64,000 nt of DNA, taken from positions 62,001 to 126,000 of the forward strand of contig NZ_JAHDIG010000001.1 in assembly GCF_020630935.1 (NCBI RefSeq), in the 5' to 3' direction. The stretch is from Bernardetia sp. GTDB lineage: Bacteria; Bacteroidota; Bacteroidia; Cytophagales; Bernardetiaceae. The stretch's first letter is position 1. Every line of letters starts with the position of its first letter. Made by a program: the position numbers and the translations under genes. Shown here one piece after another: positions 1-64,000 of this stretch. The notes under the pieces were generated by a model. It did no database searches, was not told the origin of the DNA, and saw only the letters and a program-made list of their open reading frames with translations.

Positions 1-26
1 TTATTCAACCTAAAATTTATTTGAAA

Positions 27-761
27 ATGGAACTACAGCTAGAAAAATCATTAGAGTTTAAAGGTTACCTCAAAAGTACTCCTATTTTAGACTTCGGTAA
101 TACGAGTATTCAGTTACTCATAAAAAATAGAGGATGGAACAAAATGGCAGACTCTGATAAAATAGAAAAAATATACAATTATGTTAGAGATGAAATTAAA
201 TTTGGCTACAATACTGACGATAACATACCAGCATCTCAAGTTATTAGTGATGGTTACGGACAATGCAACACAAAAGCAAATCTTTTTATGGCTCTGTTAA
301 GGGCAGTAAATATTCCTAACCGAATGCACGGTTTTACTATTTATAAAGCATTGCAAAAAGGAGCAGTAACAGGAGTTTGGTACAAACTTGCTCCGAAAAA
401 CATTTTACACAGTTGGGTGGAAGTTTTTTTTGACGGAAAGTGGTATAATTTAGAAGGACTAATTCTTGACAAACCCTATTTGGAAGCATTACAAAATAAA
501 TTTTCTGATTGCAAAACTACCTTTTGTGGATATGGAGCTTACACAGATAATTTTGCACAGCCACAAATAGAATGGAAAAAAAACCATACTTACATCCAAG
601 AAAAGGGAATCAATCAAGATTTTGGCTTATTTGACACACCAGACGAGTTTTATAGCAAACATCAACAGAAATTAAGTCTTCTTAAAAAGTTTGTTTACCA
701 AAACTACGTGCGACACTTGATGAATAAAAATGTAGAAAAAATAAGAATGGGTAAAGGATAA
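27..761 (+). CDS. transglutaminase-like domain protein
   Basis: 244-residue soluble protein with a transglutaminase/protease-like core. The nucleophile region reads GYGQCNTKANLFMALLRA (Cys near residue 80), followed by HSWVEVFFDGKW (His) and NLEGLILD (acid), which is the Cys-His-Asp order of the family. No signal peptide or membrane segment is seen, so it is probably cytoplasmic. Members of the fold can be peptidases, amidases or inactive binders, so the substrate is unknown. The frame is open to the left window edge with a TTG at 21, but ATG at 27 is the first good start. It is convergent with the asparagine-synthase-like gene, with a structured repeat between the two stops. Confidence 0.75.
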   Translation: MELQLEKSLEFKGYLKSTPILDFGNTSIQLLIKNRGWNKMADSDKIEKIYNYVRDEIKFGYNTDDNIPASQVISDGYGQCNTKANLFMALLRAVNIPNRMHGFTIYKALQKGAVTGVWYKLAPKNILHSWVEVFFDGKWYNLEGLILDKPYLEALQNKFSDCKTTFCGYGAYTDNFAQPQIEWKKNHTYIQEKGINQDFGLFDTPDEFYSKHQQKLSLLKKFVYQNYVRHLMNKNVEKIRMGKG

Positions 762-763
762 AA

Positions 764-894
764 TATTAGAGTACTAGACATGAAATAAAAAGTTGTTGGC
801 GTCGCTACACTAAAAACACCAACGAACAGCACTTTTTTCACTGTTCTGTGGCTCACAGAATAGCAAATATCTATGGATGTCCAGTACTCTAATA
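764..894. repeat. multi-stem inverted-repeat element, MITE-like or structured RNA
   Basis: The ends form an 18-bp inverted repeat with one mismatch (764-781 against 877-894, core AGAGTACT). Inside are a stem with one bulge (792-799 against 819-827) and a 10-bp hairpin (841-850 against 854-863, loop GCT). The whole folds as an outer stem closing two inner hairpins. It fills the gap between two convergent genes. No protein is supported here. It could be a non-autonomous mobile repeat, a folded RNA or a bidirectional 3'-end processing site. Confidence 0.6.
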
Positions 895-906
895 AAATAT
901 ATTTTT

Positions 907-1917
907 TCACTTAAAAATACTCAAAAAATAATTTTGCTTTTTCTCTACAATAGCATCTTTAAGAGAAGGTTCTTTTTCTTTATAGAGGTAATATTCTTCG
1001 TCTTCAAAAAAATCATTAATAAATGTTTTTCCGACTTGTTTGTAGGTGTTCCAAGCTCTATCAATTTTAAGATGATGATTAGAAATTGACCACGATTGAA
1101 ATTCAGAATTACTAAAAAAATGAATCATATCTTTTCCTAACTCTATATTTTCTGATTTACTAATAAGTCTTAACGATACGTGTTGCCATTTTTGAGAAAA
1201 ATTCATCCACCAAAGGTAATCGTAGAGAGTATGAATAGGAACTGGCGACTTTGAAATCTGTGGAGCAAGAAAATCTATCATTTTTTGAGTATATTTTTCT
1301 GTGCCTAATTTTCGCCCAATCATAAAGGGAAGTATCTCTGAATAAGGCTTAAAAGCATCTTCTGACAAAACATAATACTTTGCTTTATCACTACCAAAAA
1401 GCTGGTCGCCGTGTTCACCAGTAATGAAAATTTTTGTTTTATTTTCTAAAAGTGGATATAGTGGAGGCTCATAAAGTGTGTAGTTGATATTCTTTTGAAT
1501 AATTTCTTTAAAAAAATTGGGAAACTCTTCGATAGATTCTTTTGATAATAAAACTTCAATACTTTCTAATTTACTCTCTTCTTGTGCGACCTTGATAAGA
1601 GCTACCAACGCCACCGTAGAATCAATTCCTCCAGACCACAATACACAAATTTTTTTGTCTGTTTCTTGAGCAATTTTTAATAGATGTTTTGCTCGTAAAA
1701 TGGCTATTTCTTCAAAACGAAGTTCTGTTTTTTTAAGCTCTGAAAGAGGGTCTAACACTTCAAATTGCAACCTTCCAATGTCTAAAGTCTGTGTACGGTC
1801 TATGAGTGTACAGCCAAAAAAACGACACGCAGCCAAATACTCCTTTTTACATATTGTGTAGTAAAATGGATTTCTTAGCAGTTTTGAGAGAGGCAGGAAA
1901 GTAAGTGGTGCTTTCAT
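907..1917 (-). CDS. asparagine-synthase-like ATP pyrophosphatase
   Basis: 336-residue protein with the PP-loop motif VLWSGGIDSTVALVAL (about residues 92-107) and the downstream FITGEHGDQLFGSDK typical of the asparagine synthetase B synthase domain. Such domains adenylate a carboxylate and then form an amide or lactam. The glutaminase (GATase II) half of AsnB is missing; the first 90 residues are short and unlike it, so it is not a normal asparagine synthetase. It is the last gene of a tight three-gene operon (5 bp after the unknown gene at 1923-2345), downstream of a cupin gene. Substrate unknown. Family call is firm, function is not. Confidence 0.75.
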   Translation of the reverse strand: MKAPLTFLPLSKLLRNPFYYTICKKEYLAACRFFGCTLIDRTQTLDIGRLQFEVLDPLSELKKTELRFEEIAILRAKHLLKIAQETDKKICVLWSGGIDSTVALVALIKVAQEESKLESIEVLLSKESIEEFPNFFKEIIQKNINYTLYEPPLYPLLENKTKIFITGEHGDQLFGSDKAKYYVLSEDAFKPYSEILPFMIGRKLGTEKYTQKMIDFLAPQISKSPVPIHTLYDYLWWMNFSQKWQHVSLRLISKSENIELGKDMIHFFSNSEFQSWSISNHHLKIDRAWNTYKQVGKTFINDFFEDEEYYLYKEKEPSLKDAIVEKKQNYFLSIFK

Positions 1918-1922
1918 ATTCT

Positions 1923-2345
1923 TTACAAACGAGAAAAAGTAGCAGGGCTCATTTTTCTAATTTTCTCTTTATAGTCTTCTAGTAGTTTTTTCAAGTTTTC
2001 AGAATTATTTTCCACGATATTATTACCACTTTCTTTGGTGCTAATAGCTGCAAAACCTGTACTGATTCCTATTCCAGTTAGTATGATTTTATCAGAAAAC
2101 TCTAGCTTTATGAGTGGAAATTTCTTGGAGGAAAACCAGCTTGTTGGTGTAGCATAAATTTCCCAAGTGTTGTCATTTCTTTTTTGTTTGAACTTTACTC
2201 TATATTCTTTATCCACCGTTTCAGAACCCGTTTCATAATGATAAGTATGCTTACGAATCAGAAGATTGTGTCCTGTTTTATTACACATCTGATTAAATGA
2301 CTTTACAAACTCTTTAATAATATTTTTATATTCTGTATGTACCAT
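1923..2345 (-). CDS. unknown protein in cupin/ATPase operon
   Basis: 140-residue protein, not recognised. I start it at the ATG at 2345 (MVHTEYKN); a longer frame would add a hydrophobic leader translated from inside the upstream cupin gene and looks spurious. The N-terminal half is rich in Lys, His and Tyr with alternating strands; the C-terminal half has a Gly-rich strand followed by an amphipathic, charged helix. The start overlaps the end of the cupin gene by 20 bp and the stop lies 5 bp before the ATPase gene, so the three products are probably translationally coupled and work together. Confidence 0.6.
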   Translation of the reverse strand: MVHTEYKNIIKEFVKSFNQMCNKTGHNLLIRKHTYHYETGSETVDKEYRVKFKQKRNDNTWEIYATPTSWFSSKKFPLIKLEFSDKIILTGIGISTGFAAISTKESGNNIVENNSENLKKLLEDYKEKIRKMSPATFSRL

Positions 2346-2949
2346 TATACATAGGATGATTTTGTTCAGATTGAGGAATAGAAGAAAAAATGTGCAGAGG
2401 AACAACAACTAAAGGCTCTCCAAAAGGCGTTTCAAAATGATGAGGACACATGGGTTCTAATATACAAATTTTTCCTTTGTGTAGCTCTTCATTATGTGCG
2501 TTTCCATCTAAACCTACAATACTTTTTCCCCTTCCACTCAAAACAAGCACTACTCGTGCCGTAGAATGTATGTGATGCGCTTGTTCACTACTGTCTGCTG
2601 GCATATAAAGATATTGTAAAGTAGGGTCGCCTTGCCGAATAGGGGGAAAAAGTTGTTTGGTAGAACAGCCATTGATGTAGGGCAAAACGGTAACTCCCTC
2701 AAGAGAAATACTAGCTTCTGGAGGCATATAACCACGAATGAGTGTCGCACAATGCAATGAATTTACCTTACACTTTCCTTTTTTTAAGTGGGCAAAACTG
2801 AGATTATCGTCAAAATAATAAAGACAATCTCCTTCTTCTACTTCTATCTTGTGCTTTCCAATAAAAACTTTAAAAAAATAAAGCTGCTGGGAAGGGCTTT
2901 GATAAATTTGAGGAGAAGATGTATTGAAATAATAAACACCAGTAGGCAT
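2326..2949 (-). CDS. cupin-domain protein
   Basis: 207 residues. The central part reads HHIHSTARVVLVLSGRGKS and later MCPHHFETPFGEPLVVV, which matches the two cupin motifs (metal-binding His pairs, then a PHxF-like turn). Expected fold is a small beta-barrel binding a metal or small ligand; it may be an isomerase, dioxygenase or sensor. The first 90 residues look like a second, degenerate beta-barrel half, so a bicupin layout is possible. First gene of the operon with the unknown protein and the asparagine-synthase-like ATPase. No signal peptide. Confidence 0.7.
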   Translation of the reverse strand: MPTGVYYFNTSSPQIYQSPSQQLYFFKVFIGKHKIEVEEGDCLYYFDDNLSFAHLKKGKCKVNSLHCATLIRGYMPPEASISLEGVTVLPYINGCSTKQLFPPIRQGDPTLQYLYMPADSSEQAHHIHSTARVVLVLSGRGKSIVGLDGNAHNEELHKGKICILEPMCPHHFETPFGEPLVVVPLHIFSSIPQSEQNHPMYNGTYRI

Positions 2950-3026
2950 AATTGAATAAGAAATTTAAAATGAACAATGCCAAATAATCCTAAACGGCGA
3001 CTTGATACCTCGTTTACGGTTATAAC

Positions 3027-3062
3027 AAAAAAAGCTCATAAACTGATTTATGAGCTTTTTTT
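3027..3062 (-). terminator. Rho-independent terminator of mdh
   Basis: Perfect 16-bp stem (3027-3042 against 3047-3062) with loop CTGA, A-tract on one side and T-tract on the other. It lies 22 bp after the mdh stop. Confidence 0.85.
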
Positions 3063-3084
3063 ATTAAAAATCTAAAAGGACAAA

Positions 3085-4026
3085 TTATGCGTTTACGTTC
3101 ATATTATCAAACGTATCCATTACTTCTTTTACGTGCTGACGAGAAGTCTCTAAAAGAGCCTTTTCATCATCATTTAGGTCAAGTTCAATGATTTTTTCGA
3201 CACCGTTTTTACCTAAAATAACAGGAACGCCCAAGTAACAATCTTTGATGCCGTACTCACCTTCTAATTTCACACAAACAGGGAATACTCTACGCTGATT
3301 CTTAACAATAGCCTCTACCATTTGAGCAGCAGCAGCACCTGGAGCATACCAAGCTGAAGTACCCATAAGTTTTACGAGTTCTCCACCACCTTTTTTAGTG
3401 CGCTCTACGATAGCATCTAGCTTATCTGCATCAATCATTTCAGTAACTGGAATACCAGCAACTGTTGTATAACGAGGAAGTGGAACCATTGTATCTCCGT
3501 GTCCACCCATCAAGATAGCTTGAATTTCTTTTGGAGAAACATCTAAAGCCTCTGCCAAAAATGCACGGTAACGAGCTGTATCTAATATACCAGCCATTCC
3601 CATCACTTGACGACGGTCTTTTTTAGATTCTAGGTGTGCTGCATACGTCATTACGTCCAAAGGATTTGAAACAATAATGATAATAGCATTTGGAGAGTGT
3701 TCAATTACTTTTGAAGTAACTTCGTTTACGATTTTTGCATTGGTTGCAATCAAATCATCACGAGTCATACCTGGTTTACGAGGCAAACCAGAAGTAATAA
3801 CTACTACGTCTGAGTCTTTTGTACGAGCATAATCGCCTGTTACACCTACCGTACGAGTATCATAAACATTGATAGGAGCTTTTTGCCAAATATCTAAGGC
3901 TTTTCCTTCTGCGAAACCTTCCTTGATGTCTACCAAAACTACTTCTTGGCATATTTCACGAGTTGCCAATACGTCTGCACACGTTGCGCCTACATTTCCT
4001 GCGCCTACTACGGTTACTTTTGTCAT
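3085..4026 (-). CDS. mdh: malate dehydrogenase
   Basis: 313-residue NAD-dependent malate dehydrogenase of the LDH-like type, catalysing malate to oxaloacetate in the TCA cycle. Visible marks: Rossmann motif GAGNVGA (8-14), Asp33 that selects NAD over NADP, substrate-binding arginines in SGLPRKPGMTR (79-89), SNPLDVMTY, GILDTARYR with Asp149/Arg152, and catalytic His176 in MGGHGDTMVPL. An upstream in-frame ATG would add 28 residues before MTKVTVVGAG; these are not conserved and the ATG at 4026 is preferred. Single-gene unit with its own strong terminator. CAAAGTTA at 4150-4157 reads as TAACTTTG on the gene strand and is a possible -7 element. Confidence 0.95.
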   Translation of the reverse strand: MTKVTVVGAGNVGATCADVLATREICQEVVLVDIKEGFAEGKALDIWQKAPINVYDTRTVGVTGDYARTKDSDVVVITSGLPRKPGMTRDDLIATNAKIVNEVTSKVIEHSPNAIIIIVSNPLDVMTYAAHLESKKDRRQVMGMAGILDTARYRAFLAEALDVSPKEIQAILMGGHGDTMVPLPRYTTVAGIPVTEMIDADKLDAIVERTKKGGGELVKLMGTSAWYAPGAAAAQMVEAIVKNQRRVFPVCVKLEGEYGIKDCYLGVPVILGKNGVEKIIELDLNDDEKALLETSRQHVKEVMDTFDNMNVNA

Positions 4027-4149
4027 TTCTTCAGTTAATTTTTTTATAAAAAATAATTTATTAGTTGTTAGAGTAAGACACCAACAACGGCAAAAAGAAT
4101 GAATATACATTTGAATAAGAAGACAATAGATGGCTTCCTACTTATGTTT

Positions 4150-4157
4150 CAAAGTTA
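4150..4157 (-). promoter_or_regulatory. possible -7 element (TAnnTTTG type) upstream of mdh
   Basis: Reads TAACTTTG on the gene strand, about 120 bp before the mdh ATG. It matches the Bacteroidota -7 consensus TAnnTTTG. No good -33 TTTG is seen at the expected distance, so this is tentative. Confidence 0.35.
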
Positions 4158-4234
4158 CAAAACTTTATAGATTTTTTGGAACTTTATAAAAATAAAGAAG
4201 TGTTCGTTTTATTTAAAACTTCAAAAATATAAGA

Positions 4235-5119
4235 ATGCTTCAAAAATTGCCTGTCGTTTTTGATATGGAAACCAACGACCCAGACGACTATATCACATTA
4301 CTTTTTTTATTAGGACATCCAAGAATAGAACTAAAAGCCGTAACTATTACTCCTGGTTCGGTATATCAAGTAGGCTTGGTAGAACGCACTTTACAACTAT
4401 TTGGCAAAGATATTCCAATAGGTGCGTATTATCTTGAACACCCTAAAAACTGTGTTTCGGAGTGGCATCAAAAAGTCTATGGAAAGATTGAACCCTCTGA
4501 TAATGCAGAAAGAGGTTGTGAGATTCTACTTCAAAATTGTGATGAAGAAACGACGCTTATTACTGGTGCGCCATTGAAAAACCTTGGTCTAGCATTAGAA
4601 TTTGAAGACTTTAAACTGGGAAGACTTGTAGCTCAAGGAGGTTTTGCTGGCGAAGGTGTCGTACCTCTTCCAGACCAACTCCCAAAATTTAGAGGAAAAA
4701 AAACTTGTCCTACTTTCAACCTCAATGGAGATATTCCTTCTGCTTTGAAAACCCTTGAAACTTCAAAAATAAAGGAGCGTTATTTTGTTTCTAAAAATGT
4801 TTGTCATGGTGTTATCTATGACAGACAAATGAATCAAATATTAGAAGAGATTTTAAATTCCTCTCATAACAAATCATTGTCTTTGAAGCTAATTCATAAA
4901 GGAATGAGCCACTATTTACAAAAGAAAAAAGATGGCAAAAAGCTACATGACCCACTAGCTGCTTGCTGTGCGATAGAAAAAAGCATAGGAAACTGGTCGG
5001 AGGTAGAGCTTTTTATGGAGAGAGGAGAGTGGGGCGCAAGACTACAACAAAATACAAATACTTATATTATTACGTCTTACGACCATCAACAATTTTTAAG
5101 GGTATTTTTTGAACATTAA
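4235..5119 (+). CDS. nucleoside hydrolase-like protein (IUNH superfamily)
   Basis: 294 residues. The N-terminus VVFDMETNDPDDYITLLFLL resembles the DxDxxxDD calcium-binding motif of inosine-uridine nucleoside hydrolases, with Glu replacing one of the Asp residues (Asp10, Glu12, Asp17, Asp18). KLHDPLAACCAIE near the C-terminus matches the final Ca ligand motif (HDPLA). These enzymes cleave the N-glycosidic bond of ribonucleosides for base salvage. Cytoplasmic. The stop overlaps the first codons of one reading of the acetyltransferase gene that follows, so they are probably cotranscribed. The altered first motif leaves substrate range open. Confidence 0.75.
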   Translation: MLQKLPVVFDMETNDPDDYITLLFLLGHPRIELKAVTITPGSVYQVGLVERTLQLFGKDIPIGAYYLEHPKNCVSEWHQKVYGKIEPSDNAERGCEILLQNCDEETTLITGAPLKNLGLALEFEDFKLGRLVAQGGFAGEGVVPLPDQLPKFRGKKTCPTFNLNGDIPSALKTLETSKIKERYFVSKNVCHGVIYDRQMNQILEEILNSSHNKSLSLKLIHKGMSHYLQKKKDGKKLHDPLAACCAIEKSIGNWSEVELFMERGEWGARLQQNTNTYIITSYDHQQFLRVFFEH

Positions 5120-5132
5120 AACAATCTATAAA

Positions 5133-5663
5133 GTGCATATCATAATCCAACAAGAAACAGAACAAGACCATACAACTGTTTTTAAACTCATTGAAGAAGC
5201 CTTCAAGAAAGAAAAGTATAGCGATAAAAAAGAACAATTTTTGGTAGAAAGACTGCGAAAATCAGAGGCATTTATTCCAGACCTTTCATTATTAGCTAAA
5301 TATCAAGATGAAATTATTGGTTATATTTTGCTTACCAAAATCAAAATAAGAAATGAGGAACAAACGTTCGAATCTCTTGCATTAGCTCCTGTTTGTGTAG
5401 CACCAAAGTTTCAAGGAAAAAGAATTGGAGAGAAATTGATACAAAAAGCCCACAGTATAGCAAAAGAATTAGGTTATGAATCTGTTGTTTTATTAGGACA
5501 TCAAGATTATTATCCAAGATTTGGCTATAAACCAGCACATACGTTTAGAATAAAGCTGCCCTTTGACGTACCTAAAGAGAATGTAATGGCTATTGAATTG
5601 AAAGAAAATGCTTTACAAAACGTAAGTGGAATAGTAGAATATCCAAAAGCATTTGGAATCTGA
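5133..5663 (+). CDS. GNAT family N-acetyltransferase (YhbS-like)
   Basis: 176-residue single-domain GNAT. The acetyl-CoA loop is PKFQGKRIGEKLIQKA (the Q/R-x-x-G-x-G/A pattern), preceded by the beta strand LALAPVCV and followed by GYESVVLLGHQDYYPRFGYK, which is typical of YhbS-like proteins. Substrate unknown. Start is uncertain: GTG at 5133 gives MHIIIQQETEQDH, which fits the family; TTG at 5109 would add eight residues and overlap the nucleoside hydrolase stop. No Shine-Dalgarno sequence helps to decide. Confidence 0.75.
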   Translation: MHIIIQQETEQDHTTVFKLIEEAFKKEKYSDKKEQFLVERLRKSEAFIPDLSLLAKYQDEIIGYILLTKIKIRNEEQTFESLALAPVCVAPKFQGKRIGEKLIQKAHSIAKELGYESVVLLGHQDYYPRFGYKPAHTFRIKLPFDVPKENVMAIELKENALQNVSGIVEYPKAFGI

Positions 5664-5800
5664 ACCAAGAGTTCATTTTCGTTTTCACAAAAAATAACAC
5701 TCTTTCAAGAAATAAATTCGGATATTGCAAAGGTTAGTTTACTCTATCATTTTTATTTTTCTACCGTCGTTGAGACAAGGATTTTCAAAAATACAGAATC

Positions 5801-7120
5801 ATGCAATTCAAAAAAATATTTCCTTTTGTTTTTATATTCTTTACTTATTTCTCTCAAAAAAGTACTGCTCAAGCTCCTCTTCCTGCTGCAAAACAAAACC
5901 AGCCGATTGTTTTGAAAAATGCAACCCTTCATATTGGTGATGGAGAAACCATTATTCAGAATGGAGCAATACGTTTTGAAAATGGAAAGATAACAGCCAT
6001 AGGCGATGTTTCTGAAGAAGGTGCAAAGGTAGTTGATGTAGCAGGCAAACATATTTACCCTTCACTCATTTTACCTAATACAACATTGGGGCTGAAAGAA
6101 ATTGACGCTGTGCGTCCTTCGGTAGATATGGCAGAAGTGGGAGATATGAACCCCAATATCAGAGCAATTAGTGCCTACAATGCAGAATCTGATGTTACTA
6201 CAACGGTTAGAACCAATGGTGTTCTGATTGCACAAGCAACTCCTCGTGGGCAAATGGTAGCAGGGCTTTCTTCTATAGTGCAGTTAGATGCTTGGAACTG
6301 GGAAGATGCTTCTATCAAAATGGATGAGGGTTTACATATTTATTTGCCAGAATATATGCAACAAGGAGGCTGGTGGGCTGCTCCTGCCGAGCCAAAGAAA
6401 GCCCAAGAAGATGAGCGAAATGCTAAAATAGACAAAATAAAATCTCTTTTGAGTGAGGCAAAGGCTTATAATCAAATTGAAAATCCAGCTACAAAAAACT
6501 TAAAATTAGCCTCTATAAAAGGACTTTTTGACGGAACAATGAACCTTTATTTGCATGCACAGTGGGCAAAAGACATCATTGAAGGCGTTTCGTTTGCCAA
6601 AGAAATGGGAGTTGAGAAAGTTGTAGTGGTGGGTGGTTATGATGCGTGGCAAGTAGCAGAGTTTTTAAAGAAAAACAAAGTTCCTGTAATTGTAGAGCGT
6701 ACACTGGAACTCCCTAAACGTACAGATGATGATGTAGATGCACCTTTCAAATTACCTTATTTGTTACAGAAAGCTGGTGTAGAATATTGCCTCAACTATG
6801 CTGGAGATATGGAAACGATGGGAGCAAGAAATCTTCCTTTTTCGGCTGGAATGGCAGTAGCATTTGGTCTTACAAAAGAACAAGCCTTAGCAGCCATTAC
6901 AAGTAAAGCAGCTTCTATTTTGGGGATTAATGAACGTGTCGGAACATTAGAAATAGGAAAAGATGCAACTATTGTAGTTTCGGAAGGCGATATTTTAGAT
7001 ATGATGACCAATAAAGTAACACATGCTTTTATTGAGGGCAGAGAAATTGACCTCAACAATAAGCAAAAAGTTCTCTATCAAAAATATAAAACTCGTATTG
7101 AGAATAAGAAAGGAGAATAA
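5801..7120 (+). CDS. secreted amidohydrolase-like protein lacking the HxH metal motif
   Basis: 439 residues with an N-terminal signal peptide ending near STAQA (residue 24). It has the small beta-sandwich of the amidohydrolase superfamily (NATLHIGDGETIIQNGAIRF, then GKITAIG), but where active members have PGxIDxHxH this one reads KHIYPSLILPNTTLGL, with no histidine pair. The C-terminal GINERVGTLEIGKDATIVV matches the imidazolonepropionase-like group. The missing ligands suggest a non-catalytic or altered periplasmic role. Related sequences usually sit beside a second, active amidohydrolase; no such gene is next to it here. A weak terminator follows. Confidence 0.7.
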   Translation: MQFKKIFPFVFIFFTYFSQKSTAQAPLPAAKQNQPIVLKNATLHIGDGETIIQNGAIRFENGKITAIGDVSEEGAKVVDVAGKHIYPSLILPNTTLGLKEIDAVRPSVDMAEVGDMNPNIRAISAYNAESDVTTTVRTNGVLIAQATPRGQMVAGLSSIVQLDAWNWEDASIKMDEGLHIYLPEYMQQGGWWAAPAEPKKAQEDERNAKIDKIKSLLSEAKAYNQIENPATKNLKLASIKGLFDGTMNLYLHAQWAKDIIEGVSFAKEMGVEKVVVVGGYDAWQVAEFLKKNKVPVIVERTLELPKRTDDDVDAPFKLPYLLQKAGVEYCLNYAGDMETMGARNLPFSAGMAVAFGLTKEQALAAITSKAASILGINERVGTLEIGKDATIVVSEGDILDMMTNKVTHAFIEGREIDLNNKQKVLYQKYKTRIENKKGE

Positions 7121-7143
7121 ACAATCATTTGTTAGATATGGAA

Positions 7144-7167
7144 AAGGCAGTTTTTAATAACTGTCTT
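7144..7167. terminator. bidirectional terminator hairpin
   Basis: 9-bp stem with one G-U (7144-7152 against 7159-7167) followed by seven T residues, between convergent genes ending at 7120 and 7178. Confidence 0.65.
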
Positions 7168-7177
7168 TTTTTATATC

Positions 7178-7969
7178 TCAAAATCTCAATTTAAAGTGTT
7201 GTTTGGCTTGTTCTTTTCTTAAAAAAACTAATCCTAACTGAAACAAATCTATTGAAACAGTTACTTTTGGATGCTCAATAATTTCTTTCCAAGCCTGCTC
7301 CATTTCTCTTGACCAATGAATATCATCTAAAACAATAACTGTTTCATTATGCGATTTTTCTAAAATCTGATGAAAGTAATTTATAGTGGGTTGATAACGG
7401 TGGTTGGCATCTAAAAACACAAAATCTAATACGCCAAGAGATGAAAGTGTTTGTGGAAGAGTTTTATCAATATTTCCTACAATAATTTCAATATGGTCTT
7501 GTTCCAACTCTTCAAAATTCTCATTGGCTTTTTCAGCTATCTGTGGGCAGCCTTCAAAGGTAATAATTTGAGACGTTGAATTATCAGAAGCAAGAGCAAT
7601 AAAGAGAGTGGAAAGCCCTAACGAAGTTCCAAGTTCTAAAATAGCTTTAGGTTTAAAATATTCTACTAATCTAAAGAGAAGCTCTGCTTTTTTCTTACTA
7701 ATAGCTGACCGATGAGCGATTTCTGAAACAGTACGGCTATTTTTTCCCTTGCTCTTAACCTTTGAACCTGCTCCATAATCTGTAATTTCTAGTTTTGTAC
7801 GGTCAGAGGAAAGTTCTTGGCGTAGCTTTTCCAACTCTTCAAAAGCATAGTATTCTTCCGAACCTTGTATAATCAAGGTATATAATTGATAAACAAAAGG
7901 CGAATGAACATTATGCTGATTGCCAGCTTTTAAATAGAAATAAATATACTTGAGAATATATGAGAGCAT
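7178..7969 (-). CDS. class I SAM-dependent methyltransferase (O-methyltransferase-like)
   Basis: 263 residues. Motif I ILELGTSLGLSTLFIALAS binds S-adenosylmethionine; IITFEGCPQIAEKAN carries the acidic residue after strand 2; LDFVFLDANHRYQPTINYF and TVIVLDDIHWSREM match motifs IV-V of the catechol/caffeoyl-CoA O-methyltransferase-like group. About 85 residues precede motif I, including a basic linker rich in Lys and Ser. No membrane segment. Substrate unknown. The gene is isolated, convergent with the amidohydrolase gene, and a long palindrome lies upstream of its start. Confidence 0.75.
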   Translation of the reverse strand: MLSYILKYIYFYLKAGNQHNVHSPFVYQLYTLIIQGSEEYYAFEELEKLRQELSSDRTKLEITDYGAGSKVKSKGKNSRTVSEIAHRSAISKKKAELLFRLVEYFKPKAILELGTSLGLSTLFIALASDNSTSQIITFEGCPQIAEKANENFEELEQDHIEIIVGNIDKTLPQTLSSLGVLDFVFLDANHRYQPTINYFHQILEKSHNETVIVLDDIHWSREMEQAWKEIIEHPKVTVSIDLFQLGLVFLRKEQAKQHFKLRF

Positions 7970-8015
7970 ATCTTATACCTTTCAGAAACGAACAGAGGGA
8001 AATTTAATAGATTAG

Positions 8016-8149
8016 GACTTTCGCAAAGTTGTTTTCTAACAAAATATTGTTTCGTTTCTTCATAGCGTTGGGTTTTCAAACCCAACGCTATGAAGAAAAT
8101 ACGATTTCAAACAAATAAAACTTGGCTGGTTTTTGCTTTTGCAAAAGTC
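8016..8149. repeat. nested palindromic element with 21-bp perfect hairpin
   Basis: The core is a perfect 21-bp inverted repeat (8055-8075 against 8078-8098) with a 2-base loop. It is flanked by a second, imperfect inverted repeat: GACTTTCGCAAAG at 8016-8028 and CTTTTGCAAAAGTC at 8136-8149. It fills the gap between the start of the methyltransferase gene and the Ohr gene, with no reading frame. It looks like a MITE or a large REP-type element; a long perfect hairpin could also form cruciform DNA or a stable RNA. Nothing else is recognised in 7970-8326. Confidence 0.65.
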
Positions 8150-8326
8150 ATAATAGATAAGAAAAAACCCCAATAAGGTGAATTTACTGGAGTTCGCTTT
8201 TAATTAATACTGAACAATAAATTTAATAGCAATCTAAGAAAGGTTTCCCAAAAATCTATATAGAGATAAGCTAAAATTTATTTTTTAACTGTAATTACAT
8301 AGTACGTTAATTTGCCTATACCCATG

Positions 8327-8764
8327 TTAGTTTACGTGAAGATTTACGGGAATATTTCCTCTAGTGGCTTTAGAATATGGACATACTTGGTGGGCTGCTT
8401 CAACGAGTTCTCTTACTTTTTCTATTTCCACATCTGAGATATGAACAAAAATATCTACAGATAGACTAAAACCTTCGCCTTCTTTGCCAATAGTGGCGTG
8501 TACAGTTACTTCTGGAGGCGAGGCTAACTTTATTTTTTTACTGGCTGCAACTGCTCCTATTGCTCCACCAAAACAAGCTGCGTAGCCTGCTGCAAATAAT
8601 TGTTCTGGATTGGTGTGTTTGCCTGTTTCATCTCCTCCCATTCCTTTAGGCAAGCGCACGTCTAGGTCTATCACTCCATCAGAAGATTTTACGTGTCCAC
8701 TTCTGCCACTCACTCCCATTACTTTGGCTGTATAGAGTGGCGTAAAATTTGTCTTTTTTTCCAT
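8327..8764 (-). CDS. ohr: organic hydroperoxide resistance protein (Ohr/OsmC family)
   Basis: 145-residue thiol peroxidase reducing organic hydroperoxides. The redox cysteines are visible at C64 (GYAACFGGAIGAV) and C128 (HQVCPYSKATRGNI), the spacing and contexts typical of Ohr, and the ENPEQLF-like segment appears as TNPEQLFAAG. An in-frame TTG three codons upstream is less likely than the ATG at 8764. No OhrR regulator gene is adjacent. Confidence 0.92.
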   Translation of the reverse strand: MEKKTNFTPLYTAKVMGVSGRSGHVKSSDGVIDLDVRLPKGMGGDETGKHTNPEQLFAAGYAACFGGAIGAVAASKKIKLASPPEVTVHATIGKEGEGFSLSVDIFVHISDVEIEKVRELVEAAHQVCPYSKATRGNIPVNLHVN

Positions 8765-9314
8765 AAATGTCAAATACTAAAATTGAAAATAATAGGTACA
8801 ATGCTAAATTTCCAACAGAAGCCATATAAGTTGCTACTTTGTGAATGCAAATTGCATAAAAAATTAAACAAAAACAAGTCTAATTTTTATTTTAAATAGC
8901 ATAAATTTCGTGCCTTACTGTTACTTTTGGCATTCATTTGGAATTAGATATATAGGGATAATTTATTAGAATAATATTTGGAGAAATTTACTATTTCAAC
9001 ACAAACAACAAGATGTAACAGAAAATTAATACAAAAAAAATGGCATTTATCTTGAAAAGACAAATTAAAATAGTCTATAAATTGTTTAATTAATCAAAAA
9101 CATAGATATTTGTGATTTGTAAAATTTAGAGCTTTTTAATTTAAGTTGTTAAATTTTTCTAAAAAAAACAAATCCCCCTTTCAACATATACATACAAATA
9201 CAAGTGATGTGGCTTTCCCTAACCAACACCACTTTTATACAAAAAATATCATTTATTTATTATGGGATAGTATTTATTCAAATAAATAAGACACTAAACC
9301 AAAAACATAAAATT
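8765..9314. other. 550-bp AT-rich intergenic region
   Basis: Divergent gap between ohr and the TPR gene. It must carry both promoters. I see no open frame of note, no strong hairpin and no convincing pair of -33/-7 elements. The apparent upstream extension of the TPR frame from 9204 encodes no conserved sequence. Confidence 0.5.
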
Positions 9315-10685
9315 ATGAAGAAGATACAATTCAATTTCAAAACAGTTTTACTTTTACTTGCTCTATTTGTCTTTGTAGTGCCTACTTCTTTTGCACAAGA
9401 TGGTAATGAGCCTAACTGGCCAAAAGGTAAAGATAAAGGCATTGCAAAAGAAAAATATGCTCTTTTGATAGACAATGTAAACAATGAACAGTATGAGCAA
9501 GCTATTGAGCCACTACAATGGATTTTGGAAAATGCTCCAAACTTACACGCCGATGTTTATGTAAAAGCTGTTAAGTTATACGAAGGATTAGCAAAAAAAG
9601 CTAAAGACGACGGACGTGATAGCGAAGTAAAGGTAAATCAAGATAAGATTGCTGATATGTACAAGCTACGTATCGAAAACGGATTAGCAAAAGATATGAA
9701 CGATATTTATCGTCGTTTTGGTCGTGATGCATATTTCTACTGGAAAGACGATGAATCTAAAATAGATACACTGTATGCTCACTACAAAAAAACGTATGAG
9801 ATGGACAAAGAAAACTTCCCTCGTGCACAAGTCATCTACTATGCTGATGCAACAGGAAAAATTTATGAGAAAGAAGGAATGACTTTAGAAGATATGACTT
9901 CTATCTATGAAGAATTGAAAGGTTATGTAGCCGAACGTATTGCTAAAGAAGAAACACAAGAAGAAAAAGATAAGTGGAAAGAATATGTACAAGACAAAAT
10001 TGGAGAATTAGAGCTTGTTTATTTCCCTAAAGACTGTAACCGTATTTCAGAAATGTTTGCTGAAAAATTAAAAGCAAATCCTACAGACACACTTCTAATC
10101 AACAGAGTTGTAAAACTTATGGCTGATAATGGTTGTACGAAAGAGCCTTTATTCTTAGAAGCTATGCAGGCTTTCTACAAACTTACTCCTACAAATGCAA
10201 TTGCAAATACAATCGGACAGCTTCACATGCAAAACGGAGACACAGATGAAGCATTGGTTTGGATTGAAAAATCATTGGTAGGCGCAGAGGCAGAAGAGAA
10301 AGCAAAAGCTGCAAATACAGTTCTTACACTTTCTAAAGTAGCTTATAAAGATGGAAAATATTCAAAAGCTCGTTCTTTGGCTTATAAAGCTGCTGAAATG
10401 GGCGATGCAGGTGTTGCTGCTGAGTCATATACGTTTATTGGCGATTTGTATATGAGTACGTATAAGCAATGTATGCAAGGAGATGACATCGTTCAGAAAC
10501 GTGCTGTTTTCTTAGCTGCTTACGATATGTATGCAAAAGGTGGAAACGCTTCAAAAATGGCTTCTGCGAAAGCACAGTTTCCTACAAAAGAAGATGTATT
10601 CTCTAATGACAAATACAAGGTAGGAGACTCTATTTCAGTAGGCTGTTGGATAGGTGTAACTACAACTATCCGTACAAGAGACTAA
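9315..10685 (+). CDS. exported TPR-repeat protein
   Basis: 456 residues. Start at ATG 9315 gives a clear signal peptide (MKKIQFNFKTVLLLLALFVF, cleavage after SFAQ near residue 28). The mature part is helical, with TPR-like pairs at about 35-75 (YALLIDNVNNEQYEQAIEPL), 290-345 (AIANTIGQLHMQNGDTDEAL) and 355-410 (VAYKDGKYSKARSLAYKAAE). The C-terminus is VGDSISVGCWIGVTTTIRTR, an extended tail that looks like a conserved module rather than a helix. Probably a periplasmic or surface scaffold. A strong terminator follows at 10708. Confidence 0.75.
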   Translation: MKKIQFNFKTVLLLLALFVFVVPTSFAQDGNEPNWPKGKDKGIAKEKYALLIDNVNNEQYEQAIEPLQWILENAPNLHADVYVKAVKLYEGLAKKAKDDGRDSEVKVNQDKIADMYKLRIENGLAKDMNDIYRRFGRDAYFYWKDDESKIDTLYAHYKKTYEMDKENFPRAQVIYYADATGKIYEKEGMTLEDMTSIYEELKGYVAERIAKEETQEEKDKWKEYVQDKIGELELVYFPKDCNRISEMFAEKLKANPTDTLLINRVVKLMADNGCTKEPLFLEAMQAFYKLTPTNAIANTIGQLHMQNGDTDEALVWIEKSLVGAEAEEKAKAANTVLTLSKVAYKDGKYSKARSLAYKAAEMGDAGVAAESYTFIGDLYMSTYKQCMQGDDIVQKRAVFLAAYDMYAKGGNASKMASAKAQFPTKEDVFSNDKYKVGDSISVGCWIGVTTTIRTRD

Positions 10686-10707
10686 AATATTTTTCTTAGC
10701 GAAAGAC

Positions 10708-10743
10708 AAAACTCCTTATTTCTGCACAGAAATAAGGAGTTTT
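10708..10743 (+). terminator. Rho-independent terminator
   Basis: 16-bp perfect stem (10708-10723 against 10728-10743, loop GCAC) ending in a run of eight T, 23 bp after the TPR gene. Confidence 0.9.
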
Positions 10744-10814
10744 TTTTATGCCTATAAAATGGCTATCTTCATCAAAAATACGTTTTAAAGATTTTAAATT
10801 AACGCTGTGAAATA

Positions 10815-12455
10815 ATGAAACTATCTGTTTACGTTTTAGCATTTATTTACTTGATAGCTATTTTAGGCTATTCTTATATCAGCTTTCCTGTTTTGAACTA
10901 TGGATTTTCAGAACTTCCTGTTATTCTAATGTTTTTTAGCATTCCATTTTTTGGTGTTTATTTTGGTCAAACATCCATAAAATCTAAAGAAAAGCCTATT
11001 TTCAAAGTTATCATGGGAATTGGAGCAGTAGCAGGTTTTTATGCTATTGTTTGGGCAGGAATTGTTTCGTGGTCGCTTTTTAGAGCCGATGATTATAGAA
11101 ACTTGATTGGAGATTTGAAAGTAGGAGAAAGTTTTGCCAGTGAAGTAGCACCAGTTTCTACTGAAAATATTCGTATTGTAGATGAACAAGTTGCACAACG
11201 TTTGGGCGATAAAGTGATGGGAGAAAAACCATCTTTGGGTAGCCAAACATATTTGGGAGAATTTCATATTCAGAAAGTAAATGACAAACTCTACTGGGTC
11301 GCTCCCTTATTACACTCTGGTTTTTTAAAATGGCTTACCAATAAAGAAGGAACTCCAGGGTATGTGATGGTTTCAGCCACCAACGAGCGTGATGTAAAAC
11401 TGGTTCAAGAAGTAGGAGGAAAGCAAATCAACTTAAAATACCAAACAGCAGCTTTTGGCTTTGATAATCTGCACCGACATGTTTATTTCAATGGCTACAT
11501 GACAAAAGGCTTAACAGATTTCACCTTTGAAATAGACGACGAAGGGAATCCGTTTTGGGTACTGACACAGTATGCAAAAAAAATTGGTTTCTTTGGACTT
11601 GATGCTACTGGTGTTGTTGTGGTAAATGCTCAAACTGGAGAAATTCAAAACTATTCTATCGAAGAAGCTCCCACTTGGATAGACCGTATTCAGCCAGAAG
11701 ATTTCATAGAAACTCAACTAGACGATTGGGGAGAGTTCGTACACGGATATTTCAATTTTTCTAATAAAGACAAACTCACTACCACACCAGGAATGTCGCT
11801 AGTTTATGGAGAGGATAATCGTTCTTATTGGTACACAGGCTTAACTTCCGTAGGAGCAGATGAGGGAACAGTAGGTTTTGTTTTGGTGGACACACGCACC
11901 AAAGAAGCCAAGTGGTATCGCCAAACAGGAGCAACAGAAAGAGCGGCACAGCATTCGGCAGAAGGAAAAGTACAGGAAAAAGGGTATTATAGTTCGTTTC
12001 CAATCACTTATAATATTAATGGTGTTCCAACCTACGTAATCTCACTAAAAGATAAATCTGGACTAATCAAAATGATGGCATTGGTTTCTGTTCAAGATTA
12101 TACGATTGTAGGAGCAGCAGACAACCTTCAAGAGGCACTGCGTGAGTATAAAAGCTCACTCAATAGTGTCGGTAATTCTATTCGTCCAACAAGTGAGAGC
12201 CAACTAAACGAAATAAAAGGGCGTGTTTTGCGTGTAGCAAAAGATGTAAACGGAGGTACAACATTTTATTATTTACTCTTAAAAAATAAACCAAACAAAC
12301 TTTTTGTAGCTTCATCGTCTGTTTCCCAAGAACTTCCTATCACACAAGCAGGCGATTCAGTAACAGTATTTTATGATGAAGCTATGCAGTCTGTGGTAGA
12401 TATTATGTCATTCGATAATTTGGAAATTGGATTGGAAAAAGATAAGACAAAATAG
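10815..12455 (+). CDS. membrane-anchored protein of unknown function
   Basis: 546 residues, not assigned to a family. Three hydrophobic segments lie at about residues 3-22, 33-52 and 65-90; the remaining 455 residues are soluble and beta-rich, with repeated Gly-hydrophobic turns and motifs such as GFFGLDATGVVVVNAQTG and GFVLVDTRTKEAKWYRQTG. These two segments look like a repeated strand-turn unit of a propeller or PepSY-like sandwich. After about residue 430 a small OB-like strand region (EIKGRVLRVAKDVNGG) follows. Flanked by terminators on both sides, so it is a single-gene unit. Confidence 0.6.
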   Translation: MKLSVYVLAFIYLIAILGYSYISFPVLNYGFSELPVILMFFSIPFFGVYFGQTSIKSKEKPIFKVIMGIGAVAGFYAIVWAGIVSWSLFRADDYRNLIGDLKVGESFASEVAPVSTENIRIVDEQVAQRLGDKVMGEKPSLGSQTYLGEFHIQKVNDKLYWVAPLLHSGFLKWLTNKEGTPGYVMVSATNERDVKLVQEVGGKQINLKYQTAAFGFDNLHRHVYFNGYMTKGLTDFTFEIDDEGNPFWVLTQYAKKIGFFGLDATGVVVVNAQTGEIQNYSIEEAPTWIDRIQPEDFIETQLDDWGEFVHGYFNFSNKDKLTTTPGMSLVYGEDNRSYWYTGLTSVGADEGTVGFVLVDTRTKEAKWYRQTGATERAAQHSAEGKVQEKGYYSSFPITYNINGVPTYVISLKDKSGLIKMMALVSVQDYTIVGAADNLQEALREYKSSLNSVGNSIRPTSESQLNEIKGRVLRVAKDVNGGTTFYYLLLKNKPNKLFVASSSVSQELPITQAGDSVTVFYDEAMQSVVDIMSFDNLEIGLEKDKTK

Positions 12456-12532
12456 AACATCCAAAACCTCGCTGACAACTGTATTTTGCCCCTCAACAAC
12501 GGTTCTTTTTATCTAAAACTTCCCCCAAACAC

Positions 12533-12571
12533 AAAAACCCCTAAATATCTTGAAGATATTTAGGGGTTTTT
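12533..12571 (+). terminator. Rho-independent terminator
   Basis: 18-bp perfect stem (12533-12550 against 12554-12571, loop TGA) starting with an A-tract and ending in five T residues. Confidence 0.9.
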
Positions 12572-12615
12572 CTTTAACCATAAAAAATCAGTCATAAGTA
12601 AAACACAAAGCCTTT

Positions 12616-12653
12616 AACTGATTACTGTAGTACTGGTTACTGATAACTGAATA
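12616..12653. repeat. degenerate ACTGATTACTG-type repeat
   Basis: Short tandem-like array of ACTG, TTACTG and TAACTG units. The same sequence family recurs at 18137-18161 and 20311-20359 in this window. Non-coding. The rest of the gap 12456-12771 holds the terminator and AT-rich DNA that must include the promoter of the next gene. Confidence 0.5.
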
Positions 12654-12780
12654 AATTGGTACGATTTTGTTATTTAGAGTAGTTATAAATAACCGTTTTA
12701 TCTTATCTAAACTCATTTTTTAGAGTTTAAGATAAAAACACTTTCAAAATTCCTATCTCACTAATCAATTTATGCAAGCT

Positions 12781-14007
12781 ATGAAAAAGTTATTTTATCT
12801 TCTTATTCCTCTATTTTTCTTGTCTTATTTTTCTACTAGCAAAACTAAGGCACAAGACCTTCCTCACCCTGATAGCGTAGAGATGCTCATTACCAGTATG
12901 GCAATGCAAATTGAAGCCACACAAGGACTAAATGATATGTATAACTTCGATTTTAGAAGTGCAGAAAGTCAGTTTCAATGGATGAAAAGACGCTATCCAG
13001 AACATCCTCTGGGCTATTTTTTGATGGGACTAAGTAATTTTTGGAAAATGATGCCTAACGAAGACGTTACTACCTATGATGCTACGTTCAATAAATATAT
13101 GGACAGTACGATTATGTACGCTGAAAAAATATTTGATAAAGCTGAAAAGAAGTCTCCCAAACAAATAGAAGCTGCTTTTTTCTTGTCGGCTGCTTATGCT
13201 TTTAAAGGACGTTTAGAATCCAATAGAAGAAACTGGACATCTGCTACCATAGCTGGAAAACGAGCTTTAAACTACTTAGAAGATGCTAGAGGATATGGCG
13301 ACCTTAGCCCAGAACTTCTCTTCGGAGATGGATTATATAATTATTATGTAGAATGGATTCCAGAAAACTATGGCGAGTTAAAGCCTATCTTATGGTTTTT
13401 CAAAGATGGAGACAAAGCAAAAGGTATAAAACAGCTTGAAGAAGTAACAGCAGAAGGATTTTACACCAAAACAGAAGCTCAAAATTTCTTGGTTCGTATA
13501 TACAATGAAGAGAGCAAAACAGACCCAATGTATAGAGAAAAAGCCTTGAACTTAGCTGCTTATTTGCATCAGAGCTATCCACAAAATGCTTATTTTCATC
13601 GCCAATATTTAAAACTTTTATACTTGACAGGTGATGGGACTAAAACCATTGAAGAATCTAAAAAGGCGTTAGACCTCATCGAAAAAGGAGCTTTTGGTTA
13701 TGAGGCAACCATCGGACGTTATGCAGCCTTTTTCTTAGGCTCGCACCACTTTAGAGCGTTGAGAAAATATGATGAAGCAAAAAAATACTTGAAACAAGCC
13801 GTAGAATTTGGAGAAAGTGTAGATGCGCAAGAAGCAGGTTATTATCTCTACTCACTAGCTTATTTAGGTCAGATTGCACACATTGAAAAGGATTATATGG
13901 CTGCCAAAGGCTATTATGAAAAAATAAAAGACCACGCTGACCGAAAACATCCTACCAAAAAAGAAGCAAAAAAATATCTTAGAGAAAATAGAAAGCTATT
14001 CAAATAG
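12781..14007 (+). CDS. exported TPR-repeat protein
   Basis: 408 residues from ATG 12781 (an ATG three codons earlier at 12772 is also possible). Signal peptide MKKLFYLLIPLFFLSYFSTS, cleavage near KTKAQ. Helical repeat pairs follow: FDFRSAESQFQWMKRRYPEHP, IEAAFFLSAAYAFKGRLESN, EAQNFLVRIYNEES, YDEAKKYLKQAVEFGE and KDYMAAKGYYEKIKDHADRK are recognisable TPR halves. A basic C-terminus ends the protein. Probably a periplasmic or envelope protein; partner unknown. Strong bidirectional terminator downstream. Confidence 0.75.
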   Translation: MKKLFYLLIPLFFLSYFSTSKTKAQDLPHPDSVEMLITSMAMQIEATQGLNDMYNFDFRSAESQFQWMKRRYPEHPLGYFLMGLSNFWKMMPNEDVTTYDATFNKYMDSTIMYAEKIFDKAEKKSPKQIEAAFFLSAAYAFKGRLESNRRNWTSATIAGKRALNYLEDARGYGDLSPELLFGDGLYNYYVEWIPENYGELKPILWFFKDGDKAKGIKQLEEVTAEGFYTKTEAQNFLVRIYNEESKTDPMYREKALNLAAYLHQSYPQNAYFHRQYLKLLYLTGDGTKTIEESKKALDLIEKGAFGYEATIGRYAAFFLGSHHFRALRKYDEAKKYLKQAVEFGESVDAQEAGYYLYSLAYLGQIAHIEKDYMAAKGYYEKIKDHADRKHPTKKEAKKYLRENRKLFK

Positions 14008-14054
14008 AGATTATTCAAAACTTCATTTAAAATTAGATAGAAATAGCAAGTAAA

Positions 14055-14091
14055 AAAACCTATTGTTTTTTCAGTAAAAACAATAGGTTTT
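14055..14091. terminator. bidirectional terminator
   Basis: 16-bp stem (14055-14070 against 14076-14091) with flanking A and T tracts between convergent genes ending at 14007 and 14124. Confidence 0.85.
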
Positions 14092-14123
14092 AAGTTTTTC
14101 AAGAAACCGTCGTTAAGGATTTT

Positions 14124-14645
14124 TTATTCCCCCATTTCTTCCATTTTGAACATGTATTCTTTGGGGTCTAGCTTAAATGTACCTTTGTTGAAATCAGCAA
14201 TAAATTTGGCAATAACATCATCTGTTACTTCACTAACTTTCAAACAAACATCTAAACCAACACCATACTGTACAGATTCGTCAAAATCTATGTACTCACT
14301 TACTGTTACTTCTTGGTTTTCCTCAATTTCAGCTACTTTTTCATCAAAAAGCTCCATAGCTTCAGAGTCTTCGTCATCCATTTCGGCTTCCAAGTCAAAA
14401 TCTGGGAAAGTATCTTCTACACGTTCTTCTGCAAGTGCAAAAACAGCCATTTCATACTCTACACGGAGTGCAAATAAACAGGCATCAAACACAACAGCGT
14501 TGCCTTGATACTCTCCAATAAAATAAAAACAAACTGATTCGGAAGTGCGTTCTACATCTTCATTAATGACAAAATCACGTCCTTCTTTGAGAGCTTTGTC
14601 TCTGATAGTTTTGATAGCTTTCGCTGAATATCCTTCGTTTTGCAT
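14124..14645 (-). CDS. acidic protein of unknown function
   Basis: 173 residues, not recognised. The N-terminus is helical and mixed in charge (KAIKTIRDKALKEGRDFV), the middle is strongly acidic (residues 90-125 are dominated by Asp and Glu), and the C-terminus is beta/alpha with FIADFNKGTFKLDPKEYMF. No signal peptide or membrane segment. Single gene, convergent with the TPR gene and followed by their shared terminator. An AT-rich direct repeat precedes the start codon. Confidence 0.6.
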   Translation of the reverse strand: MQNEGYSAKAIKTIRDKALKEGRDFVINEDVERTSESVCFYFIGEYQGNAVVFDACLFALRVEYEMAVFALAEERVEDTFPDFDLEAEMDDEDSEAMELFDEKVAEIEENQEVTVSEYIDFDESVQYGVGLDVCLKVSEVTDDVIAKFIADFNKGTFKLDPKEYMFKMEEMGE

Positions 14646-14657
14646 AGTCTTTAGGTT

Positions 14658-14689
14658 AAATTACGAATGAAAAATTATGAGTAACGATT
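14658..14689. repeat. ATTACGAAT-type intergenic repeat
   Basis: AATTACGAATGAAAAATTATG and a following GTAACGATT resemble the better copies at 20269-20300 and 59161-59184. It lies immediately upstream of the start of the acidic gene. Confidence 0.4.
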
Positions 14690-14793
14690 AAAATCCATTT
14701 TTTTAAAAATGATTCGAAATTTGTTTTCCAAACGGAAATCGTCTTAGGTTTGTTGTGAAAAATAAAATTTTATTTTCTTAGTTGGCTCAAATT

Positions 14794-15330
14794 TTAAAAT
14801 TTATTTTTCCACATCATCGACTCTACTGGCTTTTCGCTTCTATCATTGTATTTGGCAGAACTCTTTTTATTGTAAGGACGCTCAATCTGCCCATCTACTT
14901 TGAAATAGATAAGTTGCCCAATCGGCATTCCTGCATAGACACGAACAGGCTGCGTAACCGAAATTTCTAATGTCCAAGCATTACAAAAACCTACATCGCC
15001 TTTTCCTGCTGTGGCATGAATATCAATTCCAAGTCTTCCCACACTAGATTTTCCTTCCAAAAATGGAACATGCGCTAGTGTTTCGGTGTATTCTTGTGTT
15101 ACACCTAAATAAAGCGTGTTGGGTTGCAAAACAAAGCCTTCTTCTGGAATTTCGAAATTCTTAATTTTGTTGTGCGCTCTAGCGTCTAAAATTTCATCTT
15201 CATAAGTAGCCAAAAACTTACCCAAATGAACATCGTAAGAGTTTGTTCCTAGACATTCTCTATCGAAAGGCTCTACCAAGATAGTTCCCTTTTCTATTTC
15301 TGCTAATATTTCTTTATCTGATAAAATCAT
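14794..15330 (-). CDS. dcd: dCTP deaminase
   Basis: 178-residue trimeric deaminase converting dCTP to dUTP, the route to dTMP. Conserved blocks are MILSDKEILAEIEKG at the start, LGTNSYDVHLG, the active-site stretch LEGKSSVGRLGIDIHATAG, the following GFCNAWTLEI with Glu, and the lid GMPIGQLIYFKV. Slightly shorter than E. coli Dcd but complete. The ribD gene lies 43 bp upstream on the same strand, so the two may be cotranscribed. Confidence 0.92.
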   Translation of the reverse strand: MILSDKEILAEIEKGTILVEPFDRECLGTNSYDVHLGKFLATYEDEILDARAHNKIKNFEIPEEGFVLQPNTLYLGVTQEYTETLAHVPFLEGKSSVGRLGIDIHATAGKGDVGFCNAWTLEISVTQPVRVYAGMPIGQLIYFKVDGQIERPYNKKSSAKYNDRSEKPVESMMWKNKF

Positions 15331-15335
15331 ATTCT

Positions 15336-15369
15336 TAGTGATTAATTATTAATGATTAGTGATTAATTA
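15336..15369. repeat. TAGTGATTAATTA direct repeat before dcd
   Basis: Two copies of a TTAGTGATTAATTA-like unit (about 15335-15348 and 15356-15369) separated by a related TTAATGA, filling the ribD-dcd spacer next to the dcd start codon. Confidence 0.5.
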
Positions 15370-15373
15370 AATT

Positions 15374-16474
15374 TCAAATACTTAAGGATTTATCATTAAT
15401 AATTATTTCAAGTTGGTTGTCTTCTATCATTTCTGTTTTTATAGGTGAGATAGAAATTTTTGGAGCTTCAAAGCCTTCTTCAAAAAAGACATTTGGAGCT
15501 GTAAAACGACGAATTTCGTCATAAAAACCATTTTCTATCAAGGAATGTAAAATTTTACTTCCTCCCTCTATAAAAACAGAATGAATATTTTTTTTGTGTA
15601 AATCTTCAAAGAGAGATTGCCAAAAGTTAGTTTTTTCTAACTCAATTAAATCAGTCTGTAAAAATTTATTCACAAAAGTAGTCTTTTTTGGGTTATCAAA
15701 CTTGTCCTTCTCCGAATAGATGTAAAAAAATGTCTGTACCGAATCATCAAAGACAGAAAAGCTAGAGTTAAGCTGCTCAAAGCCACTTCCTGCCAAAATA
15801 ATGCGTGTCGGATTTTTACCTGTCCACTCTCTGACATTTAGTTGTGGGTTATCCTGCAAAACAGTATTTTTTCCTACCAAAATCCCATCTTCTTCACTAC
15901 GCCATTTATGCACCAATTTCCTAGAAACGGCATTGCTAATCCATTTGGAAGTACCATCTTTTCTAGCAATAAACCCATCTTGGGTTTGCGCCCATTTCAA
16001 AATAATGTACGGACGTTTTTTGAGAAATGCTGTCAGAAAACGTCTGTTTTGGTACTTTGCTTGCTCTTCACACACTCCCACGACAACTTCAATTCCTGCA
16101 TCTTGTAGTTTTTGTACTCCTCTGCCTGCATCATTTTGAGCTACTAACGGATTGGGGTCTAGTGTAGCCACAACGACTTTCTTTACGTTTTCTCTGATAA
16201 GCGCATCGGCACAGGGAGGTGTTTTTCCAAAATGGCTACACGGCTCTAACGTAACATACACAGTAGCTTCTTTGAGAAGATGTTTGTCTTCTTTTGTGAT
16301 GCTTCTAAGAGCATTTACTTCTGCGTGTGCTTCTCCGTATTTTTGATGGTAGCCTTCTCCAATGATTCGGTCTTGTGCTACAATCACACAACCCACTAAT
16401 GGATTCGGACTTACAGAACCTTTGCCTTTTTCAGCAAGCTGTAAGGCTCTTTGCATGTAGATTTGGTCTTTCAT
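15374..16474 (-). CDS. ribD: bifunctional riboflavin biosynthesis deaminase/reductase RibD
   Basis: 366 residues, full length. The N-terminal deaminase (1-145) carries zinc ligands His50 in HAEVNAL and Cys79/Cys88 in EPCSHFGKTPPC, plus PNPLVGCVIV. The C-terminal reductase (about 150-360) shows LKWAQTQDGFIA, SRKLVHKWRSEEDGILVG and SVFIEGGSKILHSLIENG. It deaminates and then reduces the pyrimidine intermediate made from GTP in riboflavin synthesis. Other rib genes are not in the window. No FMN riboswitch is visible upstream. Divergent from the SDR gene. Confidence 0.95.
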   Translation of the reverse strand: MKDQIYMQRALQLAEKGKGSVSPNPLVGCVIVAQDRIIGEGYHQKYGEAHAEVNALRSITKEDKHLLKEATVYVTLEPCSHFGKTPPCADALIRENVKKVVVATLDPNPLVAQNDAGRGVQKLQDAGIEVVVGVCEEQAKYQNRRFLTAFLKKRPYIILKWAQTQDGFIARKDGTSKWISNAVSRKLVHKWRSEEDGILVGKNTVLQDNPQLNVREWTGKNPTRIILAGSGFEQLNSSFSVFDDSVQTFFYIYSEKDKFDNPKKTTFVNKFLQTDLIELEKTNFWQSLFEDLHKKNIHSVFIEGGSKILHSLIENGFYDEIRRFTAPNVFFEEGFEAPKISISPIKTEMIEDNQLEIIINDKSLSI

Positions 16475-16574
16475 TTTTTTGTATTTGGTTTCTTTTACAA
16501 AACTAGATTTTTATCTACAAAACAAAAATCTATTGAAATGACTTTAATTTAGAAATATTCATTTACCTAATTCT

Positions 16575-16598
16575 CTCACTCTAAAGAGTGAGCTACAT
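16575..16598. repeat. palindromic repeat CTCACTCTAAAGAGTGAG
   Basis: 8-bp perfect arms around a 2-base spacer (CTCACTCT AA AGAGTGAG), continued by CTACAT. A second copy with two changed bases lies at 57869-57893, where it acts as the moxR terminator. Here it lies 5 bp before the SDR start codon and has no T-tract. Confidence 0.6.
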
Positions 16599-16602
16599 CA
16601 TT

Positions 16603-17346
16603 ATGCAAACACTTTATTTCATCACAGGCACAAGTAGTGGCATTGGTAATGCACTAACTCATCATGTTTTAGAAACTGAAACCTCAGTTTTAGTAGAAGG
16701 TATTTCTCGTACACAAACCATTCATCACGGAAACTATACTCATCATAACTTCGATTTATCGGATATTGAAAATGTAGTCGGCTTTTTTGGAAAACTAAAT
16801 TTAGAAAAAAGAATCAAGAGTAAAATTGATAAAGTAGTTTTGATAAATAACGCTGGTACATTGGGAGAGATTGGTTACGTGGGAAAAATTCCCAGTAAGT
16901 CTATTATCCAAACGATGAACTTGAATACGATTACTCCTTTTGTTTTGATGAACGAATTTCTACATACATTTGATAAAGAAACTTTTGGAGATATAGAAAA
17001 AGTAATCATTAATATCTCTTCTGGGGCATCGAAGCGTCCGATTGATGGCTGGGCTTCTTACTGTGCTTCCAAAGCTGGACTAAATCTTTTTTCAGAGGTA
17101 GTAGAAGAAGAGGAAAAAATCTTAAATCAGAATACTAAAATTTTTAATGTTTCTGTGGGAGTGGTAGATACAAATATGCAGGGAGAAATTAGAAACTCAA
17201 CACAGGAAAATTTTTCTAGTATAGAGCATTTCAAAAAATTGAAAGAAAACAATGAGCTTGCTTCGCCTCAATTTATAGCAGAGAAGATTTATTCTATCAT
17301 TCAATCACCACAAAACTACGATGATATTTGGCAGAAGTTGCAGTAG
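16603..17346 (+). CDS. short-chain dehydrogenase/reductase
   Basis: 247 residues, classical SDR. Cofactor motif FITGTSSGIGNAL at the N-terminus (TGxxxGIG), VVLINNAGTLGE (NNAG), catalytic Ser in IINISSGASKRP and YxxxK as SYCASKAGLNLF. Substrate unknown; the layout resembles sepiapterin-reductase/benzil-reductase-like SDRs (SGASKRPIDGWASYCASKAGL), an inference from memory. ATG 16603 is chosen over an in-frame GTG at 16588 because that codon sits inside the palindromic repeat. Divergent from ribD. Confidence 0.85.
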   Translation: MQTLYFITGTSSGIGNALTHHVLETETSVLVEGISRTQTIHHGNYTHHNFDLSDIENVVGFFGKLNLEKRIKSKIDKVVLINNAGTLGEIGYVGKIPSKSIIQTMNLNTITPFVLMNEFLHTFDKETFGDIEKVIINISSGASKRPIDGWASYCASKAGLNLFSEVVEEEEKILNQNTKIFNVSVGVVDTNMQGEIRNSTQENFSSIEHFKKLKENNELASPQFIAEKIYSIIQSPQNYDDIWQKLQ

Positions 17347-17417
17347 TTTTTTATAAAACAAAAATATTCTACGCAACGTATTTTAATGAAATAATTCAAC
17401 TCAAAAACAGATTTAAG

Positions 17418-17594
17418 ATGAAAAAGCACCACAATAAAAAAGGAGATAATAAAGTAGAGAAAGATTCTACTCAAGAAAAAACACATCTCAAAGAAGCAGA
17501 AAAAAACCTTCAAGAGCTTTCAGAAGAAGAGCAAGAAGAGTTAAGAGCAGAAGCAAGAGAACGTTATAATCGTTTGTTGGGATGTGGGGGATGA
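17418..17594 (+). CDS. small charged protein ending in Cys-Gly-Gly
   Basis: 58-residue protein from ATG 17418. It is almost entirely Lys, Glu, Gln and Arg: a basic start (MKKHHNKKGDNK) and a Glu-rich helix (EEEQEELRAEARERY), closed by NRLLGCGG. No signal peptide. Not recognised. It follows the SDR gene by 71 bp and meets the next, opposite gene 4 bp after its stop. Codon use resembles neighbours, so it is probably real. Confidence 0.5.
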   Translation: MKKHHNKKGDNKVEKDSTQEKTHLKEAEKNLQELSEEEQEELRAEARERYNRLLGCGG

Positions 17595-17598
17595 TTTT

Positions 17599-18051
17599 TT
17601 AATATAGATATTTCATCTCGGTAAATAATTTTTTATAGGTTTCTTTGTCAAATTCAAATGAGCCTATATTTTTATATGGTTCAAAATTAGGTTCTTCATA
17701 TTCGTTTTCATAAGCAAAATCACTCCAAATTACAGAAGTATTTATTTCTTCAACCTTCACAGTAATGGCTCCACACATAATATCTAAACATTCTGCACAA
17801 CCATAGAGCATTACTCTACCATTTTCTAGTTCTGAGCATTTTTCTAAAAGTAGCTCACTAATTTTCTCTATCTCATAATTTCCATGCTTGTGTGTAGAAA
17901 GCACTCCTATCATACCATCTTCTTTTGCTCCAAGTATTTTAGATAGAGGTTTTCTATCAATCATAAAATCAAAATAAAATTTCTGACTTTGCATTGCACC
18001 TTCTAATTCTTCAAGTGTAGTTTGTGTTTTATAAGATAAGGTATTTTTCAT
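17599..18051 (-). CDS. unknown protein with Cys motif
   Basis: 150 residues. Not assigned. The central region reads VMLYGCAECLDIMCGAITVKV, a CxxC plus third Cys followed by a beta strand, and then SVIWSDFAYENEYEE. This could be a small zinc or structural cysteine site. The first half has FYFDFMIDRKPLSKIL and is mixed alpha/beta. Cytoplasmic by appearance. Convergent with the small charged gene; no operon partner. Confidence 0.55.
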   Translation of the reverse strand: MKNTLSYKTQTTLEELEGAMQSQKFYFDFMIDRKPLSKILGAKEDGMIGVLSTHKHGNYEIEKISELLLEKCSELENGRVMLYGCAECLDIMCGAITVKVEEINTSVIWSDFAYENEYEEPNFEPYKNIGSFEFDKETYKKLFTEMKYLY

Positions 18052-18111
18052 TGCAATTATATTTTATCAAAATCAGCCTATTTAGCAATACTTTTTTATT
18101 AATTATTGCCA

Positions 18112-18133
18112 AAGGCAAACCGTTTGCCCTCCA
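18112..18133. repeat. AAGGCAAACC/GTTTGCC palindromic repeat
   Basis: GGCAAAC and GTTTGCC form a 7-bp palindrome around one base. AAAGGCAAACCGTTTGCCCTCC aligns with AAAGGCAAGCCTTTTGACCTAC at 26763 and with the hairpin at 23054, so three copies of a family of about 22 bp are seen, all at 3' ends of genes. Confidence 0.5.
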
Positions 18134-18159
18134 CTTTTACTGATTACTGAAAACTGATT

Positions 18160-20262
18160 TTAATATCCCCCTTGAAATTTACGAACGCCCCATTCAAAAC
18201 TTGCTAGTCCGATAATCAAGAGCATAATCCACCACAGATGAATAACATCTGAAAGCTGTTCGTTTCTAAAAACAGTTGGTGTAGGCACTTGATTTTCTAA
18301 AGAATCTTGCAAAACTTCAAGATTTGAAAGTGTATAGAAATTACCTTTGTTTTGGTTGGCTAGTCGTCTCATAACACCAAAATCTGCTGTGGCATTTAGG
18401 CTCTCTAGTTTTATTTCTTGAACAGTAAATTGTCCTACCGAAACTTCTGTTTTTCCATCAAGTTGAGTAGTTGCACGGAAAGAATATGCTCCCTCTGGAA
18501 GTGCAGAAGCCGAATATCTAAACGGAGAAGAATTATTAGTAAAGGTATAAGTACGTGTCTTGCCTTCCTCATCTTTAATTTCCAAACGAATATTTTGACT
18601 TAAAAGTGGCTCGTAAATCGAATTATAGACTTCTACATCAAAACTAACATTATCCGAAGTAGAAAATTGTGAAGCTGTAGGCGAAACTCTAAAACGTCTT
18701 TTATCTTCTTTGGTAGAAAGATATTGAATTATTTTACTCAAGAGAGCATCATAGCCTTCTTGATTTTTATTTTCTGCATATTCGCCCAATCGCCATTGCC
18801 ACGTATTTTCAGCAAGCCAAACTCCTGCTTTTCTTCCATTGTTTTCGCTCATCACGACGAGAGGCTTTTTTGTTTGAATATTTCCAACACGTTGATAAAG
18901 CATAATCTCGGCTTGTGGAGAAATATCGTAATCTGCAAAAGGAACAGAAGCTGGAGGGTAATCTGCAAAACGGCTTCTCTGCTCATCTGTCAGATAAAAC
19001 TTTGAAAAATTAGAGTTCCAAACTGGAATGACTTTGTCAGACTGGTTTCCCAAAGGACGAATTTTTACGCCTGTATTCAATGAATTGAACAAATTATAAT
19101 CACTTTGCGCTCCAATAATAAAAAGTTCGGCAGAAGTACGTTTTCTAAGTCCTTCTAAAATAGGCATTGGTCTAACTATTTTATCTGGAAATTGATGATA
19201 AATAATTAGGTCATACTTATCTTCTAAGTCAGCAGGGCGTAGATAAGGTAAATAAACATCAAATTTATAATTTTCGTTTTTTTCTATGGCTGCACGAAAC
19301 GCCTTTATGTCTGGATGAGGGGCAGCAGCTACCAAAAGGATTTTTTCTTTGCTATCAATAATATCAATATAGGCGTGAGAAGTATTGTTTTGTGTGGTAA
19401 ACTCTCCTTCTTGTGGCACAACCGTAACCACATAGTGCTGAATTCCTTTTGAAGTTGCTTTTACCAAAAATTCTATGCTTTTAAGGTCATTTTGATTAGA
19501 AGAAAACTTCACTTTTTGAGTGGAAATATTTCTGCCATTTTGTGATAGAATGACTGTTACTTCTCTTGCTTCAAAACCTGTATGCGTAACTTCGGCTACT
19601 ATCGGAAACTGATTTCCCAAATATGCCATCTTGTTATGAAACAGACTTTTAAGAACAATATCTTTTTTTGGAACAGTATCACCTACTCCAATAGTTTGAA
19701 GAGAAAAAGAATATGGAGAAATATCGGGTGCAAGCCCTTGATTGTAAGCACCATCTGAAAGCAAAACTACATTAGAAAGATTGCGATTTTCAAATTCGCT
19801 TTGTATGCTTTTTAGTAGTTCACTAATCGGAGAAGAAGAAAAATTAAAGTTGAGATTATCGATTGTATTGCTTGTATTTTCTCTTAGGCTATCATTTTTT
19901 AGTTCAGATAATGTTCTATATTCTATATCAAATCCTTTTTCTTCAAGATTTTGAGCTGTTGTTTGAATAGAATTTAAGACATTATTCAATTTTGTAGAAT
20001 CTTCTTGTAAAGCAATAGAGCTAGAATTATCAATTGCAAAAACAACTGTCGGATTTTCATAGCGAGTAACAAACTGCTGTATCAAAATTCCGATAAGCAA
20101 AATAGCAAGTACCGAAACCCATAAAAAGCGAATCGCAGCCAGCACTTTTTGCCACGTTTTTCCCCACGGAGAACTTCTTTTATGATACAACAAAGCAGTA
20201 TAGCCTGCTCCCAAGAGCAATGCTACAATTATCCAAGCACTAGAATATTCGGTTAGAAACAT
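18160..20262 (-). CDS. VWA-domain membrane protein
   Basis: 700 residues. Two N-terminal membrane segments (about 10-27 and 40-65), then a von Willebrand factor A domain with MIDAS motif VVFAIDNSSSIAL (DxSxS) and VVLLSDGAYNQG. About 300 residues of Ig-like and Rossmann-like sequence follow (including ILLVAAAPHPDIKAFRAAI and DLIIYHQFPD), then a final membrane helix LWWIMLLIIGLASFEWGV. It is likely a large periplasmic platform held by three helices. Such proteins often partner MoxR ATPases (the MoxR gene here is 38 kb away). It has no adjacent partner gene. Confidence 0.75.
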   Translation of the reverse strand: MFLTEYSSAWIIVALLLGAGYTALLYHKRSSPWGKTWQKVLAAIRFLWVSVLAILLIGILIQQFVTRYENPTVVFAIDNSSSIALQEDSTKLNNVLNSIQTTAQNLEEKGFDIEYRTLSELKNDSLRENTSNTIDNLNFNFSSSPISELLKSIQSEFENRNLSNVVLLSDGAYNQGLAPDISPYSFSLQTIGVGDTVPKKDIVLKSLFHNKMAYLGNQFPIVAEVTHTGFEAREVTVILSQNGRNISTQKVKFSSNQNDLKSIEFLVKATSKGIQHYVVTVVPQEGEFTTQNNTSHAYIDIIDSKEKILLVAAAPHPDIKAFRAAIEKNENYKFDVYLPYLRPADLEDKYDLIIYHQFPDKIVRPMPILEGLRKRTSAELFIIGAQSDYNLFNSLNTGVKIRPLGNQSDKVIPVWNSNFSKFYLTDEQRSRFADYPPASVPFADYDISPQAEIMLYQRVGNIQTKKPLVVMSENNGRKAGVWLAENTWQWRLGEYAENKNQEGYDALLSKIIQYLSTKEDKRRFRVSPTASQFSTSDNVSFDVEVYNSIYEPLLSQNIRLEIKDEEGKTRTYTFTNNSSPFRYSASALPEGAYSFRATTQLDGKTEVSVGQFTVQEIKLESLNATADFGVMRRLANQNKGNFYTLSNLEVLQDSLENQVPTPTVFRNEQLSDVIHLWWIMLLIIGLASFEWGVRKFQGGY

Positions 20263-20268
20263 TGAGGC

Positions 20269-20300
20269 AATTACGAATTATTAATTAAAAATTACGAATT
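20269..20300. repeat. AATTACGAATT direct repeat
   Basis: Two copies of AATTACGAATT (20269-20279 and 20290-20300) flank TATTAATTAAA, directly upstream of the VWA start codon. Nearly the same sequence is at 59161-59184. Confidence 0.5.
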
Positions 20301-20310
20301 GGAAATAATC

Positions 20311-20359
20311 AACTAACTGGTAACTGATTACTGGTAACTGTTTACTGATAACTGATTCG
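20311..20359. repeat. ACTGATTACTGGTAACTG-type repeat array
   Basis: Five or so related units (AACTAACTGG, TAACTGATTACTGG, TAACTGTTTACTG, ATAACTG) in tandem. Related to 12616-12653 and 18137-18161. Non-coding. Confidence 0.5.
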
Positions 20360-20398
20360 AAAAATAAGTAATTCTATTTCCATTAAGAAACAAAATAC

Positions 20399-20433
20399 AA
20401 AACCTTATGAATTTTTGAGGTTCATAAGGTTTT
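20399..20433 (-). terminator. terminator of the parA-like operon
   Basis: 13-bp stem (20399-20411 against 20421-20433) with A and T tracts, 33 bp after the stop of the charged partner gene. Confidence 0.7.
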
Positions 20434-20465
20434 GTTGGAATGCGTGTATCTAAGTTATTCTGATA

Positions 20466-20918
20466 TTAATCCCAAAATTTCTTCCAAATATTTTGAGAGG
20501 TTTCTAAAAACTTTTCTGTTGCACGAAGCTGTTCTGTACCACTTTCTGTAAGTTCAGACAAAATAGGAACTGAACGCAAAAACTCGCTTCTTTTTACAGT
20601 CTCGTCAATGGCTTTTGCCCATTGCATCATAGTAGAATCTTCATCTTTTGCTTCTGGAACTAAGTTACTAACGTGTTTTGAAGCAACATTTTCTTTTTTT
20701 GTCTTTACTTCAACTGTCGTATCTATTTTTTTTGGGTTTTCTTTTTCTTGCTCTTTTATCTTCTCTTTTTTTGCTGATATTTCTACCTCTACAATTTGAT
20801 GTGGGTCTTGACTAACAAACTCTTCTTTTGTGTAAGTAGGTTCTTTTTTGGTTTCTGATGATTTTTCCTGTTCTTTCAAAAAAGCATCTAAATCTGCAAG
20901 TGTGCTATTTTTCGCCAT
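20466..20918 (-). CDS. charged partner of the ParA-like ATPase, unknown
   Basis: 150 residues. Residues 1-90 are low-complexity and lysine/glutamate-rich (STLADLDAFLKEQEKSSETK; then KEKIKEQEKENPKK), probably disordered; residues 95-150 form helices (MMQWAKAIDETVKRSEFL, ATEKFLETSQNIWKKFWD). No homology recognised. It follows the ParA-like gene by 79 bp on the same strand. By analogy with ParA/McdA partners, the N-terminus could bind the ATPase and the C-terminus a cargo, but this is inference. Confidence 0.6.
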   Translation of the reverse strand: MAKNSTLADLDAFLKEQEKSSETKKEPTYTKEEFVSQDPHQIVEVEISAKKEKIKEQEKENPKKIDTTVEVKTKKENVASKHVSNLVPEAKDEDSTMMQWAKAIDETVKRSEFLRSVPILSELTESGTEQLRATEKFLETSQNIWKKFWD

Positions 20919-20997
20919 AATAATTAAAAATAAGTGAAGGTTTGGATTGATTTATTTTTATAGATAAATGCTTGATTGTGTGTTAGTTACAGTGTGT

Positions 20998-21621
20998 TTA
21001 TTTCAACAAAGATACGATATTTTCTGCAATTTCTTGATATTCTCCAGTAGAGTTTAATGTAGAAAATTCTGCCATTTTATTTTTATTGACAACAAAAGTA
21101 GGAATAATAGCTACTTCTAAATTAGAAAGTGCATTTTCTACTGTTTTGGGATTGGTTCGGTTATGGATTCGGTTGGGCAGAATAGCAATTTTGAGTTTTT
21201 TATTAATTTCTTTTGCAGGTTTTAAGTCTTGAATAGTTTGGTAGGCTACCAATAAATCATTTTGAGAAAGACTTGTCGGTACAACAACCAAATCTGATGC
21301 TAAACATAGCTTTCGGATAGCTTCATCAGTTGTTTTGCCAGCACTATCTACCAAAATGTAGTCATATTTTTTACTCTTTTTGAGTTTGTTAAGCTCATCG
21401 GTAATTACTTCATCTGTTGAGCCAAGAATAGGGAAAGGAGCATCTTTTTCAGTTTTCTTACCCTTGAAAAGCTCCATTTTGCGTAATGTTGTGAGTGTGT
21501 AATTGGTATCTGTTTCAATAACTACAACACGTTTTTTTTGGCTAGAAAGTGTTGTAGCAAGGTGCATAACGTTGGTTGTTTTGCCTGTTCCACCTTTTCG
21601 GCTAATAAAAGAAATTACCAT
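20998..21621 (-). CDS. ParA/MinD-like ATPase
   Basis: 207 residues from ATG 21621. Deviant Walker A SRKGGTGKTTNVMHLATTL (residues 7-25), ETDTNYT in the A' position and YILVDSAGKTTDEAI as Walker B. It lacks the N-terminal DNA-binding extension of plasmid ParA, as in small chromosomal ParA, McdA or MipZ-type proteins. These form ATP dimers that position cargo on nucleoid or membrane. No parB, parS site or replication gene is nearby, so it is not the main chromosome segregation ParA. Its likely partner is the charged gene downstream. CAAAAATA at 21655-21662 is a possible -7 element. Confidence 0.85.
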   Translation of the reverse strand: MVISFISRKGGTGKTTNVMHLATTLSSQKKRVVVIETDTNYTLTTLRKMELFKGKKTEKDAPFPILGSTDEVITDELNKLKKSKKYDYILVDSAGKTTDEAIRKLCLASDLVVVPTSLSQNDLLVAYQTIQDLKPAKEINKKLKIAILPNRIHNRTNPKTVENALSNLEVAIIPTFVVNKNKMAEFSTLNSTGEYQEIAENIVSLLK

Positions 21622-21771
21622 GATAGAAATATAAGTTTTGGAAGAATGAATAAACAAAAATAAGAATTAGTTGATAAATCATTTGTTCTGAGATAATACT
21701 AAACAAAATATCCTCAAAAATAAGTATATTGTTTTTTAAAGATTGTTCTTTCTAGCTTTAAGAAAAAATAT

Positions 21772-23046
21772 ATGTCAGCAACTATTTCTTCCTACAAACT
21801 AATAGATAATTTAAGGATTGAGGAAACTGATTTTGAAGTTTCTAATAAAAAGTTTTTGGTCTTGTGTGGCAAGAAGCAATTTTACTGTGGTTTTTTGATA
21901 AAAGAAGTATTACAAGCAATAGACAACTATTCATCTGTAGAAAAGATTCACTTTCACATTACACAGTTTCCTGCTTACCAAAAACTTACTCCTCAAGATG
22001 TTGAAAAAATCATTGAGACAAAAATAAAACCTCTAGGAGTTTTGGATAGTGATGATGATATAAAACAAAAAATCAGTTACGATACAGACTCTATCAAGAC
22101 TCAAAAAACATTGCTTAACGAAGAAAAAACCTATTTTCTAGCTTCTATTTTTAAGTATTTCTATAAAAGATGGGCTGTTGTGGTGTTGATATTGATGGGA
22201 GTTTTTGCTCACCTTTTTTATTTCTCTTCTCATTCTCTTATGGAAGAAAAATCCAAAGTTTGGATAGAAGCATCAGCAATAGAATATATTTTGATTTATT
22301 TTTTAGTCATTGTTATTTTCATTTTTCACGAAATCGGACACGCTTCGGCAGCTCTACATTTTGGTATCCGAACGCCTAGGGTGGGTTATGGATTTTATCT
22401 TGTCTATCCTGTTTTTTTTACAGAAATAAGTGAAGCGTGGAAGCTACAACCTAAAAAAAGGATGATTATAAACTTTGGTGGTATCTATTTTCAGTGGATT
22501 GCAGGAAGTATTTTTATTTTTTTAGACCATATAAGCCTGTTTTCTTTAAAAATTTGGTCAGGTATTGTGGTTATAAATTTTGTTCGATTGCTTTATTCCT
22601 TTGTTCCTTTTATGAAAGCTGATGGCTATTGGATTTTTAGTGATGGTTTTGGTCTGACAAATCTACGTAAAAAATCTAATCAGTTTTTGGCTGCCATTTT
22701 TAAATCATTTTCTTTTACAAAAGCAAAGGAAATTACAGAAACAAAGCGACAACACTACGCCCTCACTTTTTTCTCTTTTGGAACAATTCTTTTTTTTAGT
22801 TTTTGGTTTACCGTTTTAGGACTTCTAATTTTGAAACTTACACCAATGTTGCCAACTGTTGTTGTTTCTTTCTACGAAAAATTCCGAACATCAACAGATA
22901 TTTCTCAATATTTGAAAGTGTCTTTACAATCTGTTTTGCTTTGCATCACACTCTTGGGAGTATCCATTTTTATTATCAGAATGGTCGGACTAATACGCTT
23001 TGCTGTTCATTTTCTACTTAAAAAAGACAATAAAAATCAGATATAA
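21772..23046 (+). CDS. M50 membrane metalloprotease with PqqD-like N-terminal domain
   Basis: 424 residues. Residues 1-90 look like a PqqD/winged-helix peptide-binding domain (SYKLIDNLRIEETDFEV, LIKEVLQAIDNY, LTPQDVEKIIETKIKPLGVL). Then come membrane helices with zinc motif FIFHEIGHASAALHFG (His186, Glu187, His190) and the third ligand in MKADGYWIFSD (Asp284), as in M50 proteases acting on peptides. Further helices run to residue 415. PqqD-M50 proteins are usually linked to RiPP export or to HlyD secretion genes; none is adjacent, so the substrate is unknown. Divergent from the ParA operon. Confidence 0.75.
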   Translation: MSATISSYKLIDNLRIEETDFEVSNKKFLVLCGKKQFYCGFLIKEVLQAIDNYSSVEKIHFHITQFPAYQKLTPQDVEKIIETKIKPLGVLDSDDDIKQKISYDTDSIKTQKTLLNEEKTYFLASIFKYFYKRWAVVVLILMGVFAHLFYFSSHSLMEEKSKVWIEASAIEYILIYFLVIVIFIFHEIGHASAALHFGIRTPRVGYGFYLVYPVFFTEISEAWKLQPKKRMIINFGGIYFQWIAGSIFIFLDHISLFSLKIWSGIVVINFVRLLYSFVPFMKADGYWIFSDGFGLTNLRKKSNQFLAAIFKSFSFTKAKEITETKRQHYALTFFSFGTILFFSFWFTVLGLLILKLTPMLPTVVVSFYEKFRTSTDISQYLKVSLQSVLLCITLLGVSIFIIRMVGLIRFAVHFLLKKDNKNQI

Positions 23047-23053
23047 ATAAAAA

Positions 23054-23073
23054 AGACAAGGCAAGCCTTGTCT
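23054..23073. repeat. palindromic repeat AGACAAGGC/GCCTTGTCT
   Basis: 9-bp perfect arms with loop AA, 7 bp after the M50 stop and before the convergent gene ending at 23102. Member of the GGCAAGCC repeat family; may serve as a 3' end hairpin, but only a short T run follows. Confidence 0.6.
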
Positions 23074-23101
23074 CTACAAATTATTTACAATATAGTTTTG
23101 C

Positions 23102-23557
23102 TTATTCAAACTCATCAAAATCGTTATCTGCTCCCTGCTCTCTAGTACCTCTTTTCCCTTTTCGCTCCTTCATTTTAGCTTTTTTCTCTTCTTTTTTTGC
23201 TTGATAAGCTGCGTATTGGTCTGTTGTTAAGATTCCTTTTACAGTAGAATCAAATTCTGTGCTGATGGCTTTCATTTGAGTTCGCTTCTCCTCGCTTCTT
23301 TCTTGTCCTTTTAGTGCATCAGTTGCCGTAATTCGCTTCTCAAGAGCTGTCTTGACTTGTGCTGTTTGTGTATCGTTTAGATTAAACTCTGTTTTCCATT
23401 TTTGAGAACGTTTTTCAGCTTTCTCTGTTGGCGTTGCGTCGTTATTACGTTTACCTCCTCGCTGGGCAAATGTAGTTGTTGTTCCTACAAGGAAAAAGAT
23501 GAATGATAGAACAGCAATTTTGCTTGCTAGGTTGAAAATACTTTTCTGAGATTTCAT
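23102..23557 (-). CDS. exported Spy/CpxP-like protein
   Basis: 151 residues with a signal peptide (hydrophobic residues 12-30, cleavage near TTFAQ). The mature part is helical and highly charged: WKTEFNLNDTQTAQVKTAL and GILTTDQYAAYQAKKEE resemble the two LTxxQ motifs of periplasmic Spy/CpxP chaperones. The tail is basic then acidic (KERKGKRG, then DNDFDEFE). Role in envelope stress is inferred from the motifs only. Confidence 0.65.
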   Translation of the reverse strand: MKSQKSIFNLASKIAVLSFIFFLVGTTTTFAQRGGKRNNDATPTEKAEKRSQKWKTEFNLNDTQTAQVKTALEKRITATDALKGQERSEEKRTQMKAISTEFDSTVKGILTTDQYAAYQAKKEEKKAKMKERKGKRGTREQGADNDFDEFE

Positions 23558-23616
23558 AAATATTGAAGTTTAGAGTAGTGAAATTTGTATATCCCGACTT
23601 TTATTAGGTCGTTTCG

Positions 23617-23644
23617 TAGGGTTAGATACCAACCCAACCCTAAG
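23617..23644. repeat. TAGGGTT/AACCCTA palindromic repeat
   Basis: 7-bp arms (TAGGGTT and AACCCTA) with a 12-base loop, preceded by GTTTCGTAGG at 23611. The GTTTCGTAG core recurs at 47302-47310. Lies upstream of the Spy-like gene, no coding frame. Confidence 0.45.
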
Positions 23645-23693
23645 GTTTAATTCAACTAAAAAAAAATCAATATTTAATTTCGTTTTCGACGAA

Positions 23694-23724
23694 AAAAACC
23701 TATCTCTAAAAGAGATAGGTTTTT
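23694..23724 (-). terminator. terminator of hemA
   Basis: 14-bp stem (23694-23707 against 23711-23724) with loop AAA; on the gene strand it is followed by a T-tract. It lies about 120 bp after the hemA stop; a T9 tract on the + strand (23811-23819) is nearer but has no stem. Confidence 0.65.
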
Positions 23725-23843
23725 GTATGCACTTATGAAAAACTATTACCGTCCGTTATAACGAACAGAGTTTTTTAAAAATTGTTTAACGAACAACAAA
23801 AAAAAGACTTTTTTTTTGAGTAAAGATTAATCAAAACTAAACT

Positions 23844-25172
23844 TTAGACTTTTTCGTCTTGCTCTAAATTGAACAAATCATTCAACACATCGACCAAAGT
23901 TTCTGCTTCTCCACGCTTACAAGCTGCCTTGAGTTGAATAACGGGAAGTTTAATTATTTTCTGCATCATACCTTTCGTAATTGCCTCTACTTTCTTTTTC
24001 TCTTTATCGCTTAAGTTTTTCAAATGACGATTTATCTCCTCTTTACGAATTTGCTCTAATGCGCTTTTTAACTTATGAATCGTTGGAGAAACTACCATTT
24101 CTTTACTCCACTCTTCAAATCCTAGTATTGCTTCATCTATTATTGCCTGCACTTGTGGGATGGCTGCTTTTCTACGTTCAATAACTTCTGCTGTACGGTT
24201 CTGAATTTGGTCAATATTGTAAACAGAAACAAAAGGAATTTGCTCTACTTCTGGTTCAACACTTCTAGGAACAGATAAATCAATCAGATATTTAAAGCGA
24301 ACATCTTGCTGTGCCTGCTCCACCAATTTTTTTGTTAGAATAGGTTCTTTTGCAGCTACCGAACAAATAATTACGTCTGCTTTTTTTACTTCTTCTTGAA
24401 GATTTTCTATTCTTGCCACTTCAAAACCTTGTTCGCTGGCAAACTCTTGTGCCTTTTCAAAAGTACGATTCATTACCGTAACGGAATGATAATCTTCTTT
24501 ATCTAAATTTCGGACTACATCACCACCTATTTCACCTACTCCAACCACCAAAACTTTTGGCTGCAATACAGTTTGAGCAAGTTCTTCCGTCATTTCGGCT
24601 GCTGCATAAGAAACTGAAGCTGCGCCATCTCTAAAACTGGTTTCTTGTGCTACTCTTTTATTGGTAAAAAAAACAGTGTGCAACAAGCGATGTAAGAATG
24701 GACTAGCCAAATTCAAATCTGCACTATATTGATAGGCTTTCTTTACTTGATTACTAATTTGAATATCTCCAATAACTTGCGACTCTAACCCCATTGCCAC
24801 AGAAAAAAGATGTTTTACTGCTTCCTTATGGTCTTCAATAGCTTTGAAATAAGGAAAATAACTCTCAGCATCTGAAAGCCCTTTTTGAGTAACGAGTAAA
24901 GCAATCAGTTTTTGAGCAAATGATTTTGAAGATGAAAAAGGGCATTCTTTAGGAATGTCCATATTTACAGATAGAGTATTATTTTCTGATGAAGTATAAT
25001 AGATTTCGGTTCTGTTACAAGTAGAAAGTACGAAAAGCTCACTAAGTGCAAACATTTCAGAAGCTCTTTGTAGGAAGCTATTACACTCTGATTCCGACAA
25101 AGAAAGTTTTTCACGTATTTCTACTGGTGCAGTGGTATAATTTATGGTTAAAGCCTTGAAAATGAATTGCAT
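23844..25172 (-). CDS. hemA: glutamyl-tRNA reductase
   Basis: 442 residues. First enzyme of C5-pathway tetrapyrrole synthesis, reducing glutamyl-tRNA to glutamate-1-semialdehyde. Catalytic Cys52 lies in LSTCNRTEIYYT; the NADPH domain has LVVGVGEIGGDVVRNL; ATSFRDGAASVSYAA and FLHRLLHTVFFTNKRV are typical, and the C-terminal dimerisation helix ends in LFNLEQDE. Complete. The usual partners hemC/hemL are not adjacent. CAAAATTA at 25201-25208 (TAATTTTG on the gene strand) is a possible -7 element 29 bp before the ATG. Confidence 0.95.
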   Translation of the reverse strand: MQFIFKALTINYTTAPVEIREKLSLSESECNSFLQRASEMFALSELFVLSTCNRTEIYYTSSENNTLSVNMDIPKECPFSSSKSFAQKLIALLVTQKGLSDAESYFPYFKAIEDHKEAVKHLFSVAMGLESQVIGDIQISNQVKKAYQYSADLNLASPFLHRLLHTVFFTNKRVAQETSFRDGAASVSYAAAEMTEELAQTVLQPKVLVVGVGEIGGDVVRNLDKEDYHSVTVMNRTFEKAQEFASEQGFEVARIENLQEEVKKADVIICSVAAKEPILTKKLVEQAQQDVRFKYLIDLSVPRSVEPEVEQIPFVSVYNIDQIQNRTAEVIERRKAAIPQVQAIIDEAILGFEEWSKEMVVSPTIHKLKSALEQIRKEEINRHLKNLSDKEKKKVEAITKGMMQKIIKLPVIQLKAACKRGEAETLVDVLNDLFNLEQDEKV

Positions 25173-25200
25173 AGCGTAAGTATAATTTTTATAATATGTG

Positions 25201-25208
25201 CAAAATTA
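25201..25208 (-). promoter_or_regulatory. possible -7 element for hemA
   Basis: TAATTTTG on the gene strand, matching TAnnTTTG, at a distance giving a short leader. No matching -33 seen. Confidence 0.4.
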
Positions 25209-25377
25209 CTACGCAAAAAACTATTAGTAAAATCATTTGTTGGTTTTGCTACTTATTTAGAATTAGTATAAATAATTAAACAAATAAGTCTTTAAAAATA
25301 ATTTCCTTTAGATATAAAACAATTACAATGTACTGAAAAACAGTAGCGTTATTAGTTTATAACATTCCAAAACCGTT

Positions 25378-25411
25378 TTTGGTCAGTAGATTGTTAATTT
25401 TTCTATATTTG
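25378..25411 (+). promoter_or_regulatory. Bacteroidota-type promoter (TTTG ... TATATTTG)
   Basis: TTTG at 25378-25381 and TATATTTG at 25404-25411, separated by 22 bp. This is close to the -33/-7 consensus TTTG-N19-21-TAnnTTTG. It would place transcription start near 25418, about 64 bp before the DUF3298 gene. The rest of the 25173-25481 gap is AT-rich with no other feature. Confidence 0.55.
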
Positions 25412-25481
25412 TACATAGAAATCCAATACTTATTTTATCCAAATTATTACTAATTATCATTTTATACTTAAAAACCACTTC

Positions 25482-26654
25482 ATGATGCAGTTAAACAAAA
25501 CTACTTATCTTTTACTCATTGCCTTATTATGTGCTTTTCCTCTTGTAAGTTTTGGGCAGAGCAATTCTCAAAATGTAAAGAAAGAGGAAAAAACACCTGT
25601 AAAGATTGCCAAGTATTTTTATAAAAAACTAGATGGCAACCTTGGAGAACAGCGCATAGAATTTGACTTGATGCGCTTTGGCTCTACCTTAGAAGGACAC
25701 TTCTATTTTTTAGATAAAGAAGAAAAAGGAACTATTAGAGGAACAATTTCTGAAACAGGGCGTATCTCATTAGAAGAAATTGAAGGAATTACGGAAGAGG
25801 GCGAAGCCAATATTGTTGGCTTTTTTGATGGAAAGTTTATGTCTCCAACAGAAATTGCTGGAACTTGGCATTCCTTCGACGGCGAAGAATACAATACCTT
25901 TACTGTAAAAGAAAATTATCCAGAAAAATCATCTAGCTTTTGGGTAGTTCATGAGGGCAGAAGTTATAGTGGCACAGCTACTGTAGATTTGGTTTATGTG
26001 GTAATGGGAGAAGAAAAACATAAAGCTACAGCAGAAAAGATTAACGAATATATCAATAGCCATATTTTGAATTACGAACATCCAAAGAGTGATAAAAAGC
26101 AGTTTGGCGACCACAGCGAATTTTTAGATGACTTTGTAAGCCGTTACAAAAAAGCAAGCGAACAAGCACAAAAAGACGGAATGCCTTTACCAATGTGGGA
26201 CAATCATCATCAAATTATTTTAGATTATAACAACCACAATATCATAGTTTTAGAATTTGTAGAAAGCGTTTTTGAAGGAGGTGCACATGCCAGTGAGAGA
26301 ATAAATTTTGTAAACTTTGATTTGGGCACAGGTGAAATTGTTAAGTTAGAAGAACTTTTTGAAAAAGATTTTATGCCTAAACTCACAAAAGTCGCAGAAG
26401 AGATTTTTCGTAGCAATTATGGCTTCAAAGACATCAAAGATTTTTCTAAAGAAGGTATCAATTTTAAAGGCAATACATTTACATTAAATAAAAACTATGC
26501 GCTTAGCAAGGGAGGGATTACATTCCGTTTCAATGAAGAAGAAATTGCAGCACACTCTATGGGAGCTTTTGAAATTTTTATTCCTTATTCAAAAGTCAAA
26601 GACTTAATTAAAAAAGATAGTCCATTACAAGAAATTGTAGAAAGTCATTATTAG
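25482..26654 (+). CDS. exported DUF3298-domain protein
   Basis: 390 residues with signal peptide (cleavage after VSFGQ near 26). Residues 30-155 are a beta-rich domain (FDLMRFGSTLEGHFYF, GTIRGTISETGRISL). From about 160 on it follows the DUF4163/DUF3298 pattern seen in RsiV: VFEGGAHASERINFVNFDLGTGEIV, then FTLNKNYALSKGGITFRFNEEEIAAHSMG and FEIFIPYSKVKDLI. RsiV-type domains bind lysozyme and act as anti-sigma factors; here there is no membrane anchor or sigma factor, so a soluble or surface role is more likely. Confidence 0.75.
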   Translation: MMQLNKTTYLLLIALLCAFPLVSFGQSNSQNVKKEEKTPVKIAKYFYKKLDGNLGEQRIEFDLMRFGSTLEGHFYFLDKEEKGTIRGTISETGRISLEEIEGITEEGEANIVGFFDGKFMSPTEIAGTWHSFDGEEYNTFTVKENYPEKSSSFWVVHEGRSYSGTATVDLVYVVMGEEKHKATAEKINEYINSHILNYEHPKSDKKQFGDHSEFLDDFVSRYKKASEQAQKDGMPLPMWDNHHQIILDYNNHNIIVLEFVESVFEGGAHASERINFVNFDLGTGEIVKLEELFEKDFMPKLTKVAEEIFRSNYGFKDIKDFSKEGINFKGNTFTLNKNYALSKGGITFRFNEEEIAAHSMGAFEIFIPYSKVKDLIKKDSPLQEIVESHY

Positions 26655-26707
26655 AAACTAATTTAGATTTTTTAGTTGCAGATTTATAGAACTAAGTACA
26701 AAAAATA

Positions 26708-26749
26708 AAAGGTAGATTTTAAGAATTTTATATTCTGAAATCTACCTTT
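26708..26749. terminator. bidirectional terminator
   Basis: 12-bp perfect stem (26708-26719 against 26738-26749) between the convergent DUF3298 and dioxygenase genes, with an A-tract on the left. Confidence 0.75.
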
Positions 26750-26762
26750 CTAAATTTTTGCT

Positions 26763-26784
26763 AAAGGCAAGCCTTTTGACCTAC
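26763..26784. repeat. AAAGGCAAGCCTTT palindromic repeat
   Basis: AAAGGC and GCCTTT form a 6-bp hairpin with a 2-base loop, then TGACCTAC. Same family as 18112-18133 and 23054-23073. Confidence 0.5.
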
Positions 26785-26787
26785 TTC

Positions 26788-27651
26788 TTATTTAGCATAC
26801 GCCTGTGTGCGATACATCAGCCTTGGGTAGTTTCCATAACCTCCCAAACTACGGTGCATTGTAGAAGTGTTGTCCCACATCAAAAGGTCGTTCGGACTCC
26901 ACTTGTGAGCATACACATACTGTCCTTGTTCCACTTCTGCCATTAATTCTTTCAAAAGTTTTTGTCCTTCTTCTCTACTCATTCCTTCTATGTCAGAAGC
27001 CGTACAGCCAAAATAAACTCCTGTTTTCTTTGTTTCTGGATGCAGATAAGCAATATTGTGATACGCATCTGGTGGAAGTTCAGATTCTTTTGCGCCTTCA
27101 AAATCTGGAATATTTTTCGGAGACACCCACACACGAAGGTCTTTTATCTTGTCTTTTAGCTCTTGGCTAAGTCCGTCGTAAGCAAGTCGTATATCAGCAA
27201 AACCTGTTTCTCCTCCCTGTGGTGGCACTTTTTCAGCATACAAACAGCTAAAGACATAATTTTTTGGAGCTTGCCAAAAATCGCCATCGCTGTGCCAATA
27301 TTCTGCCCCTGAATAGTTTTGTAAAAGCTCTCCATTAGGTAAAATATTCGAAATACGTGTAACTTCTGGATATTCTTTGTGGAAGTTATTAAAACGAAGT
27401 CCGTCTGGAAGCTCTACAGGCTCACCAAAACGTTTTGTCCAAGCGACTAGCTCATCTAAAGTGAGATGTTGGTCTTTGATGAGAATAACTCCATTTTCTG
27501 GAACAGCCTTTCTAATTTCATTAAACTCTTCATCACTAAGATTCTTTACATCTATGCCTTCAAAAACTTTGCAGGGAAGCGTATAATTAGGAAAAGCCTC
27601 CGAACCCTTTACAGTCGGTCTTTCTTTATTGGATTTTAAATTTGTTTCCAT
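26788..27651 (-). CDS. TauD/TfdA-family Fe(II)/2-oxoglutarate dioxygenase
   Basis: 287 residues from ATG 27651; a longer frame adds a hydrophobic stretch that is not conserved. Metal triad: YWHSDGDFW (His and Asp, HxD) and distal His in TSTMHRSLGGYGNYPRLMYR, whose Arg would bind 2-oxoglutarate. The segment AEKVPPQGGETGFADIRLAY is typical of TauD. The reaction is a 2-oxoglutarate-dependent hydroxylation; the substrate (taurine-like, aryloxyacid or other) cannot be told. No transporter is adjacent. Confidence 0.85.
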   Translation of the reverse strand: METNLKSNKERPTVKGSEAFPNYTLPCKVFEGIDVKNLSDEEFNEIRKAVPENGVILIKDQHLTLDELVAWTKRFGEPVELPDGLRFNNFHKEYPEVTRISNILPNGELLQNYSGAEYWHSDGDFWQAPKNYVFSCLYAEKVPPQGGETGFADIRLAYDGLSQELKDKIKDLRVWVSPKNIPDFEGAKESELPPDAYHNIAYLHPETKKTGVYFGCTASDIEGMSREEGQKLLKELMAEVEQGQYVYAHKWSPNDLLMWDNTSTMHRSLGGYGNYPRLMYRTQAYAK

Positions 27652-27736
27652 TCTAGATTTAATTTGATTTGAAAATAGTATAGCAAAGTACGAAAATGTG
27701 ATGAGAGTGAGAAAAAGTACATTAAAATAAAAAGCG

Positions 27737-28315
27737 TTATTCAAAATTTATTCTATACATATTTGGAAAATCCTTACTATAAGTGATTTCAAGTGTGTCT
27801 CCAACTTTATATTTTTTGTTTTTTTCATTGTGAAAATAAGTAACAAACTCTTCTCCATTTGCAGCGTAGCTACACTTTATTAGCCATGCGTTTTTATCTT
27901 CTACTTCTGTTTTCCTAGCGATAACAATACATTTATCCACTTTTCCATATAATGATAACTCTTTTTCTTCTCGGTAATCATGAAGAATAGCAGGTAACAT
28001 CAAAGAAATACCTATTGAAAAAATAGCATAACCTAAAGCTTCTCCATTCGTTGATCCAAATGATTTTGTTGTTCCAAATACCAGCCAAAAAGTAATAGTA
28101 ACTACAGGCAGTAGTAAAGCCAAATCATTTCGATTAGCTGGATAAGCTATTTCTTTAGGTATAAAAAGTAGGCAGATTAAATAGATTATTAAAACACTAA
28201 GCCAAAGCACACTTAAAGTATTTCTTGTTCTACTTTGCTTTTTTAACTTGCTTTTTTTATCTCTAGTAGTTTTTTTTTCTGTCTTTATTTTTTTGGTAGT
28301 TTTATGAATTTCCAT
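27737..28315 (-). CDS. membrane protein of unknown function
   Basis: 192 residues from ATG 28315. A very basic N-terminus (Lys/Thr-rich, residues 4-30) is followed by three hydrophobic segments (about 34-53, 62-80, 91-110). The soluble C-terminal part (110-192) is beta-rich: KCIVIARKTEVEDKNAWLIKC and KYKVGDTLEITYSKDFPNMYRI, the latter like the end of DUF3592-type domains. It lies upstream of the dioxygenase gene on the same strand, with an 85-bp gap. Confidence 0.6.
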   Translation of the reverse strand: MEIHKTTKKIKTEKKTTRDKKSKLKKQSRTRNTLSVLWLSVLIIYLICLLFIPKEIAYPANRNDLALLLPVVTITFWLVFGTTKSFGSTNGEALGYAIFSIGISLMLPAILHDYREEKELSLYGKVDKCIVIARKTEVEDKNAWLIKCSYAANGEEFVTYFHNEKNKKYKVGDTLEITYSKDFPNMYRINFE

Positions 28316-28771
28316 TCTAATTTCATTTAGTTTTTTATCTACACAATATACGAGCATTCAGTTATCAAGAAAAATCTTGCTCAATCAATGTGAACTATTA
28401 TACTATACGAATAAAATCTATATGAGATTAAAACTCTGTCATTATACAAACTCACAAATAGCCTAACTGTCTGATTTTTAGAAATATAATTTTGAGTTTT
28501 TCTATCTAGTCTGCCGTTTTGTCATTATTTTTTCTAAAATCCCAAGTTTTTGAGGTTGGTATATCTATTGTAAAATATCTGTCAAACACAAAAAAAAGAA
28601 AGCATCTTTGAAGCAGATTTTATAAAATTCTTCTAAACTCTTTCTAAAAACTTGTGTTTCAATTAAATAGGAAAATCACTCCATTTTTCAAATATATACT
28701 TAAATCACTAATTAGAAATTGATTTTGATTGTATTTATACATCAAAATACAGACTTAACAAAACAATAGAT
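28316..28771. other. 456-bp AT-rich region upstream of dnaK
   Basis: Divergent gap. It must hold the dnaK promoter. I see no CIRCE inverted repeat (TTAGCACTC-N9-GAGTGCTAA) and no sigma-32 box. No open frame or strong hairpin. Confidence 0.45.
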
Positions 28772-30703
28772 ATGGGAAAAATTATTGGTATTGACTTAGG
28801 AACAACCAACTCGTGTGTCGCTGTAATGGAAGGCAACGAGCCAGTAGTAATCACAAATAGCGAAGGAAAGCGTACTACTCCTTCAATCGTAGCATTCTTA
28901 GATAATGGTGAGCGTAAAGTAGGTGACCCTGCAAAACGTCAAGCTATTACAAACCCAGAAAAAACGATTGCTTCTATCAAGCGTTTTATGGGAGATAGCT
29001 TCAGTGAGACAGAAAAAGAAATGAAGTATGTAGCCTACAAAGTGGTAAAAGGAGCAAACAACACACCTCGTGTAAAGATAGACGACCGTGAGTACACACC
29101 ACAAGAAATTTCAGCGATGATTCTTCAAAAAATGAAGGCAACAGCAGAAGATTATTTAGGCACGACGGTTTCAGAAGCAGTAATTACAGTTCCTGCTTAC
29201 TTCAACGATGCACAGCGTCAGGCAACAAAAGAAGCAGGAGAGATTGCAGGTTTGAAAGTTCGTCGTATTATCAACGAACCAACAGCAGCAGCACTAGCTT
29301 ACGGCTTAGACAAGAAAGACAAAGATATGAAAGTTGCTGTCTTTGACTTGGGTGGTGGTACATTTGATATTTCTATCCTTGAATTAGGAGACGGCGTTTT
29401 TGAAGTAAAATCAACTAACGGAGACACTCACCTCGGAGGTGATGACTTTGACCAAGTAATCATTGGATGGTTAGCAGACCAATTCCAAAGCGATTACAAC
29501 GTAGATTTGCGTAAAGACCCAATGGCATTGCAACGTTTGAAAGAAGCAGCAGAAAGAGCAAAGATTGAGCTTTCTAGTTCTACTCAAACAGAAATCAACT
29601 TGCCTTATATCATGCCGATTGATGGTGTACCAAAACACTTGGTTACAACACTTTCAAGAGCTAAATTTGAGCAACTTACAGATGATTTAGTAAAAAGAAC
29701 ATTAGAGCCTTGTAAAGAAGCATTGAAAGATGCTGGTATTTCGGCTTCTGAAATTGATGATGTAATCTTGGTAGGTGGTTCTACTCGCATTCCTAAGATT
29801 CAAGAAGAAGTAGAGAAATTCTTTGGTAAAAAGCCATCTAAAGGCGTAAACCCTGATGAAGTTGTTGCAACTGGTGCAGCTATTCAAGGTGGTGTTTTGA
29901 CAGGAGAAGTAAAAGACGTTCTTCTTTTAGACGTAACTCCTCTTTCTCTAGGAATTGAGACAATGGGTGGCGTAATGACAAAACTTATTGAGTCTAACAC
30001 TACTATTCCTACTCGCAAATCACAAGTGTTCTCTACAGCAGCAGACAATCAGCCGTCTGTAGAAATCCATGTATTGCAAGGAGAGCGTGCAATGGCGAAA
30101 GACAACAAAACGATTGGTCGTTTCCACCTAGATGGTATTCCACCAGCACCTCGTGGTATTCCACAAGTAGAAGTTACTTTTGATATTGATGCAAACGGTA
30201 TCTTAAACGTATCTGCGAAAGATATGGCTTCTGGAAAAGAGCAAAAAATCCGTATTGAGGCTTCTTCTGGTCTTACAGATGCAGAAATCGAAAAGATGCG
30301 TCAAGAAGCAGAGGCAAATGCTGCTGCTGACCAAGAAGCAAAAGAAAACATCGATACTATAAATAAAGCTGATGCAATGGTTTTCCAAACGGAGAAACAA
30401 CTTAAAGAGTATGGCGATAAGCTCTCTGAAGCAAACAAAACAGCTATCGAAGCAGCATTGAAAGACCTACGTACTTCTCACGCAGAGAAAGATGTAGCTA
30501 AAATTAAAACTGCTTTAGAAACGTTGGAAGGAGCTTGGAGTGCAGCCTCTCAAGAAATGTATGCAAATGCTGGAGGAAATCCTCAAGACCCAATGGGTGG
30601 AGCAGCAGGTCAGCAAACTGACGCTTCTCAAGAGCCATCTAGCGCCAATGCAGAAGACGTAACAGACGTAGATTACGAAGAAGTAGATTCTGATAAGAAA
30701 TAA
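28772..30703 (+). CDS. dnaK: molecular chaperone DnaK (Hsp70)
   Basis: 643 residues, full length. ATPase domain begins [18 protein letters not shown]; phosphate loop [19 protein letters not shown]; adenosine motif [17 protein letters not shown]; linker [15 protein letters not shown] (about 388-402); substrate-binding domain and helical lid follow. The C-terminus ends in an acidic [12 protein letters not shown], standard for DnaK. It folds and refolds proteins with DnaJ and GrpE, whose genes are not adjacent. Terminated by a hairpin that lies in the end of bioF. Confidence 0.98.
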
Positions 30704-30727
30704 TCTAACTTCAATTATATAAAAATC

Positions 30728-30763
30728 AACTCCTCTAAAGTTCTTTTGAATTTTGGAGGAGTT
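30728..30763 (+). terminator. dnaK terminator overlapping the bioF 3' end
   Basis: 16-bp stem with two G-U pairs (30728-30743 against 30748-30763, loop TTTT) followed by T residues, 25 bp after dnaK. The stem includes the bioF stop codon and its last nine or so codons. Confidence 0.8.
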
Positions 30764-31910
30764 TTTTTTCAGCTTGATTTAAAGTCTCCAAAAAGCTCAA
30801 AATCTCACTTTCTGTATTAAAACTATGTAAACAAATCCGTAGGCGTTCGTCTCCTTTCCTAACTGTTGGCGATTTTATAGCACGCACTTCAAACCCTTCT
30901 TTTTGTAATTGTAGAGCTGCCTTTTGACAGTTTTCATTTCCTGCTATGGGAATAATCTGAATTGGCGTTATTGAACCACTTTCACTTTGAAATACAAATA
31001 ATTTTATATTTTCATTTAGTTTTTCAACTAATTCCTTTTGATGAATTTTTAGAAAACCCATTGCCTTTTTTACTGAAACTAATTGAAAAAGTGGTGGCGC
31101 AGTAGTGTAAATAAAGGGTAAAGAAAAATTGATAAGATAATTTATAAGAGTTTCACTTCCTAAAATAGCTGCTCCTTGCACTCCAAATGCTTTTCCAAAC
31201 GTATGTATTCGTGCAAAAATTTGTTTTTCTAAGCCTAACTCTGTTACAAGTCCATTTCCATTTTCTCCAAAAATGCCTGTGCTATGAGCTTCATCAACTA
31301 CTAAATTTGCATCGTATTTTTCACAAACTTCGACTAATTTTTGAAGAGGAGCAATATCTCCATCCATTGAATAAATAGATTCCACAACTACCAAAATATT
31401 CTGATGTTCATTACTATTTTTTACTCTGATAATTTTCTTTTCTAAATCTCCTACATCATTGTGCTTGAATGAAAAATGTTTGGCTGGACTGAGTCTGTAT
31501 CCTTCTTTTAAGGATGCGTGAACCAAACTGTCATACAAAATAATATCATTTCGTGTCAAGATAGAAGATAAAAGTGCAACATTTGCATGATAACCAGAAC
31601 CAAAGAAAAGAGCCTTTTCAGCCTTAAAAAAATGAGCTAGTTCTGCTTCTAATTCCTCAAAGTATTCATTGTGTCCAGATAAAAGACGAGAACCTGTTGA
31701 GCCAATACGACAAGTATTGAAGCGATGAGCTTGTATTTTATACTCCTCTAAAATTTGCTGTTGTAATTCTTCATTACGAGCCAAACCCAAATAATCATTT
31801 GAAAAAAAATCAATGTTATTTGGGTTTGATGAGGCTAAAAAACGCAAATTATTTTCTTCTTTACGCTTATTTATCTGATTTTGAAGGTGTTGCTCTAAAA
31901 TATTTTTCAA
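30735..31910 (-). CDS. bioF: 8-amino-7-oxononanoate synthase-like PLP enzyme
   Basis: 391 residues of the alpha-oxoamine synthase family. PLP-binding lysine in HTFGKAFGVQGAAIL; VVDEAHSTGIFGENG holds the Asp that contacts the cofactor; NDYLGLARNEELQ and RLLSGHNEYFEELE are typical of BioF/Kbl/ALAS. BioF condenses pimeloyl-ACP and alanine in biotin synthesis. The N-terminal length and the GTGGSRLLSG-like loop (STGSRLLSG) favour BioF over Kbl, but no other bio gene is near, so the substrate is not proven. Confidence 0.82.
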   Translation of the reverse strand: MKNILEQHLQNQINKRKEENNLRFLASSNPNNIDFFSNDYLGLARNEELQQQILEEYKIQAHRFNTCRIGSTGSRLLSGHNEYFEELEAELAHFFKAEKALFFGSGYHANVALLSSILTRNDIILYDSLVHASLKEGYRLSPAKHFSFKHNDVGDLEKKIIRVKNSNEHQNILVVVESIYSMDGDIAPLQKLVEVCEKYDANLVVDEAHSTGIFGENGNGLVTELGLEKQIFARIHTFGKAFGVQGAAILGSETLINYLINFSLPFIYTTAPPLFQLVSVKKAMGFLKIHQKELVEKLNENIKLFVFQSESGSITPIQIIPIAGNENCQKAALQLQKEGFEVRAIKSPTVRKGDERLRICLHSFNTESEILSFLETLNQAEKKLLQNSKEL

Positions 31911-31970
31911 ATTTTGTGTTTATGAAAAAATAAAATTCGTAATTAGCTTCGCTGACTTTCAGTTCTATAA

Positions 31971-32450
31971 TTAATATTTCACTCCTAAACTGCTGTACAC
32001 GAAAGATAGCAACCACGCAGGGCCAATCAAAAGGAATTTCAAATCATCTATAAAAGAAGGCTTTTCTCCTTCAATTTTATGTCCGATAAATTGTCCTATC
32101 CAAGCTACCACAAAAATAGTTGTAGCAATAGCCCAAAGTGGTACAGAAAGATTTGTATCAATCCAATGGCAAATGCTAAGATAAACAATAGCTATTGTAA
32201 TCATTCCTAAAAAAATAGGAAAGGAGAGCCGTAAATAAAAAATAGAACAGGCAATACAAAAAATGGTAGCGAAATTGGCAAAATTGCCCATAAAAGGGAA
32301 TAAATTAGTCAAAAACCCATGTGGGATACTCCAAAGCAATCCTAAAACGCTAAAGAAAATAGTAGGAACGCAAATCCAATGAATAATTTTATTTGTCTTA
32401 TTCTGATGGCTTTCTCCGTATTTATCAAGCCATTGTTGCATTGTCATCAT
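31971..32450 (-). CDS. Mpo1-like (DUF962) membrane protein
   Basis: 159 residues, four to five hydrophobic segments. The N-terminus QWLDKYGESHQNKTNKIIHW and the C-terminal GQFIGHKIEGEKPSFIDDLK match the DUF962/Mpo1 family, whose yeast member is an Fe-dependent dioxygenase acting on 2-hydroxy fatty acids. Conserved His residues (His15, His24, about 125) could be metal ligands. Start may be Met1 or Met4. It follows bioF with a 60-bp gap on the same strand; a metabolic link is possible but unproven. Confidence 0.75.
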   Translation of the reverse strand: MMTMQQWLDKYGESHQNKTNKIIHWICVPTIFFSVLGLLWSIPHGFLTNLFPFMGNFANFATIFCIACSIFYLRLSFPIFLGMITIAIVYLSICHWIDTNLSVPLWAIATTIFVVAWIGQFIGHKIEGEKPSFIDDLKFLLIGPAWLLSFVYSSLGVKY

Positions 32451-32533
32451 AGCTGTATTGTATTTTGTGTGTGTGATAATGGTTTATCTAAATATAATGA
32501 AAACTCAAGTCAAACGAAAAATTAACAAATAGA

Positions 32534-32578
32534 AAAACCCTAGTATTTTCTTAGGATAGAGATAAATACTAGGGTTTT
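32534..32578 (-). terminator. terminator of pgk
   Basis: 15-bp perfect stem (32534-32548 against 32564-32578) with a 15-base loop, 18 bp after the pgk stop. Confidence 0.75.
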
Positions 32579-32595
32579 ATAAAAAAAAGAAAGTT

Positions 32596-33834
32596 CTATT
32601 TCTCCAAAGCTACTACTCCCGGAAGCTCTTTTCCTTCCAAATATTCTAATAATGCACCACCACCTGTTGAAACATAAGATACTTTATCTCCTGCATTCAT
32701 TTGGTTGATGGCTGCTGCCGAGTCTCCACCACCAATGAGAGAATATGCTCCATTTTGAGTAGCTTCCACTACCACTTCTCCAATTTTTTGAGTTCCTTTA
32801 GCAAAATTTGACATCTCAAAAACTCCCATTGGTCCGTTCCACATAATGGTTTTGGCATTTTTCAAGACATTGGAAAATTCTTCTTGAGCTTCTTTTCCAA
32901 TATCCAAGCCCATAAAACCATCTGGAATTTCTTTGTTATTTACTTCTTTTGTCGTGGCATTGTTATCAAATTTATCTGCTGCAATAGAATCTTTAGGCAA
33001 ATGAATTTTGACATTTTTTGCTTCTGCCTTTTTCAACAGTTCACTAGCAAGGCTGAGTTTATCTTCCTCTACCAAAGAGCTTCCAATATTTCCTCCTTCT
33101 GCCTTGAAGAAAGTATAAGCCATTCCTCCTCCAATAATGAGAGAATCTACTTTGTCTAATAGTTTTTCAATAACCATTATTTTATCAGAAATTTTTGCTC
33201 CTCCCATAATAGCAACAAACGGACGCTCTGGGTTTCCTAATACTTTTTGAGCATTCTCCAACTCTTTTTGCATTACATAACCACAAACACGATTTTCTTT
33301 ATCAAAAAAATCGGCTACTGTTGCCGTAGAGGCGTGTTTTCTATGTGCTGTTCCGAAAGCATCATTCACATATACATCTCCCAAACGAGCTAGTTTTTTA
33401 GCAAAATCTGTGTGATTTTCTTGGTTTGTTTTAGTTTCTGCCTTGTAAAAACGCACATTCTCTAGTAAAAGAACTTCTCCTTTTTCTAGCTCTTTAGATG
33501 CTTCTACTGCCTCATTGCTGCCAGCATCTTCTACAAATTTTACTTCTGTATTGAGATGTTCTTTTAAATAGCCTACAATATGTCTAAGAGAAAATTTATT
33601 TTCTCCTTTGCCTTCTTGCTCATATTCTCCTTCATTCTTTGGTCTGCCTAAGTGCGACATCAAAACGATTTTTCCTCCATCACTAAGAATTTTTTTAAGT
33701 GTTGGTAAAGCTGCCTTCAAACGTGTATCGTCCGTTATTTCAAAACTGCCATTATTTTCCTTTAAAGGAACATTAAAATCTACACGAACCAAAGCCGTTT
33801 TGTCTGCAAAAGAATAGTTATCTAAATAGAGCAT
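32596..33834 (-). CDS. pgk: phosphoglycerate kinase
   Basis: 412 residues. Catalyses 1,3-bisphosphoglycerate + ADP to 3-phosphoglycerate + ATP. Signature ALVRVDFNVPLKENNG near the start, HLGRPKNEG, VLLLENVRFYKAETK, NDAFGTAHRKHAST, and the C-terminal nucleotide loop SLIGGGDSAAAINQ followed by YVSTGGGALLEYLEGKELPG. Complete. Stands alone with its own terminator; other glycolytic genes are not in the window. Confidence 0.97.
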   Translation of the reverse strand: MLYLDNYSFADKTALVRVDFNVPLKENNGSFEITDDTRLKAALPTLKKILSDGGKIVLMSHLGRPKNEGEYEQEGKGENKFSLRHIVGYLKEHLNTEVKFVEDAGSNEAVEASKELEKGEVLLLENVRFYKAETKTNQENHTDFAKKLARLGDVYVNDAFGTAHRKHASTATVADFFDKENRVCGYVMQKELENAQKVLGNPERPFVAIMGGAKISDKIMVIEKLLDKVDSLIIGGGMAYTFFKAEGGNIGSSLVEEDKLSLASELLKKAEAKNVKIHLPKDSIAADKFDNNATTKEVNNKEIPDGFMGLDIGKEAQEEFSNVLKNAKTIMWNGPMGVFEMSNFAKGTQKIGEVVVEATQNGAYSLIGGGDSAAAINQMNAGDKVSYVSTGGGALLEYLEGKELPGVVALEK

Positions 33835-34002
33835 AAATTAAAAGAAATAAAGATTGTGTTGAATACTGTTTTTAATGAAAGCCAAAATTACAAAATAAAA
33901 TGGGCTATTTAATGGTTTCAAACTTCTATTTGCAACAGATATAAAACACATTGCGTCTTACCTCAAAACTTTATTATCACACTTAAATTTATCTTGTAAA
34001 AT

Positions 34003-34449
34003 ATGAGACAATTATCTTTTTTATTGCTTGTTTTATTTACCTTCTCTTTATTTTTAAGCTCTTGTAAAAAAGAAGATGAACTCTCTAATAGAGATAAACT
34101 TATTGGAAAATGGAAATATATAACTATTACTTCTACCCAATATAAAAATAATAATTTCGTGGAAACTCAAACAGTAAATTTTATAGAAGCAACAAGAGAA
34201 TATAAATCTAATGGAATTTATGATGATTTTTTTCCAACCTCTAGTCTGCCTGATTTAGCAGAGGATGGAACTTGGAAACTGACAGATAATGATACAAAGT
34301 TGCTTATAGGTACAAAAGGAAATCCTTTTGTAGATACTTTATATATAAAACATCTTACTGATAAAGAAATACGTGTTCTTTCTATAAATGAATATACTGA
34401 AGATGGAAATAAATATAGGTTTGAACAAGAACTATATTTAAAAAAATAA
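34003..34449 (+). CDS. lipocalin-like lipoprotein
   Basis: 148 residues. Lipoprotein signal with lipobox LSSC (Cys21), followed by KKEDE. Residue +2 is Lys, which does not predict retention in any obvious way. The mature part is a beta-barrel of lipocalin-like type: KLIGKWKYITITSTQY, EDGTWKLTDNDTKLLIG, TDKEIRVLSINEYTEDG. Such small Bacteroidota lipoproteins usually bind unknown ligands at the outer membrane. Confidence 0.7.
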   Translation: MRQLSFLLLVLFTFSLFLSSCKKEDELSNRDKLIGKWKYITITSTQYKNNNFVETQTVNFIEATREYKSNGIYDDFFPTSSLPDLAEDGTWKLTDNDTKLLIGTKGNPFVDTLYIKHLTDKEIRVLSINEYTEDGNKYRFEQELYLKK

Positions 34450-34456
34450 ATCTAAC

Positions 34457-34496
34457 AAAAAACCATTTCAAACATTGGTATTTGAAATGGTTTTTT
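34457..34496. terminator. bidirectional terminator
   Basis: 16-bp perfect stem (34457-34472 against 34481-34496), A and T tracts on both sides, between convergent lipoprotein and ndk genes. Confidence 0.85.
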
Positions 34497-34520
34497 TAAT
34501 GAAATCAAAATGAACTTTGA

Positions 34521-34940
34521 TTAAAATTGCTCTAAGTTAGAGAAAAAGAAGTTTCCTTCAATTTGTGCATTCTCGTCAGAGTCTGAACCGTGAACAGCAT
34601 TTGCTTCGATAGACTCACCATATTTTGCACGAACTGTTCCTTCTGCTGCTTCTTTTGGGTTAGTAGCTCCAATAAGAGTACGGAAATCTGCAACAGCATT
34701 ATCTTTTTCTAAGATAGCAGCCAAGATATTTCCAGAAGACATGTACTCACAAAGGTCATTGTAGAAAGGACGCTCTTTGTGTACAGCATAAAACTGTCCT
34801 GCACGCTCTTTTGAAAGACGAGTAACTTTTGCAGCTACCAAACGGAAGCCAGCCTCTTCAATCATTGCCAAAATATTGCCTGTGTTGTTTGCGCCAAAAG
34901 CGTCAGGCTTAATCATTGTGAAAGTGCGATTAGTTGCCAT
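34521..34940 (-). CDS. ndk: nucleoside diphosphate kinase
   Basis: 139 residues. Transfers the gamma phosphate of ATP to other NDPs through phospho-His117 in [13 protein letters not shown]. Start block [10 protein letters not shown] and the nucleotide-binding [12 protein letters not shown] are family signatures. Complete, and slightly shorter than the E. coli enzyme. A possible -7 element (TAATTTTG on the gene strand) lies at 35002-35009. Feeds dNTP and NTP pools together with dcd and mazG in this window. Confidence 0.95.
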
Positions 34941-35147
34941 AATAATGTTGTTTTTTCGGTTTTATATGAGAAATATTTTTTGTGATTAAAAATCAATGGC
35001 GCAAAATTACAGCTTTTTATTTAGAAAGTCAGCATTAGAATAGGAATTTCTAAAATACAGTATATTAAAGTTGGATTTACAATCCTAAATCTGATATGAA
35101 GATTGTAAGTCTAAAGAACGACTAATAAAAATATCTACTCCTTCTAT

Positions 35148-35747
35148 TTAAAAATCAAATATCATTGTGTTAGGATTTATTTCAAGTTGATATTTTTGAG
35201 CATCTCCAAAGGTTTTGAAATCCATTTTATTTCCTAATTCTATTTCTTTGTAGGCTTGGTACATTTGATGTGCTGCCATTTCAAAGGGCATTCTCCCCAC
35301 TCCTGTACAAAAACCTGTTATTGAAACATACTCTATCTTGGGATGATTTCTTGCTGCAATAAGTGTTGATTTCATTGCCAAATAGGCATTTACAGACGTA
35401 GCAATATTAAAACTCATCGGAACACGCATCGTAGGGCTAGAAATAAGATAAGGAATAAACTCATCTCCAGTTTCCAAAATCAACGATTTTCCAACTAAGA
35501 GTTCGCCTTCGGGTAGTTCTTTTATTTTCTTTTGTAATTCAAACTGTAAACTCCATCCTAAGCGTAACGAAATTGCATTATCTACTCCTCCATCCATAAA
35601 ACCAAATGAATTAGCAGGACTAACAATCGCATCTACGTGTACGGTTGTGATGTCACCCTTGAGAATGGTTATGTTTTCTACATCTGAAAAATATTTGTTC
35701 CATGCCGAAATCATTTGAGAGTTTTGGTCTATGAAAAGATAGTGCAT
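35148..35747 (-). CDS. macro-domain protein
   Basis: 199 residues. Macro fold: ITILKGDITTVHVDAIVSPANSFGFMDGGVDNAIS is split here into the ADP-ribose-contacting ITxxxxDAIV strand, the NSxG turn and the glycine-rich loop DGGVDNAI; later SSPTMRVP and ITGFCTGVGRMPFEMAA complete the site. Macro domains bind or remove ADP-ribose or its derivatives. No toxin or ART partner is next to it. Single-gene unit; the C-terminal 35 residues are outside the core domain. Confidence 0.85.
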   Translation of the reverse strand: MHYLFIDQNSQMISAWNKYFSDVENITILKGDITTVHVDAIVSPANSFGFMDGGVDNAISLRLGWSLQFELQKKIKELPEGELLVGKSLILETGDEFIPYLISSPTMRVPMSFNIATSVNAYLAMKSTLIAARNHPKIEYVSITGFCTGVGRMPFEMAAHQMYQAYKEIELGNKMDFKTFGDAQKYQLEINPNTMIFDF

Positions 35748-35848
35748 ACAAATTATGAGTTAAGATTTACAAATCATTGAGTTTGAACGTTAGAGATGAA
35801 AAAGTAGTTCAGTATTAAATAGAATCATATTTAACAAGAGCAAAAATT

Positions 35849-36169
35849 ATGGAACGACAATCAATGACTTTGAATATTCGATACGATTTACCAAATGGGG
35901 TTTGGGAAAATACTATTCCTAAAATTTATGAATCTATGGAAGGATGGGTAGGTTTTGTCAAGAGTGATGAAAATGATAGTATTCCTTATTGGTTTAATAC
36001 TGATGAACAACAAAAGCACATTTGGGCTTCTGTAGAACCTAGTGGACTTTTATTTGAGGGACGAATGACAGATGCAGAATGGAAAGAATGGAAGTTGAAA
36101 ATCAAGAAAATAGCTACACAAAAATTAGGTTTTAAAGTAGGAGAAATTGAGCTAGGAGAAGTAGATTAG
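35849..36169 (+). CDS. small unknown protein
   Basis: 106 residues, not recognised. Alternating strands with many aromatic residues: LNIRYDLPNGVWENTIPKIY, GWVGFVKSDENDSIPYWF, HIWASVEPSGLLFEG, then an amphipathic helix EWKEWKLKIKKIATQK. Soluble, no signal peptide. Lies between the macro-domain gene (opposite strand) and acpP. Confidence 0.55.
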   Translation: MERQSMTLNIRYDLPNGVWENTIPKIYESMEGWVGFVKSDENDSIPYWFNTDEQQKHIWASVEPSGLLFEGRMTDAEWKEWKLKIKKIATQKLGFKVGEIELGEVD

Positions 36170-36295
36170 AAGAATAAGGTAGGTACAATCTTCAACTTTC
36201 TCTTAAAGTTTTTGCTACAATTTGATTTTATTCAGATAAATCTTTTTCTTTGCATTCAGTTTATTCATTACACAACCAAATAAGACAAAAACATC

Positions 36296-36538
36296 ATGGC
36301 AGATATTTCAGAACGTGTACAAAACATTATCGTTGAGAAGTTAGCAGTTGAGCCTTCAGAAGTTACTCCAGAGGCAAGTTTCACAAACGATTTAGGAGCA
36401 GATTCTCTTGATACAGTAGAACTTATCATGGAATTTGAAAAAGAATTTAATGTTTCTATTCCAGATGACCAAGCAGAGCATATCTCTACTGTTGGACAGG
36501 CTATCAAATATTTGGAAGAGCATTCAGCAAAAGCATAA
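36296..36538 (+). CDS. acpP: acyl carrier protein
   Basis: 80 residues. Carries acyl chains on 4'-phosphopantetheine attached at Ser37 in [16 protein letters not shown]. Acidic helices 2-3 are typical of type II fatty-acid synthesis ACP. Upstream of fabF, but the two are separated by a terminator and a likely fabF promoter, so acpP is probably transcribed alone or with weak read-through. Confidence 0.97.
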
Positions 36539-36664
36539 GCAATTTACTTGTTTTAGGTATGCTCTGAGATTCTTAATCTAATAAAGACATACCGAAACTG
36601 CTTTTTTAAAAGATTTTTTAGAGTCAATAAAAATATTTTTTATCCGACTTTTAAAATTTTGCAG

Positions 36665-36707
36665 ACCTACTGAGTAAATTTGCCTTACTCGGTAGGTTTG
36701 TTTTTTT
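36665..36707 (+). terminator. terminator between acpP and fabF
   Basis: 13-bp stem with one G-U (36665-36677 against 36685-36697) followed by TTG and a T7 run. Confidence 0.8.
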
Positions 36708-36716
36708 ACAAATGCT

Positions 36717-36724
36717 TATCTTTG
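36717..36724 (+). promoter_or_regulatory. likely -7 element of the fabF promoter
   Basis: TATCTTTG matches TAnnTTTG. A TTTG at 36697-36700, inside the end of the terminator, could be the -33 with a short 16-bp spacer. Start of transcription would be near 36731, about 80 bp before fabF. Confidence 0.5.
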
Positions 36725-36812
36725 AAGTTAATTATCTTATACCAAACTTATGAGGCTTTTGGAAGTCTTAAAAGTTTAATATTTACCACACATTCTACCC
36801 CAACTATATATT

Positions 36813-38072
36813 ATGCAACTGAAACGAGTCGTAATTACAGGATTAGGAGCTATCACACCACTAGGAAACGATGTCAAGACATTTTGGGACGCACTAGAGG
36901 CTGGAACAAGTGGCTGCGATATGATTACTCATTTCGACACTACCCACTTCAAAACCAAATTTGCTTGTGAGGTCAAAGACTTTGACATTACCAAATACAT
37001 GGATAGAAAAGAAGCTCGCCGTTTAGACTTGTTTGCTCAGTTTGGGATGGCAGCAGCTACACAAGCTATGGAGAACTCTGGCTTAGAGGTAGGAAAAAAT
37101 GTAGATGCTGACCGTGCTGGTGTAATTTGGGGGTCTGGAATTGGTGGAATACATACCTTCCAAGAAGAAGTAACAGGATATAGTAAAGGCACTGGCGTTC
37201 CTCGCTTCAATCCTTTCTTTATTCCTAAAATGATTGTAGATATTGTTTCAGGACATATTTCTATCAAATATGGTTTGAGAGGACCAAATTTTGTAACTGT
37301 TTCTGCTTGTGCTTCTTCTACTAATGCTATAATAGATTCTTTCAACTATATCCGTTTAGGAAAAGCAGATGTAATTGTATCTGGAGGAAGTGAAGCTGCC
37401 ATCATAGAAGCTGGTGTAGGTGGTTTTAATGCTATGAAAGCTCTTTCTGAAAGAAATGATTCTCCAAAAACAGCCTCAAGACCATTTGACAAGACTCGTG
37501 ATGGTTTTGTAATGGGAGAGGGTGGAGTTTCACTCGTTTTGGAAGAACTAGAACACGCAAAAGCTAGAGGAGCAAAAATTTATGGAGAAATTATTGGTGG
37601 TGGAATGTCGGCAGATGCACACCACATGACAGCTCCCCACCCAGAAGGATTAGGCGCAGCCAATGTAATGAAAAATGCTCTTTCAGATGCTGAAATAGAC
37701 CCTTCAGAAATAGATTACGTAAATGTTCATGGAACTTCGACACCTCTTGGCGACCCACAAGAATTAAAGGCTATAACAACTGTTTTTGGAGACCATGCCT
37801 ACAATATGAATATTAGTTCTACTAAATCTATGACAGGACACTTATTAGGAGCAGCAGGAGCAATAGAAGCACTAGCTTGTATAATGGCACTAGAAAGACA
37901 AGTTGTTCCTCCTACTATCAACTTCGAAACACCTGACGAAGAAATAGACCAAAAGCTAAATCTTACCCTCAACAAAGCTCAAAAAAGAGAAATCAACGTG
38001 GTTTTGAGTAATACATTTGGCTTTGGAGGGCATAATGCCTCAATTATAATGCGTCGTTATACAAATGAATAA
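36813..38072 (+). CDS. fabF: beta-ketoacyl-ACP synthase II
   Basis: 419 residues. Elongates acyl-ACP with malonyl-ACP. Catalytic triad visible: Cys166 in TVSACASSTNA, His306 in NVHGTSTPLGD, His343 in KSMTGHLLGAAGA, plus the C-terminal NTFGFGGHNASII. Full length. Followed 63 bp later by rnc, the common acpP-fabF-rnc order in bacteria. Confidence 0.97.
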   Translation: MQLKRVVITGLGAITPLGNDVKTFWDALEAGTSGCDMITHFDTTHFKTKFACEVKDFDITKYMDRKEARRLDLFAQFGMAAATQAMENSGLEVGKNVDADRAGVIWGSGIGGIHTFQEEVTGYSKGTGVPRFNPFFIPKMIVDIVSGHISIKYGLRGPNFVTVSACASSTNAIIDSFNYIRLGKADVIVSGGSEAAIIEAGVGGFNAMKALSERNDSPKTASRPFDKTRDGFVMGEGGVSLVLEELEHAKARGAKIYGEIIGGGMSADAHHMTAPHPEGLGAANVMKNALSDAEIDPSEIDYVNVHGTSTPLGDPQELKAITTVFGDHAYNMNISSTKSMTGHLLGAAGAIEALACIMALERQVVPPTINFETPDEEIDQKLNLTLNKAQKREINVVLSNTFGFGGHNASIIMRRYTNE

Positions 38073-38083
38073 TAAGATATAAT

Positions 38084-38122
38084 AAACCTGTAAGACACCT
38101 TTACCCTTTGTTTTACAGGTTT
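38084..38122 (+). terminator. terminator-like hairpin between fabF and rnc
   Basis: 10-bp perfect stem (38084-38093 against 38113-38122) with a 19-base loop and only a short T run. Could attenuate, rather than end, transcription into rnc; alternatively an RNase III target, since rnc autoregulation is known in other bacteria. Confidence 0.5.
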
Positions 38123-38135
38123 CTACTATTGAAAT

Positions 38136-38882
38136 ATGAGTTGGATTGGTAAGATAGCTACAAAAGTTAGCAAATTTACACTTAATGAATCAGATAAAAG
38201 GCTCTATAATGCCATTACACGCATTATAGGAACATCGCCTACCAATCTTGCTATTTACAAACTTGCCATGCAACATACCTCTGTTGCAAAGGAAAATAAA
38301 GATGGCTTCAAAGAAAGTAACGAACGCTTAGAGTATTTAGGAGATGCTGTATTAGGAAGTATTGTTGCTCATTTTTTATTTAAGCGTTACCCTTATAAAA
38401 ATGAAGGTTTTTTGACGGATATTCGCTCTAGGATAGTCAGTAGAGCATCATTAGGAGAGCTTTCCAAAAAATTAGGATTAGATGAGCTTGTAGAAGTAGA
38501 TACCAAACGTAGAAATGCTTTTTCTCACAAATCACTGTATGGAGATGCGATTGAGGCATTTATTGGAGCTGTTTATTTAGACAAAGGTTTTCATTTTTGT
38601 CAAAAATTTATTGTAAACAGAATCTTACTGACTCATCTTGATTTGCAAACCATTATTGAGACAGATAAAAACTACAAATCCAAACTCATAGAATGGGCGC
38701 AAAAAGAAAATAGGAACGTACAGTTTTCTATTTCAAAAGACAAATCTGACAACAACAATCGTCAGTTTGTAGCGCAAGTTTTATTAGACGAAAATCCTAT
38801 ATCTACTGGAAATGGCTACACAAAAAAGAATGCACAACAAGATGCAGCTAGAAGAGCTTGTGAAGAGTTAAGTATTGAGTAA
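38136..38882 (+). CDS. rnc: ribonuclease III
   Basis: 248 residues. Cleaves double-stranded RNA in rRNA and mRNA processing. Catalytic signature NERLEYLGDAVLG (about 62-74) and the second acid pair in YGDAIEAFIGAVYLDKG. A dsRNA-binding domain occupies about 180-248 (YKSKLIEWAQKENRNVQF, NGYTKKNAQQDAARRACEEL). Complete. Downstream of fabF. Confidence 0.96.
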   Translation: MSWIGKIATKVSKFTLNESDKRLYNAITRIIGTSPTNLAIYKLAMQHTSVAKENKDGFKESNERLEYLGDAVLGSIVAHFLFKRYPYKNEGFLTDIRSRIVSRASLGELSKKLGLDELVEVDTKRRNAFSHKSLYGDAIEAFIGAVYLDKGFHFCQKFIVNRILLTHLDLQTIIETDKNYKSKLIEWAQKENRNVQFSISKDKSDNNNRQFVAQVLLDENPISTGNGYTKKNAQQDAARRACEELSIE

Positions 38883-38994
38883 TATCTGTAATTTTTTCCT
38901 ATCAGCTTTTAAAAACCAAATTAGAAATAATCTCGTTATAATAAAACGTTCTGTTAAAACAGATATTTTTCATAAAAACCAATATAGCTAATAG

Positions 38995-39336
38995 ATGCAA
39001 GAACAAAAAGTTGATATGTTTATTACGGCAAATAAGAAATTCCTAGCTCAAGACCAAATTTTTCAAATACGGGAACGTCTGTTGGAAATGGACGATTCTC
39101 AGTGGGGCATTGTTCAAAGTGTTCAATTTCAAGACCCTGTGATAGTCTTGGTTGTGGCTTTATTTGGAGGAGGTTTGCTTGGTATAGACCGTTTTATGAT
39201 AGGGGATATAATTTTAGGAGCATTTAAATTACTAACTTGTGGAGGTTTTATAGTTGGAGCTTTCATAGACATTTTATTGATTATGAGTGCAACAAGGAAA
39301 AAAAACACAGCTAAACTTCAACAGATAATATATTAG
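38995..39336 (+). CDS. TM2-domain protein
   Basis: 113 residues. About 50 soluble residues, then two membrane helices in the TM2 pattern: GGGLLGIDRFMIGDIILGAFKLL with the DRF motif and GGFIVGAFIDILLI. The stop overlaps the GTG start of the DUF2752 gene by one base, so the two are coupled. Role unknown; TM2/DUF2752 pairs are common in Bacteroidota. Confidence 0.85.
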   Translation: MQEQKVDMFITANKKFLAQDQIFQIRERLLEMDDSQWGIVQSVQFQDPVIVLVVALFGGGLLGIDRFMIGDIILGAFKLLTCGGFIVGAFIDILLIMSATRKKNTAKLQQIIY

Positions 39337-39752
39337 TGCCAACCTCAAAATACAAGTTATACAGTTTTTTACTTGCTTCTTGTACTATTGGATACTTTTG
39401 GATTTTTTATACATTTAGTCTGCAAAAACAACAAATTAGTAGCTTTACGCCTTGTCTAATAAAGAATATAAGTCACTTACCCTGTCCTTCTTGTGGTTCT
39501 ACACGAGCTATTCTTTTCTTACTTAAAGGAAAATTTATAGAATCTTTATATACTAATCCTTTAGGATTATTGATAATGATTGTGCTAATTATATCTCCTT
39601 TATGGATTATCATAGACATAGTATATAAGAAAAACTCTTTGCTTCGTACATTTTGTTGGATTGAAAGTCAAGTAATAAAAAAAAACATTGCCCTTTTTTT
39701 AATATTACTTGTTTTATTAAACTGGATTTGGTCTGTTTCCAAAAATTTGTAA
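39336..39752 (+). CDS. DUF2752 membrane protein
   Basis: 138 residues. Hydrophobic N-terminal helix, then the family motif HLPCPSCGSTRAILFLLKG with the CxxC pair, followed by two more membrane helices. Starts with GTG at 39336, sharing one base with the TM2 gene stop (TAGTG). Function unknown; the CPSCG motif might bind metal or haem. Confidence 0.85.
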   Translation: MPTSKYKLYSFLLASCTIGYFWIFYTFSLQKQQISSFTPCLIKNISHLPCPSCGSTRAILFLLKGKFIESLYTNPLGLLIMIVLIISPLWIIIDIVYKKNSLLRTFCWIESQVIKKNIALFLILLVLLNWIWSVSKNL

Positions 39753-39948
39753 AAGCAATTTCAAGTTTTGTTCATATTAAATAAAAAACTATTAAGTTAT
39801 TCTGAATAGAGTAGATGTCAAGAAATAGAAGTTGTTTCAAAATAGAGAAAAAGCAAATTAAGAATTGTAAAATCATATTAGCTTTGCTCGCTTTTAGGTC
39901 TTAAACAACTTTATAATATAGTATCACATCATCAATCTTCAAATAATT

Positions 39949-40800
39949 TTGCAACTCCTAATTTTACCCACTCTTCGCCTAAAAAATCAAATTATTTCCT
40001 TACATAAACCGATTGTAATGGGAATTTTAAATGCTACCCCAGATTCTTTCTATGAAGGAAGTCGAACTACTACAGATAGAGACGTTTTGCAAAAAGCATC
40101 ACAAATGCTAGAAGAAGGAGCTACAATTTTGGATATTGGAGGCTACTCTACTCGCCCAGATGCCGATACTATTTCTATCGAAGAAGAGATAAACAGAGTT
40201 GTTCCAACTATTGAATCTATCAAAAAAGAATTTCCAAAATCGGTTATTTCTATCGATACATTTCGTTCGGAAGTAGCAAGAGCAGCTGTAGAAGCAGGAG
40301 CAGACCTAATAAATGATGTTTCAGGAGGAAATTTGGATAAAAAAATGTTTGAGACAGTAGCTACATTGAAAGTGCCTTATATTTTGATGCACATGCGAGG
40401 GACTCCTCAAACGATGAAAACACTCACAAACTATGAGAATATCATTGCAGACATAATGACCTATTTTCAAGAAAGAATTATAAAATTAAAATCTTTAGGA
40501 GTAAATGATATTATTCTTGATTTAGGCTTCGGATTTGCCAAGACCATAGAGCAAAATTATTTTTTACTTAAAAACCTCTCTGTATTTGAGAATTTAGATT
40601 TACCTATTTTGGTAGGAATTTCAAGAAAATCTATGATTTACAAACGTCTTGATATTCCAGTTTCGGAAGCACTTAATGGAACTACTATTTTGAATACGAT
40701 TGCGCTACAAAACGGAGCAAAAATATTGCGTGTTCACGACGTAAAAGAGGCTATGCAAACCATCAAAATTTTGAGTTATTTAGGTAAAGAAAAAGATTAG
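39949..40800 (+). CDS. folP: dihydropteroate synthase
   Basis: 283 residues. Joins p-aminobenzoate to the pterin diphosphate in folate synthesis; target of sulfonamides. Signatures: IVMGILNATPDSFYEG, ATILDIGGYSTRPDA, SIDTFRSEVARAAVEAGADLINDVSGG, ILMHMRGTPQTM and the C-terminal VGISRKSMIYK. The start is TTG at 39949: an in-frame stop at 39919 and the lack of an ATG before the conserved block leave no other choice. TAATTTTG covering the start codon also matches the -7 consensus, which is probably chance. The amidase gene follows 65 bp later. Confidence 0.93.
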   Translation: MQLLILPTLRLKNQIISLHKPIVMGILNATPDSFYEGSRTTTDRDVLQKASQMLEEGATILDIGGYSTRPDADTISIEEEINRVVPTIESIKKEFPKSVISIDTFRSEVARAAVEAGADLINDVSGGNLDKKMFETVATLKVPYILMHMRGTPQTMKTLTNYENIIADIMTYFQERIIKLKSLGVNDIILDLGFGFAKTIEQNYFLLKNLSVFENLDLPILVGISRKSMIYKRLDIPVSEALNGTTILNTIALQNGAKILRVHDVKEAMQTIKILSYLGKEKD

Positions 40801-40865
40801 CAAAAAATTTGTACTTTAGTTTACTTTTCAAACTATTTTGCAACTACCTTTCCTAAAAAAGAAAA

Positions 40866-41552
40866 ATGAATCAGTATTACCTCAAAAAGAAAAAGGCTAT
40901 TTTTTTTATCTGTCTATCATTTCTATTTGTTGTGAGTAGTAGCTTTTTTTCTGTCAAAAAAGTAAACAAAAAACCTCTTTTTGTAGTGGTAGTAGATGCA
41001 GGACATGGAGGTTATGATGTGGGAAATGAGTGTTCCGATTTGAAAAAATTTAATCAAGAAAAAGATATTGTTTTGCCAGTTGCCTTAGAACTAGGAGGCT
41101 ATTTAGAGAACCTATTGGAAAATGTAAAAGTCATTTATACAAGAAAAGACGATACATTTGTAAGTTTGGAAAAACGCACTGAAATTGCCAATGAAGCTAG
41201 TGCAGACTTGTTTGTCAGTATTCACGCCAATCACAACCCCAATAAGAATATTCACGGCTGTCAAGTCCATATTCATAATCATGATATAAAGTTTAGTAAA
41301 ATATTTGCAAAAAAACTGATGAGCCAGCTTTCAGAACGTGCCAAAAGAAAAGTTCTGAAACTTCAAACGACAAATAGCCGAGGACATAATTTATTTGTAC
41401 TGCAAAACACAAAAATGCCAGCTGTTTTGGTTGAGATAGGTTTTATGAGTAATCCAAGAGAAGAAGTATATCTCAATAGCGAATACGGACAGGCTATTTT
41501 GGCTTCTGCTATTTTTCGTGCTGTCAGAGAATATCGTGAAGTGGTGCAGTAA
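40866..41552 (+). CDS. N-acetylmuramoyl-L-alanine amidase (AmiC type)
   Basis: 228 residues. N-terminal membrane or signal segment (about 11-28), then the Amidase_3 domain cutting the MurNAc-L-Ala bond of peptidoglycan. Zinc ligands: VVVDAGHGGYD (His), NQEKDIVLPVA (Glu) and VSIHANHNPN (His); catalytic Glu in AVLVEIGFMSNPREE. No cell-wall-binding domain, so it may need a partner such as an M23 protein (one is encoded 3 kb downstream). Close to folP and the secreted unknown gene on the same strand. Confidence 0.9.
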   Translation: MNQYYLKKKKAIFFICLSFLFVVSSSFFSVKKVNKKPLFVVVVDAGHGGYDVGNECSDLKKFNQEKDIVLPVALELGGYLENLLENVKVIYTRKDDTFVSLEKRTEIANEASADLFVSIHANHNPNKNIHGCQVHIHNHDIKFSKIFAKKLMSQLSERAKRKVLKLQTTNSRGHNLFVLQNTKMPAVLVEIGFMSNPREEVYLNSEYGQAILASAIFRAVREYREVVQ

Positions 41553-41579
41553 ATAGTATTTAAAATTCAGATAGAAATT

Positions 41580-42287
41580 ATGAAAAAAAATATTTTGATA
41601 TTTTCATTTGTGCTTCTCCTAGCAATTAATTTCAAAACTCTTGGATATGATAAAATATTAGTAGGAGAGGGTGTGTTTTATGATTCAACAGCTTTAGTGT
41701 ACAATTTTTCTCAGAGTGGGACAAACTGGTGGGATAAAATAGGAAAGAAAAATATTTATCAAGTTCAAATTGGTGATACATTGTGTTCTATTGATAAAGA
41801 AAATCACTTAAGTATGTGGCAAGTAAATGAGAAAACATCAAAAATCTTAGAACTGCCAAAAAGTATTAGTGGAATGGTTACTGAACTTTATGAAAGTAAA
41901 CTAAGGTGTAACTTAATAAAGAGAGTTTGGATAGGTAATAATCTAAAAATACCTCACGGAAACCTAGTATTTCGGTTCAACAATGGATTTCAAAAAAATG
42001 TAAATACATCAAAAGAAAGTATTTTTAGCAGTTTAGAGATACTGCTTTTATCTAATAGTCAGAAACCAACAGAACATATCAATTTCCAAACACAAGAAGG
42101 ATATGATTATAACGTTTGCTCTGATAATTATTACTCTGTTGTGAAATCTATATTCAAGTTAGGAAATAGAACATTTGCTCTAATCAATGAATATTCTGAT
42201 AAAGAGTGTCCAGAATATAGCACTTACTGGATTATAGAAATCATAGGTACAAAGTATAGAAAAATATGGCATTATGGAGCTTGCTAA
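41580..42287 (+). CDS. exported protein of unknown function
   Basis: 235 residues with an N-terminal signal segment (about 4-20). Contains several Cys residues (in DTLCSID, KLRCNLI, NVCSDNY, DKECPEY and the final YGAC), possibly disulfide-linked. No family recognised. IYQVQIGDTLCSIDK faintly recalls the start of a LysM unit (QVQxGDTL), but the rest does not follow. 27 bp after the amidase gene, so a cell-wall role is a reasonable guess. Confidence 0.6.
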   Translation: MKKNILIFSFVLLLAINFKTLGYDKILVGEGVFYDSTALVYNFSQSGTNWWDKIGKKNIYQVQIGDTLCSIDKENHLSMWQVNEKTSKILELPKSISGMVTELYESKLRCNLIKRVWIGNNLKIPHGNLVFRFNNGFQKNVNTSKESIFSSLEILLLSNSQKPTEHINFQTQEGYDYNVCSDNYYSVVKSIFKLGNRTFALINEYSDKECPEYSTYWIIEIIGTKYRKIWHYGAC

Positions 42288-42296
42288 ATATTTAGT

Positions 42297-43160
42297 TTAC
42301 ACAAAAAGTGCAATCAAACCTACCACCAAGCAATAGATAGCAAAATAAATCAGTTTGCGTTTTTTTACTAACTCTACCATCCAATAACAAGCAATTAGTC
42401 CCACAATAAAGGCTGTAATAAATCCAATAGATAGAAAGGAAACATCTAAAGAAACTACCGAGCTTTGCTCTAAAAAGTCTTTAACTTCTAAAAGTGTTGC
42501 ACCAAAAATAGGAGCAAGAACCATTAGGAATGAAAAACGAGCAGCTTCCCCACGAGGCACACCTATTAAAAGAGCTGTCGCAATCGTTGCTCCCGAACGA
42601 GAAATACCAGGTAAAACAGCTATGGCTTGCGCTAATCCGATAATAAAGGCTTGTAAATATGAAATATTTTGATTCAAGGCTGCTGTCTGACTTTGGACTT
42701 CTTTTGGAGTAGGTTCATCATCTAAGATGGTTTTCTGTCCACTTGTAGAAAGCAAATTTTCTTGCTTAAAACGAGTAATCAGCAACAAAACACCTGTAAT
42801 GAGTAACATTCCACCTACAAACGGAATATTTCCTTCAAAAAAAGATTCTACCCATTTTTTAAAAAATATACCAACTATGCCCACTGGAATCATAGAAATT
42901 ACAACTTTTAAAGCAAACTCCCATTCATCGTTCCACTTAAATTTGAGCATTCCTTTCAAAATAAAACCAATTTCTTTTCTAAAAACAACCACTGTGCTGA
43001 GTGCAGTTGCAGCATGTAAAATAATAGAAAAAAGAAGGTCGTCAGAAGGTTTAATTTGTAATAGAGCTTTTCCAAGCTCTAAATGTCCACTACTACTGAC
43101 AGGTAAAAACTCTGTTAATCCTTGTAAAATCCCCAAAATAAGTGCTTCCAACCATTCCAT
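42297..43160 (-). CDS. uppP: undecaprenyl-diphosphatase UppP (BacA)
   Basis: 287 residues, about eight membrane helices. Dephosphorylates undecaprenyl diphosphate so the lipid carrier can be reused for peptidoglycan and O-antigen. Active-site loops: LQGLTEFLPVSSSGHLELGK and AVLPGISRSGATIATALLIG. An acidic loop of about 30 residues (TSGQKTILDDEPTPKEVQS) is inserted between helices, longer than usual. ATG 43160 is chosen; an upstream extension is not membrane-like. Promoter candidate at 43211-43242. Confidence 0.95.
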   Translation of the reverse strand: MEWLEALILGILQGLTEFLPVSSSGHLELGKALLQIKPSDDLLFSIILHAATALSTVVVFRKEIGFILKGMLKFKWNDEWEFALKVVISMIPVGIVGIFFKKWVESFFEGNIPFVGGMLLITGVLLLITRFKQENLLSTSGQKTILDDEPTPKEVQSQTAALNQNISYLQAFIIGLAQAIAVLPGISRSGATIATALLIGVPRGEAARFSFLMVLAPIFGATLLEVKDFLEQSSVVSLDVSFLSIGFITAFIVGLIACYWMVELVKKRKLIYFAIYCLVVGLIALFV

Positions 43161-43210
43161 AATGCCTTTTTGTATAATTTTTATAAGTTCTTGATTTGCC
43201 TTTGAAGGCA

Positions 43211-43242
43211 CAAAATTAAAAGAGTTTGACGACAAGAGACAA
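43211..43242 (-). promoter_or_regulatory. possible uppP promoter
   Basis: CAAAATTA at 43211-43218 is TAATTTTG on the gene strand (-7), and CAA at 43240-43242 gives TTG (-33) with 21-bp spacing, both near the Bacteroidota consensus. Confidence 0.5.
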
Positions 43243-43379
43243 CTTTTTCCTAAAAAAAACTAAATCATTTGAGAAATAGACTATTCTATCATCTTTAACG
43301 CCTTTTTTTACGTAAATTTTGAATAAGTTTGAGCCTAGTTCAGAACTACTTATTATTTTTCATTATACCCTTCTTTTAT

Positions 43380-44252
43380 ATGAAACATTTACACACACTT
43401 GTCATTGTTCCTATTATTATTGCACTTTTTTTATTAGTTATTCAACAGTCATGCGCTCAAGTAGAAATGCCTGTGCCTAGTCCAGCAGCTTCTGTATCAC
43501 AAGTAATTGGTGTTACCAAAATTTCAGTAGATTACTCTGCTCCTGCTGTTCGTGAACGTGAGGTTTGGGGAAAACTTCTTCCTTATGGTGAGATGTGGCG
43601 TACTGGAGCAAACTCTCCAACAAAAGTTACTTTCAGTACTGATGTTATGGTAGAAGGAAAGAAAGTAGAAGCTGGTTCTTATACACTTATTACTATTCCA
43701 ACTGAAAACAAATGGACAGTTATTTTAAATAAAGATTCTAAAGGAAATGGTGTTTTTTCTTATTTGGAAGACGACGATGTTATTCGTGTAGAAGTTACTC
43801 CTAAAAAAGCTGAAATGCTTGAATATTTGTCTTTCAGCATTCAACCACAATCAGATTCGGAAGCTCATCTAATAATGCACTGGGAAAAATTACAACTTCC
43901 TATCAAAGTTACAACAGATACAAAGGCAAATGCAGTAGCTTCTATAAAAGCAGGAATGGGCATTTATGGCAGAGCTTGGTATGATTATGCGTCTGCTGCT
44001 GAGTATTATGTACAAAACGATTTAGATGTTGAGAAAGCTCACGAATGGGCAACTATGTCTCTAAAAATTCGTGATGACCACTTTTTCAATCAGTGGGTAA
44101 TGGCACAAGTAGAAGCAAAAAAAGGAAACCACAAGAAAGCTGTTGAATTAGCAAAAAAAGCTCAAGAAATGGGTGCTAAAAATGGAGGAGGTTTTTATGC
44201 TGCTCGTAAGGCAAGTATAGAAACAAGCATTGCAGAATGGAGTAAGAAATAA
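43380..44252 (+). CDS. exported DUF2911 protein
   Basis: 290 residues from ATG 43380, with signal peptide ending near QQSCAQ. The DUF2911 block is clear: VTKISVDYSAPAVREREVWG, LLPYGEMWRTGANSPTKVTF, ITIPTENKWTVILNKD, then beta strands to about 190. A C-terminal part (200-290) has a TPR-like helix pair (HKKAVELAKKAQEMG). This is a Bacteroidota family of unknown role, usually periplasmic or outer-membrane linked. Strong terminator downstream. Confidence 0.85.
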   Translation: MKHLHTLVIVPIIIALFLLVIQQSCAQVEMPVPSPAASVSQVIGVTKISVDYSAPAVREREVWGKLLPYGEMWRTGANSPTKVTFSTDVMVEGKKVEAGSYTLITIPTENKWTVILNKDSKGNGVFSYLEDDDVIRVEVTPKKAEMLEYLSFSIQPQSDSEAHLIMHWEKLQLPIKVTTDTKANAVASIKAGMGIYGRAWYDYASAAEYYVQNDLDVEKAHEWATMSLKIRDDHFFNQWVMAQVEAKKGNHKKAVELAKKAQEMGAKNGGGFYAARKASIETSIAEWSKK

Positions 44253-44275
44253 AACATCTATTTTCGAAGATTATC

Positions 44276-44312
44276 AAAAAAGCTATTTCTTAAGAAAAGA
44301 AATAGCTTTTTT
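44276..44312 (+). terminator. Rho-independent terminator
   Basis: 16-bp perfect stem (44276-44291 against 44297-44312) with A5/T6 flanks, 23 bp after the DUF2911 gene. Confidence 0.9.
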
Positions 44313-44396
44313 AGTGAAATACTTTTTTCATAGAACTTGATTTGACTTTTTTTCGTACATTAGACTAACACTAAATCAACTTTAATTCAACTACCC

Positions 44397-44702
44397 ATGA
44401 TGGAAATGATAATTGTCTTTGGTAGTACATTTGGAATAGCTACTACTGCTATTGTAACAAATTATTACTATAAGGTAAAAAAACTAGAGGTAGCTCGCCG
44501 TTTGAGCCAAGAAGAGCAACGAAAAATAGATATGATAATGCAAGAAAATGAAGAACTGCGTCAGCGTTTGGAAAATGTAGAAGTTATCGTCTCTAGTGCA
44601 GATTTGGATATTCTCACAGCAGGTGCTTCTATGGAAGATATTACTCGTATAAAAAATACTGTAACACAAGTAAAGGAAAGTAAGCGTTTTAAATTACGCT
44701 AA
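44397..44702 (+). CDS. small membrane protein with coiled coil
   Basis: 101 residues. N-terminal membrane helix (about 3-22), then a coiled coil (LEVARRLSQEEQRKI and MIMQENEELRQRLENVEV) and a short C-terminal helix. The layout recalls PspB of the phage-shock system, but there is no PspA or PspC gene nearby and the sequence match is weak. Function unknown. Confidence 0.55.
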   Translation: MMEMIIVFGSTFGIATTAIVTNYYYKVKKLEVARRLSQEEQRKIDMIMQENEELRQRLENVEVIVSSADLDILTAGASMEDITRIKNTVTQVKESKRFKLR

Positions 44703-44731
44703 TAGATTCTCAAAAAAACACAAACTATGAG

Positions 44732-44773
44732 CAATAAAAAAGCACCATAATAAATTATGGTGCTTTTTTATTG
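44732..44773. terminator. bidirectional terminator
   Basis: 19-bp perfect stem (44732-44750 against 44755-44773) with A and T tracts, between convergent small-protein and M23 genes. Confidence 0.9.
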
Positions 44774-44794
44774 TTAGTCAATATCTTGTCATAT

Positions 44795-45808
44795 TTAATG
44801 AGCAGCATGGTTATGGTCTTCTTCGTCTGAACCACCTCCCAACGATTGTCCTTCTTGAGAAGAAAGTTCAACTAATTGTTGATATTCTGTTGGAGAAAGG
44901 TCGTTGAAGAAATAATTAATTGGATTGACAGGTGTTCCGTTATGACGAACTTCATAATGTAAGTGAGGAGCTACTGAAAGTCCTGTACTTCCTACTTTTC
45001 CAATTAGTTGTCCACGCTTAATTTTTTGTCCTTTCTTACAGTCAAAGGCTGAAAGGTGAGCATATCTTGTAACATAGCCATAGCCGTGGTCAATTTCTAC
45101 TAATCTTCCGTATCCACTAGACCAATCTGCTTTTATTACTACGCCGTCTCCTGTTGCGTGTACGGGTGTTCCTGTTCTTGCTGTCAAATCACAACCTGCA
45201 TGCATTTTACGCACTTTATAAATAGGGTGAGTACGCATTCCAAATCCAGAAGCAAAACGATTGAGGTCTTTTCCAGAAAGAGGTTGAATAGCTGGGATAG
45301 AAGCAATCATGTCATTCTTACTTTGAGCAAGGTTCATGAGCTTATCATATTCCTTTGTTTGGATATACATTTGTCTTTTTATGTTATCCAGTTTTTCGTG
45401 TGTACTGACAATGAGTGTTTCATTTGCCAAATCTTGGTCTAAAAGACTTTTATACTTTTCAGAACCACCTGTACCTCCTTTTCTCATCTCCATTGGCATT
45501 GGTTCTATTTCAAACATCGAACGGTAGAGCTTATTATCTCTTTGTTGGAGGATTTCCAACATATCTGTTGCTTGACTAATTTCTTTATTCAGAACTTGAT
45601 ATTTTGTTACGAGTTCTTGTTTTTCTTCTCTTAGCTGAACCACTTCCTTTGAAGGGAACATTTTAGTGTAAAATGTCGCAAAACCGATAGCTAATACTGA
45701 TGAAACTACTAAGAGTCCTAAAATATTAAAAGCAATATCTGTTTTTGAGGCTTTTACTTTTTCGTAACGACACGTTTCAGTATCGTAATAATATTTAACT
45801 TTTGCCAT
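44795..45808 (-). CDS. M23 family peptidase
   Basis: 337 residues. Cytoplasmic tail of about 27 residues, one membrane helix (28-49), a coiled coil (55-95 and 128-165), then a LytM/M23 domain: RKMHAGCDLTARTGTPV (His and Asp ligands) and VAPHLHYEVRHNGTPVNP (HxH). The tail is Glu/Asp/His-rich. These zinc endopeptidases cut peptidoglycan cross-links or activate amidases. The coiled-coil plus M23 layout fits an envelope-division or amidase-activator role. It could partner the amidase at 40866-41552 (inference). Confidence 0.88.
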   Translation of the reverse strand: MAKVKYYYDTETCRYEKVKASKTDIAFNILGLLVVSSVLAIGFATFYTKMFPSKEVVQLREEKQELVTKYQVLNKEISQATDMLEILQQRDNKLYRSMFEIEPMPMEMRKGGTGGSEKYKSLLDQDLANETLIVSTHEKLDNIKRQMYIQTKEYDKLMNLAQSKNDMIASIPAIQPLSGKDLNRFASGFGMRTHPIYKVRKMHAGCDLTARTGTPVHATGDGVVIKADWSSGYGRLVEIDHGYGYVTRYAHLSAFDCKKGQKIKRGQLIGKVGSTGLSVAPHLHYEVRHNGTPVNPINYFFNDLSPTEYQQLVELSSQEGQSLGGGSDEEDHNHAAH

Positions 45809-46195
45809 ATAATTAGTGTTTGTTGCTAATTTCTGTCAGACAAATAAACAATTAGATAATATAATTTTGGTTCAAAACCTACTATTATAATTCAACTACT
45901 TGTGTATTGGAAGATAGTTATGAATATGTAAAAACAAAGATTCATTAAGTTATGATGGTTTATAAAAGGATATATATAGCCGATTGCTCATATATAATTA
46001 CTCTTAAAACAATTTTTAATTAGTGTCTAACTAAAGATTAGTAATGCAAAGAAGCAAAAAAATGAGAAAAGTTCCAAAAAACATAAAACTTTTTTCGATG
46101 AATCATCGTAACAACCTATTTTTTACTAAAAATAACGTGATTTATGGACTGAAATTATATTTTATTGTGTTTTGTTTATAATTTTATAAAAAAGT
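45809..46195. other. 387-bp AT-rich intergenic region
   Basis: Lies upstream of the M23 gene and downstream of the M28 gene (both on the - strand). It contains a small palindrome CGATGAATCATCG near 46098 and runs of A and T, but no reading frame and no convincing terminator or promoter. Confidence 0.4.
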
Positions 46196-47122
46196 CTATT
46201 TAATTTTTAGCAAGCTCATAAATACCCCATCTATCACCTTTTTCATTTGTTGTATATTTAAGGTCTCTAAAGTATCTGTTGGCTCGTGATAGTTAGGATT
46301 TCGGAAGAATGATGTATCTGTAATCATAAAGGCACTAAATCCAAACTTCCAATAATTCAAATGGTCTGAATAATCTATTCCAGCAATAAAAACAGGTGCT
46401 GCTAATTTCTTTGCTTTTATCGTTTGAGAAGCCTTAAATTGTCTGTAAAACTTTCTACTAAACTTGCCAGCACCAAACTTCTTTATAAAGGCAATATAGT
46501 TTCCTCTACTTCCATAAAAGAGAGATAATAAACCAACAGGATAAGATTGGGATTTCTTTTCTAGTTTAAAATAGCCTATCATTTCTAAAGAAATCATGCC
46601 ATATACATCAATATTTTGAGATGCTAAAGAGCTTGCATGTACATAACTTCCCATATTTTCTGTTCTAAAATAGGGAGGTTCTTCTAAGGAATAGGCTACC
46701 AAGTCTATTCTGTATTTGAGTTTTTTATCTTTCAAAAGTCTAGCGAGTTCTAAGAGTCCAACTACTCCACTAGCATTGTCATCTGCACCTTCTTGATTGC
46801 CACAAACATCATAGTGCGCTCCAACAATAATTCTTGTCTGATTTTCTGTCCCAAATGAAGCAATTACATTTTTGTAAGTATCTGTACCTACAAGATATTT
46901 TTGAAAGCTACTACTATCTGCATACTTTGAAAACACTTTCTTTATATAGTTAGCTGTTTCATTGAGTTGCTCTATATTTTCTTGATTGCGAAATTCCTTC
47001 GTTTTGGTAATAGCCTTTAAATGTTCTTTTATGATGAGCGTATCAGACTCAAAGTTCGCCAAACAGTAATTTGACAGTAATAAAAGACATAACACTAACA
47101 ACCTCTTAAACATTTTTATCAT
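46196..47122 (-). CDS. M28 family aminopeptidase, exported
   Basis: 308 residues with signal peptide (cleavage near NFES, about 23). Two-zinc aminopeptidase: RIIVGAHYDVCGNQEGADDNASGV is read here as its metal block, with His in GAHYD and Asp in GADDNASG; VAYSLEEPPYF gives the Glu pair, ISLEMIGYF the next ligand, and SDHLNYWKFG the last His. All ligands are visible, so it is probably active. Secreted or periplasmic. Substrates are peptides; the exact one is unknown. Start may be Met1 or the second Met at 47113. Confidence 0.85.
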   Translation of the reverse strand: MIKMFKRLLVLCLLLLSNYCLANFESDTLIIKEHLKAITKTKEFRNQENIEQLNETANYIKKVFSKYADSSSFQKYLVGTDTYKNVIASFGTENQTRIIVGAHYDVCGNQEGADDNASGVVGLLELARLLKDKKLKYRIDLVAYSLEEPPYFRTENMGSYVHASSLASQNIDVYGMISLEMIGYFKLEKKSQSYPVGLLSLFYGSRGNYIAFIKKFGAGKFSRKFYRQFKASQTIKAKKLAAPVFIAGIDYSDHLNYWKFGFSAFMITDTSFFRNPNYHEPTDTLETLNIQQMKKVIDGVFMSLLKIK

Positions 47123-47256
47123 ATCATTAAAAGTGAAGAGAGAAAATTATGTACACACAAGGACAATAAAAACTATAGAAGGTTGCATAAAATTAACCAA
47201 GATGGTAATGTCTTGAAATAATACTAAAACAAAAATTGGACTACACCTAAAAATAT

Positions 47257-47330
47257 GTCGGTACTGCCCTGTTGGGCTGACCTAGGTAGGAAATAAGGTT
47301 AGTTTCGTAGAGCAGACCAAAAGTATTGGG
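47257..47330. repeat. degenerate palindromic segment in a long gap
   Basis: GC-richer island in an otherwise AT-rich 426-bp gap (47123-47548). Contains TGCCCTGTTGGGC (a 4-bp GCCC/GGGC hairpin), CCTAGGTAGG and GTTTCGTAGAGCAGACC. The GTTTCGTAG core is also at 23611, so this may be a decayed copy of a dispersed repeat. The remaining gap holds the M28 promoter and, from 47480, the lpxC terminator. Confidence 0.4.
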
Positions 47331-47479
47331 GTAAAGTAGTTTTTATTTTGGTATAACTTTTATTGTCAATAATTTACCAAAAAGTCAAATTGTGCTTATT
47401 TGTCTGTAGTATTGAAGCACATAATATCATAGAGAAATGAGCTTTATTCAACTAAACAGAATAAAATTTAGTGATATGC

Positions 47480-47518
47480 AAAAAACGCATTTGCCAGTTG
47501 AGGGCAAATGCGTTTTTT
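47480..47518 (-). terminator. terminator of lpxC-fabZ
   Basis: 16-bp perfect stem (47480-47495 against 47503-47518), A-tract and T8, 30 bp after the stop. Confidence 0.85.
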
Positions 47519-47548
47519 TTGACTTTGAACAAATATTCTTTCAAAATA

Positions 47549-48940
47549 TCAGTCTTTTTTCACAATACCAGCAGATAGTGTTGCTTCACAAACTAACTTT
47601 CCAGCTACATACGCTTGTCCTTTCATTTTGGCAATACCTCTACGAATTGGAGCAACAAGTTCACACTTAAAAACGATTGTATCACCTGGTAAAACCTTCT
47701 GACGGAATCGGCAATTATCAATTCCTATAAAGTAAGACCAATAATTATTGGGATCTGGAACAGTATTCATTACCAAAATCCCTCCTGTTTGTGCCATTGC
47801 TTCTACTTGTAACACTCCTGGCATTACTGGATTTTCTGGAAAATGTCCTTGGAAGAATGGCTCATTCATTGTTACATTTTTCACACCTACCACTGAAGTC
47901 TCATCCAAATAGATAACCTTGTCGATAAGTAAGAAGGGATAACGATGAGGAAGTACTTTCGAAATCTGATTTATATCCAAAACAGGTGGCATTTTTGGGT
48001 CGTATTTTGGAATCTGAACACCAGATGCTTTTTGGATTCTTTTCTTAATGCGTTTTGCAAAGGCAACATTAGCAGCGTGCCCTGGGCGTGCAGCTAAAAT
48101 TTGTGCTTTCAATGGACGACCTACCAATGCCAAATCACCCACCAAATCTAAAAGTTTGTGCCTTGCAGGTTCATTTTTGTAACGAAGTTCCACATTATTT
48201 AGAGTTCCTTCTTTTTTGACTTCTATCTTGTCTTTATTAAACATTTTGGCAAGGCGAGCCATTTCTTCATCTGACAAAACTCTATCTACAATCACGATAG
48301 CATTATCAAAGTCTCCTCCTTGAATAAGATTATTGTTGTAGAGAGTTTCTAACTCATGCAAAAAGCAAAATGTACGACAACTCGCAATTTCTTTCTCAAA
48401 CTCTGAAATATCATTTAAGGCTGCATACTGGCTTCCCAACACAGGAGAGTTGTAATCTACCATCACAGTTAAGCGATAATTATCTAATGGAAGAGCTGCA
48501 ATTTCTATATTTTTATCTGCATCTGTATAATGAATACTCGTATCTATTTCAAAGAAATTACGAGGCACATTTTGCTCTTCCAAGCCAGCTTCTTTTAGTC
48601 TATTGACAAAATCTAAAGAGCTACCATCCATAATTGGAGGTTCAGGGCCATCTAACTCTATCAATACATTGTCTATCTCTAAGCCAACTAATGCAGCCAA
48701 TGTATGCTCTACTGTGTTTACTCTTGCCTCTCCTTTTTCAATAGTTGTCCCTCTTGAAACATCTACTACAAAATCTACATCTGCATCTACAACAGGTCTG
48801 CCTTCTATATCAATTCTACAAAATTTTATTCCATGATTTGGTTTGGCAGGCAGAAAAGTCATAGTTGACTTTACTCCTGTGTGCAGTCCAACTCCAGAAA
48901 TAGTAACAGATTTTTTTATGGTATGTTGATTGGTTTTCAT
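47549..48940 (-). CDS. lpxC/fabZ: LpxC-FabZ fusion: UDP-3-O-acyl-GlcNAc deacetylase / 3-hydroxyacyl-ACP dehydratase
   Basis: 463 residues. The N-terminal LpxC half (1 to about 305) deacetylates the lipid A precursor: VNTVEHTLAALVGLEIDN (zinc His) and ARHKLLDLVGDLALVG (His and Asp). The C-terminal FabZ half (about 320-463) dehydrates 3-hydroxyacyl-ACP: LPHRYPFLLIDKV, QGHFPENPVMPGVLQVEAM. This fusion is known in Bacteroidota and couples lipid A and fatty-acid synthesis, which compete for the same hydroxyacyl-ACP. lpxD lies 12 kb away on the other strand. A -7-like CAAAGGTA (TACCTTTG on the gene strand) is at 49033-49040. Confidence 0.96.
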   Translation of the reverse strand: MKTNQHTIKKSVTISGVGLHTGVKSTMTFLPAKPNHGIKFCRIDIEGRPVVDADVDFVVDVSRGTTIEKGEARVNTVEHTLAALVGLEIDNVLIELDGPEPPIMDGSSLDFVNRLKEAGLEEQNVPRNFFEIDTSIHYTDADKNIEIAALPLDNYRLTVMVDYNSPVLGSQYAALNDISEFEKEIASCRTFCFLHELETLYNNNLIQGGDFDNAIVIVDRVLSDEEMARLAKMFNKDKIEVKKEGTLNNVELRYKNEPARHKLLDLVGDLALVGRPLKAQILAARPGHAANVAFAKRIKKRIQKASGVQIPKYDPKMPPVLDINQISKVLPHRYPFLLIDKVIYLDETSVVGVKNVTMNEPFFQGHFPENPVMPGVLQVEAMAQTGGILVMNTVPDPNNYWSYFIGIDNCRFRQKVLPGDTIVFKCELVAPIRRGIAKMKGQAYVAGKLVCEATLSAGIVKKD

Positions 48941-49032
48941 ATTTTGAATAGATACAGATTTATTAAGGAGAAGTTATTGAATGAATGACAACCCTAAGAA
49001 AAACAGTATGATAAATTTTATATAATAATTTA

Positions 49033-49040
49033 CAAAGGTA
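49033..49040 (-). promoter_or_regulatory. possible -7 element for lpxC-fabZ
   Basis: TACCTTTG on the gene strand, 93 bp before the lpxC ATG. No clear -33. Confidence 0.4.
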
Positions 49041-49108
49041 AAAACTTCTTTTGAATAATATGCATTCAGACAAATTTCAAATTATGAAAATAGCTTTCAG
49101 ATTTTTTT

Positions 49109-50428
49109 TTATTTAGGTCTTTGATTCTCTAACCAATTTTGATATTGCTCTTCAATAGCTTCATAGAAGAGGTCGCCTTGTAAATTGTATCCTGTTTGGG
49201 AAAGGTGGATTCTATCGTATTGCCCTAAGCCAGCTTTTTGCCATTCAGTAATTGATTTGAAACCTCCCATTATCTGATAAAAATTCCAAAACGCTATTTT
49301 CTTTTCTCTCATAAGTTCCTGCAAACGTTTTTCAGCTTTTTGAGTATTGTAGTTGGCGTATTTTTTATAACGATAGGTATCATTTGGAGAAGTAAGCAAT
49401 ATGGATACCTCTGAATTTATATTTCTAATCTGAGAAATTATTTTGGAAAGATTACCCTTATAGGCTACATCATCAAATTTAGCAGGATAAGCATCATTTG
49501 TACCTAGTGAAATAACTACTAAATCAGGTTTAATGCTTCTAAGTTGAGTTTCAAAATCTTCACAGCGCAAATAATGTCTAGTTTCAGCTCCGTTGATTCC
49601 AACAGCGTGATACAAAACTCCGTCTTCATTGCTTTCAAAAGAAATACCTTGTAAAATGAAATGAGTCTGTATATCATCAGTTTTGTCTAAACCTATACTA
49701 ACAGAGGTTTGAGGTACATTAAAAATAACCTCCAAATAGCCATCTGGATGCATTTTTTGAGATTTTATCTCATTTGTAGGAGCAATAATTACGGCTTCGA
49801 AAAGCTCTTCATTCAAGATAGGGTAATAAATTTTTACTTTATCTATTTTTGTTGGTTTGCGTTCATTATACTCTATGGGTTCAATGGTAATGGTCGATGT
49901 TGGGCTGGTCGTTTCGACAGTAATTCCAGAAATTCCCCACTGAGATTGATGTTTGCTACTCACCATTTTTTGGCTTGTCCAAGTACCTGTATAACGAGTT
50001 TTATAGTCGAAGGGATTATTTGTTTTGGCAGCAGAATAAGGAAAGACAAAACCACGCCCAGCATCTCCAAAACGCTTATCTTCTTGAAATAACTGTCTTA
50101 CTTTTCCTGTAAAAAAATCGGCTTGAACATGAGAATCTCCTATATGTAGAATCTTGACTTGCGTAGATTTTTCTTGTTTTTCTTTCTGATTCTGCAACTT
50201 ATACAAAGCCTCAAAGAAATAGTCTAATGAGGTGCTATCTTCCATTTGTATTCGGTTTGCTCCATAGTTTACCACTTCAAAATAAGGGCGTTCTTTGTAA
50301 AGCATGAAGCGAATAGAATCCTCTAACTTTTTTGTTTTTTCTTGTAAATCATCTTGACAGAAAGCAAGGGTAGGAATAGAAATTAGAATTATCAAAAACC
50401 ATGTTATTCTCTGCTTTATTTTCATCAT
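49109..50428 (-). CDS. exported SGNH/GDSL hydrolase
   Basis: 439 residues with signal peptide (cleavage near AFCQ). SGNH fold: Block I KILHIGDSHVQADFF (nucleophile Ser), GRGFVFPYSAAKTNNPFDY, Block III LVVISLGTNDAYPA (Asn), and Block V DRIHLSQTGYNLQG (Asp/His). An extra beta domain of about 120 residues sits between blocks, as in peptidoglycan or alginate O-acetyl-esterase/transferase relatives. Probably acts on acyl groups of envelope glycans; no MBOAT partner gene is adjacent. The sensor gene is 82 bp upstream on the same strand. Confidence 0.82.
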   Translation of the reverse strand: MMKIKQRITWFLIILISIPTLAFCQDDLQEKTKKLEDSIRFMLYKERPYFEVVNYGANRIQMEDSTSLDYFFEALYKLQNQKEKQEKSTQVKILHIGDSHVQADFFTGKVRQLFQEDKRFGDAGRGFVFPYSAAKTNNPFDYKTRYTGTWTSQKMVSSKHQSQWGISGITVETTSPTSTITIEPIEYNERKPTKIDKVKIYYPILNEELFEAVIIAPTNEIKSQKMHPDGYLEVIFNVPQTSVSIGLDKTDDIQTHFILQGISFESNEDGVLYHAVGINGAETRHYLRCEDFETQLRSIKPDLVVISLGTNDAYPAKFDDVAYKGNLSKIISQIRNINSEVSILLTSPNDTYRYKKYANYNTQKAEKRLQELMREKKIAFWNFYQIMGGFKSITEWQKAGLGQYDRIHLSQTGYNLQGDLFYEAIEEQYQNWLENQRPK

Positions 50429-50510
50429 AAAATTGGCTGACTACTTTTTATAAGATAGATATATTATATCTAAGTTTGTTTCAAATACGTCTCCAAAAGG
50501 AAATATTATT

Positions 50511-52763
50511 TTATTTTTTATTTTCTAATGCTTCTACTTGTTTCTGACACGTTTCTAGTTTTTGCATTAGCTCTTTCTTTTCTTCTTCTATTGTTTCTAT
50601 GGCTTCGTTCATTGTCTCCATACTTATTGCCATCATTTCTTCTTGGGCATTCATTTGCTCTATATATTGTTGTTGTTCTTGATGTGCCTCTTCTAACTGC
50701 TTCTCTCTTTTTTCTATTTCTTCCTGTACACTCTGCATTTTTTCCATAGCTTGCTGCATTATTTCCTCTTGCATGCGCATCTGTTCAACAGCTTCTGCTT
50801 GTTCGGCTAAAGATTCTTCTAATTGTATGGCTTGTAACTTTTGTTCTGTAATATCTGTGGCAATATGAATGACACGTTCCAAATTTTTATAATTATCCAT
50901 CACAGGATAATATGTTCCCCTTACCCAAAATGAAGATTTATCTTTTGCTTGTCGCTCAAACTCTCCCTCTACTGGTATTCCTTGTGTTAGATTTTCCCAA
51001 AGTTGCATATATCTATTAGAAGTCTCATAACCATCTTTGAGTAGGATAGTATGAGGCTGGTCTTTGATTTCCTCTTGAGAATACTGTGATATTTTTAAAT
51101 ACAATGTATTGATTTGAGTAATAATTCCCCTTGGGTTTAACTCTATCATAGCAGCAGCTTGATTGATAGCATTGAGCTGATTTTCCAACTCCTTACTCTT
51201 GCGCTCTACCATCTCTTGAGTAGCTTGAAGCTCTTCTACATTCTGACGCATTTCTTCTTCTTGCGCTCGCATCTGTTCTGTCATTTCTTGTGATTCTCTC
51301 AAAAGCAGTTTTGTTCGCTGATTGGTTCGAACAGAAGACAATGTAGAAGCAAAATTTTCTACAATTTTTTCTACAAACTCTACACGATATGCCTCTGGAG
51401 GATTGAAAAATGCAAGTTCGATAACACCATATAGTTTCTGATTGTATTTCAAAGGAGCAAGCAAAATAGAAGATGGATTTGTATTTCCCAACCCAGAGGT
51501 AATATGAACATAATCTTCTGGCACATACGATAAGAAAAGAGTTTCTCCTTCTTGCCATGCTTGTCCTGTTAGTCCTTCTCCTTTGCGTACTTTTTTCTCT
51601 AAATATTTAGGCTTATCCCACGCATAAGCAGCAGCCAAATACATAAATTCGCCTTCATTATCTGGTGTATCAGAGATAATAAACACACCTCCTTGATTTG
51701 CCTCTGTATATTTTACTAATCGTTGAATAATAGCAGCAGCAAATTCTTCTGTATCTTTATAATTTGCCCTCAATATATCTCCAAACTGTGCAATTCCTTC
51801 GGTTATCCACGCTCTTCTACGGTCTTCTTCAGCTACTTTTGCTAAACTATTTCGCATATCTAAAAGTGCATTTCCTAGAATATCATTTTCTCCAAGAACA
51901 TCAAAAGCACTATCATATTTTCCACTTCCTATCTTACGAGCAAATTCGGAAGTATTTCTTAAACTTCTAATAAGCTCTTGCAGTGAGCGTGTCATTTGTC
52001 CAATCTCGTGTTTTCCTATTCTAATTCCAAAATTGGTACTTGGGATAGAACCTTTTGCAAGTTCTCCTAACACTTGATTGAGCTTCTGAATAGGTTTTGA
52101 GACAATTCCAAAAGAGACAATACTTGCTATTATTCCGATGGCAATTGTGAATACTCCTAAAATGAGAATAATTGCGTACAACGAACTCAATGAACTTTCT
52201 ACTAATGCTCCATCAACTTGTTTTTCTTGGAGTTTGCTTGCCTCTAATGCCTCTAAGTTTTTGATAAGTGTATTACTATTTGGGATAATCATTTCATTGA
52301 CTAACCGAATTGCCTTTTCCCTTTTGTTGCCGTCATTATAATCTTCCGAACGATTGAGCGTATTCATTACCTCCTTTTCTGTTTGAATAATATCATCAAA
52401 GGCAATGATAATAGAATCTACACGATAGACATTTTCTTTATTTTGCCAGTCTCTTTTAAGTTTGCTAATTCGGTCTTTTACTTCTGGGAACTGTTCGTTA
52501 TGTAGTAAGTTTAAATCTTCTTTGTCATCTATATTATCAGGAAGATGAATCCAGTTGGTAATGTACATTTTCGAACGAGTAACCAATAAAAGCAAATCAT
52601 TGATAGCCTCAACTGATGGAGTAATCACAGAAAAAGAATGACGAAGCATACTTTGACTATGTGTAAGCCTCTCCAAACTTAGTAAGCAACTAATCAAAGC
52701 TACAATAATAATAATAGAATTACCAGCCAACACACGCCGACCAATCGTATTGAGTTTCCACAT
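50511..52763 (-). CDS. HAMP-GAF-PAS coiled-coil membrane protein without output domain
   Basis: 750 residues. Layout: membrane helix 1 (about 10-28), extracytoplasmic helical sensor (30-190, four-helix-bundle type), membrane helix 2 (195-220), HAMP (SKPIQKLNQVLGELAKG and a following HAMP-like unit), GAF (about 335-490, GEGLTGQAWQEGETLFLSYV), coiled coil (MTEQMRAQEEEMRQNVEELQ), PAS (about 535-655, FWVRGTYYPVMDNYKNLERV), and a C-terminal coiled coil of Met/Gln/Glu (to 750). There is no histidine kinase, MCP signalling tip, GGDEF or phosphatase domain, so output must be through the coiled coil. Function unknown. Confidence 0.8.
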   Translation of the reverse strand: MWKLNTIGRRVLAGNSIIIIVALISCLLSLERLTHSQSMLRHSFSVITPSVEAINDLLLLVTRSKMYITNWIHLPDNIDDKEDLNLLHNEQFPEVKDRISKLKRDWQNKENVYRVDSIIIAFDDIIQTEKEVMNTLNRSEDYNDGNKREKAIRLVNEMIIPNSNTLIKNLEALEASKLQEKQVDGALVESSLSSLYAIILILGVFTIAIGIIASIVSFGIVSKPIQKLNQVLGELAKGSIPSTNFGIRIGKHEIGQMTRSLQELIRSLRNTSEFARKIGSGKYDSAFDVLGENDILGNALLDMRNSLAKVAEEDRRRAWITEGIAQFGDILRANYKDTEEFAAAIIQRLVKYTEANQGGVFIISDTPDNEGEFMYLAAAYAWDKPKYLEKKVRKGEGLTGQAWQEGETLFLSYVPEDYVHITSGLGNTNPSSILLAPLKYNQKLYGVIELAFFNPPEAYRVEFVEKIVENFASTLSSVRTNQRTKLLLRESQEMTEQMRAQEEEMRQNVEELQATQEMVERKSKELENQLNAINQAAAMIELNPRGIITQINTLYLKISQYSQEEIKDQPHTILLKDGYETSNRYMQLWENLTQGIPVEGEFERQAKDKSSFWVRGTYYPVMDNYKNLERVIHIATDITEQKLQAIQLEESLAEQAEAVEQMRMQEEIMQQAMEKMQSVQEEIEKREKQLEEAHQEQQQYIEQMNAQEEMMAISMETMNEAIETIEEEKKELMQKLETCQKQVEALENKK

Positions 52764-52765
52764 TT

Positions 52766-52801
52766 TGATAATGATAAATGATAAGCGATAAATGATAAAT
52801 T
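52766..52801. repeat. TGATAAATGATAA repeat upstream of the sensor gene
   Basis: Four ATGATAA/GCGATAA-type units in tandem directly before the start codon. Confidence 0.4.
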
Positions 52802-52910
52802 ATCTTCTATCACTAATTAATTGGAAATATAATCAAAAAGCTGGGCAATCAAAAGAATTTTATATAGATTCTAAATAGCTTTATCTAAAAAGGAGGTTTC
52901 ATCAAAAACG

Positions 52911-52946
52911 ACAAAACCCTTTCAGAAAATTCTGAAAGGGTTTTGT
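52911..52946 (-). terminator. terminator of the TonB receptor gene
   Basis: 16-bp stem (52911-52926 against 52931-52946, loop AAAT), 30 bp after the receptor stop. Confidence 0.8.
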
Positions 52947-52976
52947 TTGAATGAAATTTATTTTTATCAAATCGGA

Positions 52977-55900
52977 TTAGAATGTATAACGAACACCGAT
53001 TTGCATTTGCCAACGAGAGCTATTAACTCCTGAATCATCGATATTGAAAATATCTTGAGGCTCTGATACTGTCTCATAAGCTCCACTAGAATTAATACTT
53101 CCGAAAGTAAAGTTTGGAACAAACTCTCCATTAGAAGAATCTACTCTATCAAGACTTAGAAGTTGGAATGGTCTGCTCATATAATATCTGCGTCCCCAGT
53201 CTTTATTTATCAAGTTTGTAAAATTGAAAATATCGAGAGAGAATTGAAGATTGTGCTTTGTTCCGTTAGAAGTTTTGATGTAAAACTCTTGCAACAAACG
53301 TAAATCTAATGTATTTACAAATGGAAGACGAGAACCGTTACGCTCTGCATAATCACCACGACGAGAGTCAAGGTAATCATCATTTGAAATGTAGTCATCA
53401 AGTGCTTGCCACTGCTCTTCTGGAGTAACAACTACTTCCTCACCATTTACAGTACGAGTAATTGGAGAGAATACAATCTCACTTTGGTTTGCAGGGACAT
53501 AAATAAGGTCAGCCTCAGTAGAACCAGAACCTGTATCGTCGTTTGCAAGCTGTCCATCATAGATATAAGAGAAACGCTCTCCAGAACGTCCTTCGTAGAA
53601 CAATGAAATAGTTGTAGCCGCATGATCTAGGTAATCTAAACGATAAGAAAGCGTACCAATAATACGAGAACCCAAATCAAAGTCAGAATAACCTAAATCT
53701 AAGTCATTTTTACCTCTTACATTTGGCACATATCTCCACTGAGATGAATTTTGAGAAGAAGTACCATCATTTACAGCCATCGAACGTCCATAAGTATAAG
53801 CAAGACTAGCTGTAAAGCCATTTTCAAATGGTTTTTGGATTTGAGCAGTAATATTATAAGAGTAACCTTCATTCGTGTTATCTCCTACCATAATACGAGT
53901 ATAAGCTCCTTCAACCTCATCACGACGGTCATAATAAGGACGATTATCAGCACCAGAGAAGTTACGGGTAGCAGGTTTTGTATTTACATTGTAGTAAACA
54001 ACATTATTCAATGTTTTTGTATAAATACCTTCTAAAGTACCTACCATTCCCCAAGGAAGTGATTTATCAACTGCTAATGAAGCACGAACAACTTGTGGTA
54101 GTTTGAAGTCATCTACAAACAAATCCATTTGTCCACTAGGGAGGTTATCCGAACGACCTAAGTCAGTTGCAGTATATTGATTGAATGGATCTGGACGGAA
54201 AGCTACATCACTAGCAAACACACCACCAATAGTAAGACCATTGTTGTTGTATGCACCACCAGGCCATACCAAAGGAATACGGCTTGTAAAGATACCTATA
54301 CCACCACGAATTTGAAGAGAACGGTCTCCCATTACATCATAGTTGAATCCAAAACGAGGAGAGAACAAAATAGGAGTATCCCAAAGTTTACCAGATTGAA
54401 CTTGGCTTCCTAAGTCTGGATAAAACTCTCTTACTTTTGCAAGAGTACTGTCATTGAATCCTTGATTTACAGATGGGTCAGAGAATACTGGAATATCAAC
54501 ACGAAGTCCAAAAGTAAGATTAAGTTTCTCAGAAGCAGCATACTCATCTTGTGCATAGAAACCCAATTGGAAGCCAGTAAAATCAGCAGCAGCAGCAGAA
54601 CCATCACCTGTTACATTATCCACTAAAGAATAACTACGGCTATATCCACTAGCTAATGAATCATTCAAGAAATCATTAACAGACTCAAACTGATACTCTC
54701 CATAATTCTGACGGATAAATAAGTTGTAAGTAGAGTAAAATTCATTATGCGTACCAAAAGTAAGAGTGTGCTTACCTTTAAATATACTGAAATTATCAGT
54801 AATCGTAAGTGTAGATTGCTCTAATTTATTTGCTGTTGAGAAAGCTTCTGAACCTAAGAAAATATTTGCAGAACCATCATCAATGAATACACGAGGAAAA
54901 TCTCCACCAATAGGGTCACGGTCATCAATTACGCTTGTATAACCAATAATCAAACTGTTAGACTTGTTGTCACCAAAACGACTTTTAAGTTCTAAAGCTG
55001 AAGAGTTTGTAACAGTTGGGAATCCAACACCATTATTACCAAAGTTTAGGCTTCCTCCCGAAGAACGAGAACGATTCAAAAAGTCTCCTTGTGTATAACT
55101 ATGACGAGCAGTAAGTTTATGATCTTTGTTTATATTCCAGTCCAAACGAGCAAAAAACTTATTTGATTTTGTTTCTTCTGGATTATCCAAATAATCTCCT
55201 GGATCGTACCCATATTTGGAGATTAATGTGTTACGAAGAGTTTCAATTTCTGCTTGAGATGAGTTTCCTCTATAATCACTAAAGTTAAATGGTTGTGGAG
55301 TTTCACGACGTTCAATTTCCCCATTTATAAATAAAAACAATTTATCTTTTTTCAAAGGAGCTCCAACACGGAAGCCTGCAATACTTGAAGTAAAATCGGC
55401 TAATTTTGTACGCTCAACTCCTTCATCATCAGTAGGAGTCTTTCCTGCTAATGCTTGGTTACGGAAAAGGAAATAAGCTGAACCTTCTACTTTATTTGTT
55501 CCACTACGAGTAACAGCATTTACACCACCACCAGAGAAACCACCTTGACGAACATCATAAGGAGCTACAACAATCTGTACTTGTTCAATAGCGTCTAATG
55601 AAATAGGAGAAATGCCAGCTTGTCCACCGTTTGTCCCTGTTTCTGAAAGACCAAAAACGTCGTTATTAACAGCTCCATCAATCATAATAGAGTTGTAACG
55701 GTTGTTTTGACCAGCAATAGTGATACCTCCATTTGGAGTAACACGAGCTTGAGGAGTAGTACGAGTGAAGTCAGCCAAATCACGAGAAATAGTAGGTAAT
55801 ACCTCTAATTGCTCTTCTGAAACAGTAGTCTTTGCTCCTGTTTGCTCACCATCAATAATTTCTGCATTTGAAGTAATAACTACCTCACCGATAGTTTCTA

Positions 55901-56246
55901 CATCTTCTGCAAGATCAAAATTCAAACTAAGTTTTTGTCCTAGTGAAAGATATACATTTTCTTTCTTTTGGTCTTGATAACCTACATATTGTACAGTAAT
56001 AGTGTAAGGACCACCTACGTTCATATTGAGAATAGTATAATTACCACTAAGTGTAGTAACTGCACCAAACTGTGAACCTGTTGGAGTGTGTACTGCTAAA
56101 ACAGTTGCTCCAGGAAGTTCTTCTCCGTTTTTGTCTTTTACGACACCACTCATAGATGCTGTTGTAGAACCTTGGGCAAATGCACCAGTAGCTACTGAAC
56201 AAGCAAATACGAAAGCGATAAGGCTTAAGATGTAATGCTTCATCAT
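52977..56246 (-). CDS. TonB-dependent receptor, Oar-like
   Basis: 1089 residues. Signal peptide (cleavage near GAFAQ), carboxypeptidase-regulatory-like beta domain (about 30-115: SGVVKDKNGEELPGATVLAV, TTLSGNYTILNMNVGG), plug domain (LEVLPTISRDLADFTRTTPQ, YNSIMIDGAVNNDVFGLSE), then a 22-strand-type barrel to the C-terminal aromatic RWQMQIGVRYTF. No SusD gene is adjacent, so it is more Oar-like than a starch-type nutrient pair. Such proteins import or bind ligands, or serve as surface adhesins. CAAAGGTA at 56327-56334 (TACCTTTG on the gene strand) is a possible -7. Confidence 0.92.
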   Translation of the reverse strand: MMKHYILSLIAFVFACSVATGAFAQGSTTASMSGVVKDKNGEELPGATVLAVHTPTGSQFGAVTTLSGNYTILNMNVGGPYTITVQYVGYQDQKKENVYLSLGQKLSLNFDLAEDVETIGEVVITSNAEIIDGEQTGAKTTVSEEQLEVLPTISRDLADFTRTTPQARVTPNGGITIAGQNNRYNSIMIDGAVNNDVFGLSETGTNGGQAGISPISLDAIEQVQIVVAPYDVRQGGFSGGGVNAVTRSGTNKVEGSAYFLFRNQALAGKTPTDDEGVERTKLADFTSSIAGFRVGAPLKKDKLFLFINGEIERRETPQPFNFSDYRGNSSQAEIETLRNTLISKYGYDPGDYLDNPEETKSNKFFARLDWNINKDHKLTARHSYTQGDFLNRSRSSGGSLNFGNNGVGFPTVTNSSALELKSRFGDNKSNSLIIGYTSVIDDRDPIGGDFPRVFIDDGSANIFLGSEAFSTANKLEQSTLTITDNFSIFKGKHTLTFGTHNEFYSTYNLFIRQNYGEYQFESVNDFLNDSLASGYSRSYSLVDNVTGDGSAAAADFTGFQLGFYAQDEYAASEKLNLTFGLRVDIPVFSDPSVNQGFNDSTLAKVREFYPDLGSQVQSGKLWDTPILFSPRFGFNYDVMGDRSLQIRGGIGIFTSRIPLVWPGGAYNNNGLTIGGVFASDVAFRPDPFNQYTATDLGRSDNLPSGQMDLFVDDFKLPQVVRASLAVDKSLPWGMVGTLEGIYTKTLNNVVYYNVNTKPATRNFSGADNRPYYDRRDEVEGAYTRIMVGDNTNEGYSYNITAQIQKPFENGFTASLAYTYGRSMAVNDGTSSQNSSQWRYVPNVRGKNDLDLGYSDFDLGSRIIGTLSYRLDYLDHAATTISLFYEGRSGERFSYIYDGQLANDDTGSGSTEADLIYVPANQSEIVFSPITRTVNGEEVVVTPEEQWQALDDYISNDDYLDSRRGDYAERNGSRLPFVNTLDLRLLQEFYIKTSNGTKHNLQFSLDIFNFTNLINKDWGRRYYMSRPFQLLSLDRVDSSNGEFVPNFTFGSINSSGAYETVSEPQDIFNIDDSGVNSSRWQMQIGVRYTF

Positions 56247-56326
56247 AAGATTTAATAAAGGGTTGCTAAATAGAAAATTAAGTAACTCCTAACCAAGCAG
56301 TTAGGAAGTCTTGATTTAAGTTTCCA

Positions 56327-56334
56327 CAAAGGTA
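56327..56334 (-). promoter_or_regulatory. possible -7 element of the TonB receptor gene
   Basis: TACCTTTG on the gene strand, 81 bp before the ATG. No clear -33. Confidence 0.4.
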
Positions 56335-56463
56335 CGGCAGAGCATTCAATCTTTACGTTTCAGTATTATTAACAAATTAAGAATAATCGATACTTCCATT
56401 CTCTTGTTTTGAAAGAAAAATAGAGAAGCTAAACAGAAATACAAAAAACAAAAATTAAATTAT

Positions 56464-57384
56464 TTATTTTGAAATTTGAGTGTATTTGAAATTTGTTTTT
56501 ACAAAACTATTATTTATTTCACACTCTTTTTTCATTTCTTGTAAAGAAAGTTGTATTAGAAGATAATATGTTTTGTTTTTTTCTAAAAAAAGGGCATTTT
56601 GAGCCATTTGAATAGATTTTCCAAATTTTCTTTGGTTAAAAAACAAAACTCCTTGATTAAAATAAAGTAGAGGAGAGACCTGCTCCAATGTTAATAAATT
56701 GTTAAAAACTGTATTATCTAATTTTAAGACAGATTCTTGTTCTCTCTGTTTTGAAGCTATTTCTATTTGGTCTTTTACATAAAAATCAATCGCTTTTGGG
56801 GTAGCGATGAAGCCTTTTTTACTATCTGTACTCTCAAAAATAATTTCGCTTTTGTCAGAAAGTGTTATTTTTATAAAAACATGAGTAGGCATCTGAACTA
56901 TCTGATAAACATAGTCAAAATCTCCTCTTTGCTTTATGTCTTCTAAAAAAATAGCATACAGCACAGAAGCTGTTAAGCAGTCGTATTTCCCACTTTCCAA
57001 TGTATGATAGAAGCTAGAATACAGTGAATATTCTTTCAAAAATGTCTCTTGTACAGAAAAAAACAATCTTCTCAAGGTTTTGCTTTCGCTAGTAGGATGA
57101 ATATTAAAACTTTGATTAAAGCTGATAAACTTATCAATTGCTTTTTCCTTCATCTCTAGTGTAATGGAATCATGTGTATCTAAAAATGAAGAGAGATATG
57201 AATACGTTTTTTTTTCATTGTGGGAGTTAGGAGCAGCCCAGCAGAGAGATGAGGTTTTGAATAAAAAAACTAATATGAACAAATTAAGAACAAGAAAATA
57301 ACAGTTTTTTCTTGTAAAAATATTAAAATTTAATGAAAGTAGGTATGTTAAGATATATCGATATGTCTTTATATAGTATTTCAA
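56464..57384 (-). CDS. transglutaminase-like/TPR exported protein
   Basis: 306 residues. Long N-terminal region with a membrane or signal helix (about 28-52, ending CWAAP). The core reads SGKYDCLTASVLYAIFLED (nucleophile Cys), MPTHVFIKI (His) and IFESTDSKKGF (Asp), as in transglutaminase-like domains of the SirB1 type. A C-terminal helical pair FNQGVLFFNQRKFGKSIQMA is TPR-like. Exported or membrane-anchored; probable role in peptidoglycan or protein processing, unproven. It stands alone in a 1.5-kb region between the receptor and moxR. Confidence 0.65.
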   Translation of the reverse strand: MKYYIKTYRYILTYLLSLNFNIFTRKNCYFLVLNLFILVFLFKTSSLCWAAPNSHNEKKTYSYLSSFLDTHDSITLEMKEKAIDKFISFNQSFNIHPTSESKTLRRLFFSVQETFLKEYSLYSSFYHTLESGKYDCLTASVLYAIFLEDIKQRGDFDYVYQIVQMPTHVFIKITLSDKSEIIFESTDSKKGFIATPKAIDFYVKDQIEIASKQREQESVLKLDNTVFNNLLTLEQVSPLLYFNQGVLFFNQRKFGKSIQMAQNALFLEKNKTYYLLIQLSLQEMKKECEINNSFVKTNFKYTQISK

Positions 57385-57868
57385 GGCAGTATATATTTAG
57401 AAAATAGTAGCAAAATTCATAGCTTATGAAGAATCCATAAATATTGTAAATCGTTGTATTTGAATAATTCGTGAACTAATTTAATAAAAATATTAACAAT
57501 TTGGTAACATTTGATTAATATTAACGATATTTTCAGAAAAAATATTATGCTAAATCAATAAAATGATGTGGTTAGGATATAATTCTAAATCCTATTTCTG
57601 TGTAAAGGATGAATGTTTTTTGCAGCCTTGAAAGACTAAAAATTTGACTTGGTAAGAGAGAGAAAGTTTATGACTAGCTGTCGGAAATATTATGAAGCGA
57701 AGTGGAAAATAGAGGAAATGAAATACTTGGTGTTCCAAGTATGAGCCGTACACTGACGATTTTGATTTTGAAATGTGATGTAGAACTTCGTTAAAGAGAG
57801 AGAAAGTAGTAGTAGTATAAAAAATGCCGATTGGAATAATGAGATAAAAATTGTATCAAAAAAAAATA
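57385..57868. other. long intergenic region with paired short repeats
   Basis: AT-rich to about 57580, then mixed. Visible structure: palindrome TACTTGG/CCAAGTA (57724-57741), flanking inverted pair CGAAGT (57698-57703) and ACTTCG (57785-57790), and direct repeats TAAGAGAGAGAAAGT (57653) and TAAAGAGAGAGAAAGT (57792). No frame longer than a few codons. Could be a decayed mobile repeat or a structured RNA. The promoter of the transglutaminase-like gene must also be here. Confidence 0.4.
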
Positions 57869-57893
57869 GCTCACTCTAAAGAGCAAGCTACAT
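57869..57893 (-). terminator. moxR terminator from a dispersed palindrome
   Basis: On the gene strand the sequence AGCTTGCTCT-TT-AGAGTGAGCT forms a 10-bp stem with two G-U pairs and is followed by T9. Second copy of the palindromic repeat at 16575-16598. Confidence 0.7.
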
Positions 57894-57925
57894 TTCAGTT
57901 ATCTATTGTTCGATGAACGAATTAT

Positions 57926-58903
57926 TTAAACTTTATTAATCGCTACTTTCTGCAAAATACCATCAATAATATTTCTTGTCGTAATGCCTTCGGCTTCTGC
58001 TTCAAAGTTGAGAATAATACGATGTCCAAAAATATCGTAAATCACTTCTTTGATATCTTCTGGAATTACGTAATCTCTTCCTTCCATAAATGCTCTAGCT
58101 TTTGAAGCTCGGTTGAGCGCAATACCAGCACGAGGCGAAACACCAAACTGAACAAACTTAGACTCTTCTTTTAAGCCAAAATCTCTTGGAAAACGAGTCG
58201 CAAAAATAAGCTCTACTACATATTCTTCAAGTTGTTCGTTCATTTTGACTTGGTTGATAGCCTCACGAATGGCAAACACCTCATCACTAGAAAGAATAGG
58301 ATTTACTTCTTCTTTATAGTTTGTATTTGCCATACGGCGCATAATTTCCAATTCAGAAGCCTTATCTGGATAAGAAATAAAAACTTTCATCATAAAGCGG
58401 TCGACCTGTGCTTCTGGAAGCGGATATGTTCCCTCTTGGTCGACTGGGTTTTGGGTTGCCAATACTAAAAATGGCTTATCTAGCTTAAATGTTGTTTCTC
58501 CAATCGTAACTTGGCGTTCTTGCATCGCCTCCAAAAGTGCTGCCTGTACTTTGGCAGGAGAACGGTTTATCTCATCTGCCAAAATAATATTTGAAAAAAT
58601 AGGTCCTTTCTTTACCTCAAACTCGCCTTTGTTTTGGTTATAAATCATTGTTCCGATAAGGTCGGCAGGTAAAAGGTCAGGTGTAAACTGAATACGTTGA
58701 AAACCTAAATCCAAAACTTTTGCAAGTGTATTGACAGTAAGAGTTTTGGCAAGCCCTGGTACACCCTCTAAAAGTACGTGTCCTTGTGTAAAGAGTCCAA
58801 TCAAAAGGCGATTGACCATATAACGCTGTCCGACGACAACTTTACCCATTTCAGAATATACTCTTTCTATTTTCTCTCTAAGTTCTTGATTATCAGCAGC
58901 CAT
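57926..58903 (-). CDS. MoxR-family AAA+ ATPase
   Basis: 325 residues. Walker A LLEGVPGLAKTLTVNTLA (residues 45-62), Walker B ILADEINRSPAKVQAALLEAM with MoxR signature, sensor LATQNPVDQEGTYPLPEAQ, and C-terminal lid YVIPEDIKEVIYDIFGHRI. MoxR ATPases act as chaperones for VWA-domain partners. No VWA gene is adjacent; candidates in the window are 18160-20262 and the partial gene at the right edge. Its terminator is the palindrome at 57869. Confidence 0.93.
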   Translation of the reverse strand: MAADNQELREKIERVYSEMGKVVVGQRYMVNRLLIGLFTQGHVLLEGVPGLAKTLTVNTLAKVLDLGFQRIQFTPDLLPADLIGTMIYNQNKGEFEVKKGPIFSNIILADEINRSPAKVQAALLEAMQERQVTIGETTFKLDKPFLVLATQNPVDQEGTYPLPEAQVDRFMMKVFISYPDKASELEIMRRMANTNYKEEVNPILSSDEVFAIREAINQVKMNEQLEEYVVELIFATRFPRDFGLKEESKFVQFGVSPRAGIALNRASKARAFMEGRDYVIPEDIKEVIYDIFGHRIILNFEAEAEGITTRNIIDGILQKVAINKV

Positions 58904-59227
58904 ATTTAATAATGAACAGTTAAAAGTGGATAATTAACGAGTAATTATCATTTGATTAGTATTTTATTTTTACTATACTTTGTGTATAGTGCATTGCCAA
59001 TTTTACGTATAGGTACAAATATTTATTTAATAATTGTATTTTGCAAATCTTGTTTTGGTGTTTTAGATTCTTTTACAGGATTCTATCGGAAAGATAATGA
59101 ATAATTGGCTATCTTTTGTCAATCCATTTTTTTTTAGGAAATTTGCACTGTTTAATTATCAATTACGAATTAAAAATTACGAATAAAATACATGCTGTTT
59201 TACTTGTAATTCTTTTATATATTTCTT
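58904..59227. other. 324-bp divergent gap before mazG
   Basis: Includes degenerate AT-rich units next to the moxR start (AGTTAAAAGTGGATAATTAAC), and at 59161-59184 the two-copy ATTACGAAT repeat also seen at 20269. No strong hairpin or reading frame. Confidence 0.4.
59161..59184. repeat. ATTACGAAT direct repeat upstream of mazG
   Basis: Two ATTACGAAT units separated by TAAAA (59162-59170 and 59176-59184). It is the closest relative of the repeat at 20269-20300. Confidence 0.5.
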
Positions 59228-60103
59228 TTGCAAAAAACTACCTCCCAAACGCTTCTTGAAAGGGTAAAAGATACCCAAAACGAACCTACAAAGGCATTTC
59301 AACGCTTGCTTTTTGTAATGGACGACCTTAGAGCAAACTGTCCGTGGGACAAAAAACAGACTTTAGAATCGCTCCGTTACCTAACGATTGAAGAAGTCTA
59401 TGAGCTTTCCGACGCAATTCTGTCAAAAGATAATCCGAACGGAATGCAGGAAATCAAGAAAGAGTTGGGCGATTTGATGCTGCATTTAGTTTTTTACTCT
59501 AAGATTGCTTCTGAAACAGAGCATTTTGATATTACTGATGTTTTAAATTCAGTTTGTGAAAAACTCATTCATCGCCACCCTCATATTTATAGTGATATAA
59601 TTGCTGAAACAGAAGCAGAAGTAAAACTAAATTGGGAGAGGATAAAACTTAAAGAAAAAGGCAGTTCTGATAGTTTGGGAAAGAAACAAAAAAGTCTTTT
59701 TGAAGGTGTGCCAAAGTCTATGCCTGCACTTGTAAAAGCTGTCAGAATACAAGAAAAAGCTCGTGGAGTGGGTTTTGATTGGGATAAGGCAACCGATGTA
59801 TGGCAAAAAGTACAAGAAGAGGAAAAAGAACTCTTCGAACATGTTGATATTTCAGACGATACAAACCATAAAGTAATTAATCAAGAAGAAGCCGAACAAG
59901 AATTTGGGGACTTGCTTTTTTCTATGATTAATTATGCTCGTTTTTTAGGAATCAATCCAGAAAATGCACTAGAAAAAACGAATAGAAAATTTATCAGTCG
60001 TTTTGAGTTTTTGGAAACAGAAGCACAGAAAGATGGTAAAAAATTAGAAGAAATGACTCTAGCCGAAATGGAAACATATTGGCAGAGAGCGAAAAATATA
60101 TAA
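59228..60103 (+). CDS. mazG: nucleoside triphosphate pyrophosphohydrolase MazG
   Basis: 291 residues, two MazG domains as in E. coli. Domain 1: CPWDKKQTLESLRYLTIEE, EVYELSDAI, KKELGDLMLHLVFYSKIA. Domain 2: RGVGFDWDKATDVWQKVQEE and EEAEQEFGDLLFSMINYAR, which keep the EExxE...ExxD metal pattern. Hydrolyses (d)NTPs to NMPs and PPi, cleaning pools and modulating ppGpp levels. Start is TTG at 59228; no ATG precedes the conserved block. Confidence 0.92.
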   Translation: MQKTTSQTLLERVKDTQNEPTKAFQRLLFVMDDLRANCPWDKKQTLESLRYLTIEEVYELSDAILSKDNPNGMQEIKKELGDLMLHLVFYSKIASETEHFDITDVLNSVCEKLIHRHPHIYSDIIAETEAEVKLNWERIKLKEKGSSDSLGKKQKSLFEGVPKSMPALVKAVRIQEKARGVGFDWDKATDVWQKVQEEEKELFEHVDISDDTNHKVINQEEAEQEFGDLLFSMINYARFLGINPENALEKTNRKFISRFEFLETEAQKDGKKLEEMTLAEMETYWQRAKNI

Positions 60104-60115
60104 CCAATATTAAAA

Positions 60116-60148
60116 AGACCCTAAGAGTTTTAAAAACCCTTAGGGTCT
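60116..60148 (+). terminator. terminator-like hairpin between mazG and lpxD
   Basis: 10-bp perfect stem (60116-60125 against 60139-60148) without a long T-tract after it. May be a weak terminator or processing site. Confidence 0.5.
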
Positions 60149-60164
60149 GAAATAACATATAAAA

Positions 60165-61199
60165 ATGGAACTAACTACACAAGCTATTGCCAATTTGGTA
60201 GGTGGGCAAGTAGAGGGAGATAAAGAAGCAAAAATTCATACGGTTGCCAAAATACAAGAAGGCACAGAAGGAGCGATTGCATTTTTAGCCAATCCAAAAT
60301 ACGAAAATTTTATCTATCAGACAAAGGCGACAGCCGTTTTGGTAAGTGAGAGCTTTGAGGCAAAAGAAACTGTTTCTACCACGCTTATTCGTGTTCCAGA
60401 TGCTTATACTGCGTTTGGAAAACTTTTGGCTGCCTACCAGCAAATGACACAGATGAAAAAAGTAGGCATCGAAAAACCTTCTTTTCAAGCCAATACAAGC
60501 AACTTGGGCGAAGATGTTTATTTGGGAGCATTTAGTTATGTAGGAGAAAACACCAAAATTGGAAATAACGTCAAGATTTATCCCAACGCATACATTGGAG
60601 ACAACTGCAAAATTGATGACGATACTATCATTTATGCAGGTGTAAAAATCTATTCCAATACACAGATTGGTAAGAACTGCGTAATTCATTCGGGAGCAGT
60701 TTTGGGAAGTGATGGTTTTGGTTTTGCCCCACAAAAAGATGGTTCGTACCAGCCAATTCCTCAAATTGGAAATGTTATTTTGGAAGATAACGTAAGCATT
60801 GGGGCAAATGCAACGATTGATTGCGCTACTTTAGGTTCAACACTTATCAAAAAAGGTGTAAAGATTGATAATTTAGTTCAGATAGCACATAATGTTCAGA
60901 TAGGACAAAATACGGTTATTGCAGCGCAAAGTGGTGTTTCTGGCTCATCCGAACTGGGAGAAAACTGTATTTTGGCAGGGCAAGTTGGCGTAGTAGGACA
61001 CATCAAAATAGCTGATAGAGTAACTATAGCAGCACAAAGTGGTGTTTCTAAGTCTTACACAAAAAAAGGAGGAAATCTTTTAGGTTCGCCAGCCAACGAA
61101 CATGCTCAACAGCTTAAAAATTATGCTGTTATTAGAAATTTAGCTGGCTTAAAGAAAAAAGTAGATGAATTAGAAAGTAAAATTAGTGATAGATTGTAA
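60165..61199 (+). CDS. lpxD: UDP-3-O-acylglucosamine N-acyltransferase LpxD
   Basis: 344 residues. Adds the second 3-hydroxyacyl chain to UDP-GlcN in lipid A synthesis, using acyl-ACP. N-terminal uridine-binding domain (about 1-100: FLANPKYENFIYQTKATAVL), then a left-handed hexapeptide beta-helix (ENTKIGNNVKIYPNAYIGDN, GSDGFGFAPQKDGSYQPIPQ), catalytic His in LVQIAHNVQIGQNTVI, and a helical C-terminus. Complete. 61 bp after mazG; lpxC-fabZ is 12 kb away on the other strand. Confidence 0.95.
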   Translation: MELTTQAIANLVGGQVEGDKEAKIHTVAKIQEGTEGAIAFLANPKYENFIYQTKATAVLVSESFEAKETVSTTLIRVPDAYTAFGKLLAAYQQMTQMKKVGIEKPSFQANTSNLGEDVYLGAFSYVGENTKIGNNVKIYPNAYIGDNCKIDDDTIIYAGVKIYSNTQIGKNCVIHSGAVLGSDGFGFAPQKDGSYQPIPQIGNVILEDNVSIGANATIDCATLGSTLIKKGVKIDNLVQIAHNVQIGQNTVIAAQSGVSGSSELGENCILAGQVGVVGHIKIADRVTIAAQSGVSKSYTKKGGNLLGSPANEHAQQLKNYAVIRNLAGLKKKVDELESKISDRL

Positions 61200-61213
61200 G
61201 TGGTAAGTAGAGA

Positions 61214-61969
61214 CTATTTCTCCACAATCGTCTCTATTTTTTCATAGTCATAAATTCCTAAATCCTTACCTTCTTTTGGAGTAGTTCGGTAGAGTGTACG
61301 GATAGTTCTTGGGTTTCTGCCTAGTTTTTCTACTACTACTTCAAATTCAAAAGTAGCAGAGGGCGTTTTTTGGTGATTAACGTGGAAAATATCGTACAGG
61401 CTTCTATCATAACTCAAGCCTATCTTGTTTTTATCAAAGAGTTGTAAAGATGGTAACAAAAGTCCGCCGTGTTCCCACAATCTATTGTACATTTTATATC
61501 TATCTTCTGTCAGAGAACGCAGCAGAGCCTTTTTATATAAAAATCTGTACAAATCAGACTGGTTATAAATACTTTCGTTCTTTATTATAACTCCTAGTTT
61601 ATCCAACTCACTTTCCTCACGACCAAAATTTCCTTTAGGAGCAATCGATTCTATACTCTTGAAAGTTATACTATTTTCTAATTGCAACGAATAAATAGCT
61701 TTTTCTATAATGGCAATAGTATCTAACACTTGTCTTCCTCTCGGATTATCATAATCTAATGAAATACCATCATTATTACTTCTTTTCTCTGAAACCTCTA
61801 ATTTCTGAAATGCTGTATCATATAATTGATAAATTCTATTTACTGAACTCTTCAAATCCTCCCTACTTTTCTTCTCATTTTGCTGAAAAGTATAAAATTG
61901 ATAATAAAAAAAAACTACCAAAAGCCAAAGTATGGCAGATACAGTATAGTATATTCCATTAAAGTTCAT
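61214..61969 (-). CDS. membrane-anchored unknown protein, downstream gene of a pair
   Basis: 251 residues from ATG 61969, which a purine-rich GGGTGG shortly upstream supports; an ATG at 61987 is also in frame. One N-terminal membrane helix (about 8-26), a charged helical stretch, then a beta-rich C-terminal domain (SATFEFEVVVEKLGRNPRTI, TLYRTTPKEGKDLGIYDY). Not recognised. Overlaps the upstream gene by 11 bp, so they are coupled. 14 bp from the end of lpxD on the other strand. Confidence 0.6.
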   Translation of the reverse strand: MNFNGIYYTVSAILWLLVVFFYYQFYTFQQNEKKSREDLKSSVNRIYQLYDTAFQKLEVSEKRSNNDGISLDYDNPRGRQVLDTIAIIEKAIYSLQLENSITFKSIESIAPKGNFGREESELDKLGVIIKNESIYNQSDLYRFLYKKALLRSLTEDRYKMYNRLWEHGGLLLPSLQLFDKNKIGLSYDRSLYDIFHVNHQKTPSATFEFEVVVEKLGRNPRTIRTLYRTTPKEGKDLGIYDYEKIETIVEK

Positions 61970-62870
61970 TATGCCACCCTTTTCCATATTCTAAGTAAGA
62001 TTTATATTCTACTACTGGAAACCACTTTAATCGTAGGTCTTTTTCATTAAAATTTTCTTCATCTATTACTAAAAATCCATCTTCGTTTATATGAAACTTG
62101 AAGTTTGTTTTGAAATTTTCCCTGTTGCTTGTGTTTTTCAGTGTGAGATAATCAAAGGACGATATTTCTACTGCTGAAACTCCATAAGCAATCTCTTTTT
62201 TTACTTTTAAAATAGGCAAAATAAAGTTATTCTCGGCTCTATCAGTTTGAGGAAAGTAAATATACTCTTCGGCTAGTAAAGTAGTTGCTTCTGAATGAAT
62301 ACTAGCCAGTTCTGCTTTTATTCTGCCCAAGTGAATCAAAACTTCTATTGACTTTCCTTTAAGATATTTCTTCTCAATTTCTTGATTAGTCATATCATCA
62401 TGAAAAACATAGTCTTTATATTTTTGAGCAAGTAAAGTATCTGTTTTTCTGATTTCTTGTATGTAGTTTTGGAAAATACTTTGGACTGCTATATTTTCTA
62501 TCGTAATATTTTGATTATACTTTTTTTGGCTATCTTCATTATCAAAACTCAACTTTTGTAGAGAATCAATTTGATTTATTTTCTGAGAATATTTTTCATA
62601 AACTTCCTCTAGCTTTTTAACTCTCTCTAAATGAACTAACAGATGTTTTGGACTGCCTGTCTCTTCTATATGGCTATGAACTAAATACTTACTTCTATCA
62701 GCTACATTTTTAAGTGTCTTTGAAAGCCTTTCTGCATCTTTTTTGGTTTGCTCCAAGAGTAGAATTTCTTTCTCATCATATTTTTCAGTCAAGAAAGCAT
62801 CATAGATATATTTTCCTCCCAAAAAAAGTAAGAGAAACAAAGGAATCAGAGGATGAAGCAGTTTTTTCAT
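61959..62870 (-). CDS. membrane-anchored coiled-coil unknown protein, upstream gene of a pair
   Basis: 303 residues. N-terminal membrane helix (about 5-25), long helical/coiled-coil region (KYDEKEILLLEQTKKDAERL, LLVHLERVKKLEEVYEKYSQ, KINQIDSLQKLSFDNED), and a C-terminal beta domain (FKFHINEDGFLVIDEENFNE). Layout matches the downstream protein: helix anchor, helices, beta end. They may be remote paralogues forming a heteromer in the periplasm, or GldM-like parts; neither is shown by motif. Single operon of two genes. Confidence 0.6.
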   Translation of the reverse strand: MKKLLHPLIPLFLLLFLGGKYIYDAFLTEKYDEKEILLLEQTKKDAERLSKTLKNVADRSKYLVHSHIEETGSPKHLLVHLERVKKLEEVYEKYSQKINQIDSLQKLSFDNEDSQKKYNQNITIENIAVQSIFQNYIQEIRKTDTLLAQKYKDYVFHDDMTNQEIEKKYLKGKSIEVLIHLGRIKAELASIHSEATTLLAEEYIYFPQTDRAENNFILPILKVKKEIAYGVSAVEISSFDYLTLKNTSNRENFKTNFKFHINEDGFLVIDEENFNEKDLRLKWFPVVEYKSYLEYGKGWHNEL

Positions 62871-63096
62871 AACATAATGATTGAAGCAATGAAAAGATAC
62901 AAACTTTCCTACTAAGTAGTTGAGTAGTACAATTTAGTTTATAAAAACTATTGTCAAGGTCTGTTTTTTTCTTCGAAAAGATCCTTGACAAAGTTAAAAT
63001 TCAACTTTTTATAAAATTGCACTAGCTTTTGAAAATAACAAAATTATACCAGCTAACTACTTAAAACAGAAAAATCTACTTTTTAGTATCTAACAC

Positions 63097-63678
63097 TTAC
63101 CCAATTACCTTATAAACCGAACCGTCTTTTGTTTGTGTACTGCTGATAAGTTCTAGTTGAGATGTTTCCCAAACACCAATTTCTCCCACCATTATTTTTT
63201 CAAGGCGTTTTTTGATAATCTTTTTGGCTTCGTCATCTGTCTTGAGATAAGCAAGTGTAACGTGTGGGTTGTAGTTTTGCGCTTCTTTATTTTCTAATTG
63301 AACATCTAGTTTTTCTAATTCTGATGCTATTTTTTCGTAAAGATTTGATAACTCTTTAGTTTTTTCTATTCCTACCCAAAGCACATGAGGAAGATTGTTT
63401 CTTTCAAATGTTCCAATGTTTTTCATTGTTAAGGTAAGCTCAAAATCTTTTGTTATCTCGTTTACAATCTCTTGTATAGATTCAATTTTCTGATGCTCAG
63501 TTTCTCCCAAAAAATGTAGCGTAATGTGCATTTTTGAAGGTTCTACCCATCGTTTTATGGGCTTCATCTCTGGATAAGATGAGAGCCACTCTTGGCACTC
63601 TTGTAATGCTTCTTGTAAAAATTGAGGTAGGGGAATGGCAATAAACAAACGAGATGTTTTTTGTAAGGGAGCTGTCAA
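63097..63678 (-). CDS. thpR: RNA 2',3'-cyclic phosphodiesterase ThpR
   Basis: 193 residues. Two HxT motifs: MHITLHFLGET and PHVTLAYLKTD, the catalytic pair of 2H phosphoesterases, with LFIAIPLPQFLQEALQE at the N-terminus typical of LigT/ThpR. Acts on 2',3'-cyclic phosphate ends of RNA or on 2'-5' ligated RNA. The start is a TTG (63678) because no ATG precedes the conserved RLFIAI block. Ends near the two-gene membrane operon but is separated by 226 bp. Confidence 0.88.
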   Translation of the reverse strand: MTAPLQKTSRLFIAIPLPQFLQEALQECQEWLSSYPEMKPIKRWVEPSKMHITLHFLGETEHQKIESIQEIVNEITKDFELTLTMKNIGTFERNNLPHVLWVGIEKTKELSNLYEKIASELEKLDVQLENKEAQNYNPHVTLAYLKTDDEAKKIIKKRLEKIMVGEIGVWETSQLELISSTQTKDGSVYKVIG

Positions 63679-63839
63679 AGTGAAAAAGGGAATTTTAACT
63701 AAAAAAATAATTAATACTGCTATCTGTGTGTTATTATTAACTGCAAAACTACAAAGAAATTGTCAAATAGCAGAAAAACAGCTTCTTAGCGTACCAAAAA
63801 AGCCATTTTTATTGTTTTTTTAGAAGAATAACACAATTT

Positions 63840-64000
63840 TTACTTACTCATCAACAAACAACTTTCTACCAATTTCAAAAACTCTGTTCGGTAGCCTTCC
63901 TCATCTTTTCCCTTAGCACTTTCTCCTAGCTCCATCACTTGCTGATACGACGAATTTCCTTTAAATTCTGAATGTCTCAAAAGCATTCCAAAACTTGCCA
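63840..64000 (-). CDS. C-terminal end of a YfbK-like (DUF3520) VWA protein, partial
   Basis: The last 53 codons of a - strand gene run into the right edge. The translation starts ASFGMLLRHSEFKGNSSYQQ and continues VMELGESAKGKDEEGYRTEF to a stop at 63840-63842. This matches the end of DUF3520/YfbK VWA proteins (FGxLLRxSxYxG...GYRxEFLxLV). The 5' part is outside the window, so size and start are unknown. It might be the VWA partner of a MoxR protein. Confidence 0.75.
   Translation of the reverse strand, partial: ASFGMLLRHSEFKGNSSYQQVMELGESAKGKDEEGYRTEFLKLVESCLLMSK

Follow-up and report, generated by a model that had tools for sequence, protein, structure and literature searches.

The 125 bp inverted-repeat element that lies between two convergent genes of Bernardetia sp. 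(RefSeq assembly GCF_020630935.1) is a MITE, a non-autonomous DNA transposon, and represents a new family of a known kind (family A). It is very probably an IS4-type-mobilized MITE that carries two captured REP-like palindromes of two RAYTs of its own genome. REPs and MITEs are usually classed apart and are moved by unrelated enzymes (HUH tyrosine versus DDE). As a MITE the element is ordinary; as a MITE–REP chimera with the apparent enzymes of both palindromes resident in the same genome it is unusual. The window referred to below is the whole stretch of 64 000 nucleotides that was analyzed (positions 62 001 to 126 000 of contig NZ_JAHDIG010000001.1, forward strand), and positions given without a contig are positions in this window. 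No report on these repeats in Bernardetia was found in the open-access literature (PMC).

The original prediction placed a terminal inverted repeat of 18 bp with one mismatch at 764–894, enclosing a bulged stem and a 10 bp hairpin between convergent genes, with no room for a gene. This architecture was confirmed. Comparison of 764–781 with the reverse complement of 877–894 gave 17 pairing bases out of 18 and a single mismatch; the bulged stem (hairpin 1) has its core at 795–823 and occupies 792–831 (+) together with a 3′ tag, and the 10 bp hairpin (hairpin 2), in which one pair is G–U in this copy, is located at 841–863 (+). The RNA fold of 750–910 reached −41.8 kcal/mol compared with −23.7 ± 3.7 kcal/mol for 200 shuffles (z −4.8), none of which was as low. 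Only the limits required correction: the three outermost bases at either end (764–766 and 892–894) are target-duplication bases outside the element proper, which spans 767–891 on the + strand in the orientation of the family consensus. Its 15 bp ends are TAGAGTACTAGACAT at 767–781 (+) and, read on the − strand, TAGAGTACTGGACAT at 877–891, and it is bordered by an identical direct duplication of the 9-mer ATAAAATAT at 758–766 and 892–900. The convergent ORFs occupy 3–761 (+) and 907–1917 (−), and of these two neighbours one encodes a transglutaminase-like protein (PF01841) and the other a protein whose match to asparagine synthase is sub-threshold. The element itself has no coding capacity; a 68-amino-acid frame at 704–910 (−) crosses it into both flanks and was read as non-coding. 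An empty site for this copy was sought in six relatives and none could be demonstrated. An orthologue of the right-hand neighbour is present in one of the six (G003), where homology begins only at window position 909, so that the empty target of the window copy is not comparable.

A search of the host genome (G000; 4.75 Mb in 153 contigs) for a second copy, which had been proposed as a check, found many. In a BLAST search, 40 of 133 first-look candidates were scored, and all 40, the window copy included, matched with 83–100% identity. With a covariance model derived from 36 copies, 112 rows were obtained at E ≤ 0.01, corresponding to 104 distinct places after opposite-strand duplicates had been merged. 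Full copies were taken from 78 stretches fetched by place, together with the window, and were chosen for 15 bp ends with no more than four mismatches; 19 BLAST rows in which two ends could not be recognized were dropped, these being copies that had decayed or been truncated, or hits of the palindrome to its own opposite strand. The resulting 69 full copies are on average 91% identical to the family consensus (range 75–98%), and 54 of them are bordered by a 9 bp target duplication with at most two mismatches (exact in 36, one mismatch in 13, two in five, three or more in the other 15). The length of the duplication is well defined, as the per-base match in the first 39 copies was 0.85 at length 9 and 0.35–0.46 at lengths 6–8 and 10–12. 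The duplicated 9-mers are AT-rich, mostly with A at the first position and T at the last. Copies, ends and duplications were thus all observed directly, and terminal inverted repeats, a duplication of fixed length (9 bp) and dispersed copies together characterize a MITE; the dispersed mobile element that was one of the two original suggestions was therefore borne out by the many copies and their target duplications. In one family A copy (L104, G000:C17:1209–1519), which is 311 bp long, approximately 190 bp of other sequence is located within hairpin 1. The ends of this insert, AACGTAAACTTGG and CCGAGTTCACGTT, resemble imperfect inverted repeats by eye, and it may be another small element.

According to a crude ORF caller, none of the 69 copies lies inside an ORF; 32 are found between tandem genes, 23 between divergent genes and 13 between convergent genes, and one is at an edge. 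This distribution bears on the idea that the element is a bidirectional terminator common to convergent genes and spread by duplication. At the window copy and several others, two convergent ORFs do end only a few bases away, and in the window sequence a run of T is found approximately eight bases beyond the stem of hairpin 1. However, convergent placement accounts for only 13 of the 69 copies and the 9 bp duplications are a mark of insertion, not of local duplication, and a terminator of this kind is hardly credible as the explanation.

The other original suggestion, a folded RNA, was not supported. A repeated structured regulatory or small RNA, with the closing stem and the two arms under selection, would agree with the strong fold (z −4.8) and with a first alignment of 36 copies, which was drawn chiefly from the best 40 BLAST matches and is a biased subset. 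In this alignment RNAalifold predicted 29 pairs, with covariation contributing −0.26 kcal/mol, and seven of 500 shuffles reached the covariation score; double changes were present in three of the 29 pairs, and a hand count hinted at an excess of pair-keeping over pair-breaking changes (approximately 34 versus 10). However, selection on RNA structure was rejected, because this excess disappeared with 69 copies: among rare transitions (those in five copies or fewer) 51 were pair-keeping and 49 pair-breaking, and among all transitions the numbers were 152 and 189. The stems thus decay without compensation between copies. Furthermore, copies among tandem genes have no preferred orientation (16 in the direction of the genes, 16 opposed), and the copies are not tied to one gene arrangement. 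No Rfam family scored above its gathering score; the sole match up to an E of 1 was SNORD26 at 916–991, outside the element, with 22.6 bits versus a required 44. Family A thus appears to fold without a selected RNA function, and a structured RNA is very improbable.

The covariance model matched seven of 39 genomes, all of the same genus and including its own, with 50 matches of the MITE in G004. Ten weak model matches that were read from G001–G003, G005 and G006 (L078–L087) contain hairpin 1 with other ends, not those of family A. Searches of phage and plasmid collections for family A gave no match. A 74 bp element in G004 (L095, G004:C75:24848–24921) has similar ends, an exact 9 bp duplication and a single hairpin, and is possibly a minimal form.

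A candidate source of the transposition activity was found in the same genus. Paired ends TACAGTACTGGACAT that are 1208 bp apart occur in G001, in G002 and on a 35 kb contig of G003, thus in three of the six genomes of the same genus, and enclose a DDE transposase of 373 amino acids. The ends of this IS are identical to those of the MITE at 14 of 15 bases, and an exact 9 bp duplication borders four of the six IS copies read. The transposase matches PF01609 with 61.6 bits (cut-off 23), and YYLRWKIECLFRHLK in the ORF of L088 fits Y-(2)-R-(3)-E-(6)-K, which we take to be the DDE signature of the IS4 family. The best NCBIfam IS4 model gave 127.1 bits, below its cut-off of 152, and the IS is therefore labelled IS4-type and not filed as a member of the family. 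Because its ends and its duplication length agree with those of the MITE, this IS is likely to be the mobilizer of family A. Past the 15 bp ends, the two have little in common. A protein search with the transposase gave no match in the host genome, whose assembly of 153 contigs may lack repeats, or in G004–G006; in GTDB contigs, a collection that may omit near relatives, 42 stretches fitted a pattern and none was confirmed. At one locus (L393, G001:C1:84000–98700) two inverted copies of the 1208 bp IS surround approximately 11 kb, in which several ORFs resemble RHS-type repeat proteins by reading. Neither copy has a 9 bp duplication of its own, and both outer flanks carry ATTCCCAAA, an arrangement that either a composite transposon or an inversion between the copies would produce.

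The interior of the MITE probably has a different origin. Hairpin 1 of the family A consensus is, by direct comparison over 31 nt, identical to a palindrome that also occurs alone, here termed M1. The 22-base core of M1 (up to three mismatches) occurs 28–156 times per genome in the seven genomes of the genus and not at all in four genomes from three other genera of the family; its backward control was absent from the genus and occurred once in one of the four. In GTDB genomes an exact 28-base pattern with one free position had 117 matching stretches. Some of these come from Bacteroidota under labels other than Bernardetia, among them MAGs with the label Chitinophaga pinensis and several with the label Bacteroidetes. 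The loci collected contain 217 distinct M1 instances, of which 78 are in family A, 44 are in a second MITE-like family (family B) with ends GAAGTTGTTTAAGAAT, unrelated to those of family A, and the same hairpin 1, and 95 are stand-alone, that is, without detected MITE ends. Family B occurs in the genus (L078–L087, L123, L137 and L262), and many of its copies have a long palindrome, TTTTTCCTTAGAACTGGGTTTGCAAACCCAGTTCTAAGGAAAAA, besides hairpin 1. In the stand-alone copies a foot pair just outside the search pattern covaries: 67 of 87 copies have a Watson–Crick pair compared with a mean of 36 and a maximum of 53 in shuffles (none of 10 000 reached the observed value), in a test that counts sequences, not events, and omits eight of the 95, which lack the TT/AA context. 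A tag of GGCA, GGTA, GGCG or GGCT is present on the 3′ side of 83 of the 95 stand-alone copies. The palindromes lack the GTAG tag that marks canonical REPs and are therefore termed 'REP-like'.

In the host genome 65 of 72 matches of hairpin 1 fall in MITE places, and M1 has therefore spread there mainly by hitch-hiking as a passenger of the MITE. The other seven comprise three at contig starts, one in the insertion-bearing copy on C17 (L104) and approximately three that are free. Free M1 copies have feet of the forms GTT/AAC, TTT/AAA and others. Family B fits the free TTT/AAA form directly, whereas family A needs one extra G (GTT/GAAC), and this difference in fit suggests that families A and B may have captured M1 separately.

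The likeness to REP elements raised in the original prediction proved apt, as both inner hairpins match palindromes that adjoin RAYT genes. In L296 (G004) repeats of hairpin 2 surround an ORF of 184 amino acids, which scores 66.7 bits (E 2e-18) with NCBIfam REP_Tyr_transpos, below the cut-off of 80, and is also below the cut-off of Pfam Y1_Tnp; all seven RAYTs scored gave 65–76 bits, below the same curated cut-off of 80. Relatives of the L296 ORF were found in 12 of 15 genomes. When 30 loci fetched with this ORF as the query were searched for the palindromes, with reversed patterns as a control, hairpin 1 (up to six mismatches) was found near the gene in nine loci (reversed pattern, 0/30), leaving out a tenth (L394) in which it was matched within a MITE copy, and hairpin 2 in two (L394 and L395; reversed pattern, 0/30). 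The 17 RAYT loci within the genus hold 14 copies of hairpin 1 versus 0.9 expected from genome density; the corresponding Poisson value, 1e-12, assumes independent copies, an assumption violated by their clustering, as M1 (up to three mismatches) is present in only four of the 17 loci and all 14 copies are there. An earlier scan with PF01797 had found no M1 at 60 Y1-transposase loci (a row with eight mismatches at L158 was dismissed, and the reversed control gave one row, L328). For the RAYT group of the L296 ORF this was largely a false negative, because the scan brought mostly other Y1 groups and its substitution-only pattern missed a loop that is one base longer at L176 (= L408).

Both kinds of RAYT were observed directly beside their palindromes in the host genome. 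The RAYT at G000:C28:204 has an upstream copy of hairpin 1 with a loop one base longer, and groups with the hairpin 1 RAYTs of G001 and G006 (support 1.0); the RAYT at G000:C34:42314 has hairpin 2 directly upstream. The stem of family hairpin 2 is identical over 9 bp to the palindromes, here termed H2, that flank this second RAYT in G004 and in the host genome, and the loop differs. Judged by this 9 bp stem, on which the link rests, hairpin 2 is a putative REP-like palindrome of the second RAYT. There are 31 instances of H2 without MITE ends, a count that takes in both-strand repeats and degraded MITE copies. In PMC6006769, TnpA-REP subclass 2.6 is described as having the motifs NH[LIV]H, WQ and YIH[QN]NP and as occurring mostly in Bacteroidetes, with atypical secondary structures on its flanks that also have copies at other places in the genome. 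In L394 and L395 the H2-linked RAYTs have the complete set (PNHLH, WQ and YIHNNP). All eight M1-linked RAYTs examined have PNHIH and WQ; YIHNNP is present in L407 and L416, five others have YIHANP, YIHHNP, YIHYNP or YVHHNP, and the motif is absent from the broken frame of L402.

Several other repeats were noted. In L403 (G042, a MAG labelled Chitinophaga pinensis) a RAYT gene is accompanied by closely arrayed palindromes that vary in the loop, CTTGTTGGTG-TTCTT-CACCAACAAG, with GGC/GCC tags on both sides. The Y1 transposase genes of L325 and L327 (G043 and G039) are flanked by a different repeat type, TTAGAATGGGTT-AACCCATTCTAA palindromes, which resemble the long hairpin of family B. Three elements of G001 (L097, L098 and L106) have ends TATAGTACTGGACAT or TAAAGTACTGGACAT and 9 bp duplications, and their interior of two inverted GTYGGTG...CACCRAC hairpins with GGC tags is like a REPIN within MITE ends.

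The association with RAYT genes also bears on the alternatives that hairpins 1 and 2 are ordinary MITE components and only look like REPs, or that the stand-alone copies are remains of MITEs. The 65 of 72 host-genome matches of M1 in MITE places are what such an origin would give. However, stand-alone M1 is found in Bacteroidota genomes without adjoining MITE ends, M1 clusters at RAYT genes and it also occurs within family B, with its unrelated ends; an origin of the hairpins within the MITE is accordingly quite unlikely. On the preferred reading of captured palindromes, the MITE would have inserted with a 9 bp duplication into the gap between the two convergent genes, and its 15 bp ends were most likely cut and joined by the IS4-type DDE transposase of the full-length IS, to judge from the ends and the duplication length. 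Its interior would have taken in two REP-like palindromes, each of a different RAYT, and these palindromes, hairpin 1 at least, would now be multiplied chiefly by being carried in the MITE. We consider it possible, although rather doubtful, that mobility has two layers, in which the unit as a whole is spread through its DDE-type ends and the resident RAYTs still accept the inner palindromes as substrates. If this were true, MITEs would be vehicles by which REP-like palindromes reach new sites and genomes, and REP-like hairpins would have been recruited repeatedly as MITE interiors, because the same hairpin 1 is found in two MITE-like families whose ends are unrelated.

The finding suggests that one parasitic DNA spreads by riding within another. 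A single genome offers a MITE with two REP-like palindromes inside it and a RAYT beside each kind, and two questions become testable: how MITEs gain interiors that are unrelated to their parent IS, and whether the copy number of a REP can rise without RAYT activity. Counts of such palindromes can reflect MITE activity instead of RAYT activity.

Among known systems, family A resembles the bacterial MITEs NEMIS, RUP, ERIC and Nezha, as described in PMC3733652, in being short and non-coding, with inverted ends, a target duplication and many intergenic copies; it differs from them in the two REP-like palindromes of two different RAYTs that it contains and in having no phage or plasmid match. The IS4-type insertion sequences are represented by the candidate mobilizer, which has a DDE_Tnp_1 domain and ends and a duplication length that match those of the MITE; unlike a simple internal deletion derivative, however, the MITE is not so derived from the 1208 bp IS. 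Hairpins 1 and 2 are, like REPs and REPINs with TnpA-REP (RAYT) of subclass 2.6 in PMC6006769 and PMC3116915, short RAYT-adjacent palindromes. In those accounts canonical REPs have a GTAG tag on the 5′ side, whereas M1 has GGC or GGT on the 3′ side, the M1-linked RAYTs vary at one motif position of the subclass and, unlike REPs and REPINs, the MITE-borne copies move within an element that has DDE-type ends. A partial precedent is found in Anabaena variabilis, in which, according to PMC3733652, dimers of the GTAG-15 REP are regularly placed in longer repeated palindromes, so that REPs lie inside a longer repeated palindrome as in family A. There the dimers are of one REP family, whereas family A combines two different palindromes, a defined 9 bp duplication and a candidate mobilizer.
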